From NCBI GenBank assembly GCA_902605365.1, contig CACLCM010000010.1, forward strand, positions 1 to 54,394: a stretch of DNA of 54,394 nucleotides, in the 5' to 3' direction. The notes under the pieces were generated by a model. That model was not told the DNA's origin, searched no databases, and saw nothing but the letters and a program-made list of their open reading frames with translations. This document shows positions 1 through 54,394 of the stretch, piece after piece. Every line of letters begins with the position of its first letter. Positions within the stretch are counted from its first letter, which is position 1. A program made the translations under genes and the position numbers. This DNA is from an uncultured Candidatus Poseidoniales archaeon. Lineage in GTDB: Archaea; Thermoplasmatota; Poseidoniia; Poseidoniales; Poseidoniaceae.

Positions 1-1098
1 GACATTAGAATTCATAATGCTACTGCCTCAATTCTTGCAGGAGCATCTCTGTTCCTACTTATCTTGGCAGCGGGCTTAGAGCCAAATAACCTAGCATACA
101 ATTTAGTTCTTCTAATCACACTAACTTCTAGCCTAGCCTTATCCTTCCACGCCATATTTACAACCGACGAAATACGACGTTTAGGCGATGAATTACCCTA
201 CCTAGTACTCCATTCACCAACCCATCATCCAATGCAATTGGATACGATTTTAGGGGACTTGGTATATGCTCACTTAGATCCAGACCATTCCTTACTTTGG
301 AATATCTGGAAGAAGAAATTATCTCAGTCAATTCTCCCGGGTGTTGACGATAGACAAGCCCGCGAACGTATACTGTATTTGTTGCACCTTAACAGCAGGG
401 GAAATCTAAGCCACGAAGAAACGCTTAACGAACTCAAGGAATTTATCAAACCGGTATCCATCCAGGGTTTATTGCTAAACGAAGACGCACAGTTTAATTG
501 GGTAAAATTACAGAGGCTAATTGCCCACGCTAGAGCTTGGCAATCAGAAGTTTTCGATCTATTAGACCGTCTTCAAAACGATTTACTTTCAGGCTCCGCC
601 ACGATTACTAAAGATGATTGGAGAATGGATTTAGCCCTTGCTTCAAAATGCGATAATGGCACTGGACACCTATTCATCGCCCTTAACAATCAAACTCCTA
701 AAGACAGACATCTTCGAGTTGAAGTAATAGTTCCCGGCGGGATGCCAGAAAGTCAGAATCACCGGTTTGAATTGAGTTCTTGCCCCGGTCCAAGCGATGC
801 AGTAAAAATCACAGATCCACTTATCGAAGACGCTCTAGACTGGATGCCCAAGTATCTAGAGAAAGGTGTCATTTTGTGGATTGGTGTGGCATGGAAAGAA
901 GGAATCAAAGGGCATCGAAATGTACAGGTAATATTACGTGATGACGACAATATAATTCTCGGTTCTCGTATTATCCGCACACGGGTTCTAACCGGCGATA
1001 GTAGTGTTTCTAAACAGCGTCTAAAACGGATGCTGAAAGCCCGCAACATAGGGGAATCTCCACTCCCCACATTGGATGTTATCGCCACCTCATCGTGA
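1..1098 (+). CDS. Membrane protein of unknown function, 5' end outside the window
   Basis: The reading frame is open from the first base of the window, so the true start lies upstream; the TTG at 64 is only an internal codon. The visible N-terminus is two hydrophobic stretches separated by a short loop (roughly codons 10-22 and 30-50), followed by about 290 residues of soluble, mixed charged sequence. The first soluble part is helix-rich, and the C-terminal part (from about nt 600) alternates like a beta domain. I recognise no family. It ends 52 bases before the flavoprotein gene on the same strand. The protein is probably anchored by its N-terminal helices with a cytoplasmic domain; this is inference. 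Confidence 0.75.
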   Translation, partial: DIRIHNATASILAGASLFLLILAAGLEPNNLAYNLVLLITLTSSLALSFHAIFTTDEIRRLGDELPYLVLHSPTHHPMQLDTILGDLVYAHLDPDHSLLWNIWKKKLSQSILPGVDDRQARERILYLLHLNSRGNLSHEETLNELKEFIKPVSIQGLLLNEDAQFNWVKLQRLIAHARAWQSEVFDLLDRLQNDLLSGSATITKDDWRMDLALASKCDNGTGHLFIALNNQTPKDRHLRVEVIVPGGMPESQNHRFELSSCPGPSDAVKITDPLIEDALDWMPKYLEKGVILWIGVAWKEGIKGHRNVQVILRDDDNIILGSRIIRTRVLTGDSSVSKQRLKRMLKARNIGESPLPTLDVIATSS

Positions 1099-1150
1099 TA
1101 CTTTAGGCGCGTTGCTTATGACATGCCCTCTCCTCGCATAAATCACTGAG

Positions 1151-2788
1151 GTGAGTTGTGTGGAGGCATGGGACATCATAGTTATCGGAGACGGACCCGC
1201 AGCATTGCGTGCAGCCGCTAGTGGCGCCAAGGCAGGGGCTACAACTCTGATGATGTCCGCAGATAGCCTCGGCTCTGGTAGTTTGTCCGCACTCGACGGT
1301 ATCGCAGCACCCTTGAAAGAGAGTACAACCAAATCTCATCGCGACGATACAATTCGAGCTGGAGCGTTCCTTTGCGACCAAGATATTGTTTCCAAACGTA
1401 TCTCTCAAGCAACTCGCCAGGTAGACCTTTTGGAAAGGTGGGGCGTAATATTCAGGAGAGACCCAGACGGCATCCCTCTCGTTAGAAGGGCCGCGGGGCA
1501 CAGCCTTCCTCGCTTGGCAGGAGCCGGAGATTCAATGGCTCGAGAGACCCAACAAGTTCTAGAAGAGCAATGTATGAAGCACGGGGTTTCCCGAAGAGGC
1601 GACCAGCTTCCTTTACATCTAGTACATACAGATGAAGAAGTTCACGGCCTAATTGCATTAGATATGACCACAGGTTCACTAAACGCCCTTCAAGCAAAAA
1701 GCATTATCATAGCAGATGGCGGGTATGAAGGTGTTTGGAATGGGTCTGCAATTGGACTAGGGGTCGACCTTGCTATGCGAACCGGCCTAGCAATTCGCGA
1801 TTTAGAATTTGTATCATGGACTCCATTAGCAATCGATGGAACAAATGTCGTTCTACCAATCGGAATGCTTGCCGATGGAGCTACGTTGCACCATGCGAAT
1901 GGCGAACCGCTCGATGTTGATGATTTTGCAGACGCCGCCACAATCGCAAACGCAATGGGTAACGAAAGCATTGTATTAGATGCTAGGAATATGGGCACAT
2001 CCAGTGTTTGGTGGGCACAAACCGCTGAATTACTATCTACTCGTCTCGGGATTAACATGTCTAAACAAACAATTCCAGTAACCGCTCAAGTGTCAACTAC
2101 CTTGGGCGGCATCACCACGGATGAACATGGCCGTGCAATTTCAGGAAAATGGTCACGCTGGTTTACCGGACTTTACGCCGCAGGAGAGGCTGCAAGTTCA
2201 GGAGTGCACGGAGCAGGCATGGTGGCAGGCAATCGTCTTTTAGACGCCTTGGCAGGAGGCGCTGCAGCTGGAGAACATGCAGCCAAACATGCATCAGATG
2301 CATCCTACACAGGGCGCTCAAAACTCGAAACATTCCTTGGAGTAGCAGAAGCCGATCTTGATTTCGAGATGGCGGGTGCTGAAGAGGGCCCAGTTCAACG
2401 CTCAGGAGCATTATTCGCTAAACTTTCTGAAATAATGAATTCAAAATCTGGCACTTCTCGTGACGAATCTGGTTTGTCACAGGCAATGCAGGAATTAGAG
2501 GGCTTGAGCATCGATGCTGAGAAATTACATCTCGACGATAGTAGTAGATTATTCAATACTAACTTGCTAGACTCTTTGAGACTAAAAGCAGGCGTTCGCC
2601 TTGCCAAAGCAACTATTCAAAGCGCAATATCTCGCACTGAAAGCCGAGGAACCCACCAGAGGTCAGACTTTGAAGAATCAGACTCTGAACAGATTCACCA
2701 TACACTTGTTGATATTGACGGAAACACCTCGACATTAGCAATTCGTAAGGGTAGCGGAAGAAGTTGGATACTATCACCCGGCGCTTGA
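1151..2788 (+). CDS. Fumarate reductase/succinate dehydrogenase-like flavoprotein with altered active site
   Basis: The N-terminus carries a Rossmann FAD-binding motif (IIVIGDGPAALRAA, residues about 9-22), and the C-terminal half has the second flavin motif (GLYAAGEAASSGVHGAGMVA, near residues 340-360). This is the architecture of SdhA/FrdA/L-aspartate oxidase. Key family residues look changed. The FVQFHPT motif reads FVSWTPL (about residues 219-225), THGGI reads TLGGI, and I see no His at the usual covalent-FAD site. It may therefore use another substrate or have lost the dehydrogenase reaction. No iron-sulfur or membrane-anchor subunit is adjacent. The start is a GTG at 1151; a second GTG at 1160 is possible. 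The flavoprotein fold is confident and the substrate unknown. Confidence 0.85.
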   Translation: MSCVEAWDIIVIGDGPAALRAAASGAKAGATTLMMSADSLGSGSLSALDGIAAPLKESTTKSHRDDTIRAGAFLCDQDIVSKRISQATRQVDLLERWGVIFRRDPDGIPLVRRAAGHSLPRLAGAGDSMARETQQVLEEQCMKHGVSRRGDQLPLHLVHTDEEVHGLIALDMTTGSLNALQAKSIIIADGGYEGVWNGSAIGLGVDLAMRTGLAIRDLEFVSWTPLAIDGTNVVLPIGMLADGATLHHANGEPLDVDDFADAATIANAMGNESIVLDARNMGTSSVWWAQTAELLSTRLGINMSKQTIPVTAQVSTTLGGITTDEHGRAISGKWSRWFTGLYAAGEAASSGVHGAGMVAGNRLLDALAGGAAAGEHAAKHASDASYTGRSKLETFLGVAEADLDFEMAGAEEGPVQRSGALFAKLSEIMNSKSGTSRDESGLSQAMQELEGLSIDAEKLHLDDSSRLFNTNLLDSLRLKAGVRLAKATIQSAISRTESRGTHQRSDFEESDSEQIHHTLVDIDGNTSTLAIRKGSGRSWILSPGA

Positions 2789-2838
2789 GTACAAAATCCA
2801 CCCTCAATACTTTGAGGGGTGCGCTGTCTGCAAGGTCT

Positions 2839-3276
2839 ATGGCAGAGTTAACCCTGTTCCAAAAAATACTATCGGGGGAGATTCCGGGTAATTTTGTAGC
2901 CAGGGGTGAAAATTGGGGGGCTTTTCTCGATGTATTCCCTCGTTCAGAGGGGCACACTCTGGTAGTTCCATCAAAACCAGCGCAAAGGATCAACGATTTA
3001 TCCAAGTTAGAATTGTCAGACCTTTTCGAAAGGCTAAAAAACACTCAAGCGGTACTTTCTCGCTATTTCAAAACCAACGATTTCACTGTGGTGGTTCACG
3101 ACGGGCCGCTAGCAGGACAAGAAATACCTCATTTGCACATTCACGTAATACCACGCTTAAAAGAAAACGCTAGCTCAGCTTTACCTGCAATGTTCCCTCA
3201 CGCAAATCCACCAAACCCACCTGATTTTGCGAGTTTGTCGGAATTATGTCAAAAAATAAAGGGGGGTTCACAATGA
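2839..3276 (+). CDS. HIT-family nucleotide hydrolase/transferase
   Basis: This is a histidine-triad protein of about 145 residues. It has the N-terminal family signature (LFQKILSGEIP), the central beta strand FLDVFPRSEGHTLVVP and the catalytic triad HLHIHVIP near the C-terminal third. Family members hydrolyse or transfer nucleotidyl groups from substrates such as AMP-lysine, Ap4A or GDP-sugars; the substrate cannot be read here. I chose the ATG at 2839, where homology begins, over an upstream TTG that would overlap the flavoprotein. Its stop overlaps the next start as ATGA, so translation of the two is probably coupled. Confidence 0.9.
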   Translation: MAELTLFQKILSGEIPGNFVARGENWGAFLDVFPRSEGHTLVVPSKPAQRINDLSKLELSDLFERLKNTQAVLSRYFKTNDFTVVVHDGPLAGQEIPHLHIHVIPRLKENASSALPAMFPHANPPNPPDFASLSELCQKIKGGSQ

Positions 3277-4823
3277 AAGGCGGCGAAGACGGTGCTAGGG
3301 ACCATAATGGGGAGTTACTTCCAATATTATCAGAATCAGCAACAAAAATGAATTATGAAAGATTAGTAAATACGCCATTGCCAAAGTTCAACAAAAACTA
3401 CCCCGGCTCGCCCTTTTTTATGGAAGTTGGATATTTTTGCTTAAGGAGAACCTGGAAAAATCAATTCCGTACTTTGGAGGTCACAGGAATTGAAAAGATA
3501 CCATTAGACAGAGGTACAATGTGCTCTGCATGGCACACCAATGGCCTGATAGATCCTACCTCAATTTTCCTTACCCACCCCAAAAAATTCGTAGTTGGAG
3601 GGCGGCACGACTTAGTCACCCGTCCAATTTTGGGTTTTTGGGCGAGAAAGTTTGCAGTACAACCAGTTGTCCGTAAAGCCGAATTATTACGCGGAGGATG
3701 TTCTGAAGAGGAAGCCAATTATCTCAATGGGCGTTCTCTCTTAAATCTGGCAACAGGGATTTCTCACGGATTCGGGTGTGCGCTATTCCCGGAAGGAACT
3801 AGTCATTCGGAAAGCCATTTGATTAGAATAAAAACCGGCCCGTTTAGAACGGTTTTGGCTGCGGCGGCACACGCTAAAGCTTCAGGAACAAATTCTCCAG
3901 CATTAATCCCAATTGGATTACATTTCAGGACTCGGCATTTGTTTAGAACAGATTGTTGGATTGAATACGGCGACCCAATACAAGTCTCTGACGATGATTT
4001 ACCAGAAGACTTAGTTCAAGCGGTTAAGAATGGCGAATGGATGGAACCCCCTTCTGAAGTAGTGGTGAAATTAAGAGACACGATCGAAGAAATACTATCT
4101 CCAATGACGCCTAATCGAGCCACATTTAGCGAAGTTTATCGCGATGGAGTAATCGCTCATGTTGAAAGGAAAATAAGCGGCGGACCTAATTTGACATGGC
4201 GTGAGGAAGTCCTTGCAGTCAGAGAAATGAAAAATAATCCAAGGCCGGCTGAAGTCCAAGAGGTCGCAACAAAAATTGGAGACGCTCTAGATGAGGCCCG
4301 ATTGGATGCACGGGATATCAATTCAAAGGTTGATGGCCTAAGGGGAATTTCTCCCAAAGGAGCTCTCGTCAACTTGGCCAAAATAATACCAATGCTGGTA
4401 TTACTCCCGACAATAATACTTGGAATGGGCTTGCAGATGTTTGGGGCTAGGCTACTAGGGGATGATTCAGATGAGGGGCTTGATGCTAGGACATCATATC
4501 ACCTCTTGTTTGGTATGTTTGGTTCCATGTTGTGGTGGCCAATTCTAGCAACAATAGTCACGATTACTTCCGTAGTTTTCAATAAAGAATTAGATTCGGC
4601 ACTCGGATTCGATTGGACAGTAATTATTGGAACAGAAATGTGGCATGAAGTACTTGCAATGATTTCTCTTTGGATTTCGATGATTATTCTATTTTGGCTT
4701 TCAGCAGTCTCTTTTGCGAAAGGCTGGGATGCAGTTTCGGACTCAGCTAAATGGGCTAGAAGGCGAAAAATAAACTCACAAATTAGTCCAAATTTGGTCA
4801 AACTCCGTGAATTACTAAAGTGA
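3273..4823 (+). CDS. PlsC/GPAT-type glycerolipid acyltransferase with C-terminal membrane helices
   Basis: The acyltransferase block I motif reads HTNGLIDP and block III reads FPEGTSHSES, with a conserved basic/Gly segment (IKTGPFR) just after. The H-x5-D spacing and FPEG-SH form resemble the glycerol-3-phosphate/DHAP acyltransferases of the yeast SCT1/GPT2 type rather than the bacterial PlsC H-x4-D. Three or four hydrophobic segments lie in the last third (from about nt 4370). The start at 3273 has a strong GGGGGG Shine-Dalgarno-like tract and the ATGA overlap with the HIT gene; an ATG at 3246 is also open. Ester-linked acyl lipids are unexpected for an archaeon, so the product may be a storage or surface lipid rather than a bulk phospholipid. 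Confidence 0.85.
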   Translation: MKGGEDGARDHNGELLPILSESATKMNYERLVNTPLPKFNKNYPGSPFFMEVGYFCLRRTWKNQFRTLEVTGIEKIPLDRGTMCSAWHTNGLIDPTSIFLTHPKKFVVGGRHDLVTRPILGFWARKFAVQPVVRKAELLRGGCSEEEANYLNGRSLLNLATGISHGFGCALFPEGTSHSESHLIRIKTGPFRTVLAAAAHAKASGTNSPALIPIGLHFRTRHLFRTDCWIEYGDPIQVSDDDLPEDLVQAVKNGEWMEPPSEVVVKLRDTIEEILSPMTPNRATFSEVYRDGVIAHVERKISGGPNLTWREEVLAVREMKNNPRPAEVQEVATKIGDALDEARLDARDINSKVDGLRGISPKGALVNLAKIIPMLVLLPTIILGMGLQMFGARLLGDDSDEGLDARTSYHLLFGMFGSMLWWPILATIVTITSVVFNKELDSALGFDWTVIIGTEMWHEVLAMISLWISMIILFWLSAVSFAKGWDAVSDSAKWARRRKINSQISPNLVKLRELLK

Positions 4824-4857
4824 ACGGTTCAAGTTACTTGACTGTCTCGGATGCACT

Positions 4858-5490
4858 ATGTCGCCCGTAGAAGCAGAGGGGTTAGTCCGCTCTTGGCTTG
4901 CCAGTGAGAGGATAGAGATTAGGGAGCAAGAAGACGCGCGTGCTCACTTGCACCTATTGGTCAAATACCCTCTTGGTAAGAGCGGCCATATGTTCGCCAT
5001 TATCATTCCAAAAGATAGAGACTTGTTAGCAATATCTTCCATGACTCGTGTCGATGAAGGCCAACAGAATTCAATGAAGGAAATGATGAAGTCAGATCCA
5101 GAAGATTGGAAGTCTTGGATGCATGAGTGTAGGATGCAGCTGATTGCATCCGGCGTCGACTGGGGCATACACCTTGGGCATTCGGATGGGGATAGAAAAG
5201 GGCCTCTTCAAGCGTTTAATGTTAGTGAGCCAGTTTGGTTTGATGGCTTATCAAAGAACGAAATGATGCAGAACCTTCGCCGATTGTGGTTGGCTAAGTT
5301 AGGCATTATTCATGAAATAAAATACACGTTTGGTGCAGGTTCTGGCAAATCTGGACCGGTTGACGATTGGCAAGGAAAGTCCGATGGCAAAGCCCGCGTT
5401 GGACGTTCAAACCCACCTCAACCAAAAGAAGTCCACACCGATGAATCGATGTCATTCGGCGAAGGATTCGACCCTTCGGATTGGATTTGA
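4858..5490 (+). CDS. Small conserved protein, possibly DUF2299-like
   Basis: This 210-residue soluble protein has no signal peptide or membrane helix. The first 150 residues form an alpha/beta pattern: an N-terminal helix ending in SWLASERIEI, a beta segment around LHLLVKYPLGKSGHMFAIIIPKDRDLLAISS, then helices. This resembles archaeal DUF2299 proteins in layout, but I hold that loosely. The last 50 residues are low-complexity and polar (Gly, Ser, Pro, Asp) and look disordered. The start is the ATG at 4858, 34 bases after the acyltransferase stop. The function is unknown. Confidence 0.7.
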   Translation: MSPVEAEGLVRSWLASERIEIREQEDARAHLHLLVKYPLGKSGHMFAIIIPKDRDLLAISSMTRVDEGQQNSMKEMMKSDPEDWKSWMHECRMQLIASGVDWGIHLGHSDGDRKGPLQAFNVSEPVWFDGLSKNEMMQNLRRLWLAKLGIIHEIKYTFGAGSGKSGPVDDWQGKSDGKARVGRSNPPQPKEVHTDESMSFGEGFDPSDWI

Positions 5491-5505
5491 GAAAGTCGTT
5501 TTTCG

Positions 5506-5533
5506 ATATATGATTCTATGACCCGAAAGGGTC
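5506..5533 (+). promoter_or_regulatory. Promoter region of the large surface protein gene with a GNRA-type hairpin
   Basis: A TATA-like run ATATAT lies at 5506-5511, about 80 bases before the ATG at 5586. A perfect short hairpin, GACCC-GAAA-GGGTC, occupies 5520-5533, close to where transcription would begin. The gene itself has a GGAAGGT Shine-Dalgarno-like sequence at 5573-5579. The hairpin may sit at the 5' end of the transcript; its role is not evident. Confidence 0.4.
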
Positions 5534-5585
5534 GCGGTTAAGTAGGAGTAATGTAGCGTTAGATTGTCGTTAGGAAGGTATTCAT

Positions 5586-8500
5586 ATGGGACAAAAAATG
5601 AAGTCGGTCAGCCTTGCAGCAATAATGCTGCTATCAACATTATCTGCATTACTAATCGCAGCACCCGCTGCAGCAACTCAAGTTGTGATCACAGAAGCAA
5701 TACAAGTCGTCGATGGCGGCGGCTCTTCTGACCGCATGTCCTCGGTTGCTTCAGACTCTGAAGGAAACGTGCACGTAGTGTGGAGTAGGTCGAATCAACA
5801 CCTTTACTATTCAATGATTTCACCACGTGGCGATACACTGATTGATGCTACTCAAGTAACAGGCTCAGGACTTCACAAGATTTACCATCCCGACATGGTA
5901 ATTGACGAAAACGACATCGTCCACGTAACCTGGGCAGACCATTCTGGCCAACACAAAATCATGTACACGGCTCTTCACCCCTTCAATACCGCAATGGACG
6001 GATCTGTTTCAGATGACGGCTCACTTACTGCAATTGATGATTATGTAGTGGCTCAGCATGTCAACAATCGCGACTGGCCAGCAATAGATGTTGACAGTCA
6101 AGGAAACATACACATCGTATGGCAAGACAATTATGATTCTCTCGATATGTTTTTCCAGCAACCACAGATTTACTACAAGATGCTACAACCAGATTACAGC
6201 GTTCAAAACGTCATCGTACTATTCGATGATACCCTACTAACCCCTATCATTGGTCACAAAGGTCACCCAGATATTGTGGTAGACGCCGATGACTATGTGC
6301 AAATAGCGTGGGATGATACACGCGGAGGAAAGGTAGAGCTGGTATTCGTAGTTGATACCTCAGGTTCGATGTACTCTGAGTGGGCAGATGTATGTACTGT
6401 AATTTATGGTGGTAACTTCCAATCTGGAGGAAACTTCCAAGGAATCAAGCCTATGCTTGAAGAAGGAAACATGACTGTTTACGAAACGATTTACGGACTT
6501 GGAAACACACTACCTGGTGCTGCCAGCCAAGGAAACTGTGCTACACACAATCAGAACTCTGGCCCAAGAAACACAGCACTTGGACTAGTGCCTAACGACG
6601 ACTCCGGTGGACTTCGTACCCTCCCGGGGACTGTTTACAACGGCGCAACTTACTCTGGATATTCTGGTGAAGACTGGGGGCCAGGTTCTAATTGGGCATG
6701 CCTTTCTTGGAAGGACACAGTAGGAAATGTTCCAGGAAACCCTCCTACTTCTGCAGACCACCGCTGGAATCCTAACGCAACAAAGATTGTTCTACCAATC
6801 TCTGATGAAGGGCCAAAAGATGGAGACCCATCTCAGCAAGCAGATGATACTACTTCAATCAACGAAGCGCATGACAACTGTCTGAATGCAGGCGTAGTAC
6901 CAGTCGGCCTATACGGCCAATCTTATGGAGGAGCTGGAAATATCGAGTCTCACATGAGGGACCTTGCACAGTGTCCTAACGGAGTAGTATCTACTGCTAC
7001 TCGTAACTGCCCTGGCAACTCAATCCGCTCAACAGATGCGGGCGGACAGACCTACGAGTTCCCTTCAGGAACTGGTGGAGCTAGCCAGATGCAACTTCTA
7101 GTCGAAGCAATGGTTTACATCTCAACCAACAACTCTCGTGAAATTTTCATGACAGTCCTAGACCCGTATGGTAAGATGCAGAACGACCCACAATGGGTCC
7201 CTGGCAACTCAGGCCACACTACTTCTGGAAACGGCTATGTTGAAGATACAGGGCGAGGAAGCGAAGGCCATTTGGTCGTAGTCAACGATACCCGTGTCAC
7301 AATAGACGATGCGTTCTCCTTCCACCCATCTATTGGAGTGGACATGCAAGGTAATACACACATTGCATGGATGGACGGACGAGACTACGGATTCGAGAGA
7401 AACGTTCCATACGAAGTATACTACACCAAACTTCGATTACAAGGTGCAGGCGAATGGGATGGAGTTCCAGACGGACTTTCCACATATGCAATCAAGAGAA
7501 TCGATGATACTCCTATCTCAGAAGTAGAAGGTTCTCAACAAATGCCTCAGGGAAGCAGCCAGAACTCTGCATACCCTGCGCTTCTAACCGATCCGCAAAA
7601 CAATGTACACATTGCTTGGCTAGATTTCGGAAACGCTAGTGCAGGCGAAGAGATTCGTTATACAAGGCTCAACTCAACAGATAACACAGGGCCCGGGGAA
7701 ACCGCTTTGGATGCATGGAATTCCACTGCAGTAACTTCCTGGTCTTCATTCAAATTGGGACCTAATCAATTGTCTAAACCGTCACTTGGACAACCACCGG
7801 CGTTCTCCAATGACCTTGGAAGCGGAGCTCATATTGCATGGTCAGATACTAACAAGTGTTCTGATGAAAGTAACGGAGGCCCTTGGACCATCTGTTATTC
7901 ACACGTATTAACTGGACAAGTTGATGTTGAATTCGATGATGGCGAGACTTACTATCACGTAATCGAGCCAGGAGAGCAGACAATTTACAATCTAACGATT
8001 AACAATACAACACCAGGGCCTAAGGATTTAGTTGCAGACACTTACAACCTAAATCTGACAGGAATGCCTGAGAATTGGACTGCTAACCTTTACTTCTCTA
8101 ATAACCATACAGCAATCTTCGCAGATACCCCTATCTTCCTAGAAGGTGGAGAAATGGCTCGTATGTACTTGAGAGTTCGTGCACCTTCTATCTACCAAGC
8201 GAATGAAGACCAGCTAGCAGAAATTGTAGTTTCAGCAATATCGTTGAAAGACCCTGCTATTCGCTCGGAAAGATTAACTCTAACTCTGATGGATGTAGTA
8301 CACGGAATCGATTTAGACACCAGCCATCGTATGGCGGATGTAGAACAAGGCCAAACAGCGATCTTCTCGATTACCATAACCAACACCGGAAACGTGTATG
8401 ACTCCTATGCTTTCTATGACCCTAACAGTCTGGAAGGCCAACAAGAGTGGCTTCTTCCATTCGGATGGCAGGTTGATTTCCCAATGCAAGTTTCCTTGGA

Positions 8501-10595
8501 TCCGGGACAGTCAGTTACTAAGAATCTAGAGATTTCAGTTCCTACTAGCCAAGACCCAGGTACATTCGTGTTGTACGTTAAGGGTTGGTCTGAAGGTGAG
8601 CCGCTGAAGTCGTTAGAAAAGGGAACTTATGATGTTCTAGAGCTTTGGATAAACGTGTCAATCCGTTCAATAGGCAACATCGTCTTTGAGATTTATGATA
8701 CTAGTGAAATGATTCTACCATCGCCAAGTTCAGGAGCACCATCTTGCGCTGAGTACGATATCAACGTGATTAAAAATTACGAAGCAGGATATCTAGTATT
8801 CACCACTCCTGGCGCACCAGAAGCAAAGCCTGACGAAGTAGATATCAACACTTGGAGACAAGACCACTGGACTGTAGATCTAGATTTCTCTAACGCTCCA
8901 GGGCCTAGAGATCCAGCAGATCCGAATAGCCCAAGACTTTGGCCGATAGAGACGACTTATACAGTGGGGGTTTCGGTTTGTGCTCCGGTTAATGCTAACG
9001 CCGGATTAGGTCCCGCTGTTACAGTGAAGGCCTATCTTGAAGGATATCCGCGTGTTGCAGATTCAGTAATCCTGTCAACTAATGTAATCCACGTATTCTC
9101 CCTAGATGCTACTGCTGAAACCACAGATCTCTCGGCTAATCCTGGCGATACATGGATTATTCCAACGACTGTGACCAATACTGGAAACGGTCCAGATAGA
9201 TACGACCTACGTCTTGGTAGAGTTTACGACTCTCAAGGAATCGATGTATTGTGGGACATAGACATACCTCGTAGTATTCTTACCGAACTATCTCGTGACA
9301 CATCTCAGACTGTTGATTTGACAATAAATGTCCCAAATCAGGTACCTGCTGGTGACTACACCGTAGTAATCCAAGCGTTCAGTGAAGAAGACTATCCAGA
9401 TGAATTAGGACATAGGACGCGCCTACGCGACGAGGTAATGTTCCAAATTACAGTGAATGAATTCTATGATATGCAAATATCAATGGATCCAAGCGTTGAC
9501 AATGACGTTAAGACAAGCGCACCGGGCAGAATCGTTGAATTCGTAGTTAACATTACCAACGCAGGAAACGTTCCCGATACACCATCTCTACACAACCACA
9601 CATCATCTAAGGATGGTTCAACTGGAAATGTGATATGGAACACGCTCCCAGGAATGGGGGCTCTTTCAGAATGGAGAGTGGATTGGAAGATGGTCAATTA
9701 TGTCGGTAGCGATTTGATAGTTGAGACCGAGTGTATTGAAACAACTTCAACGGCTGATGAATACCCTGACGACGTCTGTGTATACATGACGGACATCGAT
9801 GAGTGGAAGTTACCAGAAATGGCTCCTTACAGCACACATACAATGATTGCAACAGTTCACATCTCTACAGGTGCGAAACTGGATACTCGATATATCGGAT
9901 TGAAGGTCACTAGTATGGCTGGCGATATGGAGAATGACGGCGATCATGACGACAGTCCAGAATGGACTGGCGATTTATTGGATAGCAACGAGTTCATTCT
10001 GACACTACGCCTGAGAGCTCCAAACTTGGTGATTTCCGAAGTTTCAGTTTCAGAAACCAGCAACGAAGTCGATAAGACAATTCCAGTTCGAGTAGTCTTA
10101 GAGAATACCGGAAACGTCCATGCAACCAACATCGAGGTAGTATTGTGTGAGTTTAGCGATGCTGACGATGATGTTCTTCAGGACATACGCAAGAATGGCT
10201 GCCCTGAAGATTCAATTGTAATGCGCCAAACTGTTGGTGCATTACTTGCTCCAGATGCAAGCGAAGACTCTAAGAAAATCGAGTTGTACCTGCTTTACCC
10301 AGTTTCTGCAGGTTCACACGATGTCGTAGTAGTTGTCGACCCTTCCAATACAATCGTAGAAGTCAGTGAATCTGACAATATTCGTGTTGTTGGAGACGAA
10401 TTGAGCAGTGATTCGCCGTTCCTTGATGTAGCTGGCGAAGTCATTAGCGATTGGGCATTACCATTTGGTGTGCTGGTTCTAACATTCTCACTGTTCGGTG
10501 TTCTCTACCTAGTAGGACGCGGACGACGTGCAGATGTGAAAGACCGCTTAGCAGAACAGAGCAGTTTGATCTCGGTTCTTGAAGACGAAAGTTGA
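5586..10595 (+). CDS. Giant membrane-anchored surface protein: beta-propeller-like repeats, VWA-like segment, CARDB-type domains
   Basis: A signal peptide (about residues 1-30, ending APAAA) and a single C-terminal helix (about residues 1622-1641) followed by a basic tail indicate an exported protein anchored in the membrane. The first 750 residues hold at least six repeats built on D-x-x-G-N-x-H-x-x-W-x-D, typical of beta-propeller blades. Between blades there is a VWA-like metal site, FVVDTSGSMYSEW (near residue 255), so a VWA domain seems inserted into the propeller. The remainder is a chain of Ig-like modules with phrases such as ITNTGNVYD, VTNTGNGPD and LENTGNVHA, as in NEW3/CARDB domains. 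It is likely a cell-surface adhesin or scaffold. It converges with the regulator gene, leaving 30 bases between stops. Confidence 0.9.
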   Translation: MGQKMKSVSLAAIMLLSTLSALLIAAPAAATQVVITEAIQVVDGGGSSDRMSSVASDSEGNVHVVWSRSNQHLYYSMISPRGDTLIDATQVTGSGLHKIYHPDMVIDENDIVHVTWADHSGQHKIMYTALHPFNTAMDGSVSDDGSLTAIDDYVVAQHVNNRDWPAIDVDSQGNIHIVWQDNYDSLDMFFQQPQIYYKMLQPDYSVQNVIVLFDDTLLTPIIGHKGHPDIVVDADDYVQIAWDDTRGGKVELVFVVDTSGSMYSEWADVCTVIYGGNFQSGGNFQGIKPMLEEGNMTVYETIYGLGNTLPGAASQGNCATHNQNSGPRNTALGLVPNDDSGGLRTLPGTVYNGATYSGYSGEDWGPGSNWACLSWKDTVGNVPGNPPTSADHRWNPNATKIVLPISDEGPKDGDPSQQADDTTSINEAHDNCLNAGVVPVGLYGQSYGGAGNIESHMRDLAQCPNGVVSTATRNCPGNSIRSTDAGGQTYEFPSGTGGASQMQLLVEAMVYISTNNSREIFMTVLDPYGKMQNDPQWVPGNSGHTTSGNGYVEDTGRGSEGHLVVVNDTRVTIDDAFSFHPSIGVDMQGNTHIAWMDGRDYGFERNVPYEVYYTKLRLQGAGEWDGVPDGLSTYAIKRIDDTPISEVEGSQQMPQGSSQNSAYPALLTDPQNNVHIAWLDFGNASAGEEIRYTRLNSTDNTGPGETALDAWNSTAVTSWSSFKLGPNQLSKPSLGQPPAFSNDLGSGAHIAWSDTNKCSDESNGGPWTICYSHVLTGQVDVEFDDGETYYHVIEPGEQTIYNLTINNTTPGPKDLVADTYNLNLTGMPENWTANLYFSNNHTAIFADTPIFLEGGEMARMYLRVRAPSIYQANEDQLAEIVVSAISLKDPAIRSERLTLTLMDVVHGIDLDTSHRMADVEQGQTAIFSITITNTGNVYDSYAFYDPNSLEGQQEWLLPFGWQVDFPMQVSLDPGQSVTKNLEISVPTSQDPGTFVLYVKGWSEGEPLKSLEKGTYDVLELWINVSIRSIGNIVFEIYDTSEMILPSPSSGAPSCAEYDINVIKNYEAGYLVFTTPGAPEAKPDEVDINTWRQDHWTVDLDFSNAPGPRDPADPNSPRLWPIETTYTVGVSVCAPVNANAGLGPAVTVKAYLEGYPRVADSVILSTNVIHVFSLDATAETTDLSANPGDTWIIPTTVTNTGNGPDRYDLRLGRVYDSQGIDVLWDIDIPRSILTELSRDTSQTVDLTINVPNQVPAGDYTVVIQAFSEEDYPDELGHRTRLRDEVMFQITVNEFYDMQISMDPSVDNDVKTSAPGRIVEFVVNITNAGNVPDTPSLHNHTSSKDGSTGNVIWNTLPGMGALSEWRVDWKMVNYVGSDLIVETECIETTSTADEYPDDVCVYMTDIDEWKLPEMAPYSTHTMIATVHISTGAKLDTRYIGLKVTSMAGDMENDGDHDDSPEWTGDLLDSNEFILTLRLRAPNLVISEVSVSETSNEVDKTIPVRVVLENTGNVHATNIEVVLCEFSDADDDVLQDIRKNGCPEDSIVMRQTVGALLAPDASEDSKKIELYLLYPVSAGSHDVVVVVDPSNTIVEVSESDNIRVVGDELSSDSPFLDVAGEVISDWALPFGVLVLTFSLFGVLYLVGRGRRADVKDRLAEQSSLISVLEDES

Positions 10596-10625
10596 ATTGG
10601 CTTACAAGCAAGCTAAGGCATCGGC

Positions 10626-11387
10626 CTACCTGTTCTCAAGGGGGTCGATGCCCAATGCTGCCCACCAGGGTAATTCGATTGTTTGTGACGCAGCGATAAA
10701 TTGGCCAGACCTATCTGCTAATTGGCGGACCATACGAGTTCTAACTTCGTCCATTAATCGTTCACTTGCTTCAGCGCCTAGTTGTAACTCTCTGGCAAAT
10801 TCTTTGAAATTAAATTGCGAACTGGGAGATTCAAGGATATTGTGAACCATCAGTCTTTGCTCATAGGAGTCGAAGTCTGAGTCTACGGTTGTCGAAACCC
10901 TTTGCTTGATCTGTTGGTGCAGAGCAATAAGTGCATCACGCTCAGCATCCAAACGTTCGATGGTTTCAGAAATCATCGACAAGTGATGCGCTCCTTCGCC
11001 AACACCAATTTTTTTCCTCCCACTAACCATTTCAGCGACTTGAACAATGTCTCCGTTTAGTTTAGTTGAAAGTTTTAGAGGGCCGCCAGCGGGCAGTATG
11101 CGTTGATTACATTGAAACAGGTCAGGGCCGAGGTCTATGCGAATCGATATTGCTTGTTGAACCGAATAAATGTTCTTTGGAGGCCCGCCTTTATTGCTCG
11201 CAGCCTTCATTTTAACAACAAAACCTGCCCCCTCAAGCAATTTGAGGTGCTTCATTACAGCCTGTTGTGAAATACCTATTTGTTCAGACAATTGTAATGG
11301 ATAATGTGGTTCACGAACTAAGCGTTCTAGAATGGCCCTTCGAGCCTTATTTTGTAGAATAGCGAGGGCCTCATCGAGGTTAGCCAT
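10626..11387 (-). CDS. ArsR-like winged-helix transcriptional regulator
   Basis: The N-terminal 80 residues form a winged helix: an ALAILQNKARRAILERLV helix, then LSEQIGISQQAVMKHLKLLEGAGFV as the recognition helix, then a wing around GGPPKNIYSV. The remaining 170 residues are mostly helical and probably serve dimerisation or ligand sensing; no metal-binding Cys/His cluster is obvious. Family members are usually local repressors. Immediately upstream of the ATG (11385-11387) is a repeat array that could be its own operator (see the separate site at 11395-11424). It is the last gene of a minus-strand run that begins with Top6B. Confidence 0.85.
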   Translation of the reverse strand: MANLDEALAILQNKARRAILERLVREPHYPLQLSEQIGISQQAVMKHLKLLEGAGFVVKMKAASNKGGPPKNIYSVQQAISIRIDLGPDLFQCNQRILPAGGPLKLSTKLNGDIVQVAEMVSGRKKIGVGEGAHHLSMISETIERLDAERDALIALHQQIKQRVSTTVDSDFDSYEQRLMVHNILESPSSQFNFKEFARELQLGAEASERLMDEVRTRMVRQLADRSGQFIAASQTIELPWWAALGIDPLENR

Positions 11388-11394
11388 ACTTCAC

Positions 11395-11424
11395 AACCAT
11401 TGGTTACCTACCGTCGGTTACCTA
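11395..11424 (-). promoter_or_regulatory. Candidate autoregulatory operator upstream of the winged-helix regulator
   Basis: On the minus strand there are two exact copies of TAGGTAACC with a 14-bp period (plus-strand positions 416-424 and 402-410 after 11000). The nearer copy runs into an 11-bp palindrome, AACCA-T-TGGTT, at 11395-11405. The array ends eight bases before the regulator's start codon. The spacing and position suit binding by a dimeric winged-helix protein, but binding is inferred. Confidence 0.45.
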
Positions 11425-11443
11425 TGAACTCGTCGGAAGAGTG

Positions 11444-12325
11444 CTAAGCGTCATCCCAGTTCTTCCACGAATCATCACTTGGCGGGTTTTCATGGGTGTA
11501 GGAGCTTGCTCTGTTGATAGAACCACCCTCTTTCGAAGCAACCGGTTTTTGCACCCTTGTGTCTGCGTTAGCAAACGGACTTGGGACACTACTAACCTGC
11601 TCTCTTTCTTCAGGAACCTCTCCTCTGACTAATTTGTATAATTGGTCTGTAGTGAGTATTTCTTGTTCAGCAGGTCTTTGATTTTCAAGCGGCTGCATTG
11701 CACTAACAATTTGATTTTGTGAAATGTGAACCTTATTTGCATGGCCCCTATTGATTGAAATTAATAACCACCCCAATGGTACAAAAATAAATCCAACACA
11801 GCACAAACCTGCAGTAATTAACAACCAGGGGTCCATCATCATACTTCCAATAACGGCATCACCATTGGTGAACAGTACAGGGTTTTCACAGCCATCATCA
11901 GATTCACAAGTGATCTTTACAAGAACTTCAGATTTTTCATCAATGTCCAATTCTGTAACGGTGACAAAGTCAACATCGGCGGTTTGCGCTTGGAAATCGG
12001 TTCTACAGCCTTCATCCACATCTCCTGCAACCTCTCCGTTTTCGATTAACTGATAGGTAATTGTGTAATCCTTAGCGCTATCTTCAATATTTACGACCCA
12101 GCAACCCGAAGACAGTTCAATAGGGCCTGTTGTTTCACCAAATTCAACAGAGTGTTCTGATGTTTCTCGAGGGTCGTAGTAATCACCAATACTGCCCATG
12201 ATAAATGTAAGCGCCGTCAAGCCAATCAATGCCAGAGCAATCCCGGTAATCAGTATCCGCTTAGGCCAAGCGGATGCGACAGGTGCGGGTTGCATATTTT
12301 CACCCAGAGGGCCATGCTCCTTCAA
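11444..12325 (-). CDS. Two-helix membrane protein of unknown function
   Basis: A hydrophobic helix near residues 23-48 and a second near residues 165-190 bracket an extracytoplasmic domain of about 115 residues with several acidic residues and paired cysteines. The C-terminal 100 residues are cytoplasmic, hydrophilic and Gln/Ser/Pro-rich, ending in SWKNWDDA. No family is recognised. It lies 9 bases downstream of the Top6A stop on the same strand, so it is probably cotranscribed with the topoisomerase genes; this is likely a positional association only. Confidence 0.75.
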   Translation of the reverse strand: MKEHGPLGENMQPAPVASAWPKRILITGIALALIGLTALTFIMGSIGDYYDPRETSEHSVEFGETTGPIELSSGCWVVNIEDSAKDYTITYQLIENGEVAGDVDEGCRTDFQAQTADVDFVTVTELDIDEKSEVLVKITCESDDGCENPVLFTNGDAVIGSMMMDPWLLITAGLCCVGFIFVPLGWLLISINRGHANKVHISQNQIVSAMQPLENQRPAEQEILTTDQLYKLVRGEVPEEREQVSSVPSPFANADTRVQKPVASKEGGSINRASSYTHENPPSDDSWKNWDDA

Positions 12326-12334
12326 TCAAGCGGC

Positions 12335-13432
12335 TTAAGCCAGACCCAACTCTTCTAATTTCTCTGGCAGATATGTGTCCGTTACGAAATCAAGACCGTA
12401 TTTTGCAAGAGACTGCTGTTCAGCTTTCTTTCCAATTTCAAGCATCATATTGATCTGGTCTTGCCACCAACCATCAGCAAACCTTGGGTCTGATAATTCT
12501 GCATTCAAAGCTTCAATATCCTTCTTAGAAAGGTCATCTGCCGGCAGATCGTATGCAAGTATATCGTCAGAAGTAATACCCAAGTAAGTCGCAGACGGAG
12601 TCGCCAGATATTCCGAAATATGGGCGGTCTTAATCGCTCCATAAGCAATTGATGCGAAGATACGGAAAGACCAGGGATCGCCGTCGAGGAATACCACTAC
12701 TGGTAAATCCCATTCTTCATTCATTCGTTTCATAATCCTTCGAGTAGACCTTGCAGGCTGCCCCTTTAGGTGAATTAGTCCGCAATTATATTCTTCATCA
12801 AAACCATTTTCCACCAATCTGTCAAACATACCACCGGTCTCAATTGCCATCAAGAATTTAACATCGTGTTCCTTCAATTGAATTTTCTCAATCTCTACAT
12901 TATATGGCAGTCCATATCCTGAATCTCCAACGTCATCTCTCGCATTTATGGTCATCCATTGCCCTCTTCTGTTCAGTTCATTGAGAGTGACATTTCCAAT
13001 CATTCTAGCACCATCTTCTTCTGGTCTTAATTTGAAATCCTCTCTTAGACAAGAAGTGACAACTTCGAGGTCTTCAGCTAGGTTGTTAGATTCGTTTTGG
13101 CTTCCAAACTTTCCTAATCCCCACGCTTCAGAAATATAGTACATTTCTCTCAGAGTTGATGATTTACCTGCCTCTATCATCTCTTCAATAAATTCAACAA
13201 CGTGCAATGCACGAAGAAGATTCTTTGCAGAACCTAGACTCGTTGCATCACGAGTAGAGCGCTTCTTTCCATATTTGTACACTCCAAGTTTCTTGTCAAA
13301 TCCAATATTATTTTTTGTCCTAACAGGTAAAGTCATGGTTGGAGGCTCACCCTTTACAATTCGGTCATACATCTCTTCCACGACTAAGTGTAGTCGTTGT
13401 TTAGTCAATTCAGGGTCATTTACTCGTGCCAT
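12335..13432 (-). CDS. top6A: DNA topoisomerase VI subunit A (Spo11-like)
   Basis: Topo VI is the type IIB enzyme of archaea that relaxes and decatenates DNA; subunit A cuts DNA through a catalytic tyrosine. The winged-helix 5Y-CAP domain shows [10 protein letters not shown] with the active tyrosine pair near residues 98-99. The Toprim domain shows [22 protein letters not shown], holding the metal-binding DGD. The length of 365 residues is normal for the family. Its ATG overlaps the Top6B stop by one base (TGATG), so the subunits are translationally coupled. Identification is secure. Confidence 0.97.
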
Positions 13433-15495
13433 CAGACATCACCTCCAAACAGTGTAGTTTGACCAGTGTCGCCTTCGACCACTCCGGAATCAAAAGTAGG
13501 CTGTGCTTCCTTATCTGCAGGCATTTCCTTATCCGCCTCAACTAAGATCTGCTCTTGCCTTCGAATTTCTTCTAACATTTTCTCATCGAGTTTTGAAGCT
13601 CCTATTACATCTTGGCTGCCTCTAAAGAAAACATCAGTTTCAGTCCAATCTCCTTTCTCTAAATTGGCTAGCGAATATTCTATGTGCGCCTTTTCTCCAG
13701 GTTCAAGAGTCTCAATCTTCCAACCCCAAATGCCCATAGCTTCCTTTCTTCCACCGCGTTCATTTCCAATCATTTTGCCATCAGACTTTTCAGGCCAGTT
13801 GACAAGAATAGAGTAACTTCTAGCCCTGGAGGTGTAATTGAATAGAGTAATTGAAACATCAGTTTGCTTTGTATCCTTATTCCACGTCGTTGATTCATTA
13901 CAGATTACTGCGCTCATAATTTTTGTAATAGAGCCCGCTAGATCAGGAACAGGTCTTTCAAGAATAGATGCAGATTTTTCTGCGATTGCTGGTAATATGT
14001 CGTTAATCAGTTCGAATTTTTCGCGGGTCTTGGCCATCTTCTTCTTTTTCTCAAGATGCTTTCTCAAACCTCGCCCCATCTCTAACATTGCTTTTCGAGT
14101 TTCCTCGAATACAATCTCGTTATCTGACAATGCTTCCTTTGCTTCAGAGGTAAATTGTACGTTTGTACTAGCAAGATGGACCAAAATTGCGGCTGGCCCC
14201 TTAGGAACTCCCCGCCCTCCTGCTTGGTCTAAGCCATATTGCCTCCAATCAACACTTTCAATCGATTTGGTTAGCAAGCAACCACCTTGCTGGTACATCA
14301 AAGGAACACGATTTGCGAATCGTAAGACTTCAACAGGCTTATCCGCAGCCATTCCGTCACCAAATATCAGGCCAACTTCAACTTGGAACGGGTTACCGTG
14401 GCTAACAGTGGGCGCTCTAGTCATCGTTGAGATAAACTTCGAATCGATTGTTTTGGAAAGACCTTTCTTGATTAACATCTCTTCGATAGGAGAGAGACAA
14501 TTTGTAGGCGGACTAAGCAATTTTACAACTTTACCCCCAACAACCCTTTCGCCTTGAAACGCCTCCAACATCGCTCTAATATCGTCTGGTTTCATCGACT
14601 TTGGTTTTGTTGAAACATCTAATTCAGCAGCTTCACACAATTCTTTTGCTGCACGCATAGACACTCCGGAGAAATTTTGCCTTAGGAATACCGACAATCT
14701 AGAATCGCTAGATTCTCTACACATTCGCTGTAACTGACCTAGTTCGATTCCGTGCGGATGTGGTTTAATCGCATCGACCTTTCTCGGTAATTTTTCAGTT
14801 ACTCTAGGCCAATGGTAAGTCTCGCCATCTGGATCGACAAATGTGATTTCAGCATGTGGGTTTACGATACTAGTCATACGTAGATATTGGAATACTGATT
14901 GACGTCCACGCTGATATTTACCCTTCATTTTCGTTGTTACACGCACTCCATGTTCCTTCAATGTTAAATCGTCATTTTCCCAAATGATTCGAGTTTGTTC
15001 ACTCTTCACGGCTTTGTTTTTTCTAGTATCAAGGCCGATTTTTACGCTTACTGCGGTCGGCTCTTCTGCTATTTTAGACAAAACATGAGTTGGCTTGCCA
15101 GTTGTTAACTGAGAATACATCACAACTCCTGTAATACCAATTCCTTGCTGTCCACGACTTTGTCTAATCGCATGGAACCTTGAACCAAATAATAGCTGGC
15201 CAAACACCTTCTCAATACTTTTCTGAGGAATACCCGGCCCATTATCTTCGGTTGTTAATTCCAAAATATCCTTTTTTGTATCGGCTTTGGTAATCTTAAC
15301 TTTGATGTCGGGAAGGATTCTTGCTTCTTCACAAGCATCGAGGGAATTGTCTACAGATTCCTTTACTGCAGTTATTATTGAACGGGGTAGTGAGTCGAAA
15401 CCAAGGAAGTGTTTGTTCTTCTCAAAAAATTCAGAAATCGCTATTTGTTTCTGATTGCTTGCCATCTTTTTTGCAATGTCCGCCACGTGTCTCAC
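13432..15495 (-). CDS. top6B: DNA topoisomerase VI subunit B (GHKL ATPase)
   Basis: Subunit B is the ATP-operated gate of Topo VI. The N-terminal GHKL fold is clear: AVKESVDNSLDACEEA (catalytic Glu and Mg-binding Asn, about residues 43-58), EDNGPGIP (ATP-lid Asp/Gly motif) and GSRFHAIRQSRGQQGIG (glycine-rich lid). The transducer domain follows, with its switch-lysine region near VEVGLIFGD to GGCLLTKSIESVDW. The last 150 residues match the C-terminal Ig-like domain found in some archaeal Top6B proteins. The start is the ATG at 15495, consistent with the family's short leader before the FFEKNKHFLGF motif. Confidence 0.97.
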   Translation of the reverse strand: MRHVADIAKKMASNQKQIAISEFFEKNKHFLGFDSLPRSIITAVKESVDNSLDACEEARILPDIKVKITKADTKKDILELTTEDNGPGIPQKSIEKVFGQLLFGSRFHAIRQSRGQQGIGITGVVMYSQLTTGKPTHVLSKIAEEPTAVSVKIGLDTRKNKAVKSEQTRIIWENDDLTLKEHGVRVTTKMKGKYQRGRQSVFQYLRMTSIVNPHAEITFVDPDGETYHWPRVTEKLPRKVDAIKPHPHGIELGQLQRMCRESSDSRLSVFLRQNFSGVSMRAAKELCEAAELDVSTKPKSMKPDDIRAMLEAFQGERVVGGKVVKLLSPPTNCLSPIEEMLIKKGLSKTIDSKFISTMTRAPTVSHGNPFQVEVGLIFGDGMAADKPVEVLRFANRVPLMYQQGGCLLTKSIESVDWRQYGLDQAGGRGVPKGPAAILVHLASTNVQFTSEAKEALSDNEIVFEETRKAMLEMGRGLRKHLEKKKKMAKTREKFELINDILPAIAEKSASILERPVPDLAGSITKIMSAVICNESTTWNKDTKQTDVSITLFNYTSRARSYSILVNWPEKSDGKMIGNERGGRKEAMGIWGWKIETLEPGEKAHIEYSLANLEKGDWTETDVFFRGSQDVIGASKLDEKMLEEIRRQEQILVEADKEMPADKEAQPTFDSGVVEGDTGQTTLFGGDV

Positions 15496-15579
15496 TCCAC
15501 AAAAGGTCCTCCTTCGTCCTAATGACGTCGGGCCTCAAGCGACCTAAGCCCATCGCCCAAGGTTCTTGAATGATAGCGT

Positions 15580-16269
15580 TCATTCTGAACTTTCAAGCGC
15601 AATATGGGCGAGAGTTATTTTACGCAGATACACAATAATCCAGATTGTTAGTATTACTGACGCAATCACAGCACTCCAATATGTCCAGTCTCTTCCATCA
15701 TTCATTGCCGCAGACAAATCTACTGCTTTTGAGCCCCAGTAAGCGTATAGTGCACTCGGCACAATCATTCCAGCGTTACCTAAGAGATAGTCCCTCCAAC
15801 TTACATCGGTGAGTCCATAGCCGTAATTCAGCACAGGATAAGGAATTACTAAGCTAATACGCGTTAAAAATACACACCTCAAGCCATCCTCTCCAACCGC
15901 TTGCCTGAGAGCAGTTATTGTTGGTTTTTTACTCATCTTTTGCCCGACCCAACCATACAGGTATTTCTTGGTCAGCCAAAATGGTAGGATTGCGCCTAAG
16001 CAAGAGCCAACAAAGGCAATCACCCACCCGCCCCAAAAACCAAACAGAACTCCTGAAATGAATTTATGAAAACTCGCAGGCGCAATTAGTAGTGCTAAAA
16101 CAATGTACAATAGTAGCCAACATCCAATGCCAAATAGCCCATTGTCTGGAAACCATTGAGCACTTTCAATAAGCGGAGACAGTAGTGTTTGTGTCAGATA
16201 TATGGTCAGGGCGATACCGCCGATTACGCCACCGACGCTCAAACCAGCAATAACTCGATTAGACGCCAT
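15580..16269 (-). CDS. DedA/TVP38 (SNARE-associated) family membrane protein
   Basis: This roughly 229-residue multi-helix membrane protein has the family core: a re-entrant segment LIAPASFHKFISGVLFGFWGGWVIAFVGSCLGAILPFWLTKKY, a helix break, then FLTRISLVIPYPVLNYGYGLTDVSWRDYLLGN. TVP38/DedA proteins are linked to lipid scrambling or undecaprenyl-phosphate flipping, but the substrate here is unknown. I chose the ATG at 16269, one base beyond the stop of the upstream aconitase-family gene; longer in-frame starts reach 16320. The tight spacing suggests an operon with that gene. Confidence 0.85.
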   Translation of the reverse strand: MASNRVIAGLSVGGVIGGIALTIYLTQTLLSPLIESAQWFPDNGLFGIGCWLLLYIVLALLIAPASFHKFISGVLFGFWGGWVIAFVGSCLGAILPFWLTKKYLYGWVGQKMSKKPTITALRQAVGEDGLRCVFLTRISLVIPYPVLNYGYGLTDVSWRDYLLGNAGMIVPSALYAYWGSKAVDLSAAMNDGRDWTYWSAVIASVILTIWIIVYLRKITLAHIALESSE

Positions 16270-16270
16270 G

Positions 16271-18256
16271 TCAATCAAAGAAACCATTTTTCCATGCAGA
16301 AATATGTCCTGTAAATGCACTAGTGGCTACAGTTAGTGGGCTGGCTAAATACAATTTACCTGGCCCTGATCTACCTTGGAAATTTCTATTGATTGCAGAA
16401 ACTGTAACTTGTTCTTGGTCGATAGATACCCCGGGGCCAGCTCCAATACAAGCGCCGCATCCAGGGTCAATCAGTTTTACACCGACTCGCAAAAATAAAT
16501 CGTGCCATCCTTTGCGGACAGCCAAATCTTTCACAAGACCGCTACCATATTGAAGGAAAAACTCAACTCCATCTTTAACTTTCAAATTATTTCTTTCTGC
16601 CGCTTCGCAAACTATAGCATAGTATTCAATATCGTCTTCTTTACCTGCAGTGCAAGACCCGCCATATGCGATGTCGATGCTAACTTCTCCTATGTCGGAG
16701 ATATTTGCGCCATTAGTCGGGTCTGAAGGAACACCTTTGTCAGGATTGCCCGGATGAGCGACCATTGGTACAATTTCACCGAGGTCGATTACGTGAATTC
16801 CGCCATCATACTTCGCACCCTTGTCAGGAGTGACTGACATTTTCTCCATTAGAGTCCGGCTAATTCCTTGGGCCTTTTCCATCCAATCAAACAAAGCATC
16901 ATCAGGTTCACAAATACCTGTGCGCCCACTACATTCAGTAGCCATATTACAGAGTGTAGCTCTTTCATCAATGGATAATGAAGTCAGACCAGACCCTCCG
17001 AATTCCATTGAACGATTTAGAGTAAGTTCCTTTCTTGCGTGGTCCGATAAGATGTATAAAATCACGTCCTTGGCTGTGCAACCATCATTCAATGAACCGA
17101 TTAGTTCGAATCTGATAGATTCGGGAACCTTTACGAAAGTGAATCCAGAATAAATCAAACTAGAGTATTCAGTAGCCCCAACTCCATAGGTTAGGGCATT
17201 GGACGCTCCTCCCATGCAGGTGTGTGAATCAGTCGCTTGGATAAAATCTCCAACTTCAATAAATTCCTCGCGTGCTACTTGATGACAAATTCCCGGTGAA
17301 ACTCCATCTTTAGCAGAATAATCTCTCACCCCCGTATGCTTTTGGAACTCGACTTGAAGATCTCTCAATGTCTGAACCTTATCCATATGCGGCACGAATT
17401 TTGGATTGTGTGCGGCATACAACAAATGGTCTTCGAAAACAGCAAACTTGCTAGGATTTGGAAGAGTGTAATCTTCGCCATATTCTTGACTCAAAAACGT
17501 GTGGACTTGAGCCGTTGTAAATTCATGACTATATCCGCCTTGAACCTGAGCAATAACGGGGTCATGAGGCTTTACGGACTGCCCGTCAGTTTGGCCTACT
17601 AGGTTTCGAGCTATGATTTTCTCAGCCATAGTCATCGGACAATCTGGAGTTTCCAAAGGCGGGAGAATAATCTCTTTACTTTGCAATTTTGAAGCGAATG
17701 GGAACAAGCCACCATTCTCGATTATTAGTTTGGTGACAGGGTCATAACGTGAAGTAAACTCCTCTAAATTAACTCCCTCTCCATTTTGTAATCTCTCAAG
17801 GATTTCATAGTCACCCATCAATTGTCCAAGATTGATATTATTCCTTTCGTGAATTGGTGCAAAGGATGACGCGATAACGATTCTAATTCCTGCCCACCTT
17901 TCACATTGCGCTGCCGTTTCACGCGAGGAACCCGTGCCTTTGCGTTGACCAGAAACTATCACTTCAAATCCACCATCGATCAAGGCATTTTCTCTGAATA
18001 CGCGAATTCCATCTTGCATAAGGCCAGCATAGGCATTTTTTGCAATTTCCGCAGGATCGTGGTCAAAGCAAACCCATGCCGGAGTCATGGCATCTGTGTT
18101 GATGTCGTCAAGCAAATCCTGAGGGGAAACATCAGAAATTTTGAGATTCAATCCATTATACAATTGCTGTTTTATTAAATCTAAATCCTTGGTAAGGAAA
18201 AGGACTCTTTTCCCTGGAGTGAGTTTGACTTCTTCGGGTGGCCAAATATCTGTCAT
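16271..18256 (-). CDS. Aconitase/isopropylmalate dehydratase-family protein with N-terminal swivel domain
   Basis: This hydro-lyase family isomerises tricarboxylates through a 4Fe-4S cluster. The N-terminal 190 residues contain the swivel-domain motif GQRKGTGSSRETAAQ, as in LeuD. The catalytic part follows, with DSHTCMGG, GGSCTAGK and PGCGACIG; the cluster ligands are near Cys536, Cys601 and Cys604, and NRNFQGRSG provides the substrate arginine region. The order swivel-then-catalytic matches aconitase B and is the reverse of aconitase A, yet at about 660 residues it lacks the AcnB N-terminal HEAT domain. Aconitase, homoaconitase or isopropylmalate isomerase activity cannot be separated by eye. 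The ATG at 18256 has GGGGGAG just upstream; a GTG one codon earlier is possible. Confidence 0.88.
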   Translation of the reverse strand: MTDIWPPEEVKLTPGKRVLFLTKDLDLIKQQLYNGLNLKISDVSPQDLLDDINTDAMTPAWVCFDHDPAEIAKNAYAGLMQDGIRVFRENALIDGGFEVIVSGQRKGTGSSRETAAQCERWAGIRIVIASSFAPIHERNNINLGQLMGDYEILERLQNGEGVNLEEFTSRYDPVTKLIIENGGLFPFASKLQSKEIILPPLETPDCPMTMAEKIIARNLVGQTDGQSVKPHDPVIAQVQGGYSHEFTTAQVHTFLSQEYGEDYTLPNPSKFAVFEDHLLYAAHNPKFVPHMDKVQTLRDLQVEFQKHTGVRDYSAKDGVSPGICHQVAREEFIEVGDFIQATDSHTCMGGASNALTYGVGATEYSSLIYSGFTFVKVPESIRFELIGSLNDGCTAKDVILYILSDHARKELTLNRSMEFGGSGLTSLSIDERATLCNMATECSGRTGICEPDDALFDWMEKAQGISRTLMEKMSVTPDKGAKYDGGIHVIDLGEIVPMVAHPGNPDKGVPSDPTNGANISDIGEVSIDIAYGGSCTAGKEDDIEYYAIVCEAAERNNLKVKDGVEFFLQYGSGLVKDLAVRKGWHDLFLRVGVKLIDPGCGACIGAGPGVSIDQEQVTVSAINRNFQGRSGPGKLYLASPLTVATSAFTGHISAWKNGFFD

Positions 18257-18259
18257 CAC

Positions 18260-18470
18260 TCTCCCCCATTTTCTTTCAAGGGGCGGTGAGGTATAACGGG
18301 TTCGGATTAAAAAAAATCAAATCGAGAGCAATCAAAAACTTTCTAAGAAAAATATACGGCGAATCAGAAAAAAAATATAGGGAAATCTAAACAATTCTCT
18401 CTAAAATCTCGTAAGTGTTGTACTGCGAGCAATGTCTAATGCAAAGAGTATTAACCGTGTCGCCAAATGG
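18260..18470. promoter_or_regulatory. Divergent AT-rich intergenic region between the aconitase-family gene and TFB
   Basis: No credible ORF lies here. A minus-strand TATA-like TTATAC at 18291-18296 sits about 35 bases before the aconitase-family start and is its likely promoter. The stretch 18305-18420 is strongly A-rich, with a second TATA-like AATATA near 18351. The plus-strand TFB promoter lies just beyond, at 18471. Confidence 0.5.
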
Positions 18471-18478
18471 TTTAAATA
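18471..18478 (+). promoter_or_regulatory. TATA box of the TFB gene
   Basis: TTTAAATA is a near-ideal archaeal box A. Transcription would begin about 25 bases downstream, near 18500, leaving a leader of roughly 45 bases. That places the box inside the longest open frame (start 18432) and so rules out that start. Confidence 0.7.
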
Positions 18479-18548
18479 CCCCTCGTTGGAGGGTTTGCAT
18501 AATAAATTGGTAATGCCAGTGGCGCAATTACCTAACAGAGGGATACAA

Positions 18549-19478
18549 ATGGATAACAACCAACACGTAGAAGATATCGTAAAATGTAGCGACTGTGGAA
18601 GTCGTAATTTAACCCGTGACGAGACTCGCGGTGAAGTCGTCTGTGACGACTGTGGACTCGTTTTAGAGGACAATGTAATCGACCAAGGAGCAGAATGGAG
18701 AGTATTCTCCCCGGAGCAAGGAGACCAGCGCGCACGTACCGGTGCTCCAATGACAGTCATGCTTCACGACAAGGGATTGTCTACTGATATCGATTGGCAA
18801 AACAAGGATTACTCTGGAAAGACAATCAATTCCCGTTACAGGTCACAATTTTACCGAATGAGGAAATGGCAGAAGAGATCCCGTGTGTCTAACGCTACAG
18901 AAAGAAACCTCGCAATGGCTTTAGCAGAATTAGATCGTATGGCAAGTCGTTTGGAATTGCCAAAATCTGTTCGTGAAGCAGCAGCTGTAAATTACAAGAA
19001 GGCTGTTGAGAAGAGATTGATTAGAGGCCGTTCCATCGAAGGGGTTGCAGCAGCATCTCTTTACGCAGCATGCCGACAATGTGGAGTTCCACGAACTCTT
19101 GACGAAATCGGTCAAGCAAGTAGAACAGGCCGCAAAGAAATCGGCCGTACATACAGATTCATGGTTCGTGAATTGAAGATGAAAATCATGCCAACCGGGC
19201 CTGAAGATTACATCTCTAGGTTCTGTTCAGGATTAGGTCTAGACGCTGAGGTTGAAGCAAAAGCCCACGAATTAATCAAAGCCGCACAAGAGAAGGAATT
19301 GACTAGCGGCCGTGGACCAACTGGAATCGCAGCATCGATAATTTACATTGCAAGTGTTCTTTGCGGAAAGCGCAGAACTCAGCGCGAAGTTGCTGAAGTT
19401 GCAGGTGTTACCGAAGTTACAATCCGTAATCGATACAAGGAACTTATTCAAAACCTAAATATCGAATTAGACATTTGA
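18549..19478 (+). CDS. tfb: Transcription initiation factor B (TFIIB homologue)
   Basis: TFB bridges TBP-bound promoters and archaeal RNA polymerase. The N-terminal zinc ribbon has C-x2-C pairs in KCSDCGSRN and VVCDDCGLV; the B-reader/linker follows ([13 protein letters not shown]), then two cyclin repeats. The first repeat contains [24 protein letters not shown]; the second contains [21 protein letters not shown] and ends with the recognition helix [13 protein letters not shown]. The length of about 309 residues is typical. The start is the ATG at 18549, because homology begins there and the promoter lies between it and the upstream ATG at 18432. Confidence 0.96.
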
Positions 19479-19526
19479 GGTCAATCCGGTTTAATTGGAT
19501 TGGAAACACCCAACGGGTGAATTGAT

Positions 19527-20993
19527 ATGAAGAGTAGGCGCAGAGTTTCTGAGAAGGTTTTCAACTCATTAGTTCAGCGTTTAACCACTTCATTGGAAAA
19601 AGGAACATTAGCATGGCCCTTACCTTCTCCTCCAATTTTCGATGAGGATTTTCCGCCAATTCATCCTAAAGATCCGCAATCAATAATCGATATGGGAGTT
19701 GGATTACTTCAAGCCGATAAAGGAATGTTCGACCGCCATCTTTCGATAGTTGTTGATTTAATCGTCCCGCACAGAATGAATCTTTCAGATGACTTATTCG
19801 AAGTTCATGAAAGGTGGCTGTTAAGGAGACTGAACGTCCTTACGGAACGACTTTCCTTTGCAATCGCAACCGAGTGGCTTGCTCAAGCATTAGACAGTTC
19901 ATGTCCCGATACCGACCGTTGGTGGCTATCCCTGGCTTTGACTAACGGGCTTTGTCATGACTCGTATGGCCAACCCGTTCACCAAGGGTACCATTTGGTA
20001 GAATCTATCGCGCTTGCGGAGAGGCCGGGTACTTGGCATACTCAACCCGAAGTTTCGAATGCAAATCTCGATTGGAACCCGCATAGTGTGGTTCCTCGCT
20101 CAACATCCGTGGTCGCTCACGAAGCTGGCGCTGACGCCGCTAAATGGCTGATGATGCAATTGGAGAATGGTCCAGAAGAAAGAAGAAAATTGTTAGTCGA
20201 ATGGTGCCGTTTACTATTGGAGCGGAAGGAGTTACTCGAACCTCTTGGCATTCCTCAAATTCTAATTCGTAGAGCAAGTGATTCATCAGAAGAAGTTTCT
20301 AGCAGAGTAGTACTCTGTCTTGCTAAGTTCATTGAAGGCGACAAGGATTCTGCAAAAGAGTGTATTCGCATACTACATTCGCGGGAGGATTTGCTGACTA
20401 GAAGGTCGATGGCAGATGTGTTGACTCGTTTGTTTAGAAGACTCGAAGGCGACGCAATCCCCTTACTAAACGAGATGCTCGAAGATGATGATGAGAACGT
20501 CTTAGCCGCCGCCAGTGCGACAATTGGAGATTTACGATTTATTGACAAAGAAATGTGGGCTAATAAAATTAGAGAATTATGTGATCATGACTCAAAGTTA
20601 GTTCGCAGAAACTTAGTTCACACGATTAGAGATTATTTGGAGGAATTTTCTAGCGATGAGCGACAAATTATTCCTAAAATGTGGGGCGAAGGGGATGAAG
20701 TAGTCCTAACAAGACTACGTGAGTTGCTGATTAGGATGGCTGAAATCGATGCAGACAGGTTCGCAATTACAATCAAATCGATAGAGCATCTTGATATTGA
20801 AAGCCTCTGGGCCCCAATGAAAATTCGCAACGAGCAATTAACCCTCGAATGGCAACAATGGTTAGAGGGCAAGGCTGAGCAACCAAAAACTCCTGAACCA
20901 GTTCAGACTCACGTATCAGATATGACTGAAGGGGAATTACCAGATGTTGCCGACGCTCACGCAAAACTCGACGATATGAATTTCCTAGATTGA
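19527..20993 (+). CDS. HEAT-repeat-like helical protein of unknown function
   Basis: The 488-residue protein has no signal or membrane helix and is almost entirely helical. From about residue 200 it shows repeating pairs of amphipathic helices of roughly 35 residues (for example DSSEEVSSRVVLCLAKFIEG, then DLLTRRSMADVLTRLFRRLEG, then DDENVLAAASATIGDLRF), as in HEAT/armadillo scaffolds. The C-terminal tail is acidic and Pro-rich. Such proteins usually mediate protein-protein contacts. It follows TFB by 48 bases and may be cotranscribed with it. No partner can be named from sequence. Confidence 0.75.
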   Translation: MKSRRRVSEKVFNSLVQRLTTSLEKGTLAWPLPSPPIFDEDFPPIHPKDPQSIIDMGVGLLQADKGMFDRHLSIVVDLIVPHRMNLSDDLFEVHERWLLRRLNVLTERLSFAIATEWLAQALDSSCPDTDRWWLSLALTNGLCHDSYGQPVHQGYHLVESIALAERPGTWHTQPEVSNANLDWNPHSVVPRSTSVVAHEAGADAAKWLMMQLENGPEERRKLLVEWCRLLLERKELLEPLGIPQILIRRASDSSEEVSSRVVLCLAKFIEGDKDSAKECIRILHSREDLLTRRSMADVLTRLFRRLEGDAIPLLNEMLEDDDENVLAAASATIGDLRFIDKEMWANKIRELCDHDSKLVRRNLVHTIRDYLEEFSSDERQIIPKMWGEGDEVVLTRLRELLIRMAEIDADRFAITIKSIEHLDIESLWAPMKIRNEQLTLEWQQWLEGKAEQPKTPEPVQTHVSDMTEGELPDVADAHAKLDDMNFLD

Positions 20994-21029
20994 CAAAAAC
21001 CTCTTGAACGCGACCTAGTATTCGTAGCC

Positions 21030-23042
21030 ATGCGCTGGGCAGTGTTATTCACATCGCTTCTACTACTTTCGACAATTCCACTGTCAACCAATGTTACAGC
21101 AGAAGGCATAGATTCAGATACCGGAGTTACAATCACAGCAGATTTCAACAATTCTACAGAAACTACATTGCTAACGATTTCAATACCAGAAACCAATGAT
21201 TCGTTACTATTAGATGAACTTCGTACAACTAATGTGTTATTACATAGATTATCATTTACAACACACGATGGAGACCATGATTACTTTGCAATTGAATTCG
21301 TGGATAATTTCACCCTTTGCTCAAGAACAATGTTGAATTCTGAATGCGCTGGACACACATTTAACATAGAATTACACCCAGAATATCCGGGACACGAAAG
21401 AACTGCTTATGTGTTGGGTAAAGAAATGCCTCCATCGGATGAAAGACATGAGGATATGGCTGATGAAGAAATTGATCAATGGGATCTTTGGGCAGAGGAA
21501 TTAATCGCAATCACTTTCAATCAAAGCGAAAATGCTGTAGAAGAAATTGATGAGAGAATTTCAGAAATTGCAGCGGTAGAAAATTTGTCTGCAAGTTACT
21601 CAGATGGAATTACAGATTTGACTTGGGATTATCCAGAATCTATTGCGATGAATCACTCAATCATGATTTACAGTCACGACTCCCCAGCAACCCGTGAGAA
21701 TTGGAACTCACTGACGAAAACCATCGTCAGCAGTAGTGTTGCTGCAGGTACTACAAATTTCGAAATAAATCATTCATCCAGTCCAGTTGAGAGAGAGGTT
21801 TACTATTCTGTAACCTTGCTTTATGAAACCTCAGAAGATACGAGATTTCTTGGAAGTAACACGCTTACAGTTCCAGTAAAGGAAGACAACATTGCTCCAT
21901 TATTTGTTGGAGAATTATCGGCTACCTTCAATTCCGAATTAGATATGACAACTATCGATTGGGGGGCTGGTATTTCTGATGAAGACTTAATGATCAACAT
22001 TTACCGCTCTCAGATGTACTTACCAATACTCGATACGAATAACTTGGTTGCAACAGTGGACTCCAGCCTTTCTTCTTTTGAAGTTGAAGTTCCAATGGGG
22101 GAGCACCGTCAATCTTGGTATGCGATAACTCTGGTAGATTCCCAGGGGAATGAAAACCTCAATTTGTCAGAGTTCTCGCCCGTGGCTGACCCTGTAATCG
22201 AGTCAACGATTTCTTCATCGCAAATCTCTAATTTAGAAGTTGAGCGATATATTGACGGCACTATCACAATTAATTGGGATGATACAACTCAAAGTCCGAA
22301 TGCGATAGCCAAAATTTGGCGCTCAGTCTCTGGTCCAATCAGTTCATTCGATGACCTTGAAGAACTTGCATCTACAGATGTTTCTTTGGAACAGTACTCG
22401 CACAATCCCCTGAATCCAGTTGACGAGGCATGGTATGCAATCACAATAGAAGGAACGTGGGGCTCAGGCTCAATACCTTGGCACGATGATAGTTTGACTA
22501 GTGGCGTGAACTCGATGGACAATTCGTTCAGAGAGACAGAAGATGAAATCGAAGAGCCAGCATTCGATGTACTAGCTCAAGTCCAGTCAACAAGTGGAGC
22601 GGGTGGAGAAATATCAGATGGGGATATGATTAGTTTAGGTCCTATGTATGAGGGAGATCTCATCATCATTTCAACATCAAGAATAGTTGAAAACATATCA
22701 TGTAACGAAATTGCAGGACAAGGTAGTGTAATCTATTCTCAAACCGATTGGGCCCTATCGTTTAGTGCTAATCAATCGGGCGAGGCCTGTTATGGCACAA
22801 TTAGTGATGGGGATGATGAAATTGGTTTCACTATGACTTGGAATTACATCGAAAACATCACTGTAGCCGACGATGAGGGCGACGAAGATGATACTGAGCA
22901 AGATGATGGGCCAGCGGCAAATAAAGGTTCAAAAGAATCTAAAGAAACCATTGCGGGTGTCATCTTGTCAATAATTATTCTAGCATTATTGGTTTACCTT
23001 TTGGTTATGATGAAGGGGCCAAAATATTTCGAAGAAGAATGA
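21030..23042 (+). CDS. Exported, membrane-anchored protein with Fn3-like domains
   Basis: The N-terminus is a signal peptide (MRWAVLFTSLLLLSTIPLS, cleavage near VTA). The ectodomain has three or more beta-sandwich units of about 100 residues with the fibronectin-III-like pattern W-D-x-P...H-x-I-x-Y and repeated phrases such as TTIDWGAGISDEDLMINIYRS, then TITINWDDTTQSPNAIAKIWRS. An acidic linker (DDEGDEDDTEQDDG) precedes a C-terminal helix (near residues 640-660) and a short cytoplasmic tail. It is probably a cell-surface protein. It abuts the convergent membrane-protein gene with no spacer. Confidence 0.85.
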   Translation: MRWAVLFTSLLLLSTIPLSTNVTAEGIDSDTGVTITADFNNSTETTLLTISIPETNDSLLLDELRTTNVLLHRLSFTTHDGDHDYFAIEFVDNFTLCSRTMLNSECAGHTFNIELHPEYPGHERTAYVLGKEMPPSDERHEDMADEEIDQWDLWAEELIAITFNQSENAVEEIDERISEIAAVENLSASYSDGITDLTWDYPESIAMNHSIMIYSHDSPATRENWNSLTKTIVSSSVAAGTTNFEINHSSSPVEREVYYSVTLLYETSEDTRFLGSNTLTVPVKEDNIAPLFVGELSATFNSELDMTTIDWGAGISDEDLMINIYRSQMYLPILDTNNLVATVDSSLSSFEVEVPMGEHRQSWYAITLVDSQGNENLNLSEFSPVADPVIESTISSSQISNLEVERYIDGTITINWDDTTQSPNAIAKIWRSVSGPISSFDDLEELASTDVSLEQYSHNPLNPVDEAWYAITIEGTWGSGSIPWHDDSLTSGVNSMDNSFRETEDEIEEPAFDVLAQVQSTSGAGGEISDGDMISLGPMYEGDLIIISTSRIVENISCNEIAGQGSVIYSQTDWALSFSANQSGEACYGTISDGDDEIGFTMTWNYIENITVADDEGDEDDTEQDDGPAANKGSKESKETIAGVILSIIILALLVYLLVMMKGPKYFEEE

Positions 23043-23453
23043 TTACTCTTCCTCATCACTAGACAATGGCCCTGCTGTTGAAAGCCATACGTAGAGTCCG
23101 TTAGTGGTAACTAATAGTCCAACTAATGACAAAACTAGTCCTGCTGGCTCAGGGAAGAAATCTATCCTTCCGATGGCATATGAAATTCCCAAAATTACCA
23201 AACCAGTTAAAATCACAATTGTGGAAGTCGCTTCAGGGTCTTTCCACAAATTGAGAGTAGGAACGACCCCCTTAATGCCAAAAGTTAGTCTAAACCATGC
23301 AAGGTAAAGCAACGTCATTCCCGCCAAACCGAAAGCACCAGAGGTAAATGTGGCGTCGTCCCAAGGCCCCTTAGGAGATATATCTGTGAATGTGATTGCA
23401 ACTAACAGAGCGCCAATTGCGGCAAAGACTCTCCACTCAGCCTTTGCGCCCAT
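23043..23453 (-). CDS. Small four-helix membrane protein
   Basis: The 136 residues contain four hydrophobic segments (near 8-25, 38-56, 75-93 and 102-122) with short loops and an acidic C-terminus, SSDEEE. I recognise no family. Its stop abuts the stop of the upstream convergent surface-protein gene, and its start faces the nucleotidyltransferase gene, leaving a 53-base divergent gap. Confidence 0.7.
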   Translation of the reverse strand: MGAKAEWRVFAAIGALLVAITFTDISPKGPWDDATFTSGAFGLAGMTLLYLAWFRLTFGIKGVVPTLNLWKDPEATSTIVILTGLVILGISYAIGRIDFFPEPAGLVLSLVGLLVTTNGLYVWLSTAGPLSSDEEE

Positions 23454-23506
23454 GAAGGGGGCTACGGGCCGCGACGCTTGAAAGCAATGGCGTAGTTAGG
23501 TCGGTT

Positions 23507-24364
23507 ATGGCAGCGGTTGAGGATGCAGTATTGGTCGCGGGGGGAATGGGCTCGCGAATGCTACCTGCAAGTGCTGCAATTGCTAAGGAAGCACTGCCTT
23601 TAGTCGACATTCCAGCACTATCTCATCTAGCCAGGGAAGCGGTTGCTGCTGGTGCAAAGAGAATTCATATCATCACTTCTCCCAATAAGGATCTAAGCCA
23701 GTTACTCAAAGATAATTCATGGCTCCATGATACAAGGCCAGATTTGAGCGCGGAGTTACTTTCTCCCTTCAATGACATTGAAGTTTTAGTTCATGTCCAA
23801 GAAATACCGAAAGGGTTTGGAGATGCTTTGAGTTGTGCTTTACACGCAATCGATGGTCCTTTCATGGTTTTACTAGGAGATAATATTCTGCTGGACTCAT
23901 TCAATTCAACTTCAAACTACATTCCGTCTAGTGCTTCAAAAAAATTGGTTGAGGCTTACCTTAGAACCGGTCTACCGTGTGTAGGATTAGCTGCTGTAGA
24001 CGACCCTGAAAATTATGGCGTAGTTTCAATGAATGGAGAATTGGTCAAAGAAATAATCGAGAAGCCAGTCAGAGAAGATGCACCTTCAAATTTGGTTTTA
24101 TGCGGAAGATACGTCTTCACATCCGACACCTCAAAATTGCTTTCATTGTATGACTATGAGCAATATGGCGAGTTACAATCGATTGCAATCCAACAGCATT
24201 GGATGCAAAATGAAGGCTTGGTCGGAGTTGAATTGAAAGGCTTCCAATGGTATGATTCAGGCGCTCCATTGCCCTGGCTGAAGGGCCAAATCGATTACGC
24301 TCTACGCCGTGGAGATATGAGTGACGAACTCAGAAGTTGGCTTACTGACAGACTTCAGCGCTGA
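23507..24364 (+). CDS. Nucleotidyltransferase of the GalU family (UTP-glucose-1-phosphate uridylyltransferase-like)
   Basis: These enzymes activate sugar 1-phosphates to NDP-sugars for glycan synthesis. The nucleotide-binding signature VLVAGGMGSRMLPASAAIAKEALPLVD is at residues 8-34, followed by QEIPKGFGDALSCAL and the metal-site MVLLGDNILLD, where GalU usually has GDD or GDV. The later NYGVVSMNGELVKEIIEKP motif contacts the sugar. The length of 285 residues matches GalU. Glucose is the default guess, but the sugar and nucleotide cannot be fixed from motifs. It overlaps the convergent RNase H gene by 10 bases. Confidence 0.85.
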   Translation: MAAVEDAVLVAGGMGSRMLPASAAIAKEALPLVDIPALSHLAREAVAAGAKRIHIITSPNKDLSQLLKDNSWLHDTRPDLSAELLSPFNDIEVLVHVQEIPKGFGDALSCALHAIDGPFMVLLGDNILLDSFNSTSNYIPSSASKKLVEAYLRTGLPCVGLAAVDDPENYGVVSMNGELVKEIIEKPVREDAPSNLVLCGRYVFTSDTSKLLSLYDYEQYGELQSIAIQQHWMQNEGLVGVELKGFQWYDSGAPLPWLKGQIDYALRRGDMSDELRSWLTDRLQR

Positions 24365-24879
24365 CCGGGCTTCCAGAATGAAAGAGATAGCGGAGAGTCG
24401 TTATTGGCTGCTCTAATTGCTAGATGGTCAGCCCTCTCGTTCCAGCGATGTCCACTGTGCGCTTTGACGTGCTCCCAAGACAACTCTCGTAAATCCGAAA
24501 CTTCATTCCAAAGCGACTGAATATGAGAGACTAATCTCTTATTCGCTTTCGCCTTCCAAGTCCCAGTCGCTTGATTTCCTGCATATTGCGAGTCGGTTTT
24601 TATTATAATTTCAGAATCTCCACCTTCGGTTAAGGCCCACCTCAATGCTTCTGCAAAGGCTGTTAATTCAGCAGTATTGTTAGAGCCAACTTCTGCTCCA
24701 ATAAACGACTTATCTTCAGGGTCTGTAACCACTCTACCATGGAATTCATGGAGTACCTCTCCATTTCCTCTACCTAGGTCATTAGACCCTGTAATAATTA
24801 CAACACCCCATCCTGCAGGTGTATCACTATCCACATTTTGGTTCCCAATACAAGAACCATCGACGTAGATGTGTAGCAT
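24355..24879 (-). CDS. rnhA: Ribonuclease HI
   Basis: This enzyme degrades RNA in RNA-DNA hybrids. The DEDD active site is visible: IYVDGSC (first Asp), SNNTAELTAF (Glu), IIIKTDSQYAGN (second Asp) and WNERADHLA (last Asp); a His lies in VKAHSGHRWNERAD. The length of about 174 residues fits type 1 RNase H. The ATG at 24879 gives the family N-terminus MLHIYVDGS; a GTG at 24888 would overlap the GcvH stop. It is cotranscribed with gcvH and overlaps the nucleotidyltransferase gene tail to tail. Confidence 0.93.
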   Translation of the reverse strand: MLHIYVDGSCIGNQNVDSDTPAGWGVVIITGSNDLGRGNGEVLHEFHGRVVTDPEDKSFIGAEVGSNNTAELTAFAEALRWALTEGGDSEIIIKTDSQYAGNQATGTWKAKANKRLVSHIQSLWNEVSDLRELSWEHVKAHSGHRWNERADHLAIRAANNDSPLSLSFWKPGQR

Positions 24880-24884
24880 TAATT

Positions 24885-25268
24885 TCACTCGCCAAGCTCG
24901 GCTCTGTAATCTGCTGCTGTCATTAGAGTAGAAACCGCTGAAGGGTCATCTAATTTCATACGAATAATCCAACCTTCACCATATGGGTCTTGGTTCATCA
25001 ATTCTGGAGCGTCATCAAGCGCTTCGTTAACCGCTGTGATTTCTCCAGCAAGTGGAGCGAAAATCGGTGATGCGGATTTTACAGATTCAACTATTGCAAA
25101 CTCGCCCATTTCTTCACACATCTCGCCAGCGTCTGGTAATTCAATGTAGACAATATCGGTCAGAGCATCTTGAGCGTGATCGGTAATCCCGATGACAACT
25201 TCGTCTCCCTCAACCCTGATCCATTCGTGTTCTTTAGTGTAGTATTGGCCTTCTGGAATGTCACTCAT
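24885..25268 (-). CDS. gcvH: Glycine cleavage system H protein
   Basis: GcvH carries the lipoyl arm that shuttles the aminomethyl group between the P, T and L proteins of glycine cleavage; in some archaea GcvH-like proteins also serve lipoate handling. The sequence is full length (127 residues), starting with YYTKEHEWIRVEGDEVVIGITDHAQ, and has the lipoylation site ESVKSAS with Lys64. The C-terminal NQDPYGEGWIIRMK is also typical. No other gcv gene is nearby, so the rest of the complex must be elsewhere. Confidence 0.95.
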   Translation of the reverse strand: MSDIPEGQYYTKEHEWIRVEGDEVVIGITDHAQDALTDIVYIELPDAGEMCEEMGEFAIVESVKSASPIFAPLAGEITAVNEALDDAPELMNQDPYGEGWIIRMKLDDPSAVSTLMTAADYRAELGE

Positions 25269-25316
25269 GAGTATCCCTCTAATCTACTGCAAGTGGTTAA
25301 AGGAATCAAACCTTTC

Positions 25317-26069
25317 TCATAACGGATTTGAACAATGTGGGCAAATTTTCCACGTAGGCTCGACATTACTACCACAACTTTTGCAAGTTAGTTGGCTATT
25401 ATCGCTAATCATAACCGAGTCGTTTAGTACAGTATTTCCAACATGTCCAATCTGTACTACTGGTTGCTTTTGTTCGAGATGTTCTTGGCGAATTTTACCA
25501 GCCTGTTCGTACATTCCTGCTTTCTGATAAGCATCTGCAGCCGCTTCCCAATTCCTTGCGAGTTCGAGATTTTTAGCCTCGGCCAACCACATCTGTTGGT
25601 TTTTGATTGGAGTGGCTGGGGGGTTAGACTTAGCAACGACTCTAGGTTGTTGGATTACTTGCTGGACAACAGGAACATATTGTGGCTGTTGCTGAACAAC
25701 AACAACTCTTTGAGTATCATTTTTGGTACTTAGAGCACTTATTGCAAAAATTAGTGAACCACAACACATCAATGCTCCACATATTTCTCCAACATCATCA
25801 TCAGTGCTTCTCTCATCTGAGCCATCACTACAATTCTCTATGCCGTTATTTTCAAGAGTCTCCTCAGGGTCGAAAATTTTCTCTCCGTTAGCGCACTCAT
25901 ACACTCTATCGCCGTAGGAATCTGTGATATATTCGCCGCGAGCCTCATTCATGCTTTGATTAGCATCTACGACGAATGCAATTATTGCAATAATGCCTAG
26001 AACAATACAAACATTCCAGTACAAATCTTTCTTTTTCTTTCCTTCATCTGGAGGGAGGTTGTAATTCAT
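25317..26069 (-). CDS. Membrane protein with LDLa-like Cys motif and C-terminal zinc ribbon
   Basis: A first helix (residues about 17-35) is followed by an ectodomain containing C59...C80-SDGSDE, which resembles the calcium-binding end of an LDL-receptor class A repeat. A second hydrophobic stretch (about 93-112) follows. The cytoplasmic part is Gln/Val/Pro-rich, then has a helical hairpin (WLAEAKNLELARNWEAAADAYQKAGMYEQAGKI, TPR-like), and ends in a four-Cys ribbon CKSCGSN...CPHCSNP. The start at 26069 overlaps the upstream stop as TGATG, so the longer frame to 26120 is unlikely. The function is unknown. Confidence 0.8.
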   Translation of the reverse strand: MNYNLPPDEGKKKKDLYWNVCIVLGIIAIIAFVVDANQSMNEARGEYITDSYGDRVYECANGEKIFDPEETLENNGIENCSDGSDERSTDDDVGEICGALMCCGSLIFAISALSTKNDTQRVVVVQQQPQYVPVVQQVIQQPRVVAKSNPPATPIKNQQMWLAEAKNLELARNWEAAADAYQKAGMYEQAGKIRQEHLEQKQPVVQIGHVGNTVLNDSVMISDNSQLTCKSCGSNVEPTWKICPHCSNPL

Positions 26070-26404
26070 CACTCTTCCTCCAATTCCTTTGATAGCATCG
26101 TATGCTCGAGCTTGGCCCAAGCATTACCCACATCGTCGTCGCGCTTAGTGGACATTAATTCTGCCTCTATTCGCATAGTCATAGATTCAGTATTTTCATT
26201 TGGAAAAAGATTTCCAAGAGGGCCTTGACCTTTCCCTGTTGGCCCCGCTAGAGCCAATAGGATAAGCCCGATTAAAGGGAAAAGGAAACCAATTCCTGGC
26301 TCTTCGATAGAAATGACACCAGAAATGAGCGCCATTCCGCTCGCTAAAAGCAAACCCAAGCCTGTCCCAAGGAGTAACCTTTGGGCTCTGATTGCAGGGG
26401 TCAT
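26069..26404 (-). CDS. Small two-helix membrane protein
   Basis: The 111 residues include two hydrophobic helices (about 10-30 and 38-54) joined by a short loop, and a charged C-terminal half that is probably cytoplasmic and helical. No family is recognised. Its stop overlaps the next start by one base, so it is coupled to the LDLa/zinc-ribbon membrane protein and the two may act together. Confidence 0.75.
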   Translation of the reverse strand: MTPAIRAQRLLLGTGLGLLLASGMALISGVISIEEPGIGFLFPLIGLILLALAGPTGKGQGPLGNLFPNENTESMTMRIEAELMSTKRDDDVGNAWAKLEHTMLSKELEEE

Positions 26405-26446
26405 ACCTTGCCCAACTCACGATAGGGCATGAACCCAACGCCTAAT

Positions 26447-27031
26447 TCAATAGGTTTCACGCATCAATTTGTGAATTTTGTAAGGTAACAATGCACGATT
26501 TACCGGCGTGACCTCTAGAATCCGAGCATCGTCTCTACGTCTGACGTCTTGTAAAAGGGGATGTCTGCTTTTCTTGTGCAGAGCGAGAAGAGTCGGTTTG
26601 TCAACCTCGAGAGCAGAACGAACAACTTTCACGAAACCTTCAGATTCAACTGCAAACTTTCCTATTTCATCGATTACAATTACTTCAGAATAATCTCTAG
26701 CGTGTTCAATAGCGGGGATGGCGACACTTTCTAGCGCTTCTGTATCAATTCCATATCCTAGGACCCTAAGCCTACTATCAATTCCTTTGTGAGCCATTAC
26801 CGCCTCTTCTCCTGTGGTGATATTGATCACCTTGTATCCAACTCGCTCTGAGTTTTCAACCAGAGGCTCCGTCCTCATACCTCCAATAATGTCGGTATTG
26901 TCTCCATCGCCACCTCTAGCAGTTATCTCTCGTCTACGCTCGTCTTCAAGCATCTCAAGCACTTTGGCTAGAACTGCAGATTTCCCAGACCTTGGCAGGC
27001 CCGTAATTCCTATTTTTGGATGAATTCCCAT
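26447..27031 (-). CDS. THEP1-family nucleoside-triphosphatase
   Basis: THEP1-type P-loop NTPases hydrolyse a range of NTPs in vitro; their cellular role is unclear. The Walker A motif GLPRSGKSAV is at residues 11-20 and the Walker B motif VIVIDEIGKFAVES is near residues 117-130; the family segment GMRTEPLVENSERVGYKVINI lies between. The length of 194 residues is typical. A perfect 15-bp palindrome is located 26 bases upstream of the ATG and may control this gene. Confidence 0.9.
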   Translation of the reverse strand: MGIHPKIGITGLPRSGKSAVLAKVLEMLEDERRREITARGGDGDNTDIIGGMRTEPLVENSERVGYKVINITTGEEAVMAHKGIDSRLRVLGYGIDTEALESVAIPAIEHARDYSEVIVIDEIGKFAVESEGFVKVVRSALEVDKPTLLALHKKSRHPLLQDVRRRDDARILEVTPVNRALLPYKIHKLMRETY

Positions 27032-27056
27032 CTTTAATTCCTCACAAATGTTCGAA

Positions 27057-27071
27057 AGCGCAAATTGCGCT
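27057..27071. promoter_or_regulatory. Perfect 15-bp palindrome upstream of the THEP1 gene
   Basis: AGCGCAA-A-TTGCGCT is perfectly symmetric about its central A. It lies between the THEP1 start (27031) and a minus-strand TATA-like TTTATTAT near 27091-27098, so it would overlap the transcription start or early leader. It could be an operator, or an RNA hairpin in the leader; the sequence alone does not separate these. Confidence 0.4.
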
Positions 27072-27251
27072 GATTGCTTCGAGGGAGGTACTGATAATAA
27101 AGCATGGGGGGGAATTCGCCATTTTTCTTGAATCCGGAAACTTCAGACCATTATCCATCAATTTTAATTTACTCTGGTAGGTTTCCTATTCTGCAATTTC
27201 CATGATTTTCCAAAAATAAGAAAAAAATTATTTTGATTTACAGGATAAAAA

Positions 27252-27710
27252 TCAGAGAATTTCATCGTCCCCAGGCATAGGCATCGAAATAATTGAACGG
27301 CCACTTGCGCTTAATTTCCACGAATCTGAAACCCAGTCAAGTATCATCGACAATTCATGTTCTGACAAACCACCAGCATCGCAAATTCTACGCAACGCCC
27401 ACAATTCCGAATCATCATAATCCCCATCTACAGACGCTAACAAAGCCGAATCTCGTAAAGCGATTCTAATCGCAGAGGGCTCCATTCCATCGATTACGGA
27501 TTCTAAGTCAGGAGGCTGAGTTAACAATTGCCGAACTTCTTCACGACTTTCTGGATGTAGCATCATTGCACCCATAGCAGCCTCGATAGCAGAGATCTCT
27601 TCTCTGACTAGTGCTCCATCGGCAGCAGCAACAAGAACTAGAATACATGCAATTTTGCGGCGCTGCTCTTCAGCGAGCGATAGCGCAGCATCAGGAAGCA
27701 GCCGAATCAC
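27252..27710 (-). CDS. TerB-like helical protein, paralogue 1
   Basis: This 152-residue all-helical protein has the pattern CILVLVAAADGALVREEISAIEAAMG near the N-terminus and a second ADG-like block, ASVDGDYDDSELWALRRIC. The paired acidic D-G-x-x-x-x-E helices are typical of TerB/DjlA-N domains, which may bind metal. It is paralogous to the upstream protein and overlaps it by 4 nt (ATGA), so they are cotranscribed. A specific role is unknown; tellurite resistance should not be assumed. Confidence 0.75.
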   Translation of the reverse strand: MIRLLPDAALSLAEEQRRKIACILVLVAAADGALVREEISAIEAAMGAMMLHPESREEVRQLLTQPPDLESVIDGMEPSAIRIALRDSALLASVDGDYDDSELWALRRICDAGGLSEHELSMILDWVSDSWKLSASGRSIISMPMPGDDEIL

Positions 27711-28144
27711 CTTGATAGGTCATTAAGAAGGTCATAACCCGATTGCATCCAGGCATATCCTTCGACAGTCCATGCTAACAATCTGCTTACAGCATCAGGC
27801 TGTAGTTCTAAATGTTCAGCGATTTCTTCTAATGCATCTCGCTCATCATCATCCACAGTTCCATCTGATGCTGCCATCAAAACCGCATCTCTAAGAGCCA
27901 GCCTTCCAGCTTCTTGTCCGAGATTATCTAAACACTCTTCCAAGGAAGGAGGATTCTTGAGAGCAGCGCGAATTAAATCACGCTGTTTTGGAGAAAGTAA
28001 TGCAGTCCCTAATCTCTGTTCAAACATTGACATTTCTTCCACAGTCAATTCGTTATCAATTCGAGTAATGTGAGCCAATAATTTGGCGTAAGCAAACCTT
28101 TCTGCTTGCGGCAATTTATGGATGGTGTCGGGCAGCATGTTCAC
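27707..28144 (-). CDS. TerB-like helical protein, paralogue 2
   Basis: The layout matches the downstream paralogue: KLLAHITRIDNELTVEEMSMFEQRLG, a middle segment KNPPSLEECLDNLGQEAGRLALRDAVLMAASDGTVDDDERDALEEIAEHL, and a C-terminal helix. The second D-G-x-x-x-D-E block is the better preserved metal-like motif; the first is weaker (TRIDNELTVEE). A tandem duplication of a TerB-like domain into two coupled genes suggests a heteromeric pair. It is divergent from the glutaredoxin gene, with only 14 bases between the longest starts. Confidence 0.75.
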   Translation of the reverse strand: MNMLPDTIHKLPQAERFAYAKLLAHITRIDNELTVEEMSMFEQRLGTALLSPKQRDLIRAALKNPPSLEECLDNLGQEAGRLALRDAVLMAASDGTVDDDERDALEEIAEHLELQPDAVSRLLAWTVEGYAWMQSGYDLLNDLSR

Positions 28145-28158
28145 GGCGTATCAGTCGT

Positions 28159-28539
28159 ATGACTTCAATGCCTCGCAAGAATAGAGCGATTCAAATGGAA
28201 CTGAATAGACCCACCTGCATGGCCGAAGTGGATATTTACACCAACAAAGGGTGTAGCGCTTGCGTCAGAGCCAAACATTTACTCGACAGTAAAGGGATAA
28301 CCTACACGGAGAAGAAATTAGGCAAATCGAAGAAAACAGATGCTGAGTTTTCAATAAGAACCAGGGGGGCTAAAACAATCCCGCAGATTTTCATTAACAA
28401 TGAGTGGATTGGTGGGTATGACGAACTAATAAGTTACGATCAAGCAGGAGAACTGAATTGGAGATTAGGCTTGGAACAAAAACCCAGAGTTGGCTTTTTG
28501 AAATCGTTTTTCCGTTTCATGAAGGGCGAGAAATATTGA
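28159..28539 (+). CDS. Glutaredoxin-like protein with C-terminal extension
   Basis: The thioredoxin-fold core starts at VDIYTNKGCSACVRAKHLLDSKGI, with the redox pair CSAC. It continues through TIPQIFINNEWIGGYDEL, which holds the cis-proline TIP and the glutathione-side GGYDEL motif. It is therefore a dithiol glutaredoxin-type reductase. A basic, aromatic tail (about 25 residues, FLKSFFRFMKGEKY) follows the fold and could touch a membrane. The start is uncertain: the ATG at 28219 gives a standard N-terminus, and the ATG at 28159 adds 20 residues. It overlaps the convergent GtrA-like gene by 23 bases. Confidence 0.88.
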   Translation: MTSMPRKNRAIQMELNRPTCMAEVDIYTNKGCSACVRAKHLLDSKGITYTEKKLGKSKKTDAEFSIRTRGAKTIPQIFINNEWIGGYDELISYDQAGELNWRLGLEQKPRVGFLKSFFRFMKGEKY

Positions 28540-28930
28540 CTTCTTTGAAAGCTATCTCTCTTTGGCCTAAATAATTCAGGAACCCCCATAAACTTGAATT
28601 TATTAAGAAAATAATCCGTTCGTTGAATCCCCATGATACGGTGCCGATGTAGTAGCAAGCAGTTGAGCCAACACCTCCGATGGTGTAGAGAGCCATAGTT
28701 GCCGGTATTGTCCATTTGATGTCACGATGTGAATCAAAAGTCCAGATACGGTGTGTCCAATGCGCCTGCAAAGAGCCCAATATCCAAGCAATAGCCCACG
28801 AAACAGTTGGCCAATAACTTCCGTCTGGTAATATGAATAGGAACAATTCCCAAAGGGTGTAGAATGCTGCAAAATTTATCATAGCCGTAACGACATATCT
28901 GCGGAACGTGCCATGTTCAGGTAAATCCAT
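28517..28930 (-). CDS. GtrA-like four-helix membrane protein
   Basis: About 137 residues with four membrane helices and the family phrase SLQAHWTHRIWTF between helices 2 and 3, plus a closing FLNYLGQREIAF. GtrA-like proteins are thought to flip lipid-linked sugars or assist glycosyltransfer. It is the last gene of a minus-strand trio of membrane proteins (28517-30217) and lies directly after the stop-adjacent upstream gene. Confidence 0.8.
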   Translation of the reverse strand: MDLPEHGTFRRYVVTAMINFAAFYTLWELFLFILPDGSYWPTVSWAIAWILGSLQAHWTHRIWTFDSHRDIKWTIPATMALYTIGGVGSTACYYIGTVSWGFNERIIFLINSSLWGFLNYLGQREIAFKEVNISRPS

Positions 28931-29632
28931 CTAACGGTCCTCGTTGGCTGCGCTTATTGAATCAGCGGGTGTCAAATCTTTATTTGCAACTTTAGAAAAA
29001 GACCCATCTTCAGCATTCTTTTCAAAATAGTCAGTTTTCACTAAGTCGCCTAAACGCTCAACACCGTACTCGACTAGGTCCGGGTCATTCGCTTCAGCTT
29101 TTTCCCATCTTTTTTGAGATAGTTCTGCGTATTCGCGATTCGCCTCTTCTACCATTTTTTCTCCTGAAGTCAAATCCCCCTCCATTCCAGAATATTTCTC
29201 ATCTTCAACCACCGCATCGCGTCTAACTGGTTCATGCCCGAGTTTGAAATCCGTTTTCCCCCAATCTGGTCCTGAAGGGTCATCGCCTCTTGTTCTGATT
29301 GGGTTAATTTCCTCTATATCGGTCGCAATCCAATCAGATAAGTGTTGTAAATACGCTTCATATCGCTCTTCAGCATCATCGATGTCCAACAGATGAGTCA
29401 TGTCGTACTTCTGTGCAAAAACCTCTTCATTTTTGACTAGAATTAGCGCAAGAGATGTGAATATAACTCCGCTAAGAAAAACGAACAAATGAATGCCAAT
29501 AGCCAGAGGTTCCTGAATTCCAAAACCCATTATTACTCCAAAAGTGATGCCAAGAATGCCAAGAATCATACACGCAGAATATGCTGTTTTTCGAAATCTA
29601 AGTTGCGATAGTTCGCGAATCGAATCGTGCAT
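28931..29632 (-). CDS. Two-helix membrane protein with long cytoplasmic tail
   Basis: Two N-terminal hydrophobic helices (about residues 15-37 and 45-65) precede about 165 residues of charged, mostly helical sequence rich in Glu, Asp and Lys, including the phrase EEANREYAELSQKRWEKAEA. No family is recognised. The gene's stop is immediately followed by the GtrA-like start, and the coiled-coil membrane protein lies 9 bases upstream, so the three form one unit. Confidence 0.72.
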   Translation of the reverse strand: MHDSIRELSQLRFRKTAYSACMILGILGITFGVIMGFGIQEPLAIGIHLFVFLSGVIFTSLALILVKNEEVFAQKYDMTHLLDIDDAEERYEAYLQHLSDWIATDIEEINPIRTRGDDPSGPDWGKTDFKLGHEPVRRDAVVEDEKYSGMEGDLTSGEKMVEEANREYAELSQKRWEKAEANDPDLVEYGVERLGDLVKTDYFEKNAEDGSFSKVANKDLTPADSISAANEDR

Positions 29633-29641
29633 AAAACCACA

Positions 29642-30217
29642 TCAGCCCAGTAGGCTCATGATGTCGTCAGTCATTGCAGGTGTTGAATTATTCTCCTGCG
29701 TGAGTACAGAATCACGCATATTGATGTGCTGCCGGGGCTCTAGAGCTAGTTTCTCTAAAACCATTGAAAGAACTTCTTGAACGCGTGTTGTTTGTTGTCC
29801 CTGAGACACAATCATTCTCTCAAGCGACTCTAGGGTTTCGAAAGAGCGGTCGGTGGATCTGTCTAAAGCAACCTTTTGCACTTTAATCGCTTCTTCTTGC
29901 CTAGCTAGAAGTTCTCTTGCAGCAGGACTACCTATTGCATCTCTGCGGTGTAGTTCTTCCAGTGCATCTCTTAGGTCAGTTGTAGTTATCTCTAGTGCAC
30001 GTTTCATGTCTACAATTTGACCAATTGCTATATTCAGCTCATTTTGTAGATTAGATGCCTTATGCTTTAGATGCCCTCTTGTATTCGATTGAATCATTGA
30101 TTCAGTAATAAATGCCGAAAAAATTCCGACGCCTAGCGCAACATCGTGCGGCGCTCTTACTATAGTCATCAGTGCCCAGGCCGCAACTCCCACAATGGCA
30201 GACCTTCCTATTCCCAT
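29642..30217 (-). CDS. Membrane protein with coiled-coil domain
   Basis: The first 45 residues are hydrophobic and probably form two short helices. Residues about 50-150 have regular heptad-like spacing of Leu/Ile/Val (LQNELNIAIGQIVDMKRALEITTTDLRDALEELHRR and beyond), indicating a coiled coil. The C-terminus is a short amphipathic segment, DDIMSLLG. It is the first gene of the 28517-30217 unit. The function is unknown. Confidence 0.72.
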   Translation of the reverse strand: MGIGRSAIVGVAAWALMTIVRAPHDVALGVGIFSAFITESMIQSNTRGHLKHKASNLQNELNIAIGQIVDMKRALEITTTDLRDALEELHRRDAIGSPAARELLARQEEAIKVQKVALDRSTDRSFETLESLERMIVSQGQQTTRVQEVLSMVLEKLALEPRQHINMRDSVLTQENNSTPAMTDDIMSLLG

Positions 30218-30280
30218 GTATTAGATTCAGACTCCGCCCTATATTGATGGGAGGTTGGGTGTCCATGGGGCCCCGGGAGG

Positions 30281-30895
30281 TCACTCGTCTGGAATGAAAC
30301 AATCATCATCAATTTCGTGAATTTGACCATTCATCAACAGGTGATCCAAAGCTTCGTCACACTCTTCAGGAGCAATTCCATTGCTTAACAGGGGAGAATA
30401 CAAATCCGAAACACCGACCCAACTCGCTCCACTCCCGACCTTTTCTTGAGCGATAATAAGCATCATCTGAGCAGTTACGGCAAGCAAAGGGTCATCACAT
30501 TGATTATCAGGTAACAGACTAATGAAAGTACCAGCCGGATGAGGCTCTTCATAGACAACATCTTCAATTCTGTTGGCGAGATGTTTCAGGGGTAATGGGA
30601 TATCAAAGCAATCGAAAAGGTTTGTTTGCCCTTGGGGGACTTCTCGCATGTCTTCCGGCTTCAATCTCTTTGCAATCGCTTCAAGTCGATGCAATCTCTG
30701 CTCAACCTGTATTTTTTCTCTTTCGAGGTCTGACTGAATTAACGCAATATCCTCATTCGCTTTTTGAATAAGCCAATCTTCAATATCGAAGTTAGCATCA
30801 ATCCCAAGCATGATGTCTGCCAAGCGTTTTACAGCAATTGGCATTTGGTCGATTCGCAATTTTCTTTCGGACTTATCACGCGAATCCTCAGCCAT
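30281..30895 (-). CDS. Soluble coiled-coil protein of unknown function
   Basis: About 204 residues. A central coiled coil (ANEDIALIQSDLEREKIQVEQRLHRLEAIAKRL) is followed by a compact C-terminal region that looks like a winged-helix or a small alpha/beta domain (VSDLYSPLLSNGIAPEECDEALDHLLMNGQIHEIDDDCFIPDE). That last segment has the shape of a wHTH: helix, turn, helix, beta hairpin. I chose the ATG at 30895 (MAEDSRDKSERK); a longer frame to 30940 is open. It is divergent from the decarboxylating dehydrogenase gene. Confidence 0.68.
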   Translation of the reverse strand: MAEDSRDKSERKLRIDQMPIAVKRLADIMLGIDANFDIEDWLIQKANEDIALIQSDLEREKIQVEQRLHRLEAIAKRLKPEDMREVPQGQTNLFDCFDIPLPLKHLANRIEDVVYEEPHPAGTFISLLPDNQCDDPLLAVTAQMMLIIAQEKVGSGASWVGVSDLYSPLLSNGIAPEECDEALDHLLMNGQIHEIDDDCFIPDE

Positions 30896-30966
30896 GCTGG
30901 AAAGGGGTGCTGTGGCGCTCCATAAAGGTACACCATGCATGTAGGGGGATACTTCGAGTGGAGTAG

Positions 30967-30999
30967 TGTTGTACTGCGCGGATATATTGTATTACAACA
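30967..30999. promoter_or_regulatory. Promoter/operator candidate upstream of the LeuB/Icd-type dehydrogenase
   Basis: A TATA-like ATATAT at 30982-30987 is enclosed by a 7-bp inverted repeat, TGTTGTA (30967-30973) and TACAACA (30993-30999). The right arm is itself half of a tight palindrome, TTGTA-T-TACAA, at 30987-30997. Arms that straddle a TATA box are a common layout for archaeal repressors. It lies in the 175-base gap between divergent genes, so it could act on either. Confidence 0.45.
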
Positions 31000-31070
31000 A
31001 CTTCCAGTGGTAACAAACCTAGACTCTTGGCCAAAGTTTGCATGGGAGCGCGTTCATGTAGGGGCGACTT

Positions 31071-32264
31071 ATGGCAGGGGATATGAGCGACCACCGCATC
31101 GCAATCCTACCCGGAGATGGAACAGGAAGAGAAGTGGCAATTGAGGCCATGAGGATCCTCGATACTGTACAGGCTCATACCAATCACGGGTTCGAACAAG
31201 TAGTGATTCCTTGCGGTGGACAAAATTACAAAGAAACCGGAGAAGAATGGGCCGAAGGCTCGTTTGCCTTCTGCCGAGACGAGGCTGATGCTATCTATTT
31301 AGGCGCCATTGGCCATCCTGGTGCAAGATTACCTAACGGCGATTTAGCCGGGGGCTCAGTCATTCTTGGAATGAGGTCCGGATTGGATTTGTACGCTAAT
31401 GTAAGGCCAATAAAACTCTACGAAGGAGTGCCTCACAAAGTCCATGGGCGCTTTACTCAAATCTGGGAGCCAGGATTGGTTGATATGACCATCCTTAGAG
31501 AAAATACAGAAGGACTGTATCATTCATTACTTAGAAGAAGTGCTGACAGAGCCCTAGGTCGAGACGAGTACATCCCTCCTGAGATGACCTTCCCTGGTCT
31601 TGAAGGCGAAGTTGCTTATGACCCGAGACCAATTTCTGCAGCAGGTACTGAGCGTTTGGTTCGCATGGGATTCGAAATTGCCCAAACCCGAAACGGTGCT
31701 CCTTCTGATGGAGTGTCAAGAGTTTCATGTATCGACAAAAGCAATGTCACTCGTGGATGCCAACTGTTCAGAAAGGTATTCGATAATGTGGCCCAAACCT
31801 ATCCTGGAATCGAAACAGACCACGGGTATATTGATGCATTTATGCAATGGTTAACTCGCACCCCGGAATATTATGACGTAGTAGTTTCATCCAATATGTT
31901 TGGAGATATTGCTACAGATTTAGGGGCGGTTCTTCAAGGAGGAATGGGTATGGCAGCTTCTGGAAACATAGGAGATAGTCATGCATTTTTCGAACCAGTC
32001 CATGGCAGCGCACCTAAGCACGCAGGTCAGAATAAGGTAAACCCTATTGCAAGTATAAACTCAATTCAGATGATGCTTGATTGGCTAGGCCGAAAGAACG
32101 GCGAGGACGAATTGACTCAAATTGCGAAATTAATAGACGAAAGCGTCGCAGACCATCTGCGAGATGGTCGTTCACTTACCTACGATCTTGGCGGCACCGC
32201 AACCTGCAGTGGCGTAGGAGAATCAATCGCAAACCGTCTATCAGCTAGATTAAGCGAATTATGA
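31071..32264 (+). CDS. Isocitrate/isopropylmalate dehydrogenase-family enzyme
   Basis: This is an NAD(P)-dependent beta-decarboxylating dehydrogenase. Its motifs are IAILPGDGTGREV at the N-terminus, the substrate arginine region VILGMRSGLDLYANVRPIKLY, the lysine region SCIDKSNVTRGCQLFRKVF, the metal-binding SSNMFGDIATDLGAVLQGGMGMAASGN, and FEPVHGSAPKHAGQNKVNPIA for the cofactor. GLDLYANVRP is closer to isopropylmalate and homoisocitrate dehydrogenases than to bacterial Icd. Together with the aconitase-family protein at 16-18 kb it could work in leucine synthesis or the TCA cycle; the substrate is undecided. ATGs at 31071 and 31083 are both possible. It overlaps the next, convergent gene by 6 bases. 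Confidence 0.9.
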   Translation: MAGDMSDHRIAILPGDGTGREVAIEAMRILDTVQAHTNHGFEQVVIPCGGQNYKETGEEWAEGSFAFCRDEADAIYLGAIGHPGARLPNGDLAGGSVILGMRSGLDLYANVRPIKLYEGVPHKVHGRFTQIWEPGLVDMTILRENTEGLYHSLLRRSADRALGRDEYIPPEMTFPGLEGEVAYDPRPISAAGTERLVRMGFEIAQTRNGAPSDGVSRVSCIDKSNVTRGCQLFRKVFDNVAQTYPGIETDHGYIDAFMQWLTRTPEYYDVVVSSNMFGDIATDLGAVLQGGMGMAASGNIGDSHAFFEPVHGSAPKHAGQNKVNPIASINSIQMMLDWLGRKNGEDELTQIAKLIDESVADHLRDGRSLTYDLGGTATCSGVGESIANRLSARLSEL

Positions 32265-33008
32265 TTCAAATTTGTCGGACATATCTCCAACAATGTGGTC
32301 AAGAGCACTTTGTAGAGCCTTATCATTATCCCAATTTGTAATTTCTGGCTTTTCTGGAATCAGTTGGATAAGGTTAGTCGCAACGCGTGAAACCTCATCG
32401 ACTACTGCAACTGTCCCCCTTCTTGCTGAGCGAGATAGCGGGTTCAAATCAATAACTAATACATCTTTACCCATAGCGACTAGAGCCTCACATCTATCAC
32501 CATCTTCAAGTGGAACTAGAATCGCATCTGCTTCTAGGATACCGTCTTTTTGGCAAGCAGCCCTTGGGCCTTCGAGCCCAGGTATTTTGGCATCAGGTAT
32601 TCCTCCTAAGATTTCTACATCTAAACCTAAATCTGAATTTAATAATTTCAGGTGAGCCAACAATGCTCCCATTCTTTGCGGCGTTCGGTAAAAAATATTA
32701 ATTTCAATTGGACATCCTAACTGGCTAGCTATGGTCAAAAACTCTCTAGCAGCTAAAGCGATTGCATTTCCATTTAGAGATAAGACAGGCTTCTTTGCCG
32801 CAACCAATCTAGCGGCTACTTCTCTTGTAGCCTCTAGTGCAGAAGGAATGGTTTGTTCACCTAGTAAGTAATCAAAAGCCTCTCCTCTTCCGTGAGCGAT
32901 TAATGCAGAATCGGCTAGCATGCCTTTTACTCCTGCTTCAGAAATACGTTTACGCATCATTAGTGATTGGTAACGTGGATGGCTCGGGTCTACAACTTCT
33001 TCACTCAT
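32259..33008 (-). CDS. 4-phosphopantoate--beta-alanine ligase (archaeal phosphopantothenate synthetase)
   Basis: This archaeal enzyme joins phosphopantoate and beta-alanine in CoA biosynthesis and replaces bacterial PanC. The family hallmarks are HPRYQSLMMRKRISEAGVKGML, then LIAHGRGEAFDYLLGEQT, then VLSLNGNAIALAAREF, and the C-terminal VPLEDGDRCEALVAMGKDVLVIDLNPLSRSARRGTVAVVDEV. The 249-residue length matches the family. It lies 9 bases downstream of nadC on the same strand, giving a small cofactor-synthesis unit. Confidence 0.93.
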   Translation of the reverse strand: MSEEVVDPSHPRYQSLMMRKRISEAGVKGMLADSALIAHGRGEAFDYLLGEQTIPSALEATREVAARLVAAKKPVLSLNGNAIALAAREFLTIASQLGCPIEINIFYRTPQRMGALLAHLKLLNSDLGLDVEILGGIPDAKIPGLEGPRAACQKDGILEADAILVPLEDGDRCEALVAMGKDVLVIDLNPLSRSARRGTVAVVDEVSRVATNLIQLIPEKPEITNWDNDKALQSALDHIVGDMSDKFES

Positions 33009-33017
33009 AATTAATCC

Positions 33018-33962
33018 TCATATTGTTTCTACTAACATTGACAAATCTAAAGGCTCAGTCCCGCGATTTATTGTACTGGTCGAAAGAACATCTAATCCAC
33101 ATTCCCTCCATTCTTCCAATTCGCTGAGCACAATTCCTCCGCTCGCCTCAAGGACAACATGTTCCCTTAATCCCATCTCAGACAGTTCGTCTGCGACCGC
33201 TTTGCAGCGTTCAGGGCCAAAATTGTCTAACATGATTACTAAACGGTCACAACCGGTGATCATTCTTTTTTCAGACCACGCAAAAGCAGCCATAATCGCT
33301 TCTTTTTCTTCACGTACTTCAATTTCTAAGAAAGCGCCACATTCAGCAATATCTACTTCGGACAAATATCGAGAGATTCTTGCTCCATTGCCTTCTATTT
33401 CTGGATACATCGATGCTAAGTCGTTTTCTTTAATCATCCGGGCATCTTGCTTTGAAAGCCTGTGAGTTAAACCTCCTCCCAAATGGACTGCCCACTTGTC
33501 TAGTAATCCCCAGATTGTTTTGCGAGTACACGCGATTTGTCCAGGAGCTTTAGATGACCATTTTTTGGATTCTGTAGCAATACCGGAAAGTTGGCCTAGT
33601 AAGTTAAGGACGGTTCTTTCCATCGCTAACACTGCCTCTTTGTCACCTTTTATTACAGCAATTTCATCGCCTGAGGCTATGCTTCTTCCTTCTCCATGCG
33701 ACCAGGATATCTGTAATCCTCCTGCCCAAATCTGCAGCATATGGTCAACTGCGGCACATCCAGCTAGTATTCCCTCACTTTTCGCAACAATTGTTGCTGT
33801 AATGGTTTCGCTTCCACCCATAAATGGCATATCAACGCCATCATCGGCCAGTAAGGAACTGGTCCAGCGGTCTATGCTAGACGTGAGCATACGACTAGGG
33901 CCAGACGTAGGGTCCCATAAAACGGCGCCCCTATCATGAGGGGGTCTTGCTTTGACTGCCAT
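33018..33962 (-). CDS. nadC: Quinolinate phosphoribosyltransferase
   Basis: NadC converts quinolinate and PRPP to nicotinate mononucleotide in de novo NAD synthesis. The signatures are ERTVLNLLGQLSGIAT, the PRPP/quinolinate contacts CTRKTIWGLLDKWAVHLGGGLTHRLSKQDARMIKENDL, and the barrel end VLEASGGIVLSEL. The N-terminal ferredoxin-like domain contains AAVDHML in place of the usual AGL region. I chose the ATG at 33962 (MAVKARPPHDRG); longer frames overlap the divergent FAD gene. No nadA or nadB is present in the window. Confidence 0.92.
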   Translation of the reverse strand: MAVKARPPHDRGAVLWDPTSGPSRMLTSSIDRWTSSLLADDGVDMPFMGGSETITATIVAKSEGILAGCAAVDHMLQIWAGGLQISWSHGEGRSIASGDEIAVIKGDKEAVLAMERTVLNLLGQLSGIATESKKWSSKAPGQIACTRKTIWGLLDKWAVHLGGGLTHRLSKQDARMIKENDLASMYPEIEGNGARISRYLSEVDIAECGAFLEIEVREEKEAIMAAFAWSEKRMITGCDRLVIMLDNFGPERCKAVADELSEMGLREHVVLEASGGIVLSELEEWRECGLDVLSTSTINRGTEPLDLSMLVETI

Positions 33963-34016
33963 ATTTAGCGCTAGAGGCCCGAGGACTTCATGGTTATGCA
34001 CTTATTGGCTATGCAC

Positions 34017-34925
34017 ATGAAGAGGGTTCTCGTAGTAGGCGCGGGCATTCACGGATTGGTTACAGCTGTTCGCGAACATCTAGATGGAAACCAGGTATTT
34101 ATCCTCGAAAAACGAAAGAGAATTGGAGGCAGGGGCACTAGCGAAGAATCCCATGGGCACCAGTTAGAATTCGGGCCACATCTGCTTCTCAAAGGAGGTA
34201 AACTTCATTCGATGGTAAAAAAAGTGAGCCGGATTAAACCATCACTGCGACCTCTAAGGGCTAACAAAATTTTTATTGTTGGTCATGGGATGCTACAGCC
34301 CCTAAATAATCCAAAACAAATGCTACAAGTCAAACTCGGACAAGACCCAATTAGAGATGACGCTGCGCGTTTAATTTCAGGATGGGGCCAAGAAATTCCC
34401 GAAAGAAAAGCGGCTCTCATGAAGGGTAAACTTTGCGTGGTTGGAGAGGGTTGGGCTGGACTAATAGGCCGCTTAGCATCAACTCTGGAAGAGGTTGGAG
34501 TACCAATTCAAACCGGAATGAATATTGTAGAACAATTCGAAGGGGGAGTTGTGACCTCTGAGGGACTTAAAATAGAGGCTGATGAAATTAAAATGTGTAA
34601 TGGAAAACCAAAAGGAGACGCAATAAAGGTGTCAACACTTGATTTGGTTTTGGATAACATCCCTCTCAAAGGATTACACGGACTGGTTAAGGATGATGTG
34701 GCTATCATAGACCTTGCAGCAATCCACTCTCGTAAAGCTCCTGGAATGTCCCACCTTTCTTGTATATCCTTAACTGGAGGAATTAAAGCAATAGAAGATT
34801 TACTCGATGAAAGAGTTTCAGGCTGGCGTTCTCACATCATAACTAAGCGAAGAAATGAAACGATAACCCTTACCGATTCTAGCGGCCTACTTTCAGATGG
34901 AATCATTTCAAAGACCGTATCGTGA
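34017..34925 (+). CDS. Short FAD/NAD(P)-binding oxidoreductase
   Basis: A dinucleotide motif, RVLVVGAGIHGLVTAV, opens the protein, followed by an ILEKRKRIGGRGTS segment typical of phytoene desaturase/amine-oxidase-like flavoproteins. At about 303 residues it is well short of the usual 450-500, and the C-terminal flavin motif is not clear. It may be a reduced family member. The ATG at 34017 is placed just before the motif. It lies 11 bases before the ExoIII gene on the same strand. Confidence 0.78.
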   Translation: MKRVLVVGAGIHGLVTAVREHLDGNQVFILEKRKRIGGRGTSEESHGHQLEFGPHLLLKGGKLHSMVKKVSRIKPSLRPLRANKIFIVGHGMLQPLNNPKQMLQVKLGQDPIRDDAARLISGWGQEIPERKAALMKGKLCVVGEGWAGLIGRLASTLEEVGVPIQTGMNIVEQFEGGVVTSEGLKIEADEIKMCNGKPKGDAIKVSTLDLVLDNIPLKGLHGLVKDDVAIIDLAAIHSRKAPGMSHLSCISLTGGIKAIEDLLDERVSGWRSHIITKRRNETITLTDSSGLLSDGIISKTVS

Positions 34926-34936
34926 GTGGGTAATAT

Positions 34937-35713
34937 ATGCGGATAGTCACTTGGAATGTCAATGGAATAAGGGCGGCGATTCGCAAAGGTATTGACAAAT
35001 TCTTCGATAAGATCGAAGCCGATGTTTGGCTGCTCCAGGAAGTACGTTGTTTAGAAGAGCAACTTCCTAAGGATTGGAGTGTGCCTGAGGGGTATGAGGT
35101 GATTTTACATCCTGCTCAAAAAAAGGGCTACTCTGGAGTCGCAACTTTATCTAAAGGCGAAATGAAAGAACAAGGTAGAGGTATGCAAGGCCAGTTAGAC
35201 CCTGATGATTCAGAAGGAAGAGTTCTTGTGACAAAACACGATGATTTGATTTTGGTAAACACATATCTTCCGAGTGGGTCATCTAAAGAAGAAAGACAGA
35301 GATACAAAGAGACCTGGATGGCACAATGGAGAGATTTTATTCATCCACTTCTAAATTCCGAATACACAGTAATAGTCGCTGGAGATTTGAACATTGCACA
35401 TACTGAAAACGACATCTGGAATCCTAAAGGCAATATGAAATCAAGCGGATTCTTACCTCACGAGCGCCAATGGTTCAGTGATTTATTGAGCGAAGGTTGG
35501 CATGATTTGTTCCGAGAGCACGTGGGCCCAGATGAGAAAACATTCTCCTGGTGGTCCAATCGAGGTCAAGCCAGAGTCAAGGATAGGGGTTGGAGAATTG
35601 ATTACTTGTTAGGAAACCAGGCTGCTTTAGAGCGATTAAAGTCAGTTGCCATTGATAGACAGGGCGGTCTTGAAGTCAGTGACCATGCACCGGTAATTCT
35701 CGACCTTCATTGA
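34937..35713 (+). CDS. xthA: Exodeoxyribonuclease III / AP endonuclease
   Basis: This base-excision-repair enzyme cuts abasic sites and trims 3' ends. The motifs are MRIVTWNVNGIRAAI, LLQEVRC (metal-binding Glu), GYSGVATLSK, VNTYLPSG, the catalytic VAGDLNIAHTENDIWNPKGN, and the C-terminal DRGWRIDYLLGN and EVSDHAPVILDL containing the catalytic Asp-His. The 258-residue length is typical. It overlaps the convergent Pcc1-like gene by 7 bases. Confidence 0.96.
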   Translation: MRIVTWNVNGIRAAIRKGIDKFFDKIEADVWLLQEVRCLEEQLPKDWSVPEGYEVILHPAQKKGYSGVATLSKGEMKEQGRGMQGQLDPDDSEGRVLVTKHDDLILVNTYLPSGSSKEERQRYKETWMAQWRDFIHPLLNSEYTVIVAGDLNIAHTENDIWNPKGNMKSSGFLPHERQWFSDLLSEGWHDLFREHVGPDEKTFSWWSNRGQARVKDRGWRIDYLLGNQAALERLKSVAIDRQGGLEVSDHAPVILDLH

Positions 35714-35919
35714 TCTTGGTCGGAAAACAATGTCAGTAGTGAGTCAACGCTTATTCTAAGCGCCTCTAAATTATCAGAAACAACATTCACAACTAGTTTA
35801 ACGAAATCGCCCTCATCGACTAATTCGAAATCTATTCCTGGCGGGATTAATCCAGCAAGACGTTTTCCGATTTCGCCTGAGCCCTTCCATTCTAATGAGG
35901 TGGAGTAACTCTCGGCCAT
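35707..35919 (-). CDS. Pcc1-like KEOPS complex subunit
   Basis: The protein is only 70 residues. It begins with a strand TSLEWKGSGEIGKRLAGLIPPGID, then FELVDEGDFVKLVVNVVS, and closes with DNLEALRISVDSLLTLFSD. This alpha/beta layout and the SDNLEALR-xx-DSLL helix are typical of Pcc1, the small dimerising subunit of KEOPS, which makes the tRNA modification t6A. The ATG at 35919 gives the expected length. The family is short and variable, so I keep this below certainty. It is divergent from hflX. Confidence 0.72.
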   Translation of the reverse strand: MAESYSTSLEWKGSGEIGKRLAGLIPPGIDFELVDEGDFVKLVVNVVSDNLEALRISVDSLLTLFSDQDQ

Positions 35920-35963
35920 GATGCTAACTAGCGCCTCCCCTCCATGAGAGTTGCTATCTTGGA

Positions 35964-37322
35964 ATGACTCTTTCAACCACACCCCTTCACAGTCTCATGG
36001 ATGAGCCAATCCAAGTTCTAGCTGGGACCGGAGGGGTGGCTTTAGGAGAGGCAAGAACTAATCATGAGGGTCGAAAAGCAATCCTCCTTTATCGCGATGG
36101 CAATCCTAGAGAATTAGTGGCCCTAGCTGAAACGATGGGGATAGAAGTGGTTGATCTTCAATTCCAAAAAGGACGAGATGACCCCCGTACATTTTTTGGA
36201 AAAGGCCGTTTACAAGATACTGCTGATGAAATATCTAGTGCAGTAGAAGGCCATCCTTGGCATGGCGTTGATTTAGTAATCATTCACTCGAACTCCACTC
36301 CGCGCCAACTAGTGAATATTCACGAGGCTCTCCAGGTAGAAGTCTGGGACAGAGTTCGTCTCCTTCTTTCATTATTCATTTCACACGCGGGGAGCGTCGA
36401 AGCTAGAACTCAGGTTAGAATAGCACAATTACAAGCCGATAGAACGGTACTAAGGGAATTGGCAAACCAACAAACTACTGGAGAGCGCGCTGGATTTGGA
36501 GCAGGGGGTAAGCAAGCCATCCAAGGCGTTCTAACAACCGTTTCAAGAGAATTAACTCAGTTACGCAAGAAGCAAGCCAAACATGCCCTGGCTCGCAAAG
36601 AGAGGCGTCGACAAAGAAGTAAGGGCGGAGCTAGAACAGTCGGCTTAGCAGGATATACTAACGCGGGCAAATCCTCTCTATTCCTTGCACTTTCTGGGAA
36701 AAAAGTATTGGTTGAAGATAAGTTATTCTCAACCTTAGAAACCACAGTCGGTAGGATGGAAATGAGTCCACGAATACTACTAGCCGACACAATCGGTTTC
36801 ATCGATGAGTTACCCTCAGATTTGCTAGATGCATTTCATGCAACGCTTGACGAGTCTCTAAATTGTGACCTTCTTCTATTACTGGCAGACAGTAGTGATG
36901 ATGTAGATGAATTACAAAGGAAATTATCAACTTCACGAAGAGAGGTCTTAGATCGAAGCAAAGAAGACAGCATCCGGATGAAAGTGGTACTAACCAAGAG
37001 CGATGCTGGTGGCGATATCGAAGCCGCCCAAGAGGTTGTTAGGATGATGGGCATGGACGATGCTATGGTAATATCATCTCATAGTGGGGAAGGACTGGAA
37101 GATTTACGCGAGTCGATTATGTTCTCACTATACGGCCCTAAAACAACGCTTGTAGTATCAACAGGAAACCCTGGCGAGCGTGAAGCGGAATCTTTCGTTA
37201 GCCAAATCTATGACCTTGGAATAGTTACCAAAAAAGACGGATTGGAACTAACACTTTGGTGTGGATTTGGAGAATTACAAAGACTAATTGCAAAATCAGA
37301 TGGACGCATATCTATCAAGTAG
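35964..37322 (+). CDS. hflX: GTPase HflX
   Basis: HflX is a ribosome-associated GTPase that splits stalled ribosomes. The N-terminal domain has the ligand-binding phrase DPRTFFGKGRLQDTADEI. The linker has RLLLSLFISHAGSVEARTQVRIAQLQ and ERAGFGAGGKQAI, where bacterial proteins read GGRGxGE. The G domain has GLAGYTNAGKSSL (G1), FSTLETTVGRM (G2), LADTIGFIDELP (G3) and VLTKSD (G4). The ATG at 35964 is possible, but the ATG at 35997 (MDEPIQVLAG) may be the true start. A small C-terminal domain of about 70 residues is present. Confidence 0.94.
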   Translation: MTLSTTPLHSLMDEPIQVLAGTGGVALGEARTNHEGRKAILLYRDGNPRELVALAETMGIEVVDLQFQKGRDDPRTFFGKGRLQDTADEISSAVEGHPWHGVDLVIIHSNSTPRQLVNIHEALQVEVWDRVRLLLSLFISHAGSVEARTQVRIAQLQADRTVLRELANQQTTGERAGFGAGGKQAIQGVLTTVSRELTQLRKKQAKHALARKERRRQRSKGGARTVGLAGYTNAGKSSLFLALSGKKVLVEDKLFSTLETTVGRMEMSPRILLADTIGFIDELPSDLLDAFHATLDESLNCDLLLLLADSSDDVDELQRKLSTSRREVLDRSKEDSIRMKVVLTKSDAGGDIEAAQEVVRMMGMDDAMVISSHSGEGLEDLRESIMFSLYGPKTTLVVSTGNPGEREAESFVSQIYDLGIVTKKDGLELTLWCGFGELQRLIAKSDGRISIK

Positions 37323-37342
37323 GACCCATCCTAGTGATTACT

Positions 37343-38215
37343 ATGTCCGAACTTCTGGAGGATGTTGAAAGCCTCCCCGAGGAGGAACCGCTTTTCCAAT
37401 CCAGCGGTACTGTGTTCGAGATTAAAAGTTCGGACGGGCATCCAGTATTGCGAATGATTGGAATATTTGTTTTCGTTATTTGTGGCCTAGGGCTTGCGAA
37501 CGGCCTCGATTTTATTTCACCTGAATCCGGTTTAGTAAGACCTCATGAATGGATAAACGGTATGGCACAGGGAGCCGAATTTGATTCGGCAGAGTTCGAA
37601 GGGACGGTTTATTCCGAAGGAGAGCCCTTGGTCAATGCGACAGTAACTCTCGAACGTAAGAATACGGATGGAATACTCGGAGTACCTTTCACTACGCAAA
37701 CCGATTCAAATGGACAATTCGAGTTTTCAGGAGCAACACCTGGTCTAACCTCAATCGAAATTACCAGAATGAATGAAGACGGCCAGCATGATGCAGTCCG
37801 GCACAGGCTCATTTTGAATCCTCCATCCTTCTTCGAGGCCAAGGGATTCACTTCAATTGACTTTGACATCCCCTCTACCGAATCGTTTTCGGACGTTGAT
37901 TGTACTGGAAATTATTCAGATGGATCTTGTTTGAGGATAATCAGTTATTTCGATGAAGAAATGGAATTCCCACTTATCGATGAATCCGCAGCAGGCCTCT
38001 ACATAATGGTAGGATGGGCAATGATAGGGCTTGCATTAATTGCATCTGGGTTTGCATTTGTTGGAATCAAAAAGAGTTCTAGAGGTATGATTCAAACTTC
38101 TTGTGTGTTGGTATTCTTTACAGCAGGCCATTACTATAGCGCTTGTCTATTTTCAATAATGGCATTCGCTCTCACATTTACAGTGCCCCGCAAGTCAATC
38201 ATTCTTGACGCTTGA
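37343..38215 (+). CDS. Membrane protein with carboxypeptidase-regulatory-like domain
   Basis: A cytoplasmic N-terminus (about 35 residues) leads to a helix (near 38-55). An ectodomain follows with an Ig-like fold, EGTVYSEGEPLVNATVTLERKNT...TQTDSNGQFEFSGATPGLTSIEI, which is the CarboxypepD_reg pattern often used as a surface beta-sandwich. Three further helices lie in the C-terminal 90 residues. The ATG at 37343 is taken because the longer frame overlaps hflX and codes for atypical sequence. The function is unknown. Confidence 0.78.
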   Translation: MSELLEDVESLPEEEPLFQSSGTVFEIKSSDGHPVLRMIGIFVFVICGLGLANGLDFISPESGLVRPHEWINGMAQGAEFDSAEFEGTVYSEGEPLVNATVTLERKNTDGILGVPFTTQTDSNGQFEFSGATPGLTSIEITRMNEDGQHDAVRHRLILNPPSFFEAKGFTSIDFDIPSTESFSDVDCTGNYSDGSCLRIISYFDEEMEFPLIDESAAGLYIMVGWAMIGLALIASGFAFVGIKKSSRGMIQTSCVLVFFTAGHYYSACLFSIMAFALTFTVPRKSIILDA

Positions 38216-38254
38216 TGCCGACACACTATTCACCATCCGCCCTTTAGCGGACTC

Positions 38255-39280
38255 ATGGATCTAATTCAGGCGGCTTGGATGATCCGAGATATAGGCCAGC
38301 CTGTAAGCTCAGTTCACATCTGTGAAGATGCTTCAGTTATCGCAGGTGGATGGAATGGCATCCTGAAGAAATGGGACCACGAGGGAGCAATATTGTGGAG
38401 CGCTCAATGTAATGACCGTATAGAATCGATTTTGATAGTCGATAATTTGGTGGTTGTAACCTCTGGTTTACATGTCACTTGCTTACTAGATGGCGAAATT
38501 CAATGGAGTCATCCTTTGGAAGGTTCTGCAGATATGTTAACATTCATGAACGGCCAAATCATTGCTACGTCTAGTGTTTATGACATAGAACATGGAGATT
38601 TTATGGAGAGTGCAATATGGAGATTTAGCCCTAGTGGCGAATTAATTCAAGTTGACAGAATGGACGAGAGGCCATGGTTTATTCATCCAAGTGATGAGTT
38701 GATTGTTGGTCTAGGACGCCCTAAGTGTGGGGTACTAATTGGCGAAAACCATCAGGATTTAGCAACTGAATCTCCTGTAACCTGTGGTGGATACGGCGGG
38801 GAGCGCGTATTATTCGGACATGCTGATGGCACAATTTCCTCCCTAGAGGGTACTACAATTTCCAAAGAAAGCTCATCAATAGAATCACTAGATTGCACAG
38901 AGGCTGGCTTCACTGCAGCCTTAGAATCGGGAAAATTAGTTTCACGAAATGCCGATTCGCAAGAGCTTTGGACATCTGAAGGTGAACAGATTACTACCCA
39001 ATCTTCAACTTTTGAAGGACTCAACTGGTGCGGGCGCAAATCAAATGATTCAGGTTCCATTGAAGTTAGAGATACTAGCGGCGATTTGGTCGCTTCAGCA
39101 AAAACCGCATCCCCTCGAGTATCAACATCAAGTGAAAATCGTATCGCATTCGGATTTGAAGATGGTCAAATTTTAATTTGGGAGAAGGATTTGTTCGAAC
39201 GCCGTTCAAGTGAGAAATCCTCTGCCTCAGATAGTAGGAGTTCTGCCCTGGCTGCGAGGCTCCGCTCCTTGCGAGAATAA
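38255..39280 (+). CDS. Beta-propeller protein, WD40/PQQ-like
   Basis: The 341 residues form about seven repeats of 40-45 residues with strand patterns like SSVHICEDASVIAGGWNGILKKWDHEGAILWSAQ, ERVLFGHADGTISSLEG and NRIAFGFEDGQILIWEKD. That is a soluble WD40/PQQ-type propeller without a signal peptide. The C-terminal 25 residues are Ser/Arg-rich and may be disordered. A short hairpin, TCCGC-N6-GCGGA, lies at 38236-38251, immediately before the ATG. It is the last protein gene before the large structured RNA. Confidence 0.78.
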   Translation: MDLIQAAWMIRDIGQPVSSVHICEDASVIAGGWNGILKKWDHEGAILWSAQCNDRIESILIVDNLVVVTSGLHVTCLLDGEIQWSHPLEGSADMLTFMNGQIIATSSVYDIEHGDFMESAIWRFSPSGELIQVDRMDERPWFIHPSDELIVGLGRPKCGVLIGENHQDLATESPVTCGGYGGERVLFGHADGTISSLEGTTISKESSSIESLDCTEAGFTAALESGKLVSRNADSQELWTSEGEQITTQSSTFEGLNWCGRKSNDSGSIEVRDTSGDLVASAKTASPRVSTSSENRIAFGFEDGQILIWEKDLFERRSSEKSSASDSRSSALAARLRSLRE

Positions 39281-39374
39281 TGTTATTTCTTGGCTTTTTA
39301 TTCCAGTGGATGCAGTGGAAAGTATCGTCGCAGACCCACGTTTCCGCTGGAAAAAGGCCGAAAAAAGCGTAAAG

Positions 39375-39382
39375 TTTATTTG
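39375..39382 (+). promoter_or_regulatory. TATA-like box of the structured RNA
   Basis: TTTATTTG, preceded by a purine-rich AAAAAAGCGTAAAG stretch, lies about 25-30 bases before the first stable hairpin (39407). The distance fits archaeal transcription beginning near 39404. No coding start is found in this position. Confidence 0.55.
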
Positions 39383-39403
39383 CTTCCGCCACTCACATGA
39401 ATC

Positions 39404-40283
39404 TTGCCGCTCCTCAAGGAGTGGTGGAGGACTTCTCCGGAAGTCTTCCGGGACCCTTGCCAACCGGCCTGCTCAAACCGAGCAAAGTGTTGGTCACAAA
39501 CCTTGGAGACAGGGCAAGTGAGGCAATCAGGGAGAGACTAAACTTTCGGGTTTGGTAAGTCCCCTTGCCCACAGGACGATCTGGAACTTCGGTGAAGGAT
39601 GGCCACAGGACCTTCGGGAAATGTGGTACAGGGAGGGCTGCAACTTCGGTTGCAGAGGTACCAACTACTGTGCAATCAGTCGGGAGGAGTAGCAGTAACA
39701 GTTCTTCGGGACAACTTCAGCTACAACAAACGGCTAGGTAGAAAGCTTCGGCTTGATACCATCGGGCGGAAACCGAACTAGGAAAGCGACCTTCGAGAAG
39801 CAGAACTGGAAACGGACCTACCACGGACGGAAACCGCGCTGTACCTTCTTCGGAAGGTACGGAGACGGACCTCCGAGGTCAAAGACCGGATTGGAGAGTG
39901 ACTTTCGGGAAACTCACCAATAACGGATTGGCCACCGTTGGCGGAAACACGAGCACTTCGGTGCAAAATGCGGAAACCAACACCGGTTGAAAGGAATCAG
40001 AACTCTCGGGTTCTGTGGACTGAGACCACCCTGGGAACTAACCACTTCGGTGGAAGGTGAACAGGTCCCGGCCGCTGGGAAGAAGGCATCTTGGAAACAA
40101 GAATGTCAACGATCTGGAATCCACTCTTCGGAGTGAAGGAAGGTGACGACGACCCGGCAGCCACCAGCGGAGGCTGGCAGGGGGGCGGATATCCCACCCG
40201 GATGAAACCCCCCTGCCAGTTCTCCCATCCTGCTTTCACAGGTAAACGGGTGCCAGTGCGTTCCGCTTATGACTCTTGAGGGC
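39404..40283 (+). ncRNA. Large, highly structured non-coding RNA of unknown family
   Basis: The roughly 880-nt stretch has no plausible protein gene and is visibly more GC-rich than its neighbours. On the plus strand it has nine C(UUCG)G elements (c at 39587, 39612, 39644, 39704, 39746, 39848, 39956, 40045, 40126). Perfect stems include CTGCAAC/GTTGCAG at 39638-39655 (7 bp), an 8-bp stem at 39841-39860, and a 12-bp stem at 40174-40185/40208-40219. CGG-AAA-CCG mini-hairpins and a GAAA-capped hairpin (40089-40100) also occur. UUCG stability is strand-specific, so transcription is on the plus strand, in line with the TATA box. CCTCAAG (39412-39418) could pair with CTTGAGG (40275-40281) to close the ends. 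I see no RNase P, SRP, tmRNA or intron core. The ends are estimates. Confidence 0.82.
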
Positions 40284-40301
40284 GCAATTATTCATCGCGC
40301 C
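40281..40301. terminator. Small hairpin between the structured RNA and fumarase
   Basis: GGCGC (40281-40285) pairs with GCGCC (40297-40301) around an 11-nt AT-rich loop, between the end of the RNA and the fumarase stop codon (minus strand, 40318). It may end one or both convergent transcripts, but no long U-tract follows on either strand, so the role is weakly supported. Confidence 0.35.
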
Positions 40302-40317
40302 TTGGTTTCAACAGTGT

Positions 40318-41709
40318 TTACTTCGAGCCGGTCATTTCTTCTGGCCTTACCCATTGATCAAATTCTTCATTTGTTAGATAATTCAATTCTAATGCTGCCT
40401 TTCTCAAAGTAGTACCCTCTTCGTGAGCCTTTTTCGCAATCTTTGCGGCTTTGTCATACCCTATGTGATTGTTTAATGCAGTTACCAACATTAGTGAATT
40501 TTCCAAGTGATTTTGGATCGCATCTCTATTAGGAGTAAGTCCAACAACGCATTTTTCTGTGAAAGCTCTCATCGAGTCCGATAGAATCTGAACACTGTGC
40601 AATAAGTTGTGAATCATCATTGGCTTGAAGACATTCAATTCGAAATTACCCTGGCTTCCTCCAATTGTAATCGCAGTATGGTTGCCCATCACTTGACAAC
40701 AAACCATGGTCATTGCTTCTGACTGAGTTGGGTTTACTTTACCCGGCATAATAGAAGAACCAGGTTCATTGGCAGGTAGCGACAATTCACCAAAACCACA
40801 ACGAGGGCCAGAACCTAACCAGCGAATATCGTTTGCAATTTTCATTAGGCTTACAGCCAATGTGTTCAATGAACCGCTAGCCGAAACAACGGCGTCATGT
40901 GCGGCCAATTGAGCGAATTTGTTTGGTGCAGAAACAAATGGCAGACTAGTTTTCAGAGCGATTGCAGACGCAACTCTGTTTGCGAATTCGGGGTGAGTAT
41001 TGAGGCCAGTTCCAACCGCCGTTCCACCCAATGCCAACTCATGTAAATCCTCGAGTGCGAATTCTACTCTTCGGATATCAGCGTCTAGTTGAGAAACCCA
41101 TCCACTTGCTTCTTGACCCAAGGTAAGAGGTACTGCATCCATTAGGTGGGTACGTCCAATTTTTACAATATCAGCCCATTCTGAAGATTTGGCATCCAAA
41201 GCGTCTCTCAATTTCATGAGATTTGGAAGCAGATTCAGAGTGAATGCTTCAGCGCTAGCAATATGCATGGCTGTGGGGAAAGTATCGTTGGACGATTGCG
41301 CCCTGTTAACGTGGTCATTTGGATGGACAGGTTCTTTCGAGCCAAGAACTCCTCCTGCAATCTCGATAGCCCTATTCGCTATTACTTCATTCGAGTTCAT
41401 ATTCGACTGAGTGCCAGAACCTGTCTGCCATACACGTAGCGGAAAATGGTCATCTAATTCCCCATTGATTACTTCTTCTGCAGCTGCAATAATCAATTTT
41501 GAAACATTAGAATCCAGTTGCCCTAGATCAGAATTAACCTTTGCAGCAGCTTGCTTGAGGATGCCAAATGCCCGAATGACACCGCGTGGCATTTTATCGT
41601 CACCAATATCGAAATTGATTAACGACCTCGCAGTCTGACAACCATAGTACATGTCAGCCGGAACTTCCAACTCACCCATGGTGTCTGCCTCTATGCGCAC
41701 ATCTCCCAT
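40318..41709 (-). CDS. fumC: Class II fumarate hydratase
   Basis: FumC interconverts fumarate and malate in the TCA cycle. The sequence shows [23 protein letters not shown] (active-site Thr/Ser region), the [16 protein letters not shown] motif, [16 protein letters not shown] with the catalytic His, and the superfamily signature [11 protein letters not shown]. The family's usual length is about 460 residues; starting at the ATG at 41709 gives 463 residues and the standard N-terminus [17 protein letters not shown]. The longer frame to 41763 is unlikely. It is divergent from the sulfotransferase-like gene. Confidence 0.97.
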
Positions 41710-41788
41710 GATAGAGCGGGTGTAGGCGGTTGTCCATGTCCCTTTCCCTCTCGCAACCGTCAAAGGTGTGAATCTAGAGCATTGTGCA

Positions 41789-42505
41789 ATGGCAGGATAT
41801 CGGCTGGTCTGGTTCCAACATCTGCATAAAGCAGCAGGAACTTATGTCATCAGACGTGCAATGGCCAACGGCGAGGCTTTTTGGCCGGTTCATGAGAACG
41901 GAAATCCAGTCCGAAATGGCAAAGTAATTCCATTATGGGATATGAGTTCAGAGGATTTGACATCTTTCGTCGATGAATGCCAGGCCCAAGGTGTAACCTT
42001 CGTCGCCTGTGAATGGGGTGGAGTTGATTTTGAAACACTCGCTAAGGATGAGAGAGTTGAACTCCTTACATGTCTAAGACACCCAATAAACCGCCTAATT
42101 TCAAATTACAATTATGACCACTATTGGATGTGGTCTAAAGCGAAATCATATCTCGAATACTTCAATGAGGGGCACCTTCATTCTTCACCTGAGTACTATA
42201 CTCGTATTTTCGCAAGAGGCGACCTAGACCTCGCATCTGCAAAATCAAACATCGCACTTTTTGATCACGTCATAATTGCCGAACAAGGCATGGACGCGCT
42301 AAACCTGTTAGGTTGGGCAAAAGAAAGTGATACAACACATCCAACATTTGGTGACAAAAAAAGGGCTGCGATATTGTTCGCTAAATTCAGATGGGTGCGT
42401 TTGATAAATTACCTAAGGAAGGTGAAGTATCAACCTTCCAGCGAATTAGATATCGAAGGTAAAAATAAGATGGATTTAGAGTTGTACAACTCGCTTAGAG
42501 AATAA
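41789..42505 (+). CDS. Sulfotransferase-like protein
   Basis: The N-terminal motif [14 protein letters not shown] matches the PAPS 5'-phosphosulfate loop of the HNK-1/heparan-type sulfotransferases (H-x-x-K-x-x-G-T/S). The later [22 protein letters not shown] matches the 3'-phosphate-binding segment, with its Arg and Ser. The remainder is helical. These enzymes transfer sulfate to glycans or lipids; the acceptor is unknown, and PAPS synthesis genes are not in the window. The ATG at 41789 places the motif at residues 8-21, as in other members; the longer frame to 41768 adds seven residues only. Confidence 0.8.
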
Positions 42506-42537
42506 GCAAACGATTGCTGTGAACTGTTGTGGGCAAC

Positions 42538-43485
42538 TCAGTTTGTAAAGTCATTCAAAAAGTCCCAAATTAACTTGTACGTTTCTGTCCCATCAATGCT
42601 ATCTGGCCAAGTATGGCCACCAAATTCCAAACCGTAGTGCTCAATGCGAACATCTCCAGTACAACTACTGTGAGTAATGTGTTCAATGTCTTGGTGATAG
42701 TGAGAATCATAATCTTGACAATTTGATTTTTCAGCCCAATAATCAATCATTCCTGGAATGTTACTCATAGTCCCCACTCCTTCGTGTTCACCATCTTTCC
42801 AATCCCAGTCTTCATTGTATTCAATAATCCAATCTAATTTTCCGTGAATGTGCATCACGGCCATGCTTCCGGCCAGGTTACAAGTTTCGGGCTCAACTGG
42901 CATTGTACCAGCAAAAGAAGCAACTGCAGCGAATCTATCGTTTAGTTGACATGCGATTTCATAGGTGAACATTGATCCAAGAGAGTATCCAGTTGCATAC
43001 AATCTGTCCTCATCAACACAGTATGTTTTGGACAATTCATCCACTATTTCTTCTGAAAAATCATTATCGTCTCTTGATGTAGCTGCCGTATTCAAGAACC
43101 ATTCTCCTTCTGAAGCACTTCTGTCATCTTCTGCAATAACATAAGCCATGATGAATTTATCTTGCTCTGCTAATTCATCAAACTCATCTTGTTGTTGGAA
43201 ATCTTCATCCGCGCCGCCGCCGCCATGGAAAGCTAGAATCAAAGGTAATTTTGTTCCAGCATCTGAACTTGGAACTGTCAATCTGAAATACCTCTCTTCG
43301 CCGTCTACAATAACTTTAGTCGTAGATTGAATAATTGGCTCTGAAGGCACCGAACAAGGGCTCGCAATTTCGACTAGATTTACGGCATCTCTCTCTTCTT
43401 TCTCGTACTCGGGTTCAGTGCAACCAGAAAGCGGTAAAGTAACCAAAATAAAAATCAGCAAAAGACTCTGACTAACATTTGACAT
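42538..43485 (-). CDS. Lipoprotein alpha/beta hydrolase, PHB-depolymerase/feruloyl-esterase (LpqC) type
   Basis: The N-terminus is a lipoprotein signal with lipobox LPLSGC (near residues 16-21). The catalytic domain has the oxyanion segment LPLILAFHGGGG, the nucleophile elbow GYSLGS, a strand VMHIHGKLDWIIEY with the Asp, and a late EFGGHTWPD with the catalytic His. This is the esterase family of secreted PHB depolymerases and feruloyl esterases. The substrate is unknown. Paired cysteines (for instance SNCQDY and SSCTGD) suggest disulfides. The ATG at 43485 begins a normal signal peptide; the longer frame does not. A 12-bp palindrome lies upstream. Confidence 0.88.
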   Translation of the reverse strand: MSNVSQSLLLIFILVTLPLSGCTEPEYEKEERDAVNLVEIASPCSVPSEPIIQSTTKVIVDGEERYFRLTVPSSDAGTKLPLILAFHGGGGADEDFQQQDEFDELAEQDKFIMAYVIAEDDRSASEGEWFLNTAATSRDDNDFSEEIVDELSKTYCVDEDRLYATGYSLGSMFTYEIACQLNDRFAAVASFAGTMPVEPETCNLAGSMAVMHIHGKLDWIIEYNEDWDWKDGEHEGVGTMSNIPGMIDYWAEKSNCQDYDSHYHQDIEHITHSSCTGDVRIEHYGLEFGGHTWPDSIDGTETYKLIWDFLNDFTN

Positions 43486-43516
43486 GGGGACTTCCAATGA
43501 GTTCTTGAATAACAAG

Positions 43517-43528
43517 TTTACTAGTAAA
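43517..43528. promoter_or_regulatory. Perfect 12-bp palindrome upstream of the esterase gene
   Basis: TTTACTAGTAAA lies 32 bases before the esterase start and 45 bases after the NikR-like regulator's stop. Its left part (TTTACTAGT) resembles TTTATTAGT in the inverted repeat before the importer gene (44043-44051), so one regulator could act at both. This is inferred from the sequence similarity only. Confidence 0.35.
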
Positions 43529-43572
43529 TTATTCATTTACGGGTTTAGAGCGGAAAAACATGCTCGAAAATT

Positions 43573-43998
43573 TCAGCAGCAACCTTCTTCTCTCATTGGA
43601 GCACTGATGAATGTAACCTTGTCGACCGAGGCTGTATCGTTTAATTGCGCCATAACTTTACGGAAATTTGCCGCACTGCCTATCGCTTGCATGAAGTCTA
43701 CACAACTGTGGCTATGTTTGAGGCAACTATGATTGTAAGTCGCAATGTCAAGCTCATTTGAGTGCCTAATATCCAACAACTTTTTCTCGATTCCATGCTG
43801 ATAATAAATTACTAAATGCCCCTCTAGTATCTCATCATCTGCCATTTGAGAAATATCTCCCCTTTGCTTATATTCTGAGAAGTATAATGCAGCATCACGC
43901 ATGAATCTGCTTCTATTTTTGTAACCTGATTTTTCGATTAGATCTTCCAAACTATTGCTAAAATCACTATCGGAACTGAATGAAATAATTGCGCTCAT
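43573..43998 (-). CDS. NikR-like ribbon-helix-helix metal-responsive regulator
   Basis: The N-terminal 45 residues form a ribbon-helix-helix: ISFSSDSDFSNSLEDLIEKSGYKNRSRFMRDAALYF. The C-terminal domain follows the NikR/ACT-like pattern: LVIYYQHGIEKKLLDIRHSNELDIATYNHSCLKHSHSCVDFMQAIGSAANFRKVMAQLN, then DKVTFISAP. His and Cys in IRHS, YNH and LKHSHSC correspond to the NikR metal site, though the spacing between the last His group and Cys is not identical. It ends in EEGCC, with two extra cysteines. It is divergent from the zinc-type importer, so it probably reports zinc or nickel status to that operon; the metal is not settled. Confidence 0.82.
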   Translation of the reverse strand: MSAIISFSSDSDFSNSLEDLIEKSGYKNRSRFMRDAALYFSEYKQRGDISQMADDEILEGHLVIYYQHGIEKKLLDIRHSNELDIATYNHSCLKHSHSCVDFMQAIGSAANFRKVMAQLNDTASVDKVTFISAPMREEGCC

Positions 43999-44017
43999 AA
44001 TATGCCTACAGCGCGCC

Positions 44018-44064
44018 TATATTAATAATTTGAGAGACGCTATTTATTAGTTTTTATTAAATAG
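44018..44064. promoter_or_regulatory. Divergent promoter region with candidate metal-regulator operator
   Basis: In the 86-base gap, a minus-strand TATA-like TTAATATA lies at 44018-44025 at a suitable distance for the regulator gene. The importer side has an inverted repeat CTATTTA (44040-44046), 11-base spacer, TAAATAG (44058-44064). Its AT-rich right part is also the likely box A for the importer, placing the start of transcription close to the ATG at 44085. Occupancy of the repeat would block it. Binding by the NikR-like protein is inferred. Confidence 0.5.
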
Positions 44065-44084
44065 TTATTAGCAGGCGCAAGGCC

Positions 44085-46898
44085 ATGCGCACCAATTGGC
44101 ATAAGGCACTGCTTGTGAGTTTTGTTTTGATTACGTCTAGCCTGGCTGGATGTTTGAACAACGATGATGACGATAATGGAGAGTTGGAAGGGCAGTATGG
44201 AACAGTTATGGTTTCTACTTACCACGTTGGCCAACTTGTTTCTGCAATAACTGGAGATACAGTTAATGTTCAAATGATGAGCCAAGACAATATTCCTGTA
44301 CACGACTATGAGCCTTCGTTAGAAGACATAGTCAGGCTACAAGAAGCAGATCTTTTCCTGTACCACGGATTGGGTCTTGAGCCATGGGCGGAAGCTACGC
44401 TAGAGGGATTAGGAGACGATGCTCCAGCATACGGCATGACACACGCATTACCAACTGGAGAAATCGACCTGGATTACGAATCGATGTTGATTAACGACCT
44501 TTGTGAATTGATGACCGCTGGTCCTTACGAAAGCCTGCACCTATCGTTAGATCATGATGAGATTAACGAAATCCATGCTGAACCAGTTGCACATTCCATT
44601 GAGGCTGCAGAGCACGAGGAAGACGGACACGACGGCCATGCTGACGAAGATGGCCACGATGACCATGACGACCATGGTGACGAAGATGGCCACGATGACC
44701 ACGACGGACATGATGACCATGATGGACATGATGACCATGACGGACACGAAGGACACGGCCACGCTGAAGCTGAAGAAACAATTAGCAATCCAGAAGGATG
44801 CCCTACAGATTCAGTAATCCAAATCTTCCATCTCGAAGAAGGCGAATATGTAATTGAATTCGAAAGCATGCACCATGATGAAGAGTTCAACATGGCTGTT
44901 CTAAAGATGCTTGGCGGCCATGCACACCATGACCACCACGGTCACGGTGACGAAGATGGACATGATGACCATGGCGATGAAGATGGCCACGATGATGAAG
45001 ACGACCATGATGACCACGGTGACGAAGACGGACATGACGACCACGGTGACGAAGATGGACATGGATACTGCCACAACACGACTACTCACGAGAATTACGA
45101 GTCAACCGAAGAAGACTGTGAAGCAGCAGGCCACATTTGGATGGAAGATGATGACCATGGCGACCATGATGAACATGGACACGATGAAGCACCAACTCCT
45201 GAACAAGTTCTAGGATGGTATGATACTAACAACGACAGTAGCATTTCATGGGACGAATTCTGGGTATCTTGGGAAGATGATGGTGACCACGATGACCACG
45301 ATGGCCACGAAGAAATGCATCACAATCTAGTTCTAGTCTATCCAGATAACACCAACGTTACACTAGAAGAAGAGCATGATATGCTATCTGAAAACACCAC
45401 GGCTAGCGATTTCACAATGCATCTACTTGGTATGAATAACATTTCTTACAACATCACCGAGGGCTCTTTCGGCAACTACGCCAATTCTATCGGCGGATTT
45501 GAAGCACCGGCTGATTACTCCTGGTGGTGGCAACTACACACTTGGAATGATTCAGCAGAAGCATGGGAAGAGAGCATGCTTGGCATGGATTCTGTTATGA
45601 TGGAAGAAGCAGAACATATTGCTTGGGCTCCTAATTCCACAGATGACTCAATGATTCCTACGCCTGAACATGATGATGACCACGATGAAGAACATGTTGA
45701 AATGGTATGTTATGACATTAGTTCACACACTATCGATGCTAGCATCGACAATCAAACAGATTGTGAAGCTGCAGGTATGATGTGGGTCGAAAGCTCTAGC
45801 GGTGATGGCCACACTGAAGATGGATACTGCCACAACACAACTACTCACGAGAATTACGAGTCTACTGAAGAAGACTGTGAAGCAGCAGGCCATGTTTGGA
45901 TGGAAGAAGATGGCCACGATGACCACGATGATCACGGTGACGAAGATTGCCACAACGAACACTCTGAAGAAGAAGAGATGTCGATGCTAATGGCTATCTT
46001 CAATGAATCTGATGCAGACAGCAGTGGCCTGTTGGAAATGTCCGAATTGGACACCTTCATTGACCACGTTGTTGAATTCGATGAGTGCCATGAAGAAATC
46101 GACGAAGACATCATGGGATACGCTACAATCCACATTGAAGTTGAAGGAGAATACGGATTTGCCCACTCCTCAGAACTAGAGATTTTCCTCATGATGGCTG
46201 AAGGTGGACATGATGACCATGACGACCACGCAGGACATGATGACCATGACGACCACGGTGACGAAGATGGACACGATGACCACGGGGATGAAGATGACCA
46301 TGATGACCACGGTGACGAAGATGGACACGACGACCATGATGACCATGGTGATGAAGATGGACACGACGAAGAGTTAGCTTTCGATCCTCACAGTTGGTTA
46401 GACCCTCTAGCATTCAAGGTACAAGTCGACGTTGTATTACAGCACCTTATCGATGTCTTCCCTGAAGGAGAAGACACTTTCACTGCTAATGCAGAAGAAT
46501 TCAAGAGCGCACTTGATGCTCTACACGTTGGATTTGATGCAGCATTGAACGACGGTGTTTGTACTGACAAGACTGTTGTTGCAAACCACAATGCTTACTC
46601 TTACATGGCATACAGGTATGACATTCAGTTCTTGACTGTTCATGGACTAGACCCGGAAGGAGAACCATCTGCAGAAGATGTTGCAGAAGTCGTTGAACAC
46701 ATTAACGAAGAAGGAATTACTGTTCTATTCGTTGAAGAGTACACTGACCAAGCTTCAGTTCAGAGCATTGTTGATGAAACCGGAGTGTCTATACAAATCC
46801 TTTACACTATGGAAATGGCACCAACCGATGCTGAAGACGACTACATGTCGATGATGCAGAAGAACCTGGACAACATGCTCTTAGGAATGGGTTGCTGA
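44085..46898 (+). CDS. Giant zinc-type ABC importer substrate-binding lipoprotein with His-rich inserts
   Basis: This looks like a ZnuA/TroA-family binding protein, but at 937 residues it is about three times the usual 300. The lipobox SSLAGC is at residues 18-23. The N-lobe (about 35-160) contains VSTYHVGQLVSAITGD and VPVHDYEPSLEDI. The C-lobe (about 764-937) contains DPHSWLDP, VVANHNAYSYMAYRYD and FVEEYTDQAS, the family ligand loops. About 600 residues are inserted between the lobes: three tracts of His/Asp/Glu/Gly (near 176-229, 278-328, 707-761), two EF-hand-like loops (DTNNDSSISWDEF near 380; DADSSGLLEMSEL near 643), and three Cys-containing units ending DCEAAG-x-x-W (near 330, 545, 585). 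The tracts could buffer or capture metal. Zinc is most likely; manganese or nickel is possible. Confidence 0.92.
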   Translation: MRTNWHKALLVSFVLITSSLAGCLNNDDDDNGELEGQYGTVMVSTYHVGQLVSAITGDTVNVQMMSQDNIPVHDYEPSLEDIVRLQEADLFLYHGLGLEPWAEATLEGLGDDAPAYGMTHALPTGEIDLDYESMLINDLCELMTAGPYESLHLSLDHDEINEIHAEPVAHSIEAAEHEEDGHDGHADEDGHDDHDDHGDEDGHDDHDGHDDHDGHDDHDGHEGHGHAEAEETISNPEGCPTDSVIQIFHLEEGEYVIEFESMHHDEEFNMAVLKMLGGHAHHDHHGHGDEDGHDDHGDEDGHDDEDDHDDHGDEDGHDDHGDEDGHGYCHNTTTHENYESTEEDCEAAGHIWMEDDDHGDHDEHGHDEAPTPEQVLGWYDTNNDSSISWDEFWVSWEDDGDHDDHDGHEEMHHNLVLVYPDNTNVTLEEEHDMLSENTTASDFTMHLLGMNNISYNITEGSFGNYANSIGGFEAPADYSWWWQLHTWNDSAEAWEESMLGMDSVMMEEAEHIAWAPNSTDDSMIPTPEHDDDHDEEHVEMVCYDISSHTIDASIDNQTDCEAAGMMWVESSSGDGHTEDGYCHNTTTHENYESTEEDCEAAGHVWMEEDGHDDHDDHGDEDCHNEHSEEEEMSMLMAIFNESDADSSGLLEMSELDTFIDHVVEFDECHEEIDEDIMGYATIHIEVEGEYGFAHSSELEIFLMMAEGGHDDHDDHAGHDDHDDHGDEDGHDDHGDEDDHDDHGDEDGHDDHDDHGDEDGHDEELAFDPHSWLDPLAFKVQVDVVLQHLIDVFPEGEDTFTANAEEFKSALDALHVGFDAALNDGVCTDKTVVANHNAYSYMAYRYDIQFLTVHGLDPEGEPSAEDVAEVVEHINEEGITVLFVEEYTDQASVQSIVDETGVSIQILYTMEMAPTDAEDDYMSMMQKNLDNMLLGMGC

Positions 46899-46935
46899 AG
46901 ATAATCAATCCATGAATTAATTGGAGGGCTACGAT

Positions 46936-47043
46936 ATGAATACCGCTGATTTAATCCCAATGGTATTCGTATCAGTAGTCTTTGCAATTTCACTTGGTTA
47001 CTTATTGGTAGAGTTTGTAAGAGCAAGGAAGGTTAAGAACTAA
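46936..47043 (+). CDS. 35-residue single-helix membrane protein in the metal-importer operon
   Basis: A short ORF lies between the binding protein and the ATPase. It starts at an ATG with a well-placed GGAGGG (46923-46928) and ends at TAA 47041-47043. The peptide begins MNTADLIPMVFVSVVFAISL, has one hydrophobic helix of about 20 residues, and ends in a basic tail (VRARKVKN), which by the positive-inside rule puts the C-terminus in the cytoplasm. The size and setting recall small accessory subunits of transporters, such as KdpF-like peptides, but no homology can be claimed. Confidence 0.72.
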   Translation: MNTADLIPMVFVSVVFAISLGYLLVEFVRARKVKN

Positions 47044-47090
47044 TCTCCCCTCGTTAATATGTTCTAAAGCATATCACAGGGCGTGCTCTA

Positions 47091-47885
47091 ATGCAATCAA
47101 TAACAATAACCGCTCCAGTAACTCACGTTTTGGATGTCCAAAACTTGTCCGTATCTCGTTCAGGGAAAGTGATTATCAGAGATATTAATCTGAGTATCAA
47201 GAAAGGTGAGTTTGTTGGTTTAGTCGGACCTAATGGTAGCGGTAAAACTACACTAATACTTGCTACCCTAGGGATCTTGAAAGCACAAAGTGGGCATGTA
47301 AGTATCTACGGTCATCAACCGATGTCTAGAGGCCTAAATGGGAAAATAGGCTGGGTATCTCAAGCAGCAGCAAACCTTCCAAAAGAAATCCGCTTAACAG
47401 TTAGAGAGTTAGTCAGGTTAGGGACACTAAATTCTCATAACTTGTTTTGGAGAGTTAGGTCAGAGAAGGAATCTATCGATAAAGCGATCAAAATGGTTGG
47501 TTTAGAAGATGTTCAACATACCGACATCGCCCGTCTCTCTGGAGGGCAAAGACAGCGTGCAGTTATTGCTCGGGCACTAGCTTCAAATGCTGATTTCATC
47601 CTATTGGATGAGCCTCTGGTTGGAATTGATAGAGATTCTCGTAACTCTTTGTTGAAATTGTTGGACTTGCTTTGTCATAATGAAGGGAAAACGATTTTCA
47701 TGATATCTCACGATTTGACTGCAATACGGCAAACCGCTCATAGAATGATATACCTCGAAGAATCAATTCGATTCGATGGTCCCTCTGAAGATTTCCCCGA
47801 CTTGGACAAACTAGCAGATTTACGTGGAATTGAGCCAGTACACAATTCAGACGGGACACATCATGACCACTCAAAGGAGGAATAA
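47091..47885 (+). CDS. Zinc-type ABC importer ATP-binding protein
   Basis: This is the ATPase of the importer. Motifs: Walker A GLVGPNGSGKTTL, Q-loop in GWVSQAAAN, signature RLSGGQRQR, Walker B FILLDEPLVGID, and H-loop FMISHDL. The family (ZnuC/TroB/MntB) has about 250 residues; this has 264, including a His-rich tail (GTHHDHSKEE) that repeats the metal-binding theme of the operon. Its stop overlaps the permease start by one base (TAATG). The ATG at 47091 gives a slightly long N-terminus before the first strand. Confidence 0.94.
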   Translation: MQSITITAPVTHVLDVQNLSVSRSGKVIIRDINLSIKKGEFVGLVGPNGSGKTTLILATLGILKAQSGHVSIYGHQPMSRGLNGKIGWVSQAAANLPKEIRLTVRELVRLGTLNSHNLFWRVRSEKESIDKAIKMVGLEDVQHTDIARLSGGQRQRAVIARALASNADFILLDEPLVGIDRDSRNSLLKLLDLLCHNEGKTIFMISHDLTAIRQTAHRMIYLEESIRFDGPSEDFPDLDKLADLRGIEPVHNSDGTHHDHSKEE

Positions 47886-48811
47886 TGATGGGTATTGGAA
47901 TGATTATTGTCGATATTGTAGCGCCCCTGCTGGAACTTATTTCACCGATGATTCCTGGAGATTTTTTCCCTTACTATTTCAACGGGAAAATCGATATGCT
48001 GCAGCGCTCTCTTATCGCCCTCATCATGGTAACTATTGTTGCAGGTTTCTTAGGAGTATTTCTTCTAATTCAAAATCTTGCTCTTATCGGTGATGGACTT
48101 GCTCACGTTTCTTTTGGAGGAGTTGCGGTTGGTATTGTCCTAGGTGCAACAACTCCGCTAGATTATGCTCTAGTGTTCAGTGTGACAGCAGCGATTATAA
48201 TTCATGAATTACAATCAAGAGAAATTCTAACAGGGGATGCTTCAATTGCAATATTTCTTACAGGAATGCTCGCATTGGGACTTGTAATTTTGAGAGTGAG
48301 TGGAACTGGAATTACAAGCGATATCCATAGTTACCTGTTTGGTAATCTACTACTTATCGATGAAAAAAGCATGGACAGAATAACATTCTATTGCTTGGTA
48401 TCATTTGGTGTTTTAATTGTAATTTTTCGTCCACTACTTGCTTGCACTGTGGACCCATTGGCTGCTAGAGTACAAGGAATACCCGTTAGAGGAATTGGCC
48501 TATTATTCAGTATCATCACTGCAATGATGGTAGTTAGTATGGTGAAATTGGTAGGGGCTCTACTCGTCACTGCATTGTTAGTAACGCCTGCAGCAACAGC
48601 TCAACTTATTGGTCGTAGTTTCCGTTCATGCCTAATTTTGACTCAGATTTTCGGGCTTATTGCTGTTTTTGGAGGACTTTATTTGTCCGCAGAATTAGAT
48701 ACAGGCGGGGGGTCAATGATTGCATTATTCGCTGCAACAATTTTCGCAATAGTGGCAATAGCGCAACAAATCATCAATCTTACTATCAAATCAAAAGACA
48801 ACATTAGTTAA
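47885..48811 (+). CDS. Zinc-type ABC importer permease
   Basis: About 308 residues with eight or more hydrophobic helices, in the ZnuB/TroC ABC-3 family. Family hallmarks are LALIGDGLAHVSFGGVAVGI in the early part and the cytoplasmic ATPase-coupling region near DPLAARVQGIPVRGIGLLFSIITAMMVVSMVKLVGALLVTALLVTPAATAQL. It completes the operon binding protein, small protein, ATPase, permease. ATGs at 47885 and 47888 are both possible. Confidence 0.94.
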   Translation: MMGIGMIIVDIVAPLLELISPMIPGDFFPYYFNGKIDMLQRSLIALIMVTIVAGFLGVFLLIQNLALIGDGLAHVSFGGVAVGIVLGATTPLDYALVFSVTAAIIIHELQSREILTGDASIAIFLTGMLALGLVILRVSGTGITSDIHSYLFGNLLLIDEKSMDRITFYCLVSFGVLIVIFRPLLACTVDPLAARVQGIPVRGIGLLFSIITAMMVVSMVKLVGALLVTALLVTPAATAQLIGRSFRSCLILTQIFGLIAVFGGLYLSAELDTGGGSMIALFAATIFAIVAIAQQIINLTIKSKDNIS

Positions 48812-48957
48812 TTTACGAAGCGCTAGATATCCATCTATCCGCCGATTAGAACACTTCCGAGCAATGGGCATTTGGATACACTCATTGAACAGCCTCTGTG
48901 ATTGTTATTGCAGGCGTCATCATTAAAGATTGAATTGCTGACAAGGGGATGAATCAT

Positions 48958-49992
48958 ATGTTTAATATTAAATCAACACCCGCAAAAATCTGTCTAGGAA
49001 TTTCAGCCTTCCTGCTCTTTATTTACTCGATTAGTTTCATGTTCTTTTCCACAGAATATGTCACTGGAGGCGACACCGGTTTCGCTCTTATTGACAATGG
49101 CCTTGCCGGTATGCTTGGCGAAGATCCTGCGTACGGAATGGGCGGCATTGAAACCGGTTTTAATGGAGTCCTATTTTTCGGAATTTTCATGTCTACTATG
49201 CTCATTCTGTTTGAAGGGGCTAAGGGCAAGTGGACAATTATGCTGCCCGTGATTGTTGGTATGACTGCAATGACTGTTTGTATTTGGATGAACTGGAACC
49301 CAAATAGCGAAGCAAGCGAGATGCCAAAGTACGTTTCAATTCTCGTGACACTGATTTACATCGGCGCCTACGTATCACTGCGCGAGGAGGGTGTCAATGA
49401 AGGTTTGTCAGATTTCAAGCCTGGTTTGAAAGTCGATGACAAGATTGCAATGGGCGCACTCTTCCTCCTCGTTTTGTCTGGATTATACTATTCTCTACGA
49501 ATGATTTTCACACCCGAAGAAGTAATTTCAGAAGGATTTCCGGCAGGTGCAGCATTTACGGCTGAGGAATTGAGCGAAGCTGCAGGTATGGGCAAGCCTC
49601 TACCTACGACAGTGGCTGTAACTGGGTCAATGATTCTAATATATGCACTCTGGTCACTATTGGTTCTAACGGATGGCGCAAAAGGTAAGTGGACCATTAT
49701 GCACCCCTCAGCAATGGCATTCGTCGCCGCAACAGTAACCACCTACGTGGGACTTGTTGCAGGTATGGCTCGCACCACAAGTGATGCAAACCAGATGGAT
49801 ATTTTGACGATCCCCTTGGTTATGCTGCTAGTCCTCATCAGTTATTTTAGACTCAAAGACGAAGGAATGGAAGATGGCATGACTTTCATGGGAGAGCCTG
49901 AAGAAGATAAAGGTAAATTCACCAATGCATTGTTGGGTCTCGCATTGATTGTCGGACTATTGACGGTAATCAAAGAAATATTACTCGCTTAA
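48958..49992 (+). CDS. Membrane protein made of two related halves
   Basis: About 344 residues, eight hydrophobic helices. The two halves repeat: the segment EGAKGKWTIMLPVIVGMTA (first half) matches DGAKGKWTIMHPSAMAFVA (second half), and YVSLREEGVNEGL matches YFRLKDEGMEDGM. It has therefore arisen by internal duplication of a four-helix unit. I chose the ATG at 48958 because GGGG (48945-48948) then sits nine bases before it; the ATG at 48949 would lie directly against the tract. No transporter family is recognised. Confidence 0.78.
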   Translation: MFNIKSTPAKICLGISAFLLFIYSISFMFFSTEYVTGGDTGFALIDNGLAGMLGEDPAYGMGGIETGFNGVLFFGIFMSTMLILFEGAKGKWTIMLPVIVGMTAMTVCIWMNWNPNSEASEMPKYVSILVTLIYIGAYVSLREEGVNEGLSDFKPGLKVDDKIAMGALFLLVLSGLYYSLRMIFTPEEVISEGFPAGAAFTAEELSEAAGMGKPLPTTVAVTGSMILIYALWSLLVLTDGAKGKWTIMHPSAMAFVAATVTTYVGLVAGMARTTSDANQMDILTIPLVMLLVLISYFRLKDEGMEDGMTFMGEPEEDKGKFTNALLGLALIVGLLTVIKEILLA

Positions 49993-50014
49993 TTCTGAGA
50001 GCCCTTATACAACG

Positions 50015-50029
50015 CCCACATTGTGTGGG
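50015..50029. other. Short perfect hairpin outside the left inverted repeat
   Basis: CCCACA-TTG-TGTGGG forms a perfect 6-bp stem 23 bases after the stop of the duplicated membrane protein. It may help end that transcript, although no T-rich tail follows it. It could also be part of the neighbouring repeat structure. Confidence 0.4.
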
Positions 50030-50047
50030 TAGGCAGTGTACTGGGGG

Positions 50048-50090
50048 ACTGAATCCCCTTTGTATCGGAAAATAAAATGCAAAGGGTTTC
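50048..50090 (+). repeat. Left 43-bp inverted repeat of the 50-51.5 kb element
   Basis: Positions 50048-50090 are the reverse complement of 51507-51550 except for one missing base (GGG here, CCCC in the other arm). The arm is also self-complementary: CCCCTTTG (50055-50062) against CAAAGGG (50080-50086). It begins with ACTGAAT and ends GGGTTTC. It lies directly beside the stop codon of the minus-strand gene at 50091. Confidence 0.85.
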
Positions 50091-50681
50091 CTAGAAGACC
50101 CGTACCATAAAAATTAGACATGAAGTAATCATTACAAACATTCCAATAAAATTCGTTTTTATTTGTAAATCAGTCCAAGCGTTCTTTTGCCTTCTCCAGT
50201 AATCACTATGTTCTTGATGCATTCTTTTTGCTTTGACATAAACAGGAGAATCTTTGTGCCATGTCCAGTCAACTACTATTCCACCAATTTGTTTATTCCT
50301 TTCCTCAATCCAATCAAGGTTTTTCTGATTACCTGGCCATCGCTGTTGTACGAAGTTAGCAGGTATATTCCGATCATAAGAATTGCAAGTAATGAAACCA
50401 ATTTTGGAACATACATAATCGCGAATTATAATACTAATAATTGTGCTACACATCATACTAATAATGAAGTAACTAACTAAAGCAAAACATACGATAAGCC
50501 CCTCATCTGGTTGAGAGGTTTTCAGCAACCAAACATTAACTAAACCGCTTAACCAAAGTGGGTAATCTGTTACCAAATTTTCGCCGATGGAATCGGCTTG
50601 ACGTACTCTGACGAAATCTTCGCGCTCTGAAGGTTCTTTGTCCGGGAGAGTCCATAATAAGATTCTAGAAAATGATATCAT
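50091..50681 (-). CDS. Orphan membrane protein inside the inverted-repeat element
   Basis: About 196 residues. A hydrophobic stretch of one or two helices (near 50-75) is followed by a soluble segment containing NFVQQRWPGNQKNLDWIEERNKQIGG and a C-terminal helix, IGMFVMITSCLIFMVRVF. No transposase or recombinase motif is visible and I recognise no family. The start is uncertain: the ATG at 50681 is used, and the frame stays open to 50834. Its stop codon abuts the left inverted repeat. The gene is distinctly AT-rich compared with the genes before 50 kb. Confidence 0.65.
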   Translation of the reverse strand: MISFSRILLWTLPDKEPSEREDFVRVRQADSIGENLVTDYPLWLSGLVNVWLLKTSQPDEGLIVCFALVSYFIISMMCSTIISIIIRDYVCSKIGFITCNSYDRNIPANFVQQRWPGNQKNLDWIEERNKQIGGIVVDWTWHKDSPVYVKAKRMHQEHSDYWRRQKNAWTDLQIKTNFIGMFVMITSCLIFMVRVF

Positions 50682-50813
50682 GTTCGAGATAAAATTGGCG
50701 GCGCTTATTAAATTCTCCTTTTTTGACAAACGGAAATTTATTGTTGTGAAAGTTAAATGAAAATTCAGTACAATTGGAAGGGACCCCTCCGTACACCCAT
50801 TGATACGAAGGGT

Positions 50814-50842
50814 ACCCATGCATGAGTTTCTCACGCGTGGGT
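50814..50842. promoter_or_regulatory. Near-perfect hairpin between the two divergent genes of the element
   Basis: Thirteen bases (50814-50826) pair with 50830-50842 around a TTT loop, with one mismatch and one wobble. It lies between the divergent starts at 50681 and 50901. It could be an operator or a cruciform site for both promoters. Confidence 0.45.
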
Positions 50843-50865
50843 GTTGGATGGGGTCGGGTCAAAGG

Positions 50866-50871
50866 TTATAC
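50866..50871 (+). promoter_or_regulatory. TATA box of the plus-strand gene in the element
   Basis: TTATAC lies about 30 bases before the ATG at 50901, so the transcript would have little or no leader. Confidence 0.45.
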
Positions 50872-50900
50872 TCATGACTGGATAGCACTGATTTGTTCGC

Positions 50901-51443
50901 ATGAGTAATGAGTTTTCTGAATTTGAAAAAGAACTCCTAGAAGAATATGAATTCCCACTTTTAGTTGGAAATCGCGAACCCAGAAGAGATTCAAACATGA
51001 GCGATCTACTTATCCCTTTAGCATTGATTTTGTGTACATTTGGATTAATTATTCCCATTTGGGGAATCACATTTTTCCTCAATAATTCAAAATACAAAAG
51101 AGAATTTGAAAACGGAGTACTTAATCCAGATTTCCTAAGAGGTAGTGGCCTAGTTATTTTCCCTGATAGAAGTGCGGAGTTAATTACGAAACCAAATATC
51201 CCTGCATATCATTTTGAAGCGGACCATATTACAAAACTTGTTCATGTTAATACCGATTATGGCTTAGGTGGAGCAACTGACCATTTGCAAGTATATTTAC
51301 ATGATTTTCATGCATTAACTTTGTATGGATTCAACCATCGAGAAGAGAAAGAAATCATAGAAAAATTAGTTTCCATATATGGCATAGAGTGTGAATTCGA
51401 AAAGGTTGACAAAACAGAACGTGGTGGAAGCGGAGGTGGTTGA
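50901..51443 (+). CDS. Orphan membrane-linked protein inside the inverted-repeat element
   Basis: The 180 residues start with an acidic segment (MSNEFSEFEKELLEEYEFP) and have one hydrophobic helix near 37-55 (LIPLALILCTFGLIIPIWGITFF). A soluble C-terminal domain with beta/alpha alternation follows, including ALTLYGFNHREEKEIIEKLVSIYGIECEF. The layout, a membrane helix then a small PH-like or ferredoxin-like domain, is suggestive only. The C-terminus is Gly/Ser-rich. The next ORF begins in the base after its stop. Confidence 0.7.
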   Translation: MSNEFSEFEKELLEEYEFPLLVGNREPRRDSNMSDLLIPLALILCTFGLIIPIWGITFFLNNSKYKREFENGVLNPDFLRGSGLVIFPDRSAELITKPNIPAYHFEADHITKLVHVNTDYGLGGATDHLQVYLHDFHALTLYGFNHREEKEIIEKLVSIYGIECEFEKVDKTERGGSGGG

Positions 51444-51483
51444 ATGAGTAACACTGAACCTCAAACAATAAACAAAGCGATTT

Positions 51484-51506
51484 GGATAAGTTGCAAGGGG
51501 TTATCC
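51484..51506 (+). repeat. Extra inverted segment attached to the right repeat
   Basis: GCAAGGGGTT (51493-51502) can fold back on AACCCCTTTGC of the right arm (51509-51519) with a single bulged T, and GGATAA (51484-51489) pairs with TTATCC (51501-51506). The right repeat is thus part of a larger fold-back structure that the left repeat lacks. Confidence 0.55.
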
Positions 51507-51550
51507 GAAACCCCTTTGCATTTTATTTTCCGATACAAAGGGGATTCAGT
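51507..51550 (-). repeat. Right 44-bp inverted repeat of the 50-51.5 kb element
   Basis: This is the reverse complement of 50048-50090 with one extra C. Within it CCCCTTTG (511-518 after 51000) pairs with CAAAGGGG (536-543) across a 17-base loop, an 8-bp perfect stem. As both internal genes read outward into the same repeat sequence, it may serve as a shared terminator or as the end of a mobile unit. Confidence 0.85.
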
Positions 51551-51653
51551 GGGCTGATACAGACGCTACCCTTTGTATGGCCACCAACACATGGTGAAGC
51601 CGTTGTATTGAAAACTGCTCAAACCTTATTCCGAAGAAGATTCTAAGGCTACC

Positions 51654-52109
51654 ATGGTCGAAATCCTCTGTCCACACTGTGAAGAGGAAATCGGATTAGA
51701 TGACGACGCGATTGGTGAATTTATTTGTCCGTATTGTGATGAAGATTTCACCTGGGGTGAATTGTCAGATGACGACGCATCAACTGATTTTTACGATTGG
51801 AAAGGTTTCCGGATTGGTTTTGGAATCCCCAATCTTTTCATTATCCTTGCCTGGGGTTCACTTATATTATTGGATGAATATGAAATTCGGTTTAATTTTT
51901 TGGGGATTTTTAATTCAGGTGATGTTTTTGGGTTATTGCACTTAGTGTCATTTTTATCTTTGGTCTCGATTTTGATTTATGGTATTCGAATTAAAAATAA
52001 GGCAATGTGGCAGGGTTCTCTGGTAGCAATAGCGACAGCTCCTGCATTTTTCATTTTGGGATTTGTGTGGTACGCTGTAACAACAGATTGGTCGATTAAC
52101 TTGAATTGA
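51654..52109 (+). CDS. Membrane protein with N-terminal zinc ribbon
   Basis: The 151 residues begin with a C-x2-C...C-x2-C ribbon (LCPHCEEEIGLDDDAIGEFICPYCDEDF, about residues 5-32). An acidic linker and three hydrophobic helices (near 57-74, 90-110 and 120-140) follow. No family is recognised beyond this layout, which recurs in several archaeal membrane proteins. The gene is AT-rich like the adjacent element and converges with the last gene of the window. Confidence 0.72.
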   Translation: MVEILCPHCEEEIGLDDDAIGEFICPYCDEDFTWGELSDDDASTDFYDWKGFRIGFGIPNLFIILAWGSLILLDEYEIRFNFLGIFNSGDVFGLLHLVSFLSLVSILIYGIRIKNKAMWQGSLVAIATAPAFFILGFVWYAVTTDWSINLN

Positions 52110-52127
52110 AATTCAAAGGGTTTCTAT

Positions 52128-54392
52128 TCAGTATTTATTTGGGGGATCCAAATAATAACTTCTAGCTAATACTTTCTCAAGCATAAGCAACTTCTCACGA
52201 ATATCATTGGGCATGTTAGGGTCGTCTCGGTTCCACGGACGATATTTCTCATCATCACCTATCGGCTCAAGACGGCTCTCATCTGAGCCTCCAGTTCCAA
52301 AATAAGCGTAGCCATTGTACTTGCCCGACCTGTATGCGTGAAGACCATCGGTTCGCCATTTACCTGTGAAGTCAGACCCACCACCACCCACTCCAAGGCC
52401 AAGTGCTTCTGCGATTTTGCTAGATTTTTCGGCATCGTGCAGCCAATGAGCATACCATTTTTGTAATGGGTTTCCTAATCGAATATCTTCTTCGACTTTT
52501 TCTTTATCAGGATACTTCATTCTTTCAGTAGAACGTTCGTGATAGCTTCTCTCATCCGGTTGTGAGAGTTGTAATGAGATCGCCTCGGACTGTTTGACGA
52601 GTTCAATAAACCAATCATTGCCGCCGAATTGACCTTGCCTAGAAGGATTAGAATTGGCAGAAGTAGCCTGGCCTCGGCCATGGGAGTGACGCGTTTTTGC
52701 GAGGATACCCAAAGACCCAATCAGTGTCAATACGCCATTACCCATCATTATGGCGCCTGGGATTAGCATTCCAAGTTTTTCTTGATTCTCTTCGGTTCTA
52801 ATCCACATCAAGATCTCGCCGCCTTCTACATTTTGTGCAGTGATAGTAGTAGTGCCGTTCATACAGTCTTTGCAGGCTCGTCCGATTTTGACGAGTTGAA
52901 CTCCGTTGTGACTTGCTTGTTCAGGATTATGATGAGAACCGCAGTCTCCGCTGCCCTCGCCAGTAATTTCCTTGTAAAACACTTCTCTACTTTCATCTGG
53001 AGGATTTCCGGCCACATTCTCACCGTGTGGTCCAGTGGTAAACCAACCACCAGTATGATTGGCAGTGATGACAACATTTTCACAGTAATTATGGCGACCG
53101 TTTCCATCAAAATCACCTGACGCCCCCTCAATGAAAATTTCGAATCCATAGTCTCCTTGTCCGTCTTCATCTAAGATTTCGAAAGTTCCAGAAGGGACTG
53201 CTTCATACTGGAATCCTCCACCAAGGCCCATGATAAAGAGGGGAATTCCTGGAGCGAGCAACAATAAACCAATGGCTAAAGCGATCCATGCCTTCTTCCT
53301 GGTTGATTTTACGGCGACTGGGTCAAGCGGTTCAGCCTTGACAGCCTCTACAGTGAAATCTTTCCTTTCGTGTAGCGTATATCCTCCATCTGAGAATACA
53401 CGTATACTCCATTGGCCTTCTGATTGCTTAGGGAGCGATGCGTTGTTCACATCGATGTCTCGAAGCCATTTCCATCGCTTGTTATGCTTTCCGTGCTCTT
53501 GGTCGCTTGCGCTTAATGGATAGATTCCGACCCAAGCATCGTTACTGCTGGGACGGTTATGGATTTTGAAACGCACAGGTTTTCCTGGTACTGCTTCTAA
53601 GATCTCAATACATTCTGTTTGGCCTGTGCTGCTCAAGGAGATAGTGGGCTTTGGAGAGGTCCCGTCGGCAGCCTTGTACAACGCGACATAATTCCATGTC
53701 GAGTTGCCGTACGTGGTATTGTTCGCGTCATCTCCCCAAGGCGGGTAGCCGCCGCACTCGCGATTATGGCTCTTGCCTGGGTGGTGGTGGAGGTCTCCCA
53801 CCTGCACCCAGTCGCGCCCCTGCACGGCGCACCACTGATCTTCCCCTGGGTAGAGGGCCCTGCCTCCCATGAGCGCTTTCGCCTCATCGAGCGTCAGAAG
53901 CCGCCCTCCCATCTTGGCGGCGTACGCCTCGGAGTCGGCGTAGCTGAGCCGCGGGCCCGGCTTGCAGTGCGTGACACCTACGTCAGAGGGATTTGTGGAG
54001 CGAGCATGCTCTTGGATTCTAGTTGCAGCGCTGGAGTCTTGGTCACCGTGTCTGACAGTTGGTGCAGGATGTTTACCACCTGGTGCACCCGGGTTTCCCC
54101 AACTGTCGACGGTTTCCCAGCCGCCGTCTCGCGGTGGAACTCCGTTTTTTCCACCGGTATGCGCAGCATAGAGAACTCCAATTTTCGAGATAATCATCCA
54201 CTTGTTCCAATCCGGGCGATTATGGCCTGCTCCACAGTCCTGGAAAGCGATGAATATCTCAGGATTCTGTGTGTGCTGGTAATGGCCAGCGATAGTACCC
54301 CAGTGTCTATTATCATGTTCGCCTGACTTGAACACGTAGGTTCCGTTCACTTCCGGGCTTCCTGCACCTGATACGGACACGCTCGGGGGCAT
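52128..54392 (-). CDS. Chimeric membrane protein with algal-type repeat domains at the N-terminus
   Basis: The frame starts at an ATG two bases from the window edge, so the true start may lie outside. Residues 1-130 have the pattern VSVSGAGSPEVNGTYVFKSGEHDNR...W...G...HPAPTV, and residues about 145-245 have SYADSEAYAAKMGGRLLTLDEAKALMGGRALYPGEDQWCAVQGRDW...YVALYKA. Both resemble modules abundant in marine protists such as dinoflagellates and haptophytes. A beta-sandwich segment (about 260-355), a helix (about 368-394), an ectodomain with paired Cys, a second helix (about 545-573) and a charged C-terminal part follow. DNA for residues 135-225 is far more GC-rich than the rest. The function is unknown; binding at the surface is plausible. 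Confidence 0.8.
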   Translation of the reverse strand: MPPSVSVSGAGSPEVNGTYVFKSGEHDNRHWGTIAGHYQHTQNPEIFIAFQDCGAGHNRPDWNKWMIISKIGVLYAAHTGGKNGVPPRDGGWETVDSWGNPGAPGGKHPAPTVRHGDQDSSAATRIQEHARSTNPSDVGVTHCKPGPRLSYADSEAYAAKMGGRLLTLDEAKALMGGRALYPGEDQWCAVQGRDWVQVGDLHHHPGKSHNRECGGYPPWGDDANNTTYGNSTWNYVALYKAADGTSPKPTISLSSTGQTECIEILEAVPGKPVRFKIHNRPSSNDAWVGIYPLSASDQEHGKHNKRWKWLRDIDVNNASLPKQSEGQWSIRVFSDGGYTLHERKDFTVEAVKAEPLDPVAVKSTRKKAWIALAIGLLLLAPGIPLFIMGLGGGFQYEAVPSGTFEILDEDGQGDYGFEIFIEGASGDFDGNGRHNYCENVVITANHTGGWFTTGPHGENVAGNPPDESREVFYKEITGEGSGDCGSHHNPEQASHNGVQLVKIGRACKDCMNGTTTITAQNVEGGEILMWIRTEENQEKLGMLIPGAIMMGNGVLTLIGSLGILAKTRHSHGRGQATSANSNPSRQGQFGGNDWFIELVKQSEAISLQLSQPDERSYHERSTERMKYPDKEKVEEDIRLGNPLQKWYAHWLHDAEKSSKIAEALGLGVGGGGSDFTGKWRTDGLHAYRSGKYNGYAYFGTGGSDESRLEPIGDDEKYRPWNRDDPNMPNDIREKLLMLEKVLARSYYLDPPNKY

Positions 54393-54394
54393 GG

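Follow-up and report, generated by a model that had tools for sequence, protein, structure and literature searches.

Large, intricate RNAs such as OLE, GOLLD and ROOL occur in bacteria and phages, and two of them build RNA cages; ROOL and GOLLD are phage-borne and lie near tRNAs. The label 'large ornate RNA' is common to unrelated bacterial classes, and the RNA described below would be, to our knowledge, the first archaeal one beyond rRNA, RNase P RNA and SRP RNA. In GOLLD, a universally conserved 3' region is accompanied by a less conserved 5' region (PMC12286853). Our literature search for a large RNA of MGII archaea found Tan1 alone, a 229-nt noncoding RNA with a complex predicted structure that was highly abundant in a Red Sea metatranscriptome (mdRNA-Seq), ranked 5th in RNA-Seq, was reported beside the RNase P and SRP RNAs, and has five homologues at 75-79% identity, including Thalassoarchaea (PMC5069720).

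Here we analyzed a stretch of 54,394 nucleotides from an uncultured Candidatus Poseidoniales archaeon (GCA_902605365.1, contig CACLCM010000010.1; hereafter the window), which carries a predicted RNA of about 880 nt. It shares with GOLLD a conserved terminal region beside a less conserved body (PMC12286853), and with both GOLLD and ROOL a size in the hundreds of nucleotides, many covarying hairpin domains, and the lack of an adjacent protein partner and of a known function. Unlike those two, it resides at one locus of an archaeal chromosome and is vertically inherited. It resembles OLE in being large, ornate and chromosomal, but differs in having an archaeal rather than an extremophilic bacterial host, no Rfam match, and no co-conserved partner gene adjoining the RNA. 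The archaeal RNase P and SRP RNAs are also stable, structured and several hundred nucleotides long, but they are separate genes elsewhere in the clade. Like Tan1, it is an unassigned, structured noncoding RNA of MGII, whereas Tan1 was reported at 229 nt.

The locus and its sequence content

The RNA interval (39404-40283, plus strand) is flanked by a PQQ/WD40-like beta-propeller ORF (38255-39280, +) and by fumC (40318-41763, -). A first-pass annotation had placed it between hflX and fumC; the direct upstream neighbour is instead the beta-propeller ORF, with hflX lying farther out. The same annotation described a gene-free, GC-rich stretch behind a TATA-like box, which agrees with our finding of TTTAT at 39375-39379 and of no conserved ORF in the stretch, the five ORFs inside 39404-40283 yielding zero matches in a Pfam scan. 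Its boundaries fall within a few bases of the unit defined by comparison, which runs from the first base of the 5' motif TTGCCGC (39404) to the end of the predicted closing helix (near 40284). The nine C(UUCG)G elements it had reported, all in plus orientation, were recovered as nine CTTCGG within 39587-40131 on the plus strand only, and the CGGAAACC repeats were found at 39767, 39828 and 39971 as described.

Elsewhere in the window (the other 53.8 kb), CTTCGG occurs 18 times on both strands together, so that a 545-bp interval would contain about 0.18 sites at the window background; the corresponding Poisson P for nine or more (about 5e-13) is approximate because local GC exceeds the background. 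Eight of the nine sites cap or fall within a predicted consensus hairpin of the genus alignment, and the ninth (39746) lies inside a gapped stretch of alignment columns. What had been observed at this locus is thus confirmed.

Comparison with known RNA families

A search of the whole Rfam 15 library at gathering cut-offs returned no family match in the window, RNaseP_arch (RF00373), Archaea_SRP (RF01857), OLE, GOLLD, HEARO and ROOL included, and a lax search (E up to 10) produced chance-level matches only. This bears out the earlier failure to match the stretch to RNase P, SRP, or group I or II introns; no intron core was matched in Rfam, and the stretch is intergenic and interrupts no gene. 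The RNase P RNA of the same genome was located on another contig (G000:C17:24810-25106, 226 bits), and RNase P RNA was found in 35 of the 41 genomes searched. SRP RNA scored above cut-off away from the RNA locus in 19 of 25 genomes, with none found in the window's own genome, which is 60% complete. A search for tRNAs in the window found none, and the setting of GOLLD and ROOL, in a phage or prophage near tRNA islands, was not found there. At the level of RNA families the sequence is novel, with nothing related in Rfam or the collections searched.

Evidence for a conserved fold

Against dinucleotide shuffles, the plus strand gave a folding z of -5.2 (-3.3 in an independent run) and the minus strand -2.7 (-1.8), and the plus strand had the lower folding energy in 10 of 10 members. 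RNAalifold predicted 238 pairs with 94.1% canonical cells from a 21-sequence genus alignment, compared with 35-44% canonical when the partners were slid by 1-3 columns. Two-sided changes were present in 121 pairs; 200 control alignments, generated along the tree with the same substitutions, gave 56±5 such pairs (maximum 69). The Thalassarchaeaceae alignment likewise gave 80 two-sided pairs against a null of 33±4.5, with a poorly resolved interior (132 pairs, 88% canonical). The structure used in the main covariation test was derived from the same alignment, which was mitigated by a hold-out in which training subsets were folded and the held-out groups scored: these were 96%, 94% and 84% canonical versus 34-47% for slid partners, with 48-129 compensatory states.

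Order-wide covariation was also detected in the 3' terminal hairpin (0.285 vs 0.090 shuffled, 0/500) and in helices P2 and P3 together (0.371 vs 0.221 shuffled, 0/500). An all-pairs, APC-corrected G-test with a tree-based null on the 21 genus sequences had too little power, yielding one pair at E <0.05, and structure-level statistics, tree simulation and hold-out were used instead; since this test yields a single significant pair, the support applies to the predicted structure as a whole. The minus-strand structure of the genus alignment showed 111 compensatory pairs and 91.7% canonical cells, as expected from strand symmetry, and we preferred the plus strand because the folding of the minus strand was poorer in each of the 10 members. 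Covariation across the syntenic interval of other Poseidoniales, proposed earlier as a check, is strong within the genus and extends order-wide in the 5' and 3' modules. Covariation and hold-out agree in supporting a folded functional RNA rather than random sequence, as well as the large-structured-RNA reading of the first-pass annotation. With helices kept by compensatory change, the locus is almost certainly a real structured RNA gene, and the comparison supports a conserved plus-strand gene with its own promoter anatomy.

Promoter and upstream inverted repeat

A BRE/TATA promoter element (CGTAAAG-TTTAT; 39368..39379, +) precedes the RNA at a fixed distance. The distance between the start of TTTA[TA] and the first base of TTGCYGC is exactly 29 nt at 44 of the 49 loci, drawn from both families, and the sequence separating the two is variable among the 49 loci. 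In the window, the TATA box lies about 95 nt past the stop codon of the upstream ORF. The spacing between TATA box and transcription start is well established in archaea. From this spacing and the TATA position, the 5' end of the RNA would fall on 39404 or slightly ahead of it (±3 nt), and its 3' end is placed by the closing helix.

Farther upstream lies an inverted repeat at a conserved position, CAGTGGAAA-N19-TTTCCGCTGGA (39313..39351, +; halves 39313-39321 and 39341-39351), seen as CAGTGGAAA...TTTCC at about -92/-64, counted from the 5' motif of the RNA, in the majority of loci from both families. It occurs a single time in the 54-kb window. In a set of 70 genomes, the pattern is all but confined to the RNA locus (one match for a reversed-pattern control); it is found mostly in RNA-bearing genomes, and most RNA-less genera are without it. 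A few scattered single matches elsewhere in these genomes look like chance. The repeat likely serves the RNA gene as an operator or activator site, and its near-private association with this locus genome-wide implies a dedicated regulator.

Parts of the predicted RNA

The whole RNA spans 39404..40284 (+; about 880 nt), as delimited by homologues and the 238 consensus pairs. Its 5' end, matched by CM R3 at 39404-39454, begins with P2 (39406..39425, +), an 8-bp hairpin (GCCGCUCC/GGAGUGGU) conserved order-wide, in which 98.8% of cells are paired among 21 sequences from both families. The adjoining P3 hairpin (39426..39449, +) has an outer helix that covaries order-wide, occurring as GGAGG/UCUCC, GUGGG/CCCGC and GUCGG/CCGGC, with two-sided changes in four of the five outer pairs counted. 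The 5' strand of a proposed closing helix, P1 (39451..39459, +), was paired by RNAalifold in the genus with a partner near 40277-40284; it is 93% paired in the genus alignment with zero two-sided changes, and hence unproven. The Thalassarchaeaceae have an equivalent, GGGCC/GGCCC directly ahead of a U-run, and several of their RNAs end in GGCCCA followed by T-rich sequence, complementing the conserved 5' GGGCC. P4 (39460..39493, +) consists of an outer helix (100% paired, no two-sided change), an asymmetric internal loop and an inner hairpin (39471-39474/39480-39483; two two-sided pairs), a layout that by eye recurs in genera g2 and g17.

Downstream, a long hairpin (39522..39569, +) comprises two covarying helices with two-sided changes in 4/4 and 11/12 pairs. 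It is followed by a branched domain (39570..39672, +) closed by CACAG/CUGUG and bearing three UUCG-type hairpins, whose inner helices show two-sided changes in 5/6, 5/6 and 6/7 pairs. The variable central region (39679..40064, +), which differs strongly in length among genera, is a series of hairpin domains in the genus helix table (39679-39734, 39773-39815, 39825-39874, 39878-39932, 39937-39981, 39986-40027 and 40031-40064, all +). In the 3' domain (40070..40162, +), a 10-bp helix (40070-40082/40150-40162) closes two hairpins, one GNRA-capped (40085-40107, its loop reading GAAA or GCAA in most members of the genus) and one UUCG-capped (40122-40135), and the domain has 6, 4 and 5 two-sided pairs at 92-100% canonical. 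The most conserved module is the 3' terminal hairpin, GCGGAG-(12-bp stem)-CUCCCA (40163..40230, +), which CM R2 matches in the window at E 8.7e-20. A conserved genus 3' tail (40231..40284, +) ends at the proposed 3' strand of P1, with columns conserved to about 40284. Pairing of CCACCA, before the 3' hairpin, with the 5' UGGUGG was ruled out, the variants being uncompensated.

The 5' and 3' modules are thus constant and the interior varies, the alignment of homologues carries many indels, and RNA length across the order ranges from about 440 nt, in a compact form in genus g19 (locus L075), to about 1000 nt. The UUCG caps, which the first-pass annotation had taken as an argument for a folded RNA, are not conserved: relatives carry 0-12, and loops interchange (CTTCGG, CTAG, TTG) on retained stems. 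Selection acts on the stems rather than on the caps, the UUCG caps being a lineage trait. In several genomes of genus g15 (L066, L100, L101, L107, L108), the 3' terminal hairpin is tandemly doubled about 300-330 nt apart, with one 5' module ahead of both hairpins in L066. The interior of L085 (genus g16) holds several near-identical purine-rich repeats (GAGAACTGGACGCAAGGAAGGGGGAGGAAGGGGAAGGAAGCGGAG), which suggest that the RNA can grow by internal duplication.

Distribution and inheritance

A DNA search found homologues in 25 of 61 genomes, its own included, with most of the 27 genomes of its own genus (which takes in the MAG named MGIIa-K1) among them, and the full-length matches shared 72-98% identity. 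In 22 of these 27 genomes the same beta-propeller gene is directly followed by the RNA, with fumC usually coming next; in at least one of the misses (G007), the contig stops right after the propeller gene. Relatives were also found by anchoring on the propeller gene and extracting the downstream sequence, and in most Thalassarchaeaceae genera 740-1130 nt with the same RNA ends follow that gene. CM searches for the 3' hairpin (R1, R2) and the 5' hairpins (R3) agreed in placing the RNA in each of the 11 sampled genera of Thalassarchaeaceae (g12-g22) and, of the 11 genera of Poseidoniaceae, in two (g1, g2); under strict filters, by which weak forms could be missed, the modules were not found in Poseidoniaceae genera g3-g11, nor credibly outside both families in 293 genomes drawn from the phylum.

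R3 matches with E 1e-3 or weaker among other Thermoplasmatota resemble background, some being the 17-nt P2 hairpin alone; an R2 match in G351 (L106) falls within an ORF and is attributed to chance, as are pattern matches at background scores in Pseudomonas, Billgrantia, Bacteroidales and Synergistaceae. Searches of viral contigs, phages and plasmids found no copy. One contig with the RNA (L135, JAOMAZ010000026.1) is filed as Deltaproteobacteria SAG AH-558-G13; it also carries a Poseidoniales propeller gene, so we rejected horizontal transfer and regard the contig as contamination or a misassignment.

In RNA-less genera, the interval is 13-143 nt long, is filled by unrelated coding sequence, or is not bounded by fumC at all; the intergenic fillings of g3, g8 and g10, considered as diverged RNA, look like unrelated coding sequence. 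About four state changes are required on the fumC tree, two of them forced by well-supported branches, which suggests that the RNA was probably lost more than once. Its absence from most Poseidoniaceae genera indicates that it is dispensable. Copy number is mostly one per genome. Two propeller-plus-RNA loci were seen on contigs C34 and C42 of G048, a MAG with 3% contamination, reflecting a second copy or mixed genomes, and two differing 3' RNA portions on separate contigs of G011 (L013, L026) probably reflect a strain mixture. The convergent fumC is not adjacent in L075, L135 and L146, and the propeller gene persists in most Poseidoniaceae genera, which are RNA-less. Neither neighbour is thus an obvious partner, given that fumC adjacency is dispensable and the propeller gene survives without the RNA.

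Discussion

The best overall explanation, with a probability of roughly 0.6, is in our view a large noncoding RNA that is encoded by a chromosomal gene and acts in trans as a scaffold. The RNA would be transcribed from its own TATA promoter, and the upstream inverted repeat is probably the binding site of a dedicated regulator. Two modules that are constant throughout the order (5' P2-P3-P4 and the 3' terminal hairpin) would fold around the length-variable interior, with P1 probably holding both together. The constant ends may form a core that binds a protein or a second copy of the RNA, and the expandable interior may supply the body of a particle, either RNP or RNA-only, a logic comparable to that of OLE, GOLLD and ROOL. 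An own promoter and action in trans appear highly probable, the latter suggested by the promoter together with the dispensable neighbours; a role as scaffold or particle rather than as catalyst or regulator is an even call. The RNA very probably does a real job, since its shape and promoter are kept order-wide despite sequence drift.

Compatible with the scaffold explanation, and bearing on novelty, is a possible, though less than even, identification of Tan1 as a part or processed piece of this RNA, which would then be expressed and have been partly seen earlier. Both are unassigned structured noncoding RNAs of the same archaeal group, Tan1 is abundant, and Thalassarchaeaceae RNAs come near its homologue identity of 75-79% within genera. 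However, Tan1 measures 229 nt against about 650-1000 nt. If they are identical, transcription is shown, and our finding amounts to describing, at full length, across the order and with its promoter resolved, an RNA that had been glimpsed before.

The scaffold idea has a more specific version, an RNA-only homo-oligomer (a cage or dimer like those of ROOL, GOLLD or OLE), to which we give a minor share. The size and the layout of constant ends with a variable body do resemble GOLLD and ROOL (PMC12286853), and the RNA is mostly single copy with no obvious protein partner adjoining. Yet the Rfam models show it to be unrelated to ROOL, GOLLD and OLE, and, unlike ROOL and GOLLD, it is absent from phages, plasmids and viral contigs and sits in a window without tRNAs. 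No more probable is a trans-acting regulator or sequesterer that titrates a protein or pairs with mRNAs under the inverted-repeat factor. The private inverted repeat at fixed spacing suggests such dedicated control, and repeated losses suit a non-essential role, but conservation falls mostly on double-stranded stems, and the size and number of domains go beyond the usual need of such sRNAs.

Far less plausible than either is a cis element, either a 3' UTR or terminator of the propeller gene or an antisense control of the convergent fumC: although the RNA lies downstream of the propeller gene at every examined locus and mostly faces fumC, it is preceded at a constant distance by a TATA box of its own, which in the window lies about 95 nt beyond the stop codon of the upstream ORF, fumC adjacency is dispensable, and the propeller gene occurs without the RNA in most Poseidoniaceae genera. 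A divergent known RNA (RNase P, SRP, an intron or a piece of rRNA), which one would expect a priori of a structured, GC-rich RNA of such size in an archaeon, or else a pseudogene or coding region, has next to no chance, as even at E 10 Rfam yields chance-level matches only, RNase P and SRP RNAs are encoded elsewhere, the ORFs are without Pfam match and the alignment is rich in indels.

On balance, we favour a trans-acting scaffold, and it is rather probable that the locus represents a new class of large ornate RNA with an order-wide core, a dedicated promoter-operator, and an unprecedented function as an RNP or RNA-only particle. MGII are abundant, uncultured ocean archaea, and a comparable RNA there would mean that such RNAs arose in archaea too. 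As a single gene at a fixed place, with a conserved core and a private regulatory site, it offers a practical handle, and its natural presence and absence across sister genera may be used to seek a partner protein and ecological effects.
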